From: an uncultured Muribaculaceae bacterium
GTDB taxonomy: Bacteria > Bacteroidota > Bacteroidia > Bacteroidales > Muribaculaceae
Direction of reading: 5' to 3'
DNA: 34,837 bases
Assembly (NCBI GenBank): GCA_944321715.1
Contig: CALUMJ010000028.1
Location: 1-34,837 of the forward strand
Shown: positions 1 to 34,837 of the stretch, one piece after another
Layout: every line of letters starts with the position of its first letter
Numbering within the stretch: position 1 is the stretch's first letter
Notes under the pieces: generated by a model
What the model saw: only the letters and a program-made list of their open reading frames with translations
Database searches by the model: none
Told to the model about the DNA's origin: nothing
Translations under genes and position numbers: made by a program

Positions 1-44
1 AAGTCGGGGCTTTGTGGCATTTTTTTACAGATAGGTTATGATAA

Positions 45-190
45 GAGGGTGTACCTGAATTTTGATACACCCTCGTTTATTGCCACATTGCAAGTGTTTG
101 TCATACAATTGAATAGAATCTGCACAGACGAGCTGCGGCACGCCACGGCTCTACGACAAATGTATGTGGTTATAATTTCGGCACACCCTC
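45..190. repeat. Family B interspersed repeat, rearranged fragment
   Basis: This stretch starts with a perfect 9-bp inverted repeat, GAGGGTGTA (45-53) and TACACCCTC (66-74). These are the terminal sequences of the larger family B copies at 30348-30542 and 34247-34438. Bases 125-154 match 17882-17911 at 26 of 30 positions (shared core GGCACGCC...CGGCTCTAC), and the fragment ends in CACACCCTC at about 182-190. The left half seems deleted or rearranged. No plausible gene lies in 1-396. Confidence 0.5.
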
Positions 191-231
191 TACATGGCAC
201 CTTTGCAGCCATTTTATTATCATTGCAATAC

Positions 232-264
232 AAAAAAATCCGGCTACGCTCACGCGCCACCGGA
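232..264 (-). terminator. Probable intrinsic terminator of the NagB/PIG-L gene
   Basis: On the minus strand a hairpin with TCCGG/CCGGA arms and an inner CGC/GCG pair around a TCAC loop is followed directly by seven T. It lies about 130 bp past the stop codon at 397, in the right orientation. The stem has an internal loop, so the call is moderate. Confidence 0.45.
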
Positions 265-396
265 CTCCTAACCTATGATTCACTTATTTGTTGTTGTTTC
301 TATATATGATTTCTTCAATTAGGTGTTTCATAGTTATATAACCTCGCCAATGTAGCCACTGGCTCAAGGTCTTATTGACGTGGAAATTTCATCAGA

Positions 397-2379
397 TTAC
401 CTGATGGGGTGATATTCCACAAATGCCTCCATTGCCTCGTAGCTTGCCAGACCAAGGTCGCTATAAAGCTGTGCTGTAGCGCGGTTGCGGTCTTCGGCAC
501 GTTGCCAGAACAGACGGTCGTCGTTGCCAAGGAACGGCGCATTCTCCATTTGCGACTGGTGCTTGAGGATAGAATTACGCTTCGAGCGCAGCTCTTCGGG
601 GCTAATAGGCACGGCCATTTCGATGTGGTCGATTTCCCATTCGGCCCATGCGCCACGGTACATCCAAATGCGGCAATCCTTCATGAACGGCTCATCGAGC
701 AATTCATCTACTGCGGCAAGAACGGCATCGGTGCACACCTTGTGCGTTCCATGCGGGTCGGCAAGGTCGCCGGCTACGAATATCTGATGCGGTTGAACGC
801 TCAATATCAACTTCTTGATGATGTCAACATCGACTTGCGTCAAATCGCCCTTCTTGATTGTTCCAGTTTCATAGAACGGCAACTCACAGAAGTGTATATT
901 CTCGGGCTTCACGCCGATGTAGTTGCAAGCTGTCGTTGCCTCGCATTGACGTATTTTGCCTTTCAAGTAACGGACAATCTCCATGTCGATGTCGCCCTGC
1001 TTCTTTTCCTTGAGGAAGCTATGGATTTCGGCACTGATTTCCTTGTATTTCTCGGTGTCGATGCCGAAACGTTCGCCAATGCGGTCCATCAACATCACAT
1101 AACGGAACATATCTTCGTCACCGACAGCTATGTTGCCCGATGTTTCGTATGCCACATGCACGTCGTGATGCTGGTCAACAAGGCGTTTCAGCGTTCCGCC
1201 CATCGATATTACGTCGTCATCGGGGTGCGGGCTGAACACTATCACACGCTTCGGATACGGCACGGCACGCTCAGGACGATAAGTGTCGTCGGCATTTGGC
1301 TTGCCGCCCGGCCAGCCAGTGATGGTGTGTTGCAGGTCGTTGAATATCTTTATGTTGACATTGTAGGCCGAGCCGTAATATGCAAGCAGTTCGCTCAACC
1401 CATAATCGTTGTAGTCCTTGTTGGTGAGCTTCAAGATAGGCTTGCCTGTCTGCGAGCAGAGCCATACAATTGCACGGCGAATCAGCTTGTCGGTCCATTC
1501 GCACGAAGTCACCTTCCATGGGTGGCTGATGCGTGTGAGCTCGTCGGCTGCCGACAAGTCAATCACCAACTTGGCATGGTGGTGCATCTGCAATATCGAT
1601 GCCGGCACTTGGTCGTCGAGCTTGCCCTCAACAGCGCGGTAAACGATGTTGGATATATTTTCGCCCCAAGCCATGGCAATGACACGCTTGGCCGACAATA
1701 TGTTGGACAATCCCAGCGTGATGGCTGTTGTAGGCACCTCGTTGCAGTGGTATGAGTCGGCCACTTTCTGGCGCATCTCGTTGCTTAGGCGCATCAAGCG
1801 GCATGCCGAGTTCATCGACGAACCAGGTTCGTTGAACGCCAATGTTCCCAATTGTCCTATTTCGCACAACACCAAGTCGAGCCCGCCGCATTTCTCTATG
1901 TCGGCCTCATAGTAATGGCAAAATTGGATAATGTCTTCTATAGTGGTGTTTACGTCAAACTTGTGGAAATTGGCAGGGGTTATATCCACCTGGCTGAGAA
2001 ATGCGTCGCGCAACCGGGCCGTAGTGCTTGGTGTGCGTGTTTCGTCAATCGGGAAAAATTCATACAGGTTGAACACTATGACATTCTTGAAGCTCACTTC
2101 GCCCTGCTTGTAGAGTTCAACAAGCTGCTCGTAGATTTTCAATGTGTTTTCGCCTGTGCCAAGCCCCAGCACGCACTTGCCGGTAGTGTCAACAAAGCGG
2201 CGGATGGTCATTGCCACCTCTTTTGCAATGCTTTCGGCTCCTTGGGCTGGTGTTTCAAAAATCTTGGTATTTAGTTTTTCATTCCGAGTGAGTGAAGCGA
2301 GTTCTATTTCACTCGTAGGAGCATAATACTTTTTAGGTATTCTGTCCAGTTTAATCTGAGAGCTAAGGTTTGTTTTCAT
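397..2379 (-). CDS. nagB: Glucosamine-6-phosphate deaminase-like / PIG-L (LmbE) deacetylase fusion protein
   Basis: A 660-aa cytoplasmic protein with two parts. Residues about 35-300 are a NagB-type sugar-phosphate isomerase/deaminase fold: GLGTGENT, FNLYEFFPI, LAFNEPGSS. Residues about 370-600 are a PIG-L/LmbE zinc-dependent N-deacetylase-like domain with the PHPDDD motif and a later DPHGTH. This long fusion is a known Bacteroidales type, usually annotated NagB. In classical NagB the motifs read N-M-D-E and G-A-D-G-H-I-A-F-N-E-P; here Tyr replaces the first catalytic Asp, and the Asp and His of the second motif are Leu and Thr, while Glu of NEP remains. Classical deaminase activity is therefore doubtful (inference). 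It may act on amino sugars or N-acetylated conjugates. Monocistronic, with its own promoter at 2410-2418. Confidence 0.85.
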   Translation of the reverse strand: MKTNLSSQIKLDRIPKKYYAPTSEIELASLTRNEKLNTKIFETPAQGAESIAKEVAMTIRRFVDTTGKCVLGLGTGENTLKIYEQLVELYKQGEVSFKNVIVFNLYEFFPIDETRTPSTTARLRDAFLSQVDITPANFHKFDVNTTIEDIIQFCHYYEADIEKCGGLDLVLCEIGQLGTLAFNEPGSSMNSACRLMRLSNEMRQKVADSYHCNEVPTTAITLGLSNILSAKRVIAMAWGENISNIVYRAVEGKLDDQVPASILQMHHHAKLVIDLSAADELTRISHPWKVTSCEWTDKLIRRAIVWLCSQTGKPILKLTNKDYNDYGLSELLAYYGSAYNVNIKIFNDLQHTITGWPGGKPNADDTYRPERAVPYPKRVIVFSPHPDDDVISMGGTLKRLVDQHHDVHVAYETSGNIAVGDEDMFRYVMLMDRIGERFGIDTEKYKEISAEIHSFLKEKKQGDIDMEIVRYLKGKIRQCEATTACNYIGVKPENIHFCELPFYETGTIKKGDLTQVDVDIIKKLILSVQPHQIFVAGDLADPHGTHKVCTDAVLAAVDELLDEPFMKDCRIWMYRGAWAEWEIDHIEMAVPISPEELRSKRNSILKHQSQMENAPFLGNDDRLFWQRAEDRNRATAQLYSDLGLASYEAMEAFVEYHPIR

Positions 2380-2409
2380 TTATATGATTTAGTTAGTGGT
2401 AATTTCTTT

Positions 2410-2418
2410 GCAAACATA
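2410..2418 (-). promoter_or_regulatory. Bacteroidetes -7 promoter element for the NagB/PIG-L gene
   Basis: TATGTTTGC on the minus strand matches TAnnTTTG exactly and lies 31 bp upstream of the ATG at 2379. The -33 region is weak (TTTTA), so only the -7 box is called. Confidence 0.6.
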
Positions 2419-2725
2419 CATCGAAATCGCAGATGTAAAAGGGTTTTTAACATTAATTTTGTATTAGGTGCATTATTTTAGCATACGACTGACTACATTG
2501 CCAATCGTATGCCCATACCTCTCGCAGCCTCACCTGGCAGCGGCGATTTACCATATTATGGACAACGCGTTGCATGATGACATGCCTTACCGTTGCAAAT
2601 ATACTGAAACTATTTGTCAATACCTATTGCCACACATGTTTTTTACAGTATTTTAGCACATTGCGTGGACAACGCCTCGGCAAGCCGCATTTTGCCACAC
2701 TTCCCACATGTCCTGCGACCGACAG
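2419..2725. other. Gene-free spacer between the NagB/PIG-L gene and trpS
   Basis: About 300 bp without a credible gene. The only structure seen is a perfect 8-bp hairpin, GCATACGA (2481-2488) with TCGTATGC (2505-2512). On the minus strand it is followed by TAAAATAATG, which is a poor T-tract, so it may or may not end the trpS transcript. Confidence 0.4.
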
Positions 2726-3787
2726 TCAGAATGGGCGGATGCCCATGATTTCGCGCACGTCGCGGAGCGTCTTTGACGCATTCTCGCGGGCTTTCTCGGC
2801 ACCCATGCGCACCACTTGCCGCAGATAGGCATCATTGTTCTGTATGTCGATAATGCGCTCGCGTATCGGGGTTGTAACCTTCAGAATATCTTCGGCTATC
2901 TCCTTCTTCAGGTCGCCGTAACGTATCGAGCAATTGTTATACGCATCGGTGAAATATTCTACTTTGTCAGGAGTGGAAACTATCTTCAGCAGCGTGAAGA
3001 GGTTCTGCACCGGCTCGCACATGGGCGAATTGGGTTCTTTCGGCCCCTCGTCGGTGACGGCGCGCATCACCTTCTTGCGCAGCGTCTTGGGGTCGTCGAG
3101 CAAGTATATGCAATTGCCCTCCGACTTGCCCATCTTTCCCGAGCCGTCGAGTCCAGGCACTTTTACTGGCTCGCCGCCGAAATCAAAGTTGGTCGGTTCG
3201 GGGAAATAGTCCACGCCATAGAACGAGTTGAACCGCCGTGCAAACCGGCGCGTCAATTCCAAGTGTTGCTCCTGGTCCTTGCCCACAGGCACTTTCGTCG
3301 CCTTCTGGATGAGGATGTCCACGGCCATCAGCGTCGGGTAAGTGAGCAACCCGGCATTGACACGCTTGTTGGTGTTCGCGCCTATTATTTCCTGTTCTAT
3401 GTTGTCGCTCTCTGACGTTATGCCCAGCATCTTGCGCGCCTTGTCCTTGAACGAAGCGGTGCGCATCAGCTCGCCTATGCCCACGTGCATGTTCAGCAAC
3501 AAGTACATCTCCGATATTTCAGGAACGTCGCTCTGCACAAACAGGGTCGATTTCTCGGGGTCGAGGCCTGCGGCAAGATATTCGGCAAGAATACTTTTCA
3601 CATTCTTGTGCAATTCGTTAGGGTCGGGCGCAGTGGTGAGGGCGTGCAGGTCGGCAATGAAGAAGTAATTGATATACTTGCTTTCGGGGTCGTTCTGCAT
3701 CCTCACAAATTTGCTAAGTGCGCCATAATAGTTGCCAAGGTGCAATTGCCCCGTGGCACGTATCCCGCTTAATACAATCTCTTTCAT
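2726..3787 (-). CDS. trpS: Tryptophanyl-tRNA synthetase
   Basis: Class I aminoacyl-tRNA synthetase of 353 aa, the usual length for bacterial TrpRS, charging tRNA-Trp in the cytoplasm. The HIGH-type signature is HLGN at residues 16-19 (GQLHLGNYYG). The KMSKS loop is KMGKS at 218-222 in GSGKMGKSEGN. DQEQHLELTR at about 171-180 is the TrpRS-typical tRNA/Trp-binding stretch. It starts at the ATG at 3787, 23 bp downstream of its own consensus promoter, so it is probably transcribed separately from the his operon that ends 180 bp upstream. No T-box-like leader is present; the 5' UTR is only about 15-20 nt. Confidence 0.97.
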   Translation of the reverse strand: MKEIVLSGIRATGQLHLGNYYGALSKFVRMQNDPESKYINYFFIADLHALTTAPDPNELHKNVKSILAEYLAAGLDPEKSTLFVQSDVPEISEMYLLLNMHVGIGELMRTASFKDKARKMLGITSESDNIEQEIIGANTNKRVNAGLLTYPTLMAVDILIQKATKVPVGKDQEQHLELTRRFARRFNSFYGVDYFPEPTNFDFGGEPVKVPGLDGSGKMGKSEGNCIYLLDDPKTLRKKVMRAVTDEGPKEPNSPMCEPVQNLFTLLKIVSTPDKVEYFTDAYNNCSIRYGDLKKEIAEDILKVTTPIRERIIDIQNNDAYLRQVVRMGAEKARENASKTLRDVREIMGIRPF

Positions 3788-3809
3788 AATCCAATTTCCA
3801 ATTTTCCCA

Positions 3810-3841
3810 CAAAGTTACATCACCCCACAGAAAAACCCAAA
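3810..3841 (-). promoter_or_regulatory. trpS promoter (TTTG-N20-TAACTTTG)
   Basis: On the minus strand, TTTG (3841-3838) is followed after 20 nt by TAACTTTG (3817-3810). Both boxes match the Bacteroidetes housekeeping promoter. The start codon lies 23 bp downstream. Confidence 0.75.
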
Positions 3842-3961
3842 CCCTTTGCCTAAATAACGCAAATACACTTTCTACTGTCACCATCCAAGACCATCTTTGC
3901 CCATCATGAGTTTTAGAAACCAGCGAACAGCATAAAACTTCCACAACAAGTCGTGACACCA

Positions 3962-3970
3962 GGGGGGGGG
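3962..3970. repeat. G9/C9 homopolymer abutting the hisB stop codon
   Basis: Nine G on the plus strand (C9 in the mRNA direction) begin immediately after the hisB TAA at 3971-3973. The tract is outside the reading frame, so length changes would not alter HisB, but it is prone to slippage and to sequencing error. Confidence 0.8.
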
Positions 3971-5122
3971 TTACAGCAGGCCCTTGGTGGAGGGGAGGCG
4001 GTAGTGGAACACATCGCGGCGCACGGCGGCGCGTAGGGCGCGTGCCAGTGCCTTGAATATGCCCTCAATCTTGTGGTGTTCGTTGTCGCCGTGCGCACAT
4101 ACGTAGAGGTTCATGGCGGCAGCGTCGCTGAGGCTTTTGAAGAAGTGGCGGAACATCTCGGTGGGCATCTCCCCTATTTTCTCGCGGTGGAACTCGGCAT
4201 CCCACAGCAGCCACGGACGGCCGCCAAAGTCGAGTGCGACAGTGCAGTCGCAGTCGTCCATCGGCAGCACGAAGCCATACCGCTCGATGCCGCGCTTGTC
4301 GCCCAATGCCTTGCGTAACGCTTCGCCAAGTACGATTGCCGTGTCTTCGATAGTGTGGTGTTCATCGACCCACAAGTCACCCTTCACCTTTATGGCAAGG
4401 TCGATGCCCGAGTGCCGTGCAATCTGCTGCAACATGTGGTCGAAAAATCCCAAACCAGTGTCGATGTCGGCACGTCCATCGCCATCTATGTCGATGTCCA
4501 CGCTGATGTCGGTTTCGGCTGTCTTGCGCTTCACGTGAGCAGTGCGCGAGCCACCACGCAAGAAGTCGGCAATGCGGCTCCAGTCGTCGGTGACAAGTGC
4601 CGTGCAGCCTCCAAGCCCGGCATCTTCCACCTCTTTGCGTCCTGTGCCTTCAGGGGCAAAGTAGATAGCCTTTGCTCCAAGGTTGTGCGCAAGCATCACG
4701 TCGGTGAGGCGGTCGCCTATCACGAATGATGCTTCGAGGTCGTAATCTCCACCCATATATTTGCCAAGCAGTGCCGTACCCGGTTTGCGGGTCGGCTTGT
4801 TCTCGTGTGGGAAAGATGTGTCGATTATAATGTCGTCAAACCTAACCCCCTCGCCCTCAAGCGTGTCTATGAGCAAGCGGTGCGGTGGCAAGAAATCCTC
4901 CATTGGGAACGATGCCGTCCCCAATCCGTCTTGGTTGGTCACCATCACAAGCTCGTAGTCGAGCGTCGAGGCGATAAAAGCTAAGTTCCTTATCACACCT
5001 GGCACAAACTTGAACTTCGCAAGGCTATCCAATTGGTAGTCCTCGGGCGGCTCTACCACCAATGTGCCATCACGGTCGATGAACAATGCCGTGCGGCGCA
5101 GTTTACAGTCGGTCGTTGTCAT
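3971..5122 (-). CDS. hisB: Bifunctional histidinol-phosphatase / imidazoleglycerol-phosphate dehydratase
   Basis: A 383-aa fusion carrying two steps of histidine synthesis. Residues 1-185 are the HAD-type histidinol-phosphate phosphatase (FIDRDGT, nucleophile D16 and D18; GDRLTD at about 136-141). Residues about 193-383 are imidazoleglycerol-phosphate dehydratase with its metal-binding motifs FDHML (227-231), DEHHTIED (253-260) and a second [10 protein letters not shown] near 345. The fused layout is shared by enterobacteria and Bacteroidales. It is the last gene of hisGDCB; its start overlaps the end of hisC by 20 bp, which suggests translational coupling. It is probably controlled by the attenuator upstream of hisG. 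Confidence 0.97.
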
Positions 5123-6146
5123 ACTCTTTCAACGTTTCAATCAACAATTCATTATCTTCGCGGCTGCCGACGGTCAAGCGCAAGCATCCCTCGCACATTG
5201 GCACACGGTTGCGGTTGCGCACCACGATGCCTCGGGCAAGCAGGTAATCATACAATCCATCGGCATCGCCGACACGCACAAGCAGAAAATTGGCATCGGA
5301 GGGAAAAATTCGCTCAATGCACCGCAAACGCCCAAGCTCGACAGCAAGCCAATGGCGAGCTTCCCTGATTTGCCGCACCTCGTCGCGTATCGTGCCGATA
5401 CCGTCAAGCAATTCCAGTGCATAACGCTGCGTGAGCAGATTGATGTTGTAAGGATACTTCACCTTATTGTAAAGGCCGATGATTTCCTTCGACGCAAAAG
5501 CCATGCCGAGCCTCACCGATGCACTTGCCAATGCCTTGGAAAACGTTTGCAATACTATCAAGCGGGGCAATTCGGCAAGGCTTCCGAGCATCGACCCGCG
5601 GTCAGAAAAATGCACGTATGCCTCATCAACCACCACTATACCGTCAAAACGGCGGCACACATCGGCAATCATTTCGAGAGGAAACGCATTGCCAGTGGGA
5701 TTGTTGGGCGAACATATCCACACCACACGTGTATTGTCGTCGGTTGCAGCCAACAACCTGTCGGCATCAAACCCAAAATCCTCATTCAGAGCCACTGTGC
5801 GATATTGCACATCGTTAATGTCGGCACACACTTCATACATTCCGTATGACGGGGCTATCGCCACCACATTGTCGATGCCCGGGCGGCAAAAAATGCGGTA
5901 AGCAAGGTCGATACACTCGTCGCTGCCCACGCCGAGGAAAATCTGGTCGGCCGGCACGCCCTTTATTTCGGCAATTTTCTCCTTCAGTTGCTGTTGCAAA
6001 GGGTCGGGATAACGGTTATATGGCTCATTGTATGGGCTTTCATTGGCATCGACAAACACGTGCGCCTCGCCCGTGTATTCGTTACGAGCCGAGCTATAAG
6101 GCTTCAACTCCCATATATTTTTCCTTACGAGTTTCTGTAATTCCAT
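5103..6146 (-). CDS. hisC: Histidinol-phosphate aminotransferase
   Basis: A 347-aa PLP-dependent fold-type I aminotransferase converting imidazole-acetol phosphate and glutamate to histidinol phosphate. Visible marks are [17 protein letters not shown] near the N-terminus, SPNNPTGN at about 174-181, VVDEAYVHF at about 201-209, and the PLP lysine in [15 protein letters not shown] at about 225-239. It lies third in hisGDCB, 13 bp after hisD, and its 3' end overlaps hisB by 20 bp. Confidence 0.97.
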
Positions 6147-6159
6147 AATTCAGTGTATG

Positions 6160-7443
6160 TTATTGCTCATTAATACGCACTTCCAAGGCAAGGCTGTGTG
6201 CTACAAGACCCTCGTTGCGAGCCATCGTGGTCACGGCAGGTGCTATCGAGGCAAGGCCTTCACGGGAGAGTCGCTGAAATGTGATTTTTTTCATGAAACT
6301 ATCGATATTCACGCCACTGTAGCAGCGCGCATAGCCGCTGGTAGGCAATGTGTGGTTGGTACCCGAAGCATAATCGCCGGCACTTTCGGGAGAGTAAGCT
6401 CCAAGAAATACCGAACCTGCATTCTCGACCATCGCAGCAAGCCGCTCGGCCTGCGAGTGGTTTATTATGAGATGTTCGGGGGCATAATAGTTGGCAAATT
6501 GCATCATTTCCTCATCGTCGTGCAATAATATTATGTGGCTGTGGGCAAGCGACCGTCGCGCGAGTTCGTCCTTGGGCAAGCGTGAAAGCAGCAGGTCGAT
6601 GTCGCGGCACACGGCTCGGGCAAGCTCTCCATCAGTAGTGAGCAGAAGCGACTGGCTGTCGGCTCCATGTTCGGCTTGCGACAAGAAATCACTTGCCACA
6701 TACATCGCATTGGCACTGCCATCGGCCACGACCATCACTTCCGACGGGCCTGCCGGCATGTCGATGGCTACCCCCCGGGCATTGACTTGCACCTTGGCCT
6801 CGGTCACATAGCGGTTGCCAGGCCCAAATATCTTGTAAACAGGCGTTATGCTCTCGGTGCCAAGAGCCATTGCCGCCACCGCTTGCGCACCGCCGACCTT
6901 GTAAATGTCGCCGACACCAGCCACACGTGCAGCATACAATATGGCAGGATGAATAGTGCCATCGCGACGTGGCGGCGTACACAACACCACCTCGCGGCAA
7001 CCGGCAAGCCGTGCCGGAATGGCAAGCATCAGCACAGTCGAAAACAGCGGCGAATTGCCACCCGGAACGTAAAGCCCCACACGTGAAATAGGCACGGCGC
7101 GTTGGCGGCAATCAATCCCGGGCATTACCTCCACTGCCACTTCCGGCGGCAATTCGGCGGCATGGAATTTCGCAATATTGGCGGCAGCCACACTTATTGC
7201 TTCCTGCAAGTCAGCTGGCACTTCCCGGCAAGCTGCATCAATCTCCTCGTCACTTACCTTTATCGTGTCTAAGTGGCAACCGTCAAACCGTTCGGTCATC
7301 TCCTTCAATGCCTCGTCGCCTCGTGCAGCCACGTCGTCGATGATTTGTGCCACATTGCGGCGCACTGTTTCATCGACCACGGCTGCCCGCCTCGCATATT
7401 GCGCCCAATCGGTCCGCTTGGGATATTCTACAATCTCAACCAT
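6160..7443 (-). CDS. hisD: Histidinol dehydrogenase
   Basis: A 427-aa zinc- and NAD-dependent enzyme that oxidises L-histidinol twice to L-histidine. The signature region SQAEHGADSQSLLL holds the zinc ligands Gln and His. Other family marks are YVPGG, GPGNRYVTEAK and PTSGYARCYSGVNIDSF near the C-terminus. It is full length for HisD and lies second in the operon, 15 bp after hisG and 13 bp before hisC. Confidence 0.97.
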   Translation of the reverse strand: MVEIVEYPKRTDWAQYARRAAVVDETVRRNVAQIIDDVAARGDEALKEMTERFDGCHLDTIKVSDEEIDAACREVPADLQEAISVAAANIAKFHAAELPPEVAVEVMPGIDCRQRAVPISRVGLYVPGGNSPLFSTVLMLAIPARLAGCREVVLCTPPRRDGTIHPAILYAARVAGVGDIYKVGGAQAVAAMALGTESITPVYKIFGPGNRYVTEAKVQVNARGVAIDMPAGPSEVMVVADGSANAMYVASDFLSQAEHGADSQSLLLTTDGELARAVCRDIDLLLSRLPKDELARRSLAHSHIILLHDDEEMMQFANYYAPEHLIINHSQAERLAAMVENAGSVFLGAYSPESAGDYASGTNHTLPTSGYARCYSGVNIDSFMKKITFQRLSREGLASIAPAVTTMARNEGLVAHSLALEVRINEQ

Positions 7444-7458
7444 ATCAAACCTTTCGCT

Positions 7459-8313
7459 TTATGGAACCATCTTCATTATATCAAGCACCAAGATGCCCTC
7501 GGCACCGGCCTCTTTAAGCCTCGTCGCCACATCCCAGAAATTCGCCTCCTCTATCACCGAATGCACCGAACACCAATTTTCGTCGGCGAGCGGCAATATT
7601 GTCGGGCTTTTGATTCCCGGCAGTATAGCCACCACTTCATCGAGCTTTTCACGAGGCACATTCATCAACAAGTATTTCTTGCCATCGGCATCTTTCACTG
7701 CCTTGAAACGGAAAATCAGCTCATTAAGCACTTTCTGCTTCTCGTCGGGCAACTGGCAGTCGCCGCCTATCAGCACAGCCTGCGAATCGACCACCTTCTC
7801 CACTTCCACAAGGTTGTTGCTCACAAGCGTGCCACCCGACGACACTATGTCAAATATCCCATCGGCAAGCCCTATGCCCGGCGCAATTTCCACCGAACCA
7901 TTTATCACATGAATGTCGGCATTGATGCCGTTGCGCATGAGGAAATCTTTCAAAATACGCGGATATGAAGTGGCAATCTTCTTTCCTTCAAACCATTTCA
8001 CTCCGTCATAGGCCACATCACGTGGAATGGCCAGCGACAGGCGACAGCGGCTGTAGCCCAGTTGGTGCAACACCTTCACCCGTTGGCATTTCTCAAGCAC
8101 TTCGTTCATTCCCACTATGCCCACGTCGGCAGTACCCGTAGCCACCGAGTCGGGAATATCGTCGTCGCGCAAATACAAAATTTCAACCGGGAAATTACGC
8201 GACGGCACCAGCAGCGTGCGTTTCACGGCAGGGAATTTAATTCCTGCCTGTGCCAGCAATTCCATTGTTTCGTCATAAAGCCGGCCTTTCGACTGTACAG
8301 CAATTCTAAGCAT
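7459..8313 (-). CDS. hisG: ATP phosphoribosyltransferase, long form
   Basis: First enzyme of histidine synthesis (ATP + PRPP to phosphoribosyl-ATP). The chosen ATG at 8313 gives 284 aa beginning MLRIAVQSKGRL, the usual HisG start; an in-frame ATG at 8349 would add 12 lysine/arginine-rich residues that do not fit the family. The catalytic domain includes TGTADVGIVGMNEV and the PRPP loop IVSSGGTLVSNNL. The C-terminal ~75 residues are the ACT-like regulatory domain of the long, hetero-subunit-independent form, which is normally feedback-inhibited by histidine. The gene is preceded by a leader peptide and attenuator hairpins (8381-8563). Confidence 0.96.
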   Translation of the reverse strand: MLRIAVQSKGRLYDETMELLAQAGIKFPAVKRTLLVPSRNFPVEILYLRDDDIPDSVATGTADVGIVGMNEVLEKCQRVKVLHQLGYSRCRLSLAIPRDVAYDGVKWFEGKKIATSYPRILKDFLMRNGINADIHVINGSVEIAPGIGLADGIFDIVSSGGTLVSNNLVEVEKVVDSQAVLIGGDCQLPDEKQKVLNELIFRFKAVKDADGKKYLLMNVPREKLDEVVAILPGIKSPTILPLADENWCSVHSVIEEANFWDVATRLKEAGAEGILVLDIMKMVP

Positions 8314-8380
8314 TTTTCTTCTTTTTACTTTTTTATCCACGCCTACCATGCCTCATTAAGGAAATCGGGCTGTCGAATAT

Positions 8381-8435
8381 AAAAAATTTACGCCAGCTTA
8401 GCCTTTCCTCTATGGCACTGGCAAGCTGGCGTTAA
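8381..8435 (-). terminator. Attenuator terminator (3:4 hairpin) of the his operon
   Basis: On the minus strand a perfect 10-bp stem, ACGCCAGCTT (8432-8423) with AAGCTGGCGT (8399-8390), extends by three A/T pairs after one mismatch. It is followed by AAA and six T (8386-8381). It ends about 68 bp upstream of hisG and downstream of the His-rich leader peptide, so it is placed to stop transcription before the structural genes. Confidence 0.85.
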
Positions 8436-8542
8436 TAATTCCTTTTTATTATGTGCAAATAGTCAATTTCGCACAACCGTTTACATCAACACGCATCGAC
8501 TTGCCGCAGCCCCTCGTGGTTGCAGTGATAATGCGAATGATG
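8390..8542 (-). promoter_or_regulatory. his leader alternative pairings (pause hairpin 1:2 and antiterminator 2:3)
   Basis: Segment 1 (8542-8531, inside the His codons) can pair with segment 2 (8497-8484) through CATCA/TGATG and CGCAT/ATGCG. Segment 2 can instead pair with segment 3, the 5' arm of the terminator: GGCAAG (8505-8500) with CTTGCC (8425-8420), and GCGT (8494-8491) with ACGC (8432-8429). A ribosome stalled on the His codons would open 1:2, allow 2:3, and block the terminator. The pairings are seen directly; the switching mechanism is inferred from classical his and trp attenuators. Confidence 0.65.
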
Positions 8543-8563
8543 ATGTAGTGCACGAAATATCAT
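8486..8563 (-). CDS. hisL: his operon leader peptide (HisL-like), 25 aa
   Basis: A 25-codon reading frame starting at ATG 8563, with AAGGA 6 nt upstream of the ATG and ending in TGA at 8486-8488. Residues 7-16 are HHHSHYHCNH: six histidines in ten residues. It starts about 15 nt after the predicted transcription start and ends 51 nt before the terminator hairpin. This is the layout of ribosome-mediated attenuators such as enterobacterial hisL, with no obvious sequence relation beyond the His run. The product itself is probably not functional; translation speed through the His codons would sense charged tRNA-His. The frame stays open upstream, but the promoter position and the ribosome-binding site favour this ATG. 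Confidence 0.85.
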   Translation of the reverse strand: MIFRALHHHSHYHCNHEGLRQVDAC

Positions 8564-8581
8564 TTTTGTTCCTTGTTTTGT

Positions 8582-8613
8582 GCAAAAGTAACACATTTGC
8601 CACATTTTACAAA
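8582..8613 (-). promoter_or_regulatory. his operon promoter (TTTG-N19-TACTTTTGC)
   Basis: On the minus strand, TTTG (8613-8610), a 19-nt spacer and TACTTTTGC (8590-8582) form a perfect Bacteroidetes promoter. The predicted start near 8576 gives a leader of about 195 nt to the end of the attenuator T-run. Confidence 0.85.
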
Positions 8614-8856
8614 ACAATTTACTATTTTTTCCGCAAATCTTCTTTAATTTTTTGCTGCTAAGCACTAAACCCGGTAACGAATAGCGGCATTTTGTGGTCA
8701 AATACTACCAATGCCAGAATTTTTGCAGGAAACCAGAGTTAAGGACTAATTTTCGACAATATCTCCGTTTTGCACCACTAATTCATATCCATCTTCAAAT
8801 TTTATACAAAATTATACACTATTTATGTTTTTGATTTTCTAAAATTTGGGATTGGT

Positions 8857-10483
<1,627 letters not shown>

Positions 10484-10512
10484 GATGCCAACCGCTGCAT
10501 ATCGCACGAGAT

Positions 10513-10544
10513 TTTGCCGTTTCGGGCATATTAATTAATTTTGC
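10513..10544 (+). promoter_or_regulatory. Promoter upstream of def (TTTG-N19-TAATTTTGC)
   Basis: TTTG at 10513-10516, a 19-nt spacer and TAATTTTGC at 10536-10544 are a perfect match. The predicted start near 10550 coincides with the left end of the family A repeat, so the whole repeat would lie in the def 5' UTR. Confidence 0.7.
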
Positions 10545-10550
10545 AACATT

Positions 10551-10741
10551 AAGAAACTGTTTTGAATTTTTTATTCAATGGTTTAAGGGGGATTATCGAG
10601 TTGGTTTTGATTATTTTTTGAATAAGTTTAGCTCACTAAACGTTGAAAAAATAAGCCGAAGCAGCCCCGAAAAGGTACCCAAAACCTGAACAAGGAACTT
10701 TCCACAAACTTATTTCTGTAAAAATTCAAAACAGTTTTTAA
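10551..10741 (+). repeat. Family A repeat copy 1 (about 190 bp, terminal inverted repeats)
   Basis: The left end AAACTGTTTTGAATTTTT (10554-10571) is the reverse complement of the right end AAAAATTCAAAACAGTTT (10720-10737). The inside is AT-rich and non-coding, with GATTATCGAG...TTTTGATTATTTTTTGAATAAG and AACGTTGAAAAAATAAG shared with copy 2 at 13116-13307. It lies between the def promoter and the def start codon. Confidence 0.75.
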
Positions 10742-10766
10742 GATATAAGTGTATAAAGCAAAAGCA

Positions 10767-11327
10767 ATGATACTTCCTATTTATCTTTATGGACACCCGG
10801 TGCTGAGGAATACCTCGCCCGACATCACTCCCGATTTCCCCGGACTGCATGAGCTGGTGGAAAACATGAAAGCCACAATGTATGCCTCCGACGGCATAGG
10901 AATCGCAGCCCCGCAAGTGGGCGTGAACGCACGCGTGGTATATATCGACGCTTCGGTTCTTGCCGATACATTCCCCGAACTTGCCGAGAGCAAATACGTG
11001 CTAATCAACCCACACATCGAAGTAATCGAAGACGGCGAAAAAATATCGCGTGAAGAGGGCTGCCTGAGCTTGCCGGGCATCCACGAACCAGTAACGCGCA
11101 TCGAGAAAATTCGCATCAAGTATCTCGACGAGCAGTTCACTCCTCACGAAGAAGTGGTGAGCGGCTACCTTGCACGCGTGATGCAACATGAGTGCGACCA
11201 CCTCGACGCCGTGCTATTCATCGACCACCTTTCCCCAATACGCAAACAGTTGATTCGCAACAAGCTCAACAACATCATCAAGGGAAAAGTAAAATGCGAC
11301 TACCGCACAAAAGGTTTCAAAAAATAA
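10767..11327 (+). CDS. def: Peptide deformylase
   Basis: A 186-aa metalloenzyme that removes the formyl group from the initiator methionine of nascent proteins. All three family motifs are present: [10 protein letters not shown] (motif I), EGCLSLPG (motif II, metal-binding Cys) and [12 protein letters not shown] (motif III, HExDH). The ATG at 10767 gives the Bacteroidales start [14 protein letters not shown]; an in-frame GTG at 10749 would add six residues and is unlikely. Its promoter lies on the far side of a family A repeat, giving a predicted 5' UTR of about 215 nt. ettA follows after 29 bp, so the two are probably co-transcribed. Confidence 0.96.
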
Positions 11328-11356
11328 CAAACTGTATCTAAAACTCTCACGCACTT

Positions 11357-13042
11357 ATGGCCGACGACAAGAAAGTTATATTCTCGATGGTGGGGGTAAA
11401 CAAAATTTACCCACCGCAAAAACAGGTATTGAAAAACATATACCTGTCGTTTTTCTACGGAGCTAAAATAGGCATCATTGGCCTCAATGGCGCAGGTAAA
11501 TCGACACTGCTGAAGATTATCGCCGGAATCGACAAGCAATATCAAGGCGAAGTGGTATTCTCGCCAGGCTACACCGTGGGCTACCTCGAACAAGACCCCA
11601 AACTCGACCCCGAAAAGACGGTCAAGGAGGTCGTCCAGGAGGGATTGAAACACATCACCGACCTCATTGCCGAATATGATGCCGTGAACGAAAAATTTGC
11701 CGACCCCGAGGTGCTTGAGAATCCCGACAAGATGGATGCACTGCTCGCCCGGCAAGCCGAATTGCAAGACAAGCTCGATGCCGTGGACGCATGGAACTTG
11801 GACAACAAGCTCGACCGAGCAATGGACGCACTGCGATGCCCTCCCGAAGAACAGGTAATCAAAACCCTGTCGGGTGGCGAACGCCGACGTGTGGCCCTAT
11901 GCCGGCTGCTGCTGCAACAACCCGACGTGCTCCTGCTCGACGAGCCGACCAACCACCTCGATGCCGAGTCAATCGACTGGCTCGAACAGCACTTGCAACA
12001 ATACCCAGGCACTGTCATTGCCATCACGCACGACCGCTACTTCCTCGACCATGTGGCTGGCTGGATTCTTGAACTCGACCGCGGAGAAGGTATTCCATGG
12101 AAAGGCAACTACTCGTCGTGGCTCGAACAGAAAACCCAGCGCATGGCCCAAGAAGAAAAACAGGCAAGCAAACGCCGCAAGACTCTCGAACGCGAGCTTG
12201 AGTGGATACACATGGCTCCCAAAGCTCGGCAAGCCAAGGGAAAAGCCCGCTTGTCGAGCTACAACCGCCTCCTCAACGAAGACCAAAAAGAGCGTGAAGA
12301 AAAACTCGAAATATTCATTCCCAACGGTCCTCGCCTCGGCAACAAGGTCATCGAAGCAATCGGCGTGGAAAAGGCCTACGGCGACAAGCTGCTGTTCTCC
12401 GACCTCAACTTCATGCTACCACCCAACGGCATTGTGGGCGTAATAGGGCCTAACGGCGCCGGAAAATCCACGCTGTTCAAGCTAATAATGGGCATCGAAC
12501 AGCCCGATAAAGGCTCTTTCGACATCGGCGAAACAGTGAAAATAGCATACGTTGACCAAAACCACAAAGATTTGCACCCCGACAGCTCGGTTTATGAAGT
12601 AATCTCGCAAGGGAATGAAACATTCCGCTTGGGCGGCCGCGACATCAACGCCCGCGCCTACCTGTCGAAATTCAATTTCACCGGTGCCGACCAAGAAAAG
12701 AAAATAGCCATGCTATCGGGTGGCGAACGCAACCGCTTGCACTTGGCAATGGCTCTGAAAGAAGAGGGCAACGTGCTGCTGCTCGACGAGCCGACCAACG
12801 ACATCGACGTGAACACACTGCGCGCGCTCGAAGAAGGCCTTGAAAACTTCGCTGGCTGCGCCGTTGTCATCTCGCACGACCGCTGGTTCCTCGACCGCAT
12901 TTGCACCCACATACTTGCATTTGAGGGCGACAGCCAAGTTTTCTACTTCCAAGGCTCATATTCCGAGTATGAAGAAAACAAGCGAGCCCGCACAGGCGAC
13001 ACCGAGCCGCACCGCATTCGATACCGCAAAATTATCGTCTGA
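11357..13042 (+). CDS. ettA: Energy-dependent translational throttle protein EttA (ABC-F)
   Basis: A 561-aa soluble ABC-F ATPase with two nucleotide-binding domains and no membrane segments; EttA binds the ribosomal E site and gates the first elongation steps according to ATP/ADP. Domain 1 has Walker A GLNGAGKST (about 43-51), signature LSGGERRR and Walker B LLLDEPTNHLD. The linker follows at about 240-320, with KQASKRRKTLERELEWIHMAPKARQ. Domain 2 has GPNGAGKST, LSGGERNR and LLLDEPTNDID. Length and the C-terminal HRIRYRKI match EttA rather than the Uup or antibiotic-resistance branches. It follows def and ends in a strong terminator. Confidence 0.95.
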   Translation: MADDKKVIFSMVGVNKIYPPQKQVLKNIYLSFFYGAKIGIIGLNGAGKSTLLKIIAGIDKQYQGEVVFSPGYTVGYLEQDPKLDPEKTVKEVVQEGLKHITDLIAEYDAVNEKFADPEVLENPDKMDALLARQAELQDKLDAVDAWNLDNKLDRAMDALRCPPEEQVIKTLSGGERRRVALCRLLLQQPDVLLLDEPTNHLDAESIDWLEQHLQQYPGTVIAITHDRYFLDHVAGWILELDRGEGIPWKGNYSSWLEQKTQRMAQEEKQASKRRKTLERELEWIHMAPKARQAKGKARLSSYNRLLNEDQKEREEKLEIFIPNGPRLGNKVIEAIGVEKAYGDKLLFSDLNFMLPPNGIVGVIGPNGAGKSTLFKLIMGIEQPDKGSFDIGETVKIAYVDQNHKDLHPDSSVYEVISQGNETFRLGGRDINARAYLSKFNFTGADQEKKIAMLSGGERNRLHLAMALKEEGNVLLLDEPTNDIDVNTLRALEEGLENFAGCAVVISHDRWFLDRICTHILAFEGDSQVFYFQGSYSEYEENKRARTGDTEPHRIRYRKIIV

Positions 13043-13055
13043 CCGACACACCACC

Positions 13056-13101
13056 GAAGCGCAGCATCAACCGGCACAAGCGATGCTGCGCTTCGTGTTT
13101 T
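13056..13101 (+). terminator. Intrinsic terminator after ettA
   Basis: A perfect 13-bp stem, GAAGCGCAGCATC (13056-13068) with GATGCTGCGCTTC (13082-13094), is followed by GTGTTTT. It starts 13 bp after the ettA stop codon. Confidence 0.85.
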
Positions 13102-13115
13102 CATTCCTAACACTT

Positions 13116-13307
13116 TTAAAAGACTGTTTTGCGTTTGTGTTGAATGTCTTGAGATGGATTTTCGAGGCGATTTTGATTATTTTCTTGAATAAGGCCAAAG
13201 AGCTAAACGTTGAAAAAATAAGCGTAAGCGTCAGAAAAGGCACTCAAGGCATGAACAAAGAATTTCCCATAAAAATTTTTCTGTAAAAATTCAAAACAGT
13301 TTCTTAA
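13116..13307 (+). repeat. Family A repeat copy 2
   Basis: It aligns over its whole length with copy 1: GATTTTCGAGGCGATTTTGA, TTGAATAAG, CTAAACGTTGAAAAAATAAG, and the right end CTGTAAAAATTCAAAACAGT. The left end is degenerate (AGACTGTTTTGCG). It lies between the ettA terminator and the promoter of the YitT-type gene. No reading frame is conserved between the copies. Confidence 0.75.
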
Positions 13308-13328
13308 AATATTTTCAAGCCACATGAG

Positions 13329-13357
13329 TTGCAATTCCCGATTTATTGTATTTTTGC
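13329..13357 (+). promoter_or_regulatory. Promoter of the YitT-type gene (TTG-N17-TATTTTTGC)
   Basis: TATTTTTGC at 13349-13357 is a perfect -7 box. The best -33 match, TTG at 13329, has a slightly short 17-nt spacer. The ATG is 36 bp downstream. Confidence 0.55.
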
Positions 13358-13393
13358 ATTAAAAAGAGCGACCACCATAATTAAGGTAGCATT

Positions 13394-14377
13394 ATGTCAA
13401 AATTTAAGAAACAAATATTGGGTAGCCTTAAAGATTATATCATGATAATCCTGGGGCTTGCATTGTATGCATTCGGCTACACGGCGTTCATCCTCCCCGA
13501 AAAAGTGGTAATGGGCGGCATGGCGGGCATCGCCGCACTCATCTACTATAAATTTGGCATTCCAGTAGCAATCTCCAACTTCACACTCAATCTTGTGCTT
13601 CTTGCCATCGCATGGCGTGTAGTCGGGCGGACATTCGTCATACGCACCATCTTCGGCATAACCACGTTAAGCGCATTGTTCGGGATACTACAACCGTTAT
13701 TTACCGCGCCAATTGTCCAGCAACAAGCCTTCATGAACGTCATATTAGGCGCACTGATGTGCGGCATGGGCGTAGGGCTTGCATTTGCCCACAATGGCAG
13801 CACGGGCGGAACCGACATCGTTGCAGCAATGGTGTCGAAGTCAAGCAACGTCACCATAGGGCGCATGATACTCTACACCGACGTGTTCATCATCTCAAGC
13901 TCCTACCTGCTGTTCCACAGCATCGACAAGATTGTCTATGGCTTCGTCATACTGCTTGTGGTGTCGTTCGTGTGCGACTACGTAATCAACACCAACCGAC
14001 AAGCCGTGCAGTTCACCATCTTCTCCGAAAAATGGTCGGAAATAGCCGACGCTATCATTGGCGAGGCACACCGTGGCTGCACACTGGTGCATGGCACAGG
14101 CTGGTACACCAAGCATGATGTGAAAATATTGCTCGTCATGTGCCGCAAAATCGAAGCCGTGTCGATATTCCGCATCATAAAAGCTATCGACCCACACGCA
14201 TTCGTCACCCAGGCCAACGTTAATGGCGTGTACGGGCAAGGGTTCGACGAAGAGAAAATGAAGCAACAAATCAAAAAATCGCAGCACAAAAAAGGAGCAA
14301 GCACATCGGCCACCCCACAACTCGAACACAACAGCAAAATCGAGGAAACTGCCGACTTCTCACAAAGGCAAATTTAG
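13394..14377 (+). CDS. YitT family membrane protein (YitT/DUF2179)
   Basis: A 327-aa integral inner-membrane protein. Five or six hydrophobic segments fill residues about 15-205, with PEKVVMGGMAGIA and NGSTGGTDIVA, the glycine-rich repeats typical of YitT proteins. The cytosolic C-terminal DUF2179 domain follows at about 210-295 (QFTIFSEKWSEIADAI, GCTLVHGTGWYTKHDVKILL, HAFVTQANVNGVYGQGF). The tail after residue 300 is polar and low-complexity. The transported substrate, if any, is not established for the family. It has its own promoter and no tight neighbour. Confidence 0.9.
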   Translation: MSKFKKQILGSLKDYIMIILGLALYAFGYTAFILPEKVVMGGMAGIAALIYYKFGIPVAISNFTLNLVLLAIAWRVVGRTFVIRTIFGITTLSALFGILQPLFTAPIVQQQAFMNVILGALMCGMGVGLAFAHNGSTGGTDIVAAMVSKSSNVTIGRMILYTDVFIISSSYLLFHSIDKIVYGFVILLVVSFVCDYVINTNRQAVQFTIFSEKWSEIADAIIGEAHRGCTLVHGTGWYTKHDVKILLVMCRKIEAVSIFRIIKAIDPHAFVTQANVNGVYGQGFDEEKMKQQIKKSQHKKGASTSATPQLEHNSKIEETADFSQRQI

Positions 14378-14496
14378 CCTTTTAGTGGTAAGAATGTCGT
14401 ATTTCACAGCCAAAGCTATGAAAGCTCCATTTTTTAACCTAACTTTGAATAACACATAGTCGCGGCTCGACTTTGCAAAAAAACAGCAAACCATTT

Positions 14497-14527
14497 TTTG
14501 CTTTGCGTTCGCCTTGCACTATCTTTG
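14497..14527 (+). promoter_or_regulatory. Promoter of the outer-membrane barrel gene (TTTG-N19-TATCTTTG)
   Basis: TTTG at 14497-14500, a 19-nt spacer and TATCTTTG at 14520-14527. The ATG follows 26 bp later. A second -7-like box, TAACTTTG at 14440-14447, lies 80 bp upstream in a similar TTTGAATAA context but lacks a -33 partner. Confidence 0.75.
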
Positions 14528-14553
14528 AATAATCTATATAACTTAATTGTGTT

Positions 14554-15021
14554 ATGAAAAAATTATTATTAATGCTTATGTGTGTAGTGGGCGCATTCTG
14601 CACCGCCCATGCCGACAGCGGCGACATCGCCGTAGGTGTACAACTCGACCATGGCTCGGCTGCCAACCAAATAGGCCTTGGAGCAAAAGTGCAGATTGGG
14701 TTTACCGATGAATTACGTCTGGAACCATCGTTCAACTATTATTTCAGGCAGAGCGAATGGGCCACTTGGGATGTAAATCTAAACCTGCACTATGTGTTCG
14801 ACGTGGCCGATAGCTTCAGCGTATATCCATTAGCAGGTCTGTTCGTGTCGAACTGGGACCTCGACAATGTCGGCGACGACACCCGTTTCGGTGCCAACCT
14901 TGGCGCAGGTGCTGAATATGCCATCACCGACGTAGTTTCGCTCACTGGCGAATTGAGGTACATGCTCACCGGCGACTATCGCCAATTGGCAACAAGCGTG
15001 GGCGTGACTTTCAAGTTCTGA
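14554..15021 (+). CDS. Small outer-membrane beta-barrel protein (OmpA/OmpW-like porin fold)
   Basis: A 155-aa protein with an N-terminal signal peptide (KKLLLMLMCVVGAFCTAHA, cleavage near residue 20). The rest alternates polar and aromatic residues as in amphipathic beta-strands: LRLEPSFNYYF, WDVNLNLHYVF, VYPLAGLFVSNW, FGANLGAGAEYAI, TSVGVTFKF. The C-terminal phenylalanine fits recognition by the BAM complex. The length suggests an eight-stranded barrel. A specific function cannot be assigned. Monocistronic, between a consensus promoter and a strong terminator. Confidence 0.8.
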   Translation: MKKLLLMLMCVVGAFCTAHADSGDIAVGVQLDHGSAANQIGLGAKVQIGFTDELRLEPSFNYYFRQSEWATWDVNLNLHYVFDVADSFSVYPLAGLFVSNWDLDNVGDDTRFGANLGAGAEYAITDVVSLTGELRYMLTGDYRQLATSVGVTFKF

Positions 15022-15050
15022 CGCTACTACACGACATACACCCTTTTACC

Positions 15051-15090
15051 GTGGAACAGCCGTCGCCCACCGATGGCTGTTCCACGTTTT
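15051..15090 (+). terminator. Intrinsic terminator after the outer-membrane barrel gene
   Basis: GTGGAACAGCCGTCG (15051-15065) pairs with CGATGGCTGTTCCAC (15071-15085), with one mismatch in 15 and a 5-nt loop, followed by GTTTT. Confidence 0.8.
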
Positions 15091-15100
15091 CGTCTAAATC

Positions 15101-15201
15101 ATATTTTCAAATAAATAATCAAAACCGACCAAAAAGACGTTCTAAGCATGAACAAAGAAACATTCGACTTCATTTTCGCAAAAATTTAAACAGCCCCTTA
15201 C
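15101..15201. repeat. Family A repeat copy 3, degenerate half
   Basis: TCTAAGCATGAACAAAGAAA (15141-15160) and the decayed right end AAAAATTTAAACAGCCCCTTA align with the right half of copy 2 (CTCAAGGCATGAACAAAGAA and its right end). The left half is missing or too diverged to see. 15202-15317 holds nothing recognisable. Confidence 0.5.
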
Positions 15202-15317
15202 TAATTCGTCTGTTCCATAACATTGTATAATGAACTTCGCATAAGTTGCGCACGAACGACGATGCAAGCATGAGAATTTCATAAAAAAGCACAACAGCTT
15301 TTAAATGCAACGAATAT

Positions 15318-15350
15318 TTTGGACTTTTCAGTTAAAAAACGTATCTTTGC
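15318..15350 (+). promoter_or_regulatory. Promoter of the zinc-type ABC binding-protein gene (TTTG-N20-TATCTTTGC)
   Basis: TTTG at 15318-15321, a 20-nt spacer and TATCTTTGC at 15342-15350. The predicted start near 15357 leaves a 5' UTR of about 45 nt. Confidence 0.8.
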
Positions 15351-15360
15351 ATAAGAAAGA

Positions 15361-15382
15361 TTGTTACTTTTTACGTTAACAA
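15361..15382 (+). promoter_or_regulatory. Candidate metalloregulator operator
   Basis: The inverted repeat TTGTTA-N10-TAACAA lies just downstream of the predicted transcription start of the zinc-type transporter gene. Its size and position fit a Fur/Zur-type operator. The repeat is seen; the regulator is inferred. Confidence 0.35.
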
Positions 15383-15401
15383 ACAGGAAAACACTCCTTA
15401 C

Positions 15402-16313
15402 ATGAGATTTACCAAATCAAGACCTATGTCACAAGCAGTTTTTAAAAGAAAAGAGTTCTACATACTGCCCTTGCTGTTAGCTGCCATTACCGCAATGGTC
15501 CTAACGGCTTGCGGTGGACAAGTGAAGCATAAGCCAATGATTACGGTAAGCATCTTGCCGCAAAAATTCATGCTCGAAAAAATCGTGGGCGACAAATTTG
15601 AAGTATCTTGTATGCTCAACGAGGGAAACAACCCCGAAGCCTACGAGCCAAGCATGACGCACCTGATGAACATCGAGTACAGTGCGGCATACTTCTGCAT
15701 CGGATATATCGGTTTTGAATATGCCATCGTCGATAAGGCACACGCCAACAATCCCGATTTAAAAATCTATGACAATAGCCGTGGCATAGAAGTAATAAAA
15801 GGCACACATTTCTCGCCCGAAGGGAAGCACGACGAAGCTGACCCACATGTGTGGACTTCGGTCACAAATGCCATTGCCATCGCTCGCAACATGCTCGATG
15901 CGGTAAAAGAGCTCGACCCCGACAATGCCAAGTTCTACACCACAAACTACGAAAGATTCAAGGCCGAGCTCGAAGCGACCGATACACGCATCAAGGAAAT
16001 GCTTGCACCTAAACATGGCACGGCATTCATTGTGTGGCACCCCTCGCTCAGCTATTTTGCACGCGACTATGGGCTGCAACAGGTGTGCTTGGAATATGAA
16101 GGCAAGGAAATACCCATCGACAAGCTCAAAGAGAACATCGACAAAGCGCACGCCAGCGGAGCGAAAGTGCTATTCATGCAACGCGAGTTTGACAGCCGGC
16201 AAGCCGAAACCATCGGCAATGAGCTGGGCGTGAAAATGGTGCAGATTAATCCATTGAGCTATGACTGGGAAAACGAAATTATGAAAATCGCAAATGCAAT
16301 CGCCGACAACTGA
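15402..16313 (+). CDS. znuA: Zinc/manganese-type ABC transporter substrate-binding lipoprotein
   Basis: A 303-aa cluster A-I (ZnuA/TroA-like) metal-binding protein. The N-terminus has a hydrophobic segment ending in a lipobox, VLTAC, with Cys37 as the lipidation site; an alternative ATG at 15426 would shorten the pre-sequence by eight residues. Mature-domain marks are SILPQKFMLEKIVGDKFEV, the Bacteroidales-type GNNPEAYEPSMTHL, DPHVWTSV (metal His), FIVWHPSLSYFARDYGL (metal His) and REFDSRQAETI (acidic ligand side). The first His usual in NPHxYEP is Glu here, so metal preference may differ from textbook ZnuA. No His/Asp-rich loop is present. It overlaps the ATPase gene by 20 bp. Confidence 0.9.
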   Translation: MRFTKSRPMSQAVFKRKEFYILPLLLAAITAMVLTACGGQVKHKPMITVSILPQKFMLEKIVGDKFEVSCMLNEGNNPEAYEPSMTHLMNIEYSAAYFCIGYIGFEYAIVDKAHANNPDLKIYDNSRGIEVIKGTHFSPEGKHDEADPHVWTSVTNAIAIARNMLDAVKELDPDNAKFYTTNYERFKAELEATDTRIKEMLAPKHGTAFIVWHPSLSYFARDYGLQQVCLEYEGKEIPIDKLKENIDKAHASGAKVLFMQREFDSRQAETIGNELGVKMVQINPLSYDWENEIMKIANAIADN

Positions 16314-17001
16314 CCCTATTATCGTGCTTGACGACGTGTGCGTGGCATACGGCGGCTCCACCACACTGGCATTGGACCATGCGTCGCTCTCCATCAACCG
16401 GGGCGACTTTGTGGCAATAACAGGCCCCAACGGTGGTGGAAAAACCACCACGTTGCGTGTAATCCTGCGGCTGCTCAACCCCACAAGCGGCAGCATACAA
16501 TTCTATCGCAACGGGCAGCAGGTGCAACACATCGAAATGGGATACCTGCCTCAGAAAAACATGATTGACAGCCGCTTCCCAGTCACTGTAGCCGAAGTGG
16601 TGGCAATGGGGCTGCCAGCCATAATGAAACCGCTGCACCGCATCACGCAGCAAGAGCGCGACTGCATCGATGCCATGCTCGAAACTGTCGGCATGGCCGA
16701 CAAGCGCAATTGCCCCATAGGTTCGCTGTCGGGCGGACAACTGCAACGCACCCTGCTGGGCCGTGCCATGATTTCATGTCCCGAAGTGCTGGTGCTTGAC
16801 GAGCCGCTTTCATATATCGACAAGACATTTGAGCATCGCTTGTATGACATCATCGAAGAAGTCGCGCGCAAATCGACCATAATACTCGTTTCTCACGAAA
16901 TGTCAGTCATCTCGGGAATGGCCAACCGCCACATCATCATCGACAAGACCCTGCACGAGTGCCACGCCACCCACCATTACCAGCAAAGCGAATGTGAATA
17001 G
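16294..17001 (+). CDS. znuC: Zinc/manganese-type ABC transporter ATP-binding protein
   Basis: A 235-aa ABC ATPase of the metal-uptake branch. Walker A is GPNGGGKTT (about 44-52), Q-loop MGYLPQKN, signature LSGGQLQR (about 144-151), Walker B VLVLDEPLSYID, and the H-loop is in VSHEM. It starts inside the end of the binding-protein gene (20-bp overlap), so the two are translationally coupled. The C-terminal tail LHECHATHHYQQSECE holds four His and two Cys and may bind metal. No ZnuB-type permease follows; the next gene is an OmpA-like lipoprotein, so the membrane subunit must be encoded elsewhere or be absent. Confidence 0.9.
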   Translation: MQSPTTDPIIVLDDVCVAYGGSTTLALDHASLSINRGDFVAITGPNGGGKTTTLRVILRLLNPTSGSIQFYRNGQQVQHIEMGYLPQKNMIDSRFPVTVAEVVAMGLPAIMKPLHRITQQERDCIDAMLETVGMADKRNCPIGSLSGGQLQRTLLGRAMISCPEVLVLDEPLSYIDKTFEHRLYDIIEEVARKSTIILVSHEMSVISGMANRHIIIDKTLHECHATHHYQQSECE

Positions 17002-17088
17002 CTTAGACACTATTTAACGCAATTATAGTGCACAGCAGCACAAACTATTGCTAACTTTACAGCGTAAATGATTTAACAATACATAGCT

Positions 17089-17688
17089 ATGAAACGTCAC
17101 TACGCACTTATAATATTGGCTTTAGCCATAGCCATACAACTATTTACTTCATGCACTGCTTTCACCTACTCATATTCCTACGACATGGGCGGATATGAGT
17201 ACCAGCAGCCGACGGCCGACACAAGCCAATGGTGGTTGAAACCCGTGTACATACGCACCGACAACACCACCAACACCGACAGCATGGAAATGCGCAACTT
17301 CGTGTGGTTCCACGACGACGAGCAAGGACTTACTTTTGTGAAAGTGTCGGGCGACAATTCCATATTGTTCAAACCACGGAGTGCCGACATCGACAGCGAT
17401 GCCATGTTGGAACTTATATACATCGGCACACTGCTCGACGACAAGCCTTTCTCTGAAATGATTATTTATGGCTCGACCGATAACACTGAAAGCCGTGACT
17501 ATAGCAAGGAATTATCGGAGGAGCGAGCCGAAACCGTTGCTGAATTCTTCGAAAGCATGGGATACAATCCCGACATCATACAAGCCATCGGGCTGGGCGA
17601 CACCGACCCCGCCGCCGATAACAGCACTATCGAAGGGCGCACCATGAACCGCTATGTGGATGTGTTTGTAACCATAGCCGACAATTAA
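17089..17688 (+). CDS. OmpA-like domain lipoprotein
   Basis: A 199-aa secreted lipoprotein: signal segment to the lipobox LFTSC (Cys22), then a Tyr/Ser-rich stretch and a unique region to about residue 90. Residues about 90-195 resemble the OmpA C-terminal peptidoglycan-binding domain: FKPRSADIDSDAM, EMIIYGSTDN (in place of the usual EGHTD), LSEERAETVAEFF, IIQAIGLGDTDPAADN and GRTMNRYVDV. The Asp and Arg that grip diaminopimelate (TDN and NRYVDV) are kept. It probably anchors outer membrane to cell wall. A weak -7-like box, TAACTTTAC, is at 17052-17060. Confidence 0.75.
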   Translation: MKRHYALIILALAIAIQLFTSCTAFTYSYSYDMGGYEYQQPTADTSQWWLKPVYIRTDNTTNTDSMEMRNFVWFHDDEQGLTFVKVSGDNSILFKPRSADIDSDAMLELIYIGTLLDDKPFSEMIIYGSTDNTESRDYSKELSEERAETVAEFFESMGYNPDIIQAIGLGDTDPAADNSTIEGRTMNRYVDVFVTIADN

Positions 17689-17769
17689 CAAGCATCAAAT
17701 AAGCCGAAGAACGGCACATGCCACAAAATGGCATTATTACTGCATCACAGATGCTGTGCCGAAAGGTGA

Positions 17770-17946
17770 TGTGGTGCAATCTTATCATAATTGCATATTT
17801 TTAACAACGTAGAGCCGCGGCGCGCCACGGCTCAATTTTTGCTGCAATGCAAACAATTGGCATTCTGTTTGTTCCAATTCGCAGACGAGTCGTGGCACGC
17901 CGCGGCTCTACAAAAATATACAAGGTTGCTATTTCGATGTACCCCC
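17770..17946. repeat. Family B repeat with a 25-bp-arm palindrome
   Basis: Arms at 17809-17833 and 17887-17911 are inverted repeats matching at 23 of 25 positions (core CGGCGCGCCACGGCTC), around a 53-nt centre. The flanks GGTGCAATCTTATCATAATT and CTATTTCGATGTACCCCC are decayed versions of the family B ends. The gene-free interval 17689-18083 also has a short GGCACA/TGTGCC hairpin (from about 17714) without a T-tract. No gene was found in it. Confidence 0.65.
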
Positions 17947-18083
17947 GCTGCGCCATTAAGCGCATTATATTCCAAGGCTCACGCTTCATATCCCGAACTG
18001 CAAGATACAAAAAAGAATGCGGCAATGTGACATGCACACCGCCGCAACTTTTCTACCATTATGTGTGAATATGAAATGTATTC

Positions 18084-18590
18084 TTACTTTATACCCAACT
18101 TTGCCTTAACTTGTGGAGTAACATCTTCGGCACCGGTTCCCGTATATACTACGCACGGAATCGACAGGTCGTAAATGAATGTATATCCACCTTCAGCGCC
18201 TACAGCCTGTATGGCTTGCTGGATTTTTTCGGTGATTGGAGCAAGCAGAGTTTCTTGTTGCTTCTGCAAGTCCTGAGATGCCATTTGCTGGAAATTCTGT
18301 ATCTTTTGCTGGTTTTCTTGCAACTCCTGCATACGGCGGTCTTTGATTGACTGTGGGGTATCGGCTGCCAATTCTTGGAATTCCTTGTACTTCTTCTCAA
18401 ACTCGTTTTGCAAGTTGGTAAATTCGGTCTGGTATTTTTCCGATACCGTTTGCAACGTAGCTTCAGCAGTAGCCTTTTCTGGCATCAGGTTGAAAATCTC
18501 TTGAGAATTTACAGTGCCGAATTTCATCGTTTGTGCAGCTATGCACATAGGGAGAGCCACCAAGGCAGCCAATAATAATCTTTTTATCAT
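18084..18590 (-). CDS. ompH: OmpH/Skp family periplasmic chaperone
   Basis: A 168-aa secreted protein with signal peptide IKRLLLAALVALPMCIAAQ. The mature part starts MKFGTVNSQEIFNLMPE, then a long Gln/Glu/Lys-rich coiled coil at about 45-125 (the Skp tentacle), and ends with IQQAIQAVGAEGGYTFIYDLS, the small beta-domain that trimerises. Skp-type proteins hold unfolded outer-membrane proteins in the periplasm. A second paralogue lies just upstream, and each has its own promoter. In many Bacteroidales such pairs follow bamA, which is not in this window. Confidence 0.92.
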   Translation of the reverse strand: MIKRLLLAALVALPMCIAAQTMKFGTVNSQEIFNLMPEKATAEATLQTVSEKYQTEFTNLQNEFEKKYKEFQELAADTPQSIKDRRMQELQENQQKIQNFQQMASQDLQKQQETLLAPITEKIQQAIQAVGAEGGYTFIYDLSIPCVVYTGTGAEDVTPQVKAKLGIK

Positions 18591-18645
18591 CTTTATTTAA
18601 GTTTTTGTTTCTTTCCTGTGGATTAGCGTGTCAACAATTCACGCT

Positions 18646-18678
18646 GCAAAAATAACAAACTGTTTTGTTTTTCACAAA
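18646..18678 (-). promoter_or_regulatory. Promoter of the downstream OmpH gene (TTTG-N20-TATTTTTGC)
   Basis: On the minus strand, TTTG (18678-18675), 20 nt, then TATTTTTGC (18654-18646). It lies between the two OmpH genes, so the downstream copy need not depend on read-through. Confidence 0.75.
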
Positions 18679-18709
18679 TATATTTGTTCTCTAACTGTGA
18701 TACACTCGA

Positions 18710-19225
18710 CTATTTACCATAGCCGAGCTTAGTGAGCACCTCGTTGCTTATGTCGATGCGGGGCGAGGCAAAAACTATGCTTTGCGACGAGGCACGGTCG
18801 AATATAACTTGGTAACCGCGCTCCTCGCTTACTTTCTTTATGGCGGCATACACGTCGTCCTGTATCGGCTTGATGAGCGATTGACGCTTTTGGAACAATT
18901 CGCCTTCGGGCCCGAAGTATTTATACCGCAGCTCGGTCACTTCCTTTTCCTTGGCGACGATTTCACTTTCCTTGGTCTTTTTTTGCTCGTCGGTGAGGAA
19001 CACCATGTCGCTTTGGTAGTTCTTATACATCGTTTCGGCTTCTTTTGCCAAGTCGTCAACCTCTTTCTGCCAACGGAGCGACACTTGGTTAAGCTGCTCG
19101 TTTGCCATCTCGTATGCTGGAATATTTTTCAATATATATTCCATGTCAACAAGGGCGAATTTCTGCGCCATTGCGCCTAAGCCGCACATCATGACGAGTG
19201 CAAATGCTATCAAAATTTTTTTCAT
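18710..19225 (-). CDS. ompH: OmpH/Skp family periplasmic chaperone, second copy
   Basis: The chosen ATG at 19225 gives 171 aa beginning KKILIAFALVMMCGLGAMAQ, a clear signal peptide; an in-frame start at 19279 would add 18 polar, Cys-rich residues ahead of it and is unlikely. The mature protein has FALVDMEYILKNIPAYE, a coiled coil at about 45-115 rich in Lys/Glu, then PIQDDVYAAIKKVSEERGYQVIFDRASS, the conserved Skp end. It is clearly paralogous to the gene at 18084-18590 but diverged. Same inferred role in outer-membrane protein delivery. Confidence 0.92.
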   Translation of the reverse strand: MKKILIAFALVMMCGLGAMAQKFALVDMEYILKNIPAYEMANEQLNQVSLRWQKEVDDLAKEAETMYKNYQSDMVFLTDEQKKTKESEIVAKEKEVTELRYKYFGPEGELFQKRQSLIKPIQDDVYAAIKKVSEERGYQVIFDRASSQSIVFASPRIDISNEVLTKLGYGK

Positions 19226-19305
19226 AACGATAACGATTGTTTTCTTAAATATCTCACGACACCTTGTACATGGCCACATCGGTGTCTATTTTCCTCTTTT
19301 TGACA

Positions 19306-19338
19306 CAAAAATAATGTATTGGTTTATTCGGTAGTCAA
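19306..19338 (-). promoter_or_regulatory. Promoter of the upstream OmpH gene (TTG-N22-TATTTTTG)
   Basis: TATTTTTG on the minus strand at 19313-19306 is a perfect -7 box. The nearest -33 candidate, TTG at 19338-19336, has a slightly long 22-nt spacer. Confidence 0.5.
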
Positions 19339-19376
19339 CCATTTAATGATAATTCCACAATTTTCACGTTTTTACA

Positions 19377-20189
19377 TCATAGTTGGCTGCTTTCGGCCGC
19401 CACTCCCACATACTTGTCACCGATGCCGATGCCGAAAAGCGCGAAATCATAGACTACGGGGTCGGCTGGGCGCATCATGCGCAGCACATCGGTTAGCTCC
19501 ATCACTGTGCGGCGGTCATTGGCGCGCCGCTGCACCATGTGCAATGCCCGGGCAGTGTCGCCCACATGCACATCGAGTGGAATAAATAGCTGACTCGGCT
19601 TGATGCACGTCCACAGACCCATATCGACGATTCCGTCGTCGCGAACAAGCCAGCGCAATGCCATGTTGATGCGTTTCAGTGCCGTAGTGGCAAGATTCGA
19701 CGGCAGGCACCGCGAGTTTGGCACACCACCGTTGGCTGAGGCAAACTGCTGCTGCATGAGCTCGACCAGATGCCATGCCGGAGCTTCGCTGTCGCCTACC
19801 GCATGACGCGCCGCAAAATCATGCAACGAACCATATTGCCCGATTATCTTCCTGAATCCGCGCAACATATACTTGAAGTCACGGACAAAGAATGTGCGAT
19901 GTATGTTCAACTCATCGGGAATCTCCTCGTAGGCCTCGTCCATGACATATTCAAGTGGTGAATTATCCATCATGGCAAGCATTTTCTCACAATTGTTACA
20001 TATCATCTTGCGGTTTCCCCATGCAATAGTCGCCGAAAGGAACGACACCAGTTCCACGTCCTGCAACCGTTCAAATCTCCGTGGAAACTGTACAGGGTCG
20101 TTGGCAATGAACCCGACATTGTTAATTCGCGCCACCTCGGCATCGAGGAAATCGCGCAATCGCCTGAAATCTTCGCTATTTTGTTCCAT
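19377..20189 (-). CDS. TIGR02757/DUF2400 family protein of unknown function
   Basis: A 270-aa soluble protein, no signal peptide or membrane segment. It shows the family's features: FIANDPVQFPRRF, SATIAWGNRKMICNNCEKML, KRINMALRWLVRDDGIVDMGLWTCIKPSQLFIPLDVHVG, and the C-terminal PVVYDFALFGIG. The helical layout with RWLVRDDG...LFIPLDVHVG recalls helix-hairpin-helix DNA glycosylases, but no activity is established for this family. It starts 2 bp after the stop of the small membrane protein gene, so the two form an operon. Confidence 0.85.
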   Translation of the reverse strand: MEQNSEDFRRLRDFLDAEVARINNVGFIANDPVQFPRRFERLQDVELVSFLSATIAWGNRKMICNNCEKMLAMMDNSPLEYVMDEAYEEIPDELNIHRTFFVRDFKYMLRGFRKIIGQYGSLHDFAARHAVGDSEAPAWHLVELMQQQFASANGGVPNSRCLPSNLATTALKRINMALRWLVRDDGIVDMGLWTCIKPSQLFIPLDVHVGDTARALHMVQRRANDRRTVMELTDVLRMMRPADPVVYDFALFGIGIGDKYVGVAAESSQL

Positions 20190-20191
20190 GA

Positions 20192-20455
20192 TTATTCACT
20201 TTTAAGACCTTTGCGCCAGGTTGCCAACTGCAACTTCAGCCGACGCAGTCCATTGGCTCCGAGTATCGTCAGTCCGCCATACTGCGCGGTCTTGGCAAGG
20301 CCGAAAAGCACCACCCACAGTGCGCCTTTCACCTCGGCACTTATAGGTAGCATGAATTGCGCAGCCGACAATGCATAGAGCGGCACACATGCCGCCAGCA
20401 CCACCACGCCTGTGCGGAACGAAAGCCCCGAAAGCCACTTCTTGATTTTTTCCAT
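20192..20455 (-). CDS. Small conserved membrane protein, function unknown
   Basis: An 87-aa protein with a basic N-terminus (EKIKKWLSGLSFRTG) and two hydrophobic segments, about residues 16-38 and 45-62, followed by a basic amphipathic tail (LRRLKLQLATWRKGLKSE). The topology suggests a hairpin in the inner membrane with both ends in the cytoplasm. It looks like a Bacteroidales family without an assigned role. It is translated ahead of the TIGR02757 gene with a 2-bp gap. The promoter -7 box ends only 4 nt before the ATG, so the mRNA may be leaderless. Confidence 0.7.
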   Translation of the reverse strand: MEKIKKWLSGLSFRTGVVVLAACVPLYALSAAQFMLPISAEVKGALWVVLFGLAKTAQYGGLTILGANGLRRLKLQLATWRKGLKSE

Positions 20456-20459
20456 GCGC

Positions 20460-20467
20460 CAAAGTTA
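20460..20467 (-). promoter_or_regulatory. -7 promoter box of a probably leaderless transcript
   Basis: TAACTTTG on the minus strand is followed by GCGC and then the ATG at 20455. Bacteroidetes transcription starts typically lie 4-8 nt after this box, that is at or inside the start codon. The -33 region is only a T-run. Confidence 0.45.
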
Positions 20468-20694
20468 ACAACAATCACCCGTATAAAAAAATCCCCCACC
20501 GCCAGCGACCACACCAAAATCTCATAATACCAATCATTCTCATTATAGTTAGAAACAACACCACGGACTGCTATACACCTCTTTCATGTGATGCGGCCAC
20601 TTGGTGCAGCAAAGTCACCACTGTAACAACCTTAGAATTACCTCTTAAACAACAAAAAGAACATTAGATTTACTCCACAAAAGCATGGCTGCCA

Positions 20695-20725
20695 TTGGGG
20701 TGTCGGGCATTTTTTATAATTTTGC
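20695..20725 (+). promoter_or_regulatory. Promoter of the HAD-ribF-upp unit (TTG-N19-TAATTTTGC)
   Basis: TTG at 20695-20697, a 19-nt spacer and TAATTTTGC at 20717-20725; the ATG is 26 bp downstream. The gene-free interval 20468-20694 shows nothing else recognisable. Confidence 0.65.
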
Positions 20726-20750
20726 AAAAATATTTAGGTATTCTACAATT

Positions 20751-21386
20751 ATGATTAAAAATCTCCTCTTCGACCTCGGCGGCGTAATCATGGATATAAA
20801 GCGCGAGCGATGCGTCGATGCACTGACAAGGATAGGCGTAACGAATGCCAACGAAATGCTGGGGCTGTATGTCCAATCGGGCGATTTCCTGAACCTTGAG
20901 AACGGCTCAATCACAGCCGACGAGTTCCGCAACTCAATCCGTGCCAACATAAAAAACGGCAACAACGTGAGCGACAATGAAATAGACAATGCACTCAACG
21001 CTTTTCTCGTGGGCATCCCTCTGCACAGGCTTGCCGCACTGCGCAAGTTGCGCCAGCACTATAAAATCTACTTGTTGTCAAACACCAACCCAATCATGTA
21101 TTACAGTGAGATAGCCCGCCAGTTCACGCAAGAGGGCATGACCATCGACGACTATTTCGACGGACAGGTGGTATCGTTCCTCGCACACAGCAACAAGCCC
21201 GAACGCAAGATTTTTGAATATGCAATCGCACATCTCGGTATCGTTCCGGCCGAGACGCTTTTCATAGACGACTCACAAAGCAATCTCGATGCCGCCGCGC
21301 AAATGGGCTTCGACACCGCATTGGTTCCTCCGGGCACTGAATTTGAAGAAATACTTACACACCGACTGCCGGCAAACGAGAAATAG
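20751..21386 (+). CDS. HAD superfamily (class IA, YihX-like) phosphatase
   Basis: The ATG at 20751 gives 211 aa starting MIKNLLFDLGGVIMDI; a longer frame from 20685 would run through the promoter and is rejected. Motif I is FDLGGV, motif II LLSNTNP, and motifs III/IV are around NKPERKIFEYAI and ETLFIDDSQSNLDAAAQMGF. The cap is the small helical type of class IA. Such enzymes dephosphorylate sugar phosphates or related small molecules; the substrate cannot be read from sequence. It precedes ribF by 3 bp, so a role in flavin or nucleotide phosphate metabolism is conceivable but unproven. Confidence 0.88.
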   Translation: MIKNLLFDLGGVIMDIKRERCVDALTRIGVTNANEMLGLYVQSGDFLNLENGSITADEFRNSIRANIKNGNNVSDNEIDNALNAFLVGIPLHRLAALRKLRQHYKIYLLSNTNPIMYYSEIARQFTQEGMTIDDYFDGQVVSFLAHSNKPERKIFEYAIAHLGIVPAETLFIDDSQSNLDAAAQMGFDTALVPPGTEFEEILTHRLPANEK

Positions 21387-21389
21387 GCA

Positions 21390-22322
21390 ATGCAAGTAGT
21401 CACGCAACCGCATATTATCCCACCGGCAAGCACGGCTGCGACTATCGGAATGTTCGACGGCCTGCACCTCGGCCATGCAATGCTCATCGGCAAGCTCAAC
21501 GACACAGCCCGCGCCAAAGGACTGAAATCTACCGTCATCACATTCCGAACCCACCCACAAAAGGTGCTGCGCCCCGACACCGACTTGCAGATGCTCATGA
21601 CACTTGACGACAGGCTACAAGCCATAGGGAATACCGGCGTGGACTACGTGGTACTCATGGACTTCGACTTGCAGCTTGCGCAGCTCGATTCTCGCAGCTA
21701 CATACGCCTAATCCGCGACAATTATGGTGTGGCAACACTCGTCACAGGGTTCAACCACCGTTTCGGCCACAATAGGCAAGAAGGCTTCAACGAATACCGA
21801 CGCCACGGTGCAGAATTGGGTGTGGAACTACTCCAAGCCGATGAATACCACGGGCCATACAGCCCCGTCAGCTCGTCGATTATACGCCGCCTCATCGCGG
21901 CAGGGAAAGTTGACGATGCTGCCCTGTGCCTTGGGCACCCTTTCATACTGCGAGGCATCGTACAACACGGCTTTGAAGTGGGTCGTGAAATAGGATTCCC
22001 CACAGCCAACATAGGCAATATCGACCCTACAGTGATAATTCCACACCGTGGCGCATACGCCGTGAGAGTGCACGTCGGCAATATCGCAAAGCCGCTTGGT
22101 GGCATGGCCAACATAGGTGTACGTCCCACAGTAGGCACCGGAGGCTACCGTCAAAGCATCGAGGTACACATTTTCGACTTCTCGGGCGACATTTACGGAC
22201 AACCGATAACTGTGGAATTTGTACGTTTCCTACGCACCGAGCGCAAAATGGTATCGCTCGAAGAACTCAAAGCTCAGTTGCACGACGACCGCGCACGCTC
22301 ATTGCAAATTCTTAACGCATAG
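21390..22322 (+). CDS. ribF: Bifunctional riboflavin kinase / FAD synthetase
   Basis: A 310-aa enzyme making FMN and FAD from riboflavin. The N-terminal adenylyltransferase domain (about 1-180) has GMFDGLHLGHAML, the HxGH nucleotide-binding motif, and VTGFNHRFGHNRQEG and SSSIIRRLI. The C-terminal flavokinase domain (about 185-305) has RGIVQHGFEVGREIGFPTAN, the PTAN motif, and GMANIGVRPTV. The length is standard. It starts 3 bp after the HAD gene and ends 17 bp before upp. No FMN riboswitch-like leader was seen. Confidence 0.97.
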   Translation: MQVVTQPHIIPPASTAATIGMFDGLHLGHAMLIGKLNDTARAKGLKSTVITFRTHPQKVLRPDTDLQMLMTLDDRLQAIGNTGVDYVVLMDFDLQLAQLDSRSYIRLIRDNYGVATLVTGFNHRFGHNRQEGFNEYRRHGAELGVELLQADEYHGPYSPVSSSIIRRLIAAGKVDDAALCLGHPFILRGIVQHGFEVGREIGFPTANIGNIDPTVIIPHRGAYAVRVHVGNIAKPLGGMANIGVRPTVGTGGYRQSIEVHIFDFSGDIYGQPITVEFVRFLRTERKMVSLEELKAQLHDDRARSLQILNA

Positions 22323-22339
22323 ACTAAAAACAGCATAAC

Positions 22340-22993
22340 ATGGAAATAATCAACTTTGACAAGAGAAACTCGCTTGTGAGCCAATTCATGATGGAATTGC
22401 GCGGCGTGAACATACAATCAGACACGATGCGCTTCCGCCGCAACCTTGCAAGAATAGGCGAAATCATGGCTTACGAAATATCGCAGCGGCTAAACTACAC
22501 AGCCGTTGACACCACCACCCCACTCGGCACTGCGCAATGCCACACAATTGCCGACAGCGTGGTGCTTGCCACAATATTGCGCGCTGGCATACCGTTCCAC
22601 GAGGGCTTCCTTAACTACTTCGACAACGCCGAAAACGCTTTTGTGAGTGCATACCGCAAATACAAACCAGGCAGTGACATATTCGATATCCACATCGAGT
22701 ACATCGCCAGCCCCCGCATTACAGGCAAGACTGTAATAATCGCCGACCCGATGCTTGCCACAGGGTCTTCGATGGAACTCGCTTACCAAGCCTTGTTGAC
22801 CAAAGGGAAACCAGCCTGCCTGCACCTCGCTGCCGTCATCGCTTCGCAGCAAGCCATCGACATGGTACAAAAGCATTTCCCCGACAACACTACGGTGTGG
22901 GTGGGAGCAATCGACCCGTCGCTAAACCCGCACTCCTACATCGTGCCGGGATTGGGCGATGCCGGCGACCTCGCCTACGGCGACAAGGAATGA
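22340..22993 (+). CDS. upp: Uracil phosphoribosyltransferase
   Basis: A 217-aa type I phosphoribosyltransferase converting uracil and PRPP to UMP in pyrimidine salvage. Visible marks are TILRAGIPFHEGFLNYF, the PRPP loop IIADPMLATGSSM, and the uracil-binding C-terminal region DPSLNPHSYIVPGLGDAGDLAYG. It is the last gene of the HAD-ribF-upp unit. Its stop is only 5 bp from the stop of the convergent ldcA gene, with just a 6-bp GACAAG/CTTGTC hairpin at the junction. Confidence 0.96.
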   Translation: MEIINFDKRNSLVSQFMMELRGVNIQSDTMRFRRNLARIGEIMAYEISQRLNYTAVDTTTPLGTAQCHTIADSVVLATILRAGIPFHEGFLNYFDNAENAFVSAYRKYKPGSDIFDIHIEYIASPRITGKTVIIADPMLATGSSMELAYQALLTKGKPACLHLAAVIASQQAIDMVQKHFPDNTTVWVGAIDPSLNPHSYIVPGLGDAGDLAYGDKE

Positions 22994-22998
22994 GCTTG

Positions 22999-23913
22999 TC
23001 ACTCCATGTGGCACAATTTCACTGCCGACGATGTGACCGACAGCCTCACCGTCGCTCCCTCGACAAGTGGGCGATTATCATCAACATGGCCAATGGGAAA
23101 ATTCATGGCGACAGGATAGCCGTATGGTTCCACCATGCGGGCAAGCATTTGCTCCATAGTCTGGCCATTGCGGTCGGGAGAGTGGTAATTGGTGAACCGC
23201 CCGACAACAAGTCCGCGCAGACTTGCAAGCACCCCATTCAACCTGAGTGTGTGCAACATTCGCTCCACACGGTATATTTCTTCGCCTATATCTTCGATGA
23301 AAAGTATGCACCCGGGCTTTAAGACATCGTAAGGTGTGGAAATAAGCCCACTAAGCACGGCAAGGTTGCCGCCAACCAGCCTACCTGTGGCATCTCCGCA
23401 ACGGTTGAGCCGATGTGGCTCTACATCATATTGCGGCAACCTACCTTGCAACACATCGAGCAGCAACTGGCTGCATGGGTCGTCGGCTCCACGCTCGGCC
23501 AGCAACTTAGCCATCGACGCATGGATGCTGGCAATACCGACACTCGACAATGCGGCATGTATAACCGATATGTCGCTGAATCCAATCACCCACTTGGGGT
23601 TATCAAGCATCAAGCGCAAGTCCAATTGTGGCAACAATTGCACTGCCCCATAACCGCCACGGCTGCACAAAATGGCCCGCACCGACGGTTCGCTGGCAGC
23701 CCACTGCCAGTCGGCGAGCCGCTGGTCCACCGTACCGCTGTAACTGCCCCATCGCCCCTTGCAATGCGGCGTGACTACTGGTTCAAAGCCCCACTGGCGC
23801 AATGCGGCAGCAGCACCATCGACGCGCAACGGGTCGATATACGACGACGGCGACAAAATTGCCACTTTGTCGCCGTGCTTTAAAGAAACTGGAAATATCA
23901 TTCTGCTTTTCAC
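22999..23913 (-). CDS. ldcA: LD-carboxypeptidase (peptidase S66)
   Basis: A 304-aa serine peptidase of the MccF/LdcA family that removes the terminal D-Ala from murein tetrapeptides during recycling. It shows [27 protein letters not shown], the nucleophile Ser in [38 protein letters not shown] (catalytic Glu) and [12 protein letters not shown] (catalytic His). No signal peptide, consistent with a cytoplasmic enzyme. A GTG at 23913 overlaps the metG stop as GTGA; an ATG at 23901 is an alternative start. Either way it is coupled to metG. Confidence 0.92.
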
Positions 23914-25949
23914 TTAACTTGGCAGCCTGGCTTCACTTCGCCCTGCGGGCCTATTACCACCAGACGGCCTCCGGCATCCTCGGCACTCAGTATCATGCCC
24001 TGAGATTCCACCCCTTTGAGCTTGCGCGGCTCAAGGTTGGCAATGAAGCATACCTCCTTGCCAACGAGGTCTTCGGGCTTGTAATACTTGGCTATGCCGC
24101 TCACGATGGTTCGTCCGCCCAATCCATCATCAATCTTAAACTGGAGCAATTTGTCCGACTTTGGTACTTTTTGGCATTCAAGCACACGGCCCACGCGTAT
24201 GTCGAGCTTAGCGAAATCTTCTATTTTCACAGGCTCGGCAACAGGCTCGGCTTGGAAATTCTTTATGATATTTTCTTGCCTTATTCGTTCCAATCGTTCG
24301 ATTTGGGCATTGATTGCCGCATCTTCGATTTTCTCGAACAGCAACTCGGGCTTCTCCACATGGTTGCCCACGGCCAGGATGTCGATGCTGCCGAGCTTGT
24401 TCCAGTCGGCACACTCCATGTTGAGCATCTTGCGCAACTTGGCTGCCGAGAATGGCAAGAACGGCTCAAATGCTATGGCAAGGTTGGCAGTGATTTGCAT
24501 GGCAAGGTTCAGAATCGTGGACACACGCTCCATGTCGGTCTTGGCCAACTTCCACGGCTCGGTGTCGGCAAGGTATTTGTTACCTATACGTGCCAAGTTC
24601 ATGGCTTCGCGCAATGCATCGCGGAAACGGAAGTGTTCAATGTCATCGCCAAGCGTGTCTTTCACATTCTTGAACTCGTCGAGTGTCTGGCGGTCATAGT
24701 CATTCAGTTCGCCAAGTGCAGGTATCACGCCGTCGAAATACTTGTGGGTCAACACCATCGACCGGTTCACGAAATTACCCAATATTGCTACAAGCTCGTT
24801 GTTGTTGCGAGCCTGAAAATCTTTCCAAGTGAAATCGTTGTCCTTGGTTTCGGGGGCGTTGGCTGTCAACACATACCGCAACACATCTTGCTTGCCAGGA
24901 AAGTCAACAAGGTATTCATGAAGCCACACGGCCCAGTTGCGCGACGTGGAAATCTTGTCGCCTTCGAGGTTCAGGAACTCGTTGGCCGGAACATTCTCGG
25001 GCAACTGGTACGACCCTTCGGCCATCAGCATTGCCGGGAATACGATGCAGTGGAACACGATGTTGTCCTTCCCGATGAAGTGTATAATGCGTGTGTCGTC
25101 GCGTTTCCAATACTCTTCCCAGCGGTCGGGAAGCAGCTCCTTGGTATTGGATATATAACCGATAGGTGCGTCAAACCACACATACAGCACCTTACCTTCG
25201 GCACCCTCGACAGGCACAGGCACACCCCAATCGAGGTCGCGGCTCACGGCACGCGGTTGCAACCCAAGGTCGAGCCACGACTTGCACTGCCCATACACAT
25301 TTGGCTTCCATTCCTTGTGTTCCTCAAGTATCCATTTGCGCAATGCCGGCTCCCACTTGTCGAGCGGCAAATACCAGTGCTTGGTTTCTTTTTTCACTAA
25401 CTTGGTACCGCCGATTGTCGAACGAGGGTCAATAAGTTCGTCGGCGCTGAGCGAAGTGCCGCATTTCTCGCATTGGTCGCCGTATGCACGGTCATAGCCG
25501 CACCTTGGGCATGTACCCATGATATAACGGTCGGCAAGAAATTGCCCGGCTTCCTCGTCATAGAATTGCATCGAAGTCTTTTCGATAAACTCGCCCTTGT
25601 CGTACAGGGTGCGGAAAAAGTCGCTTGCCGTCTGGCAATGTATCTTGCTTGTAGTGCGAGAATAAATGTCAAACGAGATTCCAAGCTCCTCAAACGACTT
25701 CTTGATTATATTATGGTAACGGTCAACAACATCTTGCGGCGACACGCCCTCTTTGCGTGCCTTGAGTGTGATGGGCACTCCATGCTCGTCGCTGCCGCCT
25801 ATCATTATCACGTCCTCGCCCTTCATTCGCAAATAACGCGTATAAATGTCGGCAGGAACATACACTCCTGCAAGGTGCCCTATGTGGACGGGGCCATTGG
25901 CGTATGGCAACGCCGTAGTGACGAGTGTTCGTGCAAATTTCTTCTCCAT
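23910..25949 (-). CDS. metG: Methionyl-tRNA synthetase
   Basis: A 679-aa class I synthetase charging tRNA-Met. It has HIGH at residues 22-25 ([11 protein letters not shown]), a zinc knuckle CPRCG...CEKCG at about 146-163, and KISTS in place of KMSKS ([10 protein letters not shown]), as in other Bacteroidales MetG. The anticodon-binding helical domain follows. The C-terminal ~105 residues are the EMAPII-like tRNA-binding domain ([20 protein letters not shown]), which also dimerises the enzyme. It has its own promoter and overlaps ldcA by 4 bp at its 3' end. Confidence 0.97.
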
Positions 25950-25973
25950 AAATTATCTATATTTACTTTTTGT

Positions 25974-26005
25974 GCAAAATTACAAAATTATCACAATCAC
26001 GGCAA
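25974..26005 (-). promoter_or_regulatory. metG promoter (TTG-N20-TAATTTTGC)
   Basis: On the minus strand, TTG (26005-26003), 20 nt, then TAATTTTGC (25982-25974). A second -7-like TAATTTTG lies directly upstream at 25990-25983. The start codon is 24 bp downstream. Confidence 0.65.
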
Positions 26006-26026
26006 TATCGACGGCATTGCAGCTGC

Positions 26027-26088
26027 AAAAAAAGCGACCCGCAACGGAGCAAACGGGCATCACTGCCCCGCCACCGTGCGGACCGCTT
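26027..26088 (-). terminator. Intrinsic terminator of the AspT-like transporter gene, possibly bidirectional
   Basis: AAGCGACCCGCAACGG (26032-26047) pairs with CCGTGCGGACCGCTT (26074-26088), with a small inner hairpin GGGCA/TGCCC in the loop. The minus strand has seven T after the stem (26033-26027); the plus strand has TTGTATTTTTT. It starts 22 bp past the transporter stop codon. Confidence 0.75.
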
Positions 26089-26109
26089 GTATTTTTTATG
26101 CCGAAATGG

Positions 26110-27795
26110 CTATGCCACCAAGGCAAGTATCAGGATTTGTGCCGAAATCACTCGCAGGAACATGGTAAGCGGATATACCGTCGAATAGGCTACCGCGGGT
26201 GCATCGTTGTTGGCAGTCTTGTTGCTGTATGCCAATGCTGGTGGGTCGGTATAACTTCCCGAGAGAAGACCCATAATGGAGAAGTAGTTGAGCTTGTATT
26301 TGTATCGAGCCAACAAACCCACTATGAGCAACGGGAGGAAAGTAATGAAGAAACCATAAATGACCCATCGCAAACCTGTGGCGTTGAACACCGTTTCGGC
26401 GAAATTCCCGCCAGCGGCAATACCAACCGATGCAAGGAAGAGGCATATACCTATCTCGCGCAACATAAGGCTCGCTGCCGAAGACGTGTAAGTGACAAGT
26501 TTCACCTTATAGCCGAAGCAGCTGATGAGGATAGCCATAATCAGCGGGCCTCCTGCCAACCCGAGCTTCATCGGCACCGACATGCCAGGGAATGCGATAG
26601 GGATAGAACCAAGTATAATACCAAGCAATATGCCAAAGAACATTGTGAACATATTGGGCTGGTTGAGGCGTTTCACCGAGTTACCCATGCGCTCGGCAAG
26701 ACGGTTGATGTCGTCGATATTGCCCACAACGGTAAGGCGGTCGCCTATTTGCAATGCAAGGTTAGGATTGGCAAGCAGGTCCACACCAGCGCGATTGACG
26801 CGTGTAACGTTCAACTTGTAACCCATGTGCAAGCGCAACGAACCGATTTTGCGGCCCGAGTATTCGCTCTTTGTAACCAAAATGCGACGTGACACCGCAG
26901 GGCCGTTGTTCATATCCCACTGCATGTCAATCTTGTGCCCAATTACCGATTCATATACATGCTCTTCCTGTGCCGAAATCACTATCAGCAGCAAGTCGTC
27001 TTTCTCTATGATAGTGTCCGACTTAGGTATGATTATCTCGCCCGTCGAGGCTTTTTTCATACGCGAAATCACATAGTTGCGGTCGATTACGTCATGCACC
27101 TGCTTAACGGTGTGATTGAAAATCAGCTCGTTGGTCACCTTCAGCGTGATAACGTGGGGCTTGAGTTGGCTTTGCTCGTTCTCATTGTCAAGGCTTTCTT
27201 GTTCCTTGTCGATGCCTATGCGGAAAATCGCTTTCACCAATATCATCGACAATATGATGCCGAGCACACCTAACGGATAGGCGGCGGCATAACCCATCGA
27301 CATACCTTGTATTGCCTCGGCTGCCGACGCTCCCTGTACCTCGGCAAGCGACTGTTGTGCGGCACCGAGCCCCGGGGTGTTGGTCACAGCTCCCGACAGA
27401 ACGCCCACCAAGTCGGTGGCACTAATGCCCCCGAAACCAAAATAGATGGACAATGCCACAGCTATGTTCAACACGATGATTAACACTGCAAGCCCGTTGA
27501 GGATAAGCCCTCCTTTCTTAAAGGAGGAGAAAAATCCAGGACCCACTTGCAGACCAATCGAGAATATGAACAATATAAGTCCAAACTCCCTGATGAAGTT
27601 AAGAATTTGTGGGTCAACCGTCAAATTCAAATGCCCGGCAAGAATACCCACGAAAAGCACAAAAGTCACCCCGAGCGAAATCCCGAAGATTTTGATTTTT
27701 CCCAAGATGACACCAAACGCTATCACCAACGCATACAGGAAAATGGCATGGGCGACAGAGCTGTTGTCGGTAATTAGTTCAATCAGCCAACTCAT
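26110..27795 (-). CDS. AspT/YidE/YbjL-type transporter with RCK-C domains
   Basis: The ATG at 27795 gives 561 aa beginning MSWLIELITDNSSVAHAIFL; the longer frame from 27897 passes through the promoter and is rejected. The layout is five or so membrane segments (about 10-180), two central TrkA-C/RCK-C-like domains (about 205-370; VTNELIFNHTVKQV, DTIIEKDDLLLIVIS, NLALQIGDRLTVVG), and a second set of membrane segments (about 385-560). This duplicated form belongs to the aspartate:alanine exchanger superfamily. GAVTNTPGLGAAQQSL and its second-half counterpart SGSYTDPPALAYSN are the repeat signatures. The substrate is unknown; organic anion exchange is the best guess from the family. Confidence 0.9.
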   Translation of the reverse strand: MSWLIELITDNSSVAHAIFLYALVIAFGVILGKIKIFGISLGVTFVLFVGILAGHLNLTVDPQILNFIREFGLILFIFSIGLQVGPGFFSSFKKGGLILNGLAVLIIVLNIAVALSIYFGFGGISATDLVGVLSGAVTNTPGLGAAQQSLAEVQGASAAEAIQGMSMGYAAAYPLGVLGIILSMILVKAIFRIGIDKEQESLDNENEQSQLKPHVITLKVTNELIFNHTVKQVHDVIDRNYVISRMKKASTGEIIIPKSDTIIEKDDLLLIVISAQEEHVYESVIGHKIDMQWDMNNGPAVSRRILVTKSEYSGRKIGSLRLHMGYKLNVTRVNRAGVDLLANPNLALQIGDRLTVVGNIDDINRLAERMGNSVKRLNQPNMFTMFFGILLGIILGSIPIAFPGMSVPMKLGLAGGPLIMAILISCFGYKVKLVTYTSSAASLMLREIGICLFLASVGIAAGGNFAETVFNATGLRWVIYGFFITFLPLLIVGLLARYKYKLNYFSIMGLLSGSYTDPPALAYSNKTANNDAPAVAYSTVYPLTMFLRVISAQILILALVA

Positions 27796-27833
27796 AAAAA
27801 AATCCGAAAATGTTATTCGTTTATAAGACGGGG

Positions 27834-27842
27834 GCAAAATTA
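27834..27842 (-). promoter_or_regulatory. -7 promoter box of the AspT-like transporter gene
   Basis: TAATTTTGC on the minus strand, 38 bp upstream of the ATG at 27795. No good -33 box at the usual spacing. Confidence 0.5.
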
Positions 27843-27865
27843 CGCTTTTATTTCCAAATTTTCGT

Positions 27866-27888
27866 AGAAACTGTTTTGATTTTTTTAT
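27866..27888. repeat. Family A repeat, isolated left terminus
   Basis: AGAAACTGTTTTGATTTTTT differs from the left end of copy 1 at one position. The element body does not follow; the sequence passes within 20 bp into the flank of the 177-bp element at 27919. It is probably a truncated copy. Confidence 0.55.
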
Positions 27889-27918
27889 CTGTATCACACG
27901 GCTTTTTAATTTAACCCA

Positions 27919-28095
27919 AATCGGTCATTAGATTTCAAAGCAATTTTATTCTATTGTCGAGCAGGTTGATTGGCGATTTTGGTGAAGGCGTAGTGGGCTA
28001 CGCCGAGGCAAAGCAGCACCCAAGATGCCGATAAGAGAATGAAAGTGTTTTGGAAAGCTAAGTGAAATTCACATTTTGCGGTCTAATGACCGATT
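27919..28095. mobile_element. MITE-like element with 14-bp inverted ends and 11-bp flanking direct repeats
   Basis: AATCGGTCATTAGA (27919-27932) and TCTAATGACCGATT (28082-28095) are perfect inverted repeats. AATTTAACCCA occurs directly before the left end (27908-27918) and 2 bp after the right end (28098-28108), like a target-site duplication. The interior has a perfect hairpin GGCGTAG-TGGG-CTACGCC (27987-28004) and no gene. The size and ends suggest a non-autonomous transposon remnant; the parent is unknown. Confidence 0.5.
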
Positions 28096-28098
28096 GGA

Positions 28099-28171
28099 AT
28101 TTAACCCACGCGATAGCCTATGGAAGGGGCGGCGAAGCCATCCGACACTCAGACTACCACGTGGGTTAAAT
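28099..28171. repeat. Inverted repeat ATTTAACCCACG / CGTGGGTTAAAT
   Basis: A perfect 12-bp inverted repeat (28099-28110 and 28160-28171) around 49 nt. Its left arm overlaps the right copy of the AATTTAACCCA direct repeat, suggesting that the 177-bp element inserted at this site. A related GCGATAGCC...TGGA string recurs at 34231-34246. 28172-28279 holds nothing further apart from a loose AATAGCGG/CCGCTATT pairing across the ugd stop. Confidence 0.5.
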
Positions 28172-28279
28172 GAAGCCTTGTAATTGTATGTTTCTTACAT
28201 GTTTTAAAGCCATGTACCGCACAATAGCGGTATTGAATGAACCGAAATGGAATTTTTCGTCAACGCAATTCCAACCCCG

Positions 28280-29641
28280 CTATTCTTCCGAAGGTTTGTA
28301 ATCGGCCGCAAGACATGGCTTGTGGCCAATGTTGTAATAGTCAAGCCCAACCGAAGTCAAATCCTCGGGCTGGTAAACATTGCGTCCGTCTATAACCACA
28401 TTGCCGGCCATAGCTTTCTTTATCACTTTCCATGATGGCAATCGGAATTCCTCCCACTCGGTAACCACTATCAAGACATCTGCGTCATTGGCTGCGGCAT
28501 AAATATCGTTGCAATATTCTATAGGCAGGCCGGCAAGGCGGCGGCGAGCCTCGTCCATGGCCACCGGGTCATACACCTTGACATTACAGCCAGCAGTGAG
28601 CAATTCGTCAATCAGCACCAACGACGGAGCTTCGCGCATATCGTCGGTTTTGGGTTTGAACGCAAGCCCCCACACGGCGATAGTCTTGCCATTCAACTGT
28701 TCCTTCCCTCCATATATTTTCACCAGCTTATTAAACAACACATGTTTCTGGCTTTCATTCACAGCCTCAACGGCCTCGATGATGCGCATGTGCATCCCGT
28801 GTTCAATGGCAGTGTGGGCGAGAGCTTTCACATCCTTTGGGAAACACGACCCGCCATAGCCGCAACCCGGATACAAGAATTTGCTGCCAATGCGGCTATC
28901 GCTTGCTATACCCTTGCGTACCATGCTCACATTGGCACCGACAAGTTCGCACAGGTTGGCAATGTCGTTCATGAAGCTGATGCGTGTGGCAAGCATGGCA
29001 TTAGCTGCATATTTTGTCATCTCGGCCGACGGAATATCCATGAATATCACACGGAAGCTATTAAGCATGAACGGGCGGTACAAGCGAGCCAGCAACTTCT
29101 CGGCCTTTTCCGAGTCGGTTCCCACCACCACACGCTCGGGACTCATGAAATCCTTTATGGCCATCCCCTCTTTCAGAAATTCGGGGTTCGATGCGACGTC
29201 GAAGTTTATATCCACTCCACGTAGGCGAAGTTCTTCGTTGATTACTTGCCGCACTTTCTCGGCCGTACCAACAGGAACCGTACTCTTCGTGACCACCACC
29301 AAGTAATGGTTCATGTTGCGCCCTATTGTATGTGCCACGTCAAGCACATACTTCAAGTCGGCGCTTCCATCCTCGTCGGCAGGCGTACCGACTGCCGAAA
29401 ACACAATCTCAACGTCATCGAGCAAACTGGCAAGGTCGGTGGTAAACGACAGACGACCATTGCGGAGGTTACGCTCCACGATTTCGCCAAGCCCAGGTTC
29501 GTATATTGGCAATATTCCTTTTTTCAAATTCTCGATTTTCGTCTTGTCAACATCGACACAAGTGACCGTTACTCCTGTTTCGGCAAAACATGCCCCTGTG
29601 ACAAGTCCAACATAACCACTTCCAACTACTGCTATATGCAT
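28280..29641 (-). CDS. ugd: UDP-glucose 6-dehydrogenase
   Basis: The ATG at 29641 gives 453 aa beginning MHIAVVGSGYVGLVTGACFAET, the Rossmann NAD site; a frame extension to 29704 covers the promoter and is rejected. It makes UDP-glucuronate from UDP-glucose in two NAD-dependent oxidations. Catalytic Cys is in GCGYGGSCFPKDVKAL; other marks are ASNPEFLKEG, EMTKYAANAMLATRISFMNDIA, and the C-terminal half IAVWGLAFKPKTDDMREAPS. The product feeds capsule or lipopolysaccharide precursors and would be the substrate of a UDP-GlcA epimerase like the damaged gene at 9451-10483. It has its own promoter but lies downstream of another transcript (29736-30212). Confidence 0.96.
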   Translation of the reverse strand: MHIAVVGSGYVGLVTGACFAETGVTVTCVDVDKTKIENLKKGILPIYEPGLGEIVERNLRNGRLSFTTDLASLLDDVEIVFSAVGTPADEDGSADLKYVLDVAHTIGRNMNHYLVVVTKSTVPVGTAEKVRQVINEELRLRGVDINFDVASNPEFLKEGMAIKDFMSPERVVVGTDSEKAEKLLARLYRPFMLNSFRVIFMDIPSAEMTKYAANAMLATRISFMNDIANLCELVGANVSMVRKGIASDSRIGSKFLYPGCGYGGSCFPKDVKALAHTAIEHGMHMRIIEAVEAVNESQKHVLFNKLVKIYGGKEQLNGKTIAVWGLAFKPKTDDMREAPSLVLIDELLTAGCNVKVYDPVAMDEARRRLAGLPIEYCNDIYAAANDADVLIVVTEWEEFRLPSWKVIKKAMAGNVVIDGRNVYQPEDLTSVGLDYYNIGHKPCLAADYKPSEE

Positions 29642-29667
29642 AATTCCAATGATTTTATTTTTGCACA

Positions 29668-29698
29668 CAAAATTAGCAATTAGCCTCTTGGCCTCAAA
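29668..29698 (-). promoter_or_regulatory. ugd promoter (TTTG-N19-TAATTTTG)
   Basis: On the minus strand, TTTG (29698-29695), 19 nt, then TAATTTTG (29675-29668). It is 26 bp upstream of the ATG and downstream of the hairpin at 29736-29775. Confidence 0.8.
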
Positions 29699-29735
29699 AT
29701 GCATCTCCCGAAAAAATAATCAGAATCAATAACAA

Positions 29736-29775
29736 GGCTGCACACACCGCAATGCTGGCAAAGGTGTGTGCAGCC
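29736..29775 (-). terminator. Strong hairpin, probable terminator of the transcript upstream of ugd
   Basis: A perfect 13-bp stem, GGCTGCACACACC with GGTGTGTGCAGCC, around 14 nt. On the minus strand it is followed by TTGTTATTGATTC, a weak T-tract. It ends 37 bp before the ugd -33 box, so it may insulate ugd from the upstream promoter. Confidence 0.55.
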
Positions 29776-30212
29776 ACGCACCGCAGGCATCAACACTGCC
29801 TCAATCTCATACTATTTTTCTCCAAACTAAAGCGATGCGTTAATGTACCAAACATCTGATTAATATCACGAATCACAAGGGCATAAGCAGACTGTGCCGA
29901 CCATACAGCCGGCACAAAACAAGTATAGGACATGCCACGAGCCATGCCCACGCTTACCTAATATACGTTCTTTTGATAGTCCCATCTCTTACTACATGCC
30001 AACACATGGAGAACTGCACAGGCAATGTACATGGCAAAAGCCACTCCATGCAATAGTCTAACACCCTCTGCAAGACGGGACGCAGAAATTTTCTATATAT
30101 TTCAAATGCGAGAGAAGAGCCGTCCCACTACTTTCCCCGCCCTCCGAACGAAGGGCAGCGAATTGCCCACGGTAGTGTAATCTCTCGAAAGGTGCAGTTG
30201 TCGCACCCTTTT
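29736..30212 (-). ncRNA. Candidate structured non-coding RNA or leader, unassigned
   Basis: A perfect promoter (30219-30250) would start a minus-strand transcript near 30212, ending at the hairpin 29736-29775. The first 150 nt are rich in pairing. There is a 5' hairpin between 30211-30203 and 30195-30188. A stem CGAGAGA/TCTCTCG (30187-30181 with 30115-30109) encloses CACTAC/GTAGTG (30177-30172 with 30131-30126). Inside it are two mutually exclusive hairpins sharing 30156-30153: GGGCA/TGCCC and GCCCT/AGGGC. Further 3' is TGTGCCG/CGGCACA (29916-29893). No convincing protein frame is present; a 24-codon frame at 29958-30032 is unsupported. It lacks the usual tmRNA, RNase P and SRP RNA signatures. 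It could also be a long ugd leader or a multicopy repeat. Confidence 0.35.
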
Positions 30213-30218
30213 GCACCA

Positions 30219-30250
30219 CAAAATTACAAAATTTATCGCAACCGCACAAA
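30219..30250 (-). promoter_or_regulatory. Promoter of the unassigned transcript (TTTG-N20-TAATTTTG)
   Basis: On the minus strand, TTTG (30250-30247), 20 nt, then TAATTTTG (30226-30219). Both boxes are perfect although no protein gene starts within 550 bp downstream. Confidence 0.7.
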
Positions 30251-30301
30251 TATCAAAACAAATTCCGCGAAATCAAAATCAGCAGCAAGGCTGCCCGCTG
30301 C

Positions 30302-30617
30302 TTTTAGATGCTTTTTTGTCCAATGGACTGAGATGGATTTTCGAGGCGTGATGTATCAAAATTGTAAATATATTCCCTTTGTTGTCGAGTTCCAAGGACA
30401 TAACGGCTCGACAACCGTCCGACGGCGGTCGCAACATACTGTAATTTAGTCAATAATGAGCCATCATGATATTACAACTCTACACAATTGTCTGCCTGCA
30501 ATCGCTGATTGTTTCAGGCATTGCAATTATGATACACCCTCGTCCGGAAAACACTCAAAACATGAACAATGAAATTCCATTAAAATCATTTCCGTGAGAA
30601 TTCAAAACAGTTTCTTA
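30302..30617 (+). repeat. Family A repeat copy interrupted by a family B element
   Basis: The left part, with GAGATGGATTTTCGAGGCG (30330-30348), matches copy 2 (13151-13169). The right part, ACACTCAAAACATGAACAA (30551-30569) to GAATTCAAAACAGTTTCTTA (30598-30617), matches the right half of copy 2. About 65 bp of the family A middle are replaced by the family B element at 30348-30542. 30251-30301 shows nothing recognisable. Confidence 0.65.
30348..30542 (+). repeat. Family B repeat nested in a family A copy
   Basis: The ends GTGATGTATCAAAAT (30348-30362) and ATTATGATACACCCTCG (30526-30542) are imperfect inverted repeats. The interior TCTACACAATTGTCTGCCTG and GCTGATTGTTTCAG match the copy at 34247-34438 almost exactly. 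No reading frame is conserved. Confidence 0.7.
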
Positions 30618-30628
30618 CGCGTCTTTGC

Positions 30629-30660
30629 TTGTTCTGCAACCAAAAAACAGGTACTTTTGC
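30629..30660 (+). promoter_or_regulatory. Promoter of the C69 dipeptidase gene (TTG-N20-TACTTTTGC)
   Basis: TTG at 30629-30631, 20 nt, then TACTTTTGC at 30652-30660. The 5' UTR would be about 120 nt. The -33 box lies 12 bp after the end of the family A/B repeat composite. Confidence 0.65.
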
Positions 30661-30789
30661 ATCTCACAAGAATGAAATGAGAGCAAAAAAGCCGATTGAA
30701 CGGTTCAAATATTTGCAGACGCAACGCCACAATGCCGCACATGCTGGCAAGGCATTGCCTAAAAACAGAATAACAATCTCACATATACA

Positions 30790-32454
30790 ATGAACACAAA
30801 CATTTTCACTACTATCGCCTTGGCTACGGCCTTGGCAGTGGCAGCATCGCCCACCGCCGATGCTTGCACCAATTTCGTGGCTGGCAAGAATGCCACGGCC
30901 GACGGTTCGACAATGGTAACCTACGCGGCCGACAGCCACACGCTATATGGATTCCTGCAACACCTACCTGCCGCCGACCACCCCGCCGGAGCCATGCGCG
31001 AGGTGCGCGACTGGGACACGGGCAAACCTCTTGGCCAAATTCCCGAAGCGCGGCACACCTACTCGGTGATTGGCAACATGAACGAACACCAGCTCACCAT
31101 CGCCGAATCGACATGGGGCGGACGACCCGAATTGGTCGATACTACCGGCATCATCGACTATGGCAGCCTGATGTACATCGCCTTGCAACGATGCAAGACG
31201 GCTCGTGAGGCGATTGCCACGATGACAAGCCTCGTGCAGGAATATGGCTATTACAGCTCGGGCGAGTCGTTCTCAATCGCCGACCCCGACGAGGTGTGGA
31301 TAATGGACCTCATCGGGAAAGGAACGGGCAACAAGGGTGCAGTGTGGGTGGCAGTGCGCATTCCCGACGATTGCATCGCCGGCCACGCCAACAACCCTCG
31401 CATACACCAGTTCCCACTCGACGACAAGGCGAATTGCATTTATTCTGACGATGTAATTACGTTTGCTCGCGAAAAAGGATATTTCTCGGGCAACGACGAA
31501 GATTTCGACTTCGCACTCGCCTATGCAACGCAAGACTTCGCGGCACTGCGCGGCTGCGATGCCCGTGTGTGGGCCTTCTTCAACCACTGGGTGGACGGAA
31601 TGGACAGCTATCTGCCCTACATCAATGGCAAGAAGGGTGCCGAAATAATGCCACTTTATGTGAAACCCGAGCGCAAACTCACCGTGCGCGACATGCAAGC
31701 CATGATGCGCGACCACTTCGAGGGTACTCCATTCGACATGACCGTCGATGCCGGCGCCACCGAGTGGTGGGGTGTCCCCTACCGCTACCGCCCTATGGAC
31801 TTCACTGTCGATGGCGTTAAATACTCGCAGGAACGTGCCACGGCTACGCAGCAAACCGGCTTCGTGTTCGTGTCGCAAATGCGCTCGTGGCTGCCCGACG
31901 CAGTGGGCGGTGTGCACTGGTTCGGAGTGGACGATGCCAATACGGCCGTTTTCGTGCCGATGTATTGTTGCATGACCCGCGTTCCGCACAGCTACGACAA
32001 AGCGACTGGCGACCTTTATACCCTCAACTGGGAAGCGGCGTTCTGGGTCAACAACTGGGTGGCAAACCAAGCCTACAACCGCTATTCACTGATGATTGGC
32101 GACATTTGCGCCGTCCGCGACTCGCTTGAAAGCAGTTTCGAAGCCGCACAACCCGAACTCGAACGCATAGCCGCCGAGAAATATGCTCAGTCGCCGGCCG
32201 AAGCCGTGGCCTTGCTCACCGACTACTCGTGCCGAACAGCCGACCAGGCCACTGCACGATACAAGCAGTTGGGCGAATACTTGCTGGTAAAATTCCTTGA
32301 CGGCAACGTCAAGAAAGAAAAAGACGGGAAATTCCTGCGCAACGAGTACGGCATGCCCGAAAACCCCAATTTCCCTGGTTACACGCCCGAATACTACCGC
32401 TCGGTAGTACGCTCTTCAGGCGACAGGCTACGTGTCATTCAACCCGAAGAATAG
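30790..32454 (+). CDS. C69 family dipeptidase, secreted
   Basis: A 554-aa Ntn-hydrolase peptidase (PepD/U34-like). The first 25 residues form a signal peptide ending SPTADA, and the following Cys26 (CTNFVAGKNATADGSTM) is the expected N-terminal nucleophile after cleavage. Other family marks are YSVIGNMNEHQLTIAESTWGG, YGYYSSGESFSIADPDEVW, GKGNKG-like GTGNKGAVWVAVRIPDD and NNPRIHQFP. Members cleave dipeptides with broad specificity and in gut Bacteroidetes are exported. Monocistronic with its own promoter; it probably supplies dipeptides from dietary or host protein. Confidence 0.92.
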   Translation: MNTNIFTTIALATALAVAASPTADACTNFVAGKNATADGSTMVTYAADSHTLYGFLQHLPAADHPAGAMREVRDWDTGKPLGQIPEARHTYSVIGNMNEHQLTIAESTWGGRPELVDTTGIIDYGSLMYIALQRCKTAREAIATMTSLVQEYGYYSSGESFSIADPDEVWIMDLIGKGTGNKGAVWVAVRIPDDCIAGHANNPRIHQFPLDDKANCIYSDDVITFAREKGYFSGNDEDFDFALAYATQDFAALRGCDARVWAFFNHWVDGMDSYLPYINGKKGAEIMPLYVKPERKLTVRDMQAMMRDHFEGTPFDMTVDAGATEWWGVPYRYRPMDFTVDGVKYSQERATATQQTGFVFVSQMRSWLPDAVGGVHWFGVDDANTAVFVPMYCCMTRVPHSYDKATGDLYTLNWEAAFWVNNWVANQAYNRYSLMIGDICAVRDSLESSFEAAQPELERIAAEKYAQSPAEAVALLTDYSCRTADQATARYKQLGEYLLVKFLDGNVKKEKDGKFLRNEYGMPENPNFPGYTPEYYRSVVRSSGDRLRVIQPEE

Positions 32455-32549
32455 TTAAATCTCGCGTTATCATTAATTAAATACGTTAATTACTTTGCAC
32501 ACGACAAAAATATTTATTAGCCATTCATGGCAAATTGCATTTTTGTCAA

Positions 32550-32557
32550 TATCTTTG
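32550..32557 (+). promoter_or_regulatory. -7 promoter box of the LruC lipoprotein gene
   Basis: TATCTTTG, perfect -7 match, 52 bp upstream of the ATG. No convincing -33 box at the usual spacing. Confidence 0.5.
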
Positions 32558-32609
32558 TAAAGTGATTTAGTGTATTACGTAACGAGAAATCAAATAAAGG
32601 TTTAGAACT

Positions 32610-34031
32610 ATGAAGATACAGAAATTTTTATCCTGGGCGGCATGCGCTGCCGGGTTGGTGTTGGCATCTTGCGCCGAGTCGCTCGATGAACCGCAACAAC
32701 CTACAAGCGGAGAAGCAACAGAAATTACCGTTGTCGTCCCCAGTGGCACACGGTCGGTCACTGTTGCGTACCCCACCAATGGAGGCATGAAAAACCTCAA
32801 CGTCCCTATCACACTCAACGACAACTACTCTGAACAATATGGCGCATCGGCCATCACCACTGGCAAGTTGGCATTGGCTTCGGCCGTTGCCACTTCGGTG
32901 AACATCTATGACGAGCAAGGCAACAAACTGGCACTCAATGTGCCTGTAAAAGGCATAGGCGATGCAACAGCCGCTGGCAATGCCACCATGCTCCCCGAAG
33001 ATGCCGTGCACAACTACGTCACCGAAGATGCCAACCAGACATTCTACCACTCAAGCGGCGTGGCAATGTTTGACGACAGCTGGCCATTGACCTACACCGA
33101 GGACGAGGACTACAACGACGTAATCATCGACTACGACATCGAAACAAAATACGTCGATATGAGCATTATCCCCGACCAAGCTTGGCGTGAGCAAATCAAG
33201 GTGGTGATGCACCTGCGCTCAGTTGGCGGTGAATACCCGCGCTCGGCAGGATTATACCTCGAAAGCCTCGACACCAAGTACATCAAGAGTACCGAAGCCC
33301 GCCTCACCCTTGGCAACCACAACGAGGAAGATGCAGCCAAGATGGACATCACATACAATGTTGACCTCAGTGGCGAACACCCGTTGATTGTCATCGACAA
33401 CATCGACTGGCTCATGAGCGAAGAGGCAAGGACTGCCACCTACACCAACGAAAAAGACGGACAACAATGGTATGTCAACCCGCGCGACCCGGCAAAGATT
33501 GTAACCAACAACAACCCGCTCGAATACACCGACATCGCAGCCAACACGTTCTACAACGTAAACCCAGGCATCATCAACACTGGTGGCGACCTGTTCACGC
33601 TCACTGTGATTTTCAAAGGTACCGACCGCAACGAATTGTCGATCGAGGAAGGACAAGAGCAAATCGACCACTTCATCAATGCCACAATGGATATCAACAA
33701 ACAGAACTTCTTTATCGGCTGCTACAACCGCATCATAAAGAGGTCGTTTGAAATCCACATGAAAGGCTACAACCCGTCGCCCAACTACACGAGCTACGAC
33801 TCAGAAAACGCACTTGGCGTAGCCAAGGACGCATCTACTACATATTGCGCAGCCGACGGCAGCGTATATGGCTTCAAAGTGCCAGTCCTCACCCGCCACG
33901 CCTATGAAAAGAAATCGTTCACCACACTCTATCCCGAGTACAAAGGCTGGTTTGATAGCAACGGCGCAAGCAACACCGACTGGTACTTGCACCCCGACGC
34001 CTCCACAGGCTACCTGTGCTGCTGGTGGTAA
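32610..34031 (+). CDS. LruC domain-containing surface lipoprotein
   Basis: A 473-aa exported lipoprotein: signal segment ending in the lipobox LVLASC (Cys21), followed by acidic AESLDEPQQP, like Bacteroidetes surface-export signals. Residues about 35-135 look like a beta-sandwich linker. Residues about 150 to the end fit the LruC domain: MFDDSWPLTYTEDEDYNDVIIDYDIE, with its Asp-rich, possibly calcium-binding stretch, VVMHLRSVGGEYPRSAGLYLE, FEIHMKGYNPS, and a Trp-rich C-terminus (WYLHPDASTGYLCCWW). No enzymatic role is established for LruC proteins. It is probably outer-membrane anchored and surface exposed. Confidence 0.85.
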   Translation: MKIQKFLSWAACAAGLVLASCAESLDEPQQPTSGEATEITVVVPSGTRSVTVAYPTNGGMKNLNVPITLNDNYSEQYGASAITTGKLALASAVATSVNIYDEQGNKLALNVPVKGIGDATAAGNATMLPEDAVHNYVTEDANQTFYHSSGVAMFDDSWPLTYTEDEDYNDVIIDYDIETKYVDMSIIPDQAWREQIKVVMHLRSVGGEYPRSAGLYLESLDTKYIKSTEARLTLGNHNEEDAAKMDITYNVDLSGEHPLIVIDNIDWLMSEEARTATYTNEKDGQQWYVNPRDPAKIVTNNNPLEYTDIAANTFYNVNPGIINTGGDLFTLTVIFKGTDRNELSIEEGQEQIDHFINATMDINKQNFFIGCYNRIIKRSFEIHMKGYNPSPNYTSYDSENALGVAKDASTTYCAADGSVYGFKVPVLTRHAYEKKSFTTLYPEYKGWFDSNGASNTDWYLHPDASTGYLCCWW

Positions 34032-34079
34032 TCCCACAATCACAGACAACAAAAAAATAGAAATTTACGCAATTTCGTA

Positions 34080-34107
34080 GGGACGCACGGCTCGTGCGCC
34101 CTTTTTT
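34080..34107 (+). terminator. Intrinsic terminator after the LruC gene (REP-like hairpin)
   Basis: GGGACGCACG (34080-34089) pairs with CGTGCGCCC (34093-34101) with one bulged A and a GCT loop, followed by six T. The hairpin sequence GGGACGCACGGC...CGTGCG resembles palindromes common in gut bacterial intergenic DNA. 34108-34246 holds nothing else recognisable. Confidence 0.75.
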
Positions 34108-34246
34108 AGTATCATATCCAATTGATTACCACTGCGTTGCGAAAAAAGAGGAATCATCCAGCAATTGCCATAAGTCGTAATGTGATTGCAATTACAATAC
34201 CATCGTGCTTGGCTCTTTCATCGAACCCATGCGATAGCCCATTGGA

Positions 34247-34438
34247 GAGGGTGTATCAAAATTACAAATACATTTACTTTGTTGTAGCCGTCATATCATG
34301 ACGGCTCGACTACAGCTCGAATGCAACCGTAATACACTGTAAATGTGACAGTAGCGAGCCGCCATAATATGACGGCTCTACACAATTGCCTGTCTGTAAT
34401 GCTGATTGTTTCAGCCTTCGCTATTTTGATACCCCCCT
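34247..34438 (+). repeat. Family B repeat, best-preserved copy (192 bp)
   Basis: The ends GAGGGTGTATCAAAAT and ATTTTGATACCCCCCT are inverted repeats (13 of 16 matching). The interior has GCCGTCATATCATGACGGCTCGACTAC and a partly inverted GCGAGCCGCCATAATATGAC, followed by GGCTCTACACAATTGCCTGT. The arms could fold into a long cruciform. 34439-34582 holds nothing recognisable. Confidence 0.7.
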
Positions 34439-34582
34439 ACAAACAACTGCAAATAACAATCCTGCTACATAGCTCCGCTTGCTCGCCGGGCTCTCCGTCG
34501 TGCTTCCACAATCTTAGCTCAAGGAAATGCCGCAGACATGCAATCCCAGACAAGTGCGCATGACCGTCTCAAGTGCTCAAAA

Positions 34583-34837
34583 CTATAGGGCGAGGCGGAA
34601 GCCAAGGTTCTTGTTGCGGTTATCGGGAGCGTTGTCGCACCGGAACGACACCCGACAGTACCTGCCATCATAGTTCCAGCTACCGCCACGGTACACACGA
34701 TACCACCCAATGGTAGGACCTTTGGGATTTAACTGCGATGCTTTGCTGTAACTGTCATACGTATCCTGACACCACTCCCTCACATTGCCACTCATGTCAT
34801 AAATTCCCAGTTCATTGGACAGTAGCAACTCCACATC
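34583..34837 (-). CDS. Formylglycine-generating enzyme (SUMF1)-like protein, C-terminal part, cut by the window end
   Basis: The frame is open at the window edge; 85 residues are visible and the N-terminal portion lies beyond 34837. Visible marks are the SUMF1/FGE-sulfatase signatures ELGIYDMSGNVREWCQD, RVYRGGSWNYDG and the terminal NKNLGFRLAL. True FGEs convert an active-site Cys or Ser of sulfatases to formylglycine. Many Bacteroidetes members are instead structural or C-type-lectin-fold domains in lipoproteins, and the deciding residues are not within the visible part. Confidence 0.85.
   Translation of the reverse strand, partial: DVELLLSNELGIYDMSGNVREWCQDTYDSYSKASQLNPKGPTIGWYRVYRGGSWNYDGRYCRVSFRCDNAPDNRNKNLGFRLAL

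Follow-up and report, generated by a model that had tools for sequence, protein, structure and literature searches.

A very probable ribosome-mediated transcription attenuator upstream of hisGDCB in an uncultured Muribaculaceae bacterium

Ribosome-mediated attenuation of amino acid operons is a well-known kind of switch, as in E. coli, and its presence in the phylum Bacteroidota is already hinted at in print. Vitreschak et al. reportedly predicted amino acid attenuators in Bacteroidetes/Chlorobi in 2004, and the Bacteroid-trp RNA (RF01692) is found upstream of trp genes and includes a Trp leader. The latter is an RNA motif of the same phylum, according to PMC2864571, and differs from the element considered here in that it concerns another amino acid. 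In Flavobacterium psychrophilum, PMC9723704 describes structured elements, one of them upstream of hisG, which are conserved in other Flavobacteriaceae genera and have no Rfam hits, together with strong indications of attenuation by leader peptides upstream of amino acid operons. This hisG element shares both phylum and gene with the attenuator reported below and is presumably the same element. An earlier note on this DNA had called his attenuators much less well described in this phylum; that is true, but they are not undescribed, given the hints from F. psychrophilum (PMC9723704). In B. thetaiotaomicron, a transcriptome study noted short ORFs in long 5' UTRs that recall attenuation leaders, and its main text, where covered here, makes no mention of hisG or of histidine (PMC7366714). 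The his genes of the phylum have been studied by comparison, in work that, in the sections covered, describes no leader or attenuator and mentions attenuation once, for S. enterica and E. coli (PMC8305728).

The enterobacterial his attenuator (RF00514), whose architecture is set out in PMC9413887, shares with the locus described here a run of His codons in a short leader, alternative pairings, a terminator before hisG and the regulatory logic. It differs in that none of 61 genomes of the present phylum, searched with filters that lose some weak matches, matches the RF00514 model at its cut-off. The same paper reports His attenuators found by comparison in the Bacillus cereus group, some Eubacteriales and Erysipelotrichales; these have leaders with three to five His codons, a terminator and an antiterminator, as here, and belong to another phylum. 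Complementary triples in attenuators have been described for trp operons of Actinobacteria with reference to proteobacteria (PMC1262725). No Bacteroidales His attenuator was found in the literature searched, the coverage of which leaves out most subscription journals.

Here we show the order, conservation and covariation of the parts of the hisG leader in an uncultured Muribaculaceae bacterium and its relatives, starting from a stretch of 34,837 nucleotides (GenBank assembly GCA_944321715.1, contig CALUMJ010000028.1), the whole of which is referred to as the window. The hisGDCB leader is very probably a ribosome-mediated transcription attenuator, a reading already given in the earlier note and now supported by comparison, through counts of leaders, hairpins and exchanges between segments 2 and 3.

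The four his genes of the window were identified by NCBIfam profiles (Table 1). They are separated by gaps of 15 and 13 bp followed by a 20-bp overlap, and are therefore likely to form one operon. For hisG, a second in-frame ATG is present at 8349. The next gene after hisB is trpS (NCBIfam), which has its own exact match to the promoter pattern at 3841-3810 on the minus strand and is therefore probably not part of the his operon. Among the best 80 of 166 loci, the closest named HisG is 91% identical and comes from an assembly of Candidatus Avimuribaculum pullicola.

Every part of the attenuator that had been claimed for a short interval upstream of hisG is present between 8613 and 8381 on the minus strand. 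The perfect sigma-ABfr promoter is an exact match to TTTG-N18..22-TAnnTTTG, which we take to be the Bacteroidota sigma consensus. The window holds nine such matches against 0.76 expected, the his leader promoter being one of several, and transcription would start a few bases 3' of the match, at about 8580-8576. The 25-residue leader peptide with six His in ten residues was likewise confirmed. Of the 615 ORFs of 8-40 aa that start with ATG on either strand of the window, those in this frame, counted from three in-frame starts, are the only ones with that His density. A short, presumably translated ORF rich in His codons hence lies directly upstream of the his operon.

Table 1. Positions of the his genes and of the leader elements within the window
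Feature	Position	Strand	Basis and remarks
Bacteroidota-type promoter match, TTTG-N19-TACTTTTG	8583..8613	-	Exact match to TTTG-N18..22-TAnnTTTG
Leader peptide MIFRALHHHSHYHCNHEGLRQVDAC and stop	8486..8563	-	ATG 8563, TGA 8488-8486; 25 codons; 6 His in 10
Segment 1, in the His codons	8530..8547	-	Fold; partner 8482-8497
Segment 2, end of the leader ORF and stop codon	8482..8505	-	Fold; partner is segment 1 or segment 3
Segment 3	8420..8437	-	Fold and swap test; partner is segment 2 or segment 4
Segment 4, 3' arm of the terminator hairpin 8432-8390	8390..8403	-	Hairpin of -23.6 kcal/mol; genus alignment
T6 run	8381..8386	-	3 nt beyond the hairpin stem
hisG	7459..8313	-	TIGR00070, TIGR03455 and ORF; first regulated gene; start set at ATG 8313
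hisD	6160..7443	-	TIGR00069
hisC	5103..6146	-	TIGR01141
hisB, bifunctional	3971..5122	-	NF003937; last his gene of the run

The 196-nt leader RNA folds at -59.3 kcal/mol, beating 200 of 200 shuffles (z -3.57). In this fold the 1:2 pairing joins 8547-8541, 8539-8538 and 8535-8530 to 8482-8488, 8490-8491 and 8492-8497, respectively, which is essentially the pause stem drawn previously (8542-8531 with 8497-8484), longer and with gaps. When the RNA is folded without segment 1 and without segment 4, segments 2 and 3 pair through 8505-8499:8420-8426, 8495-8494:8427-8428 and 8492-8484:8429-8437. Of the antiterminator as first proposed, the first helix (8505-8500:8425-8420) is recovered with one additional pair; in place of the second, 4-bp helix (8494-8491:8432-8429) the fold draws the 9-bp 8492-8484:8429-8437. 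The terminator, predicted to be a 10-bp stem followed by T6, corresponds to a hairpin with a 10-bp outer stem and three more pairs past a bulge, and an AAA spacer separates it from the T-run. A predicted intrinsic terminator, with its T6 run offset, is thus located between the leader and the first gene. The 1:2, 2:3 and 3:4 structures have bases in common and are therefore mutually exclusive.

Upstream regions of hisG were compared in a sample made up of the best 80 of 166 loci from named genome contigs, 30 loci from relatives and the window (111 in total, 98 of them distinct). Short ORFs with at least four His in ten residues were present in 58 of the 98 distinct regions, against 1/98 reverse complements and 16/1960 shuffles. 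With at least five His in ten the count was 36/98 (0/98 reverse complements, 1/1960 shuffles), and at the loose threshold of at least three it rose to 59/98 (7/98 and 137/1960, respectively). No His leader was detected in the remaining 39 of the 98 regions, two of which are truncated at a contig end and too short to judge (L031 with 14 nt upstream and L043 with 164 nt, where the leader seems to be cut by the contig end). Most of the leaderless regions (31 of 39) fall within loci L037-L073, mostly records of ruminant-gut Bacteroidaceae, Prevotellaceae and Bacteroidales, and include L038, with no leader in its upstream region; L014, L017, L026, L027, L034 and others complete the set. A TAnnTTTG match lies 40-80 nt before hisG in several leaderless regions, and regulation there may therefore differ. 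The comparison of homologous leaders, set beforehand as a check, supports the attenuator reading, in that many loci keep the His codons and both the 2:3 and the 3:4 complementarity, though 39/98 have no leader.

All but one of the 59 regions in which three or more His in ten occur also had a hairpin with a U-tract called (58/59). L004 received no hairpin call because its T-run lies further off. The caller is unspecific without an energy cut, as it returns some hairpin in 108/174 shuffled intervals; at -12 kcal/mol or stronger, 55 of the 58 leader loci have a hairpin followed by a U-rich tail, compared with 5/174 shuffled intervals, and no shuffle equals the hairpin of its own locus. These numbers bear on a different account of the final step, in which the position of the ribosome alters the RNA, as in attenuation, but the early ending comes about through Rho or through hisG translation and not at an intrinsic terminator. 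Such an account could draw on the offset of the T-run in the window, on T tails that are weak in the genus mates L002, L003 and L086 and displaced in L004, and on a stock terminator scan (loop limit 8) that did not call the 8432-8390 hairpin. We nevertheless regard it as unlikely in the face of the hairpin counts, and also of the geometry of the locus, where 76 nt separate the end of the hairpin from the hisG ATG and the start region stays outside it.

Evidence for the antiterminator comes chiefly from comparison. In the duplex test, pairing of segment 2 with segment 3 was stronger than with dinucleotide-shuffled versions of segment 2 at p<0.05 in 43 of the 58 loci. The 15 loci that fall short of this level include the window (0.110) and L001, which is its nearest relative (0.114), as well as the genus mates L005 and L088, and L018, L101, L103, L104 and L110. 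When partners were swapped among 40 cluster representatives, drawn from 55 of the 58 loci (L103, L106 and L110 were omitted for an unusual hairpin call), cognate pairs of segments 2 and 3 summed to -630.9 kcal/mol and permuted pairs to -503.5 (sd 17.7), and 0/20,000 permutations were as good. The swap test is perhaps helped by differences in base composition between lineages, a bias against which the dinucleotide shuffles of the duplex test guard. Among the 80 loci with both leader and hairpin, a run of at least seven bases of segment 3 is able to pair with segment 2 and also with segment 4 in 35, the window included, against 279/4000 with shuffled segment 2. This threshold was used because a run of at least five, found in 54/80 loci with 34 core strings, is weak against shuffled segment 2 (1657/4000). 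The runs of at least seven vary by lineage, with GCTTGCC in the window, GCTTACC in L066, CGTTTGA in L122 and CCGTTCTC-type cores in L137, and many of them are shifted or near variants of one another. Comparison thus bears out an antiterminator that cannot coexist with the terminator and whose 5' arm lies in or beyond the regulatory codons, the duplex of the window on its own giving p=0.11.

That last figure is what could be cited for a chance association of a His-rich ORF with unrelated hairpins. Set against it are the conservation of the elements and the control counts for leaders, hairpins and partner swaps, which make coincidence exceedingly improbable. The same data speak to the idea that the ORF encodes a functional small metal-binding peptide, with the hairpins forming an ordinary terminator or a site of processing. 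The stretch HHHSHYHCNH does resemble a metal-binding one. Outside the His run, however, the peptides share little sequence by eye, and the ORF stands before hisG at all leader loci, hisG having been the basis on which they were selected. Segment 2, located at the end of the ORF, also covaries with the terminator arm, as peptide function does not predict. We consider this peptide reading very unlikely, and attenuation remains the preferred interpretation.

Within the genus of the window, an alignment of eight sequences (A1) gave a finer view of the individual stems. In the terminator, four pairs have changed on both sides, a number reached by 6/500 shuffles, and the covariation score was reached by 3/500. 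The 1:2 stem is paired in 63% of cells (1/500 shuffles), its outer helix in 54%, with a covariation score of 0.208 against a shuffled mean of 0.155 and a count of pairs changed on both sides that was reached by 47/500 shuffles; the stem is only moderately kept in the genus. The antiterminator register of the genus, GGGC and GCGGCG with CGCCG and GCCC, is 84% paired, with covariation not above shuffles in these eight sequences (205/500 for cells paired, 179/500 for the score). The register favoured in the window, GGCAAGU with GCUUGCC, is unlike that of its genus mates, and it seems from the alignment that the register has moved between them.

Folding with a ribosome placed at different positions was evaluated in 56 of the 58 loci, L103 and L110 having no value at the stop. 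In the window, with segment 4 not yet transcribed, the mean probability that segment 3 is sequestered is 0.92 at best when the ribosome is in the His codons, compared with 0.35 without a ribosome and 0.06 with the ribosome at the stop. Once segment 4 is present, the terminator of the window reaches 0.97 at equilibrium in all three ribosome states, and the switch must therefore be kinetic. Equilibrium folding indeed fails as a predictor of antitermination both for the window and for 46/56 loci, where the terminator still wins with the ribosome on His, so that the model needs a kinetic race; in the other 10/56 loci the terminator falls below 0.5 in that state. Segment 3 is more sequestered with the ribosome at His than at the stop in 54/56 loci, a contrast counted without shuffle control and in part a consequence of the set-up, since a ribosome at the stop leaves less of the upstream RNA free. 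In some lineages, L064, L076 and L077 among them, segment 3 is equally sequestered without a ribosome and with a ribosome on His.

From these elements we infer a sequence of leader translation, stalling, kinetic race and termination. RNA polymerase would start near 8578, followed by a ribosome on the leader ORF. When charged tRNA-His is scarce, the ribosome would stall in the His codons and cover segment 1, and segment 2 (pairing bases 8505-8484) could then capture segment 3 before segment 4 is made; the terminator hairpin would not form and the polymerase would continue into hisG. When histidine is plentiful, the ribosome would reach the stop codon and cover segment 2, leaving segment 3 to pair with segment 4, and transcription would end at about 8381. 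Without any ribosome, the 1:2 pairing would likewise leave segment 3 free for termination.

The architecture is also present in loci of the same class but another order, L122, L132 and L136 among them. Outside the order of the window, a His-rich leader (at least three His in ten) was found in 26 of 29 loci and a hairpin was called in 24 of those 26, four of the hairpins being weak (L135, L142, L143, L144) and two irregular (L125, L128). These counts were made without shuffle control and with GTG and TTG starts also allowed, on the best 29 of 102 other genomes with a match (118 searched, including that of the window).

Known RNA families do not account for these leaders. In searches with Rfam 15 at the gathering score, no family matched in the window or in eight relatives. 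The His_leader model RF00514 did not reach its gathering cut-off of 49 bits in the window, nor did it exceed the cut-off in any of 61 genomes of the phylum (0/61, the window's own included) under stricter filters, which lose some weak matches. Among 14 control genomes, E. coli and Corynebacterium glutamicum gave matches, one of them over the cut-off. Four places in three other genomes of the phylum scored 34.7-37.2 bits with RF00514, below the cut-off; no his gene was seen nearby by eye and they were put down to chance. With the same stricter filters, RF01692 had no match at E 0.001 in the window's genome. A tRNA-sensing T-box or riboswitch acting in place of a translated leader is a most improbable alternative, for which no supporting point was found and against which the absence of Rfam families at the gathering score can be held. 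The two sub-cut-off matches in 8290-8720, RMST_5 (presumably a human lncRNA region) and Ysr206, were dropped as implausible.

The remaining his gene considered, hisH, is placed differently. A search of the genome of the window, whose completeness is rated at 93%, did not find it, and it was over the cut-off in 8/8 genus mates searched (L167-L174). In seven of these hisH and hisG are on different contigs, and in one they share a contig at a distance of about 165 kb; in all eight hisH is preceded by a gene that, by eye, resembles formyltetrahydrofolate deformylase (purU). Stretches of 3.3-3.5 kb from the eight genus mates showed no short ORF on the hisH strand that begins with ATG and has four or more His in ten. 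With hisH apart from hisG and devoid of a His leader in these genomes, the attenuator therefore seems, in the genus of the window, to guard hisGDCB and not hisH.

Other leader-like ORFs occur in the same genome. Upstream of pheA (contig C2, L153 1326-1474), the ORF MSRFFAYSFFFYFYFHEE, with 7 Phe in 18 residues, is accompanied by a strong hairpin with a T-rich tail, and is likely to be part of a Phe attenuator. On contig C40 (L159, about 1114), a gene judged by eye to resemble ilvD is preceded by the short ORF MNALSSITVMLSAALHVVLSISVVAIVVDILR, in which Val, Ile and Leu are abundant. No trpE was found over the curated cut-off in this genome, where two partial weak matches share one open frame (contig C43).

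From an evolutionary standpoint, we are evenly divided on a broader proposal, namely that the his attenuator of the phylum is one old RNA element, inherited across the phylum, which has kept its architecture through many joint changes of segments 2, 3 and 4. It would then be a widespread class that Rfam lacks and that many rumen lineages of Bacteroidaceae and Prevotellaceae do not have, and in the genus of the window it would govern hisGDCB only, because hisH is in a separate cluster without a His leader.

What is new here is the controlled comparative evidence in Bacteroidales, the corrected antiterminator and the split from hisH. A probable his attenuator is thereby documented in Muribaculaceae and relatives, gut bacteria for which the literature searched holds no such description, and the aligned leaders could seed an Rfam family. 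If it operates as proposed, attenuation of this kind implies that translation and transcription are closely coupled in these bacteria.
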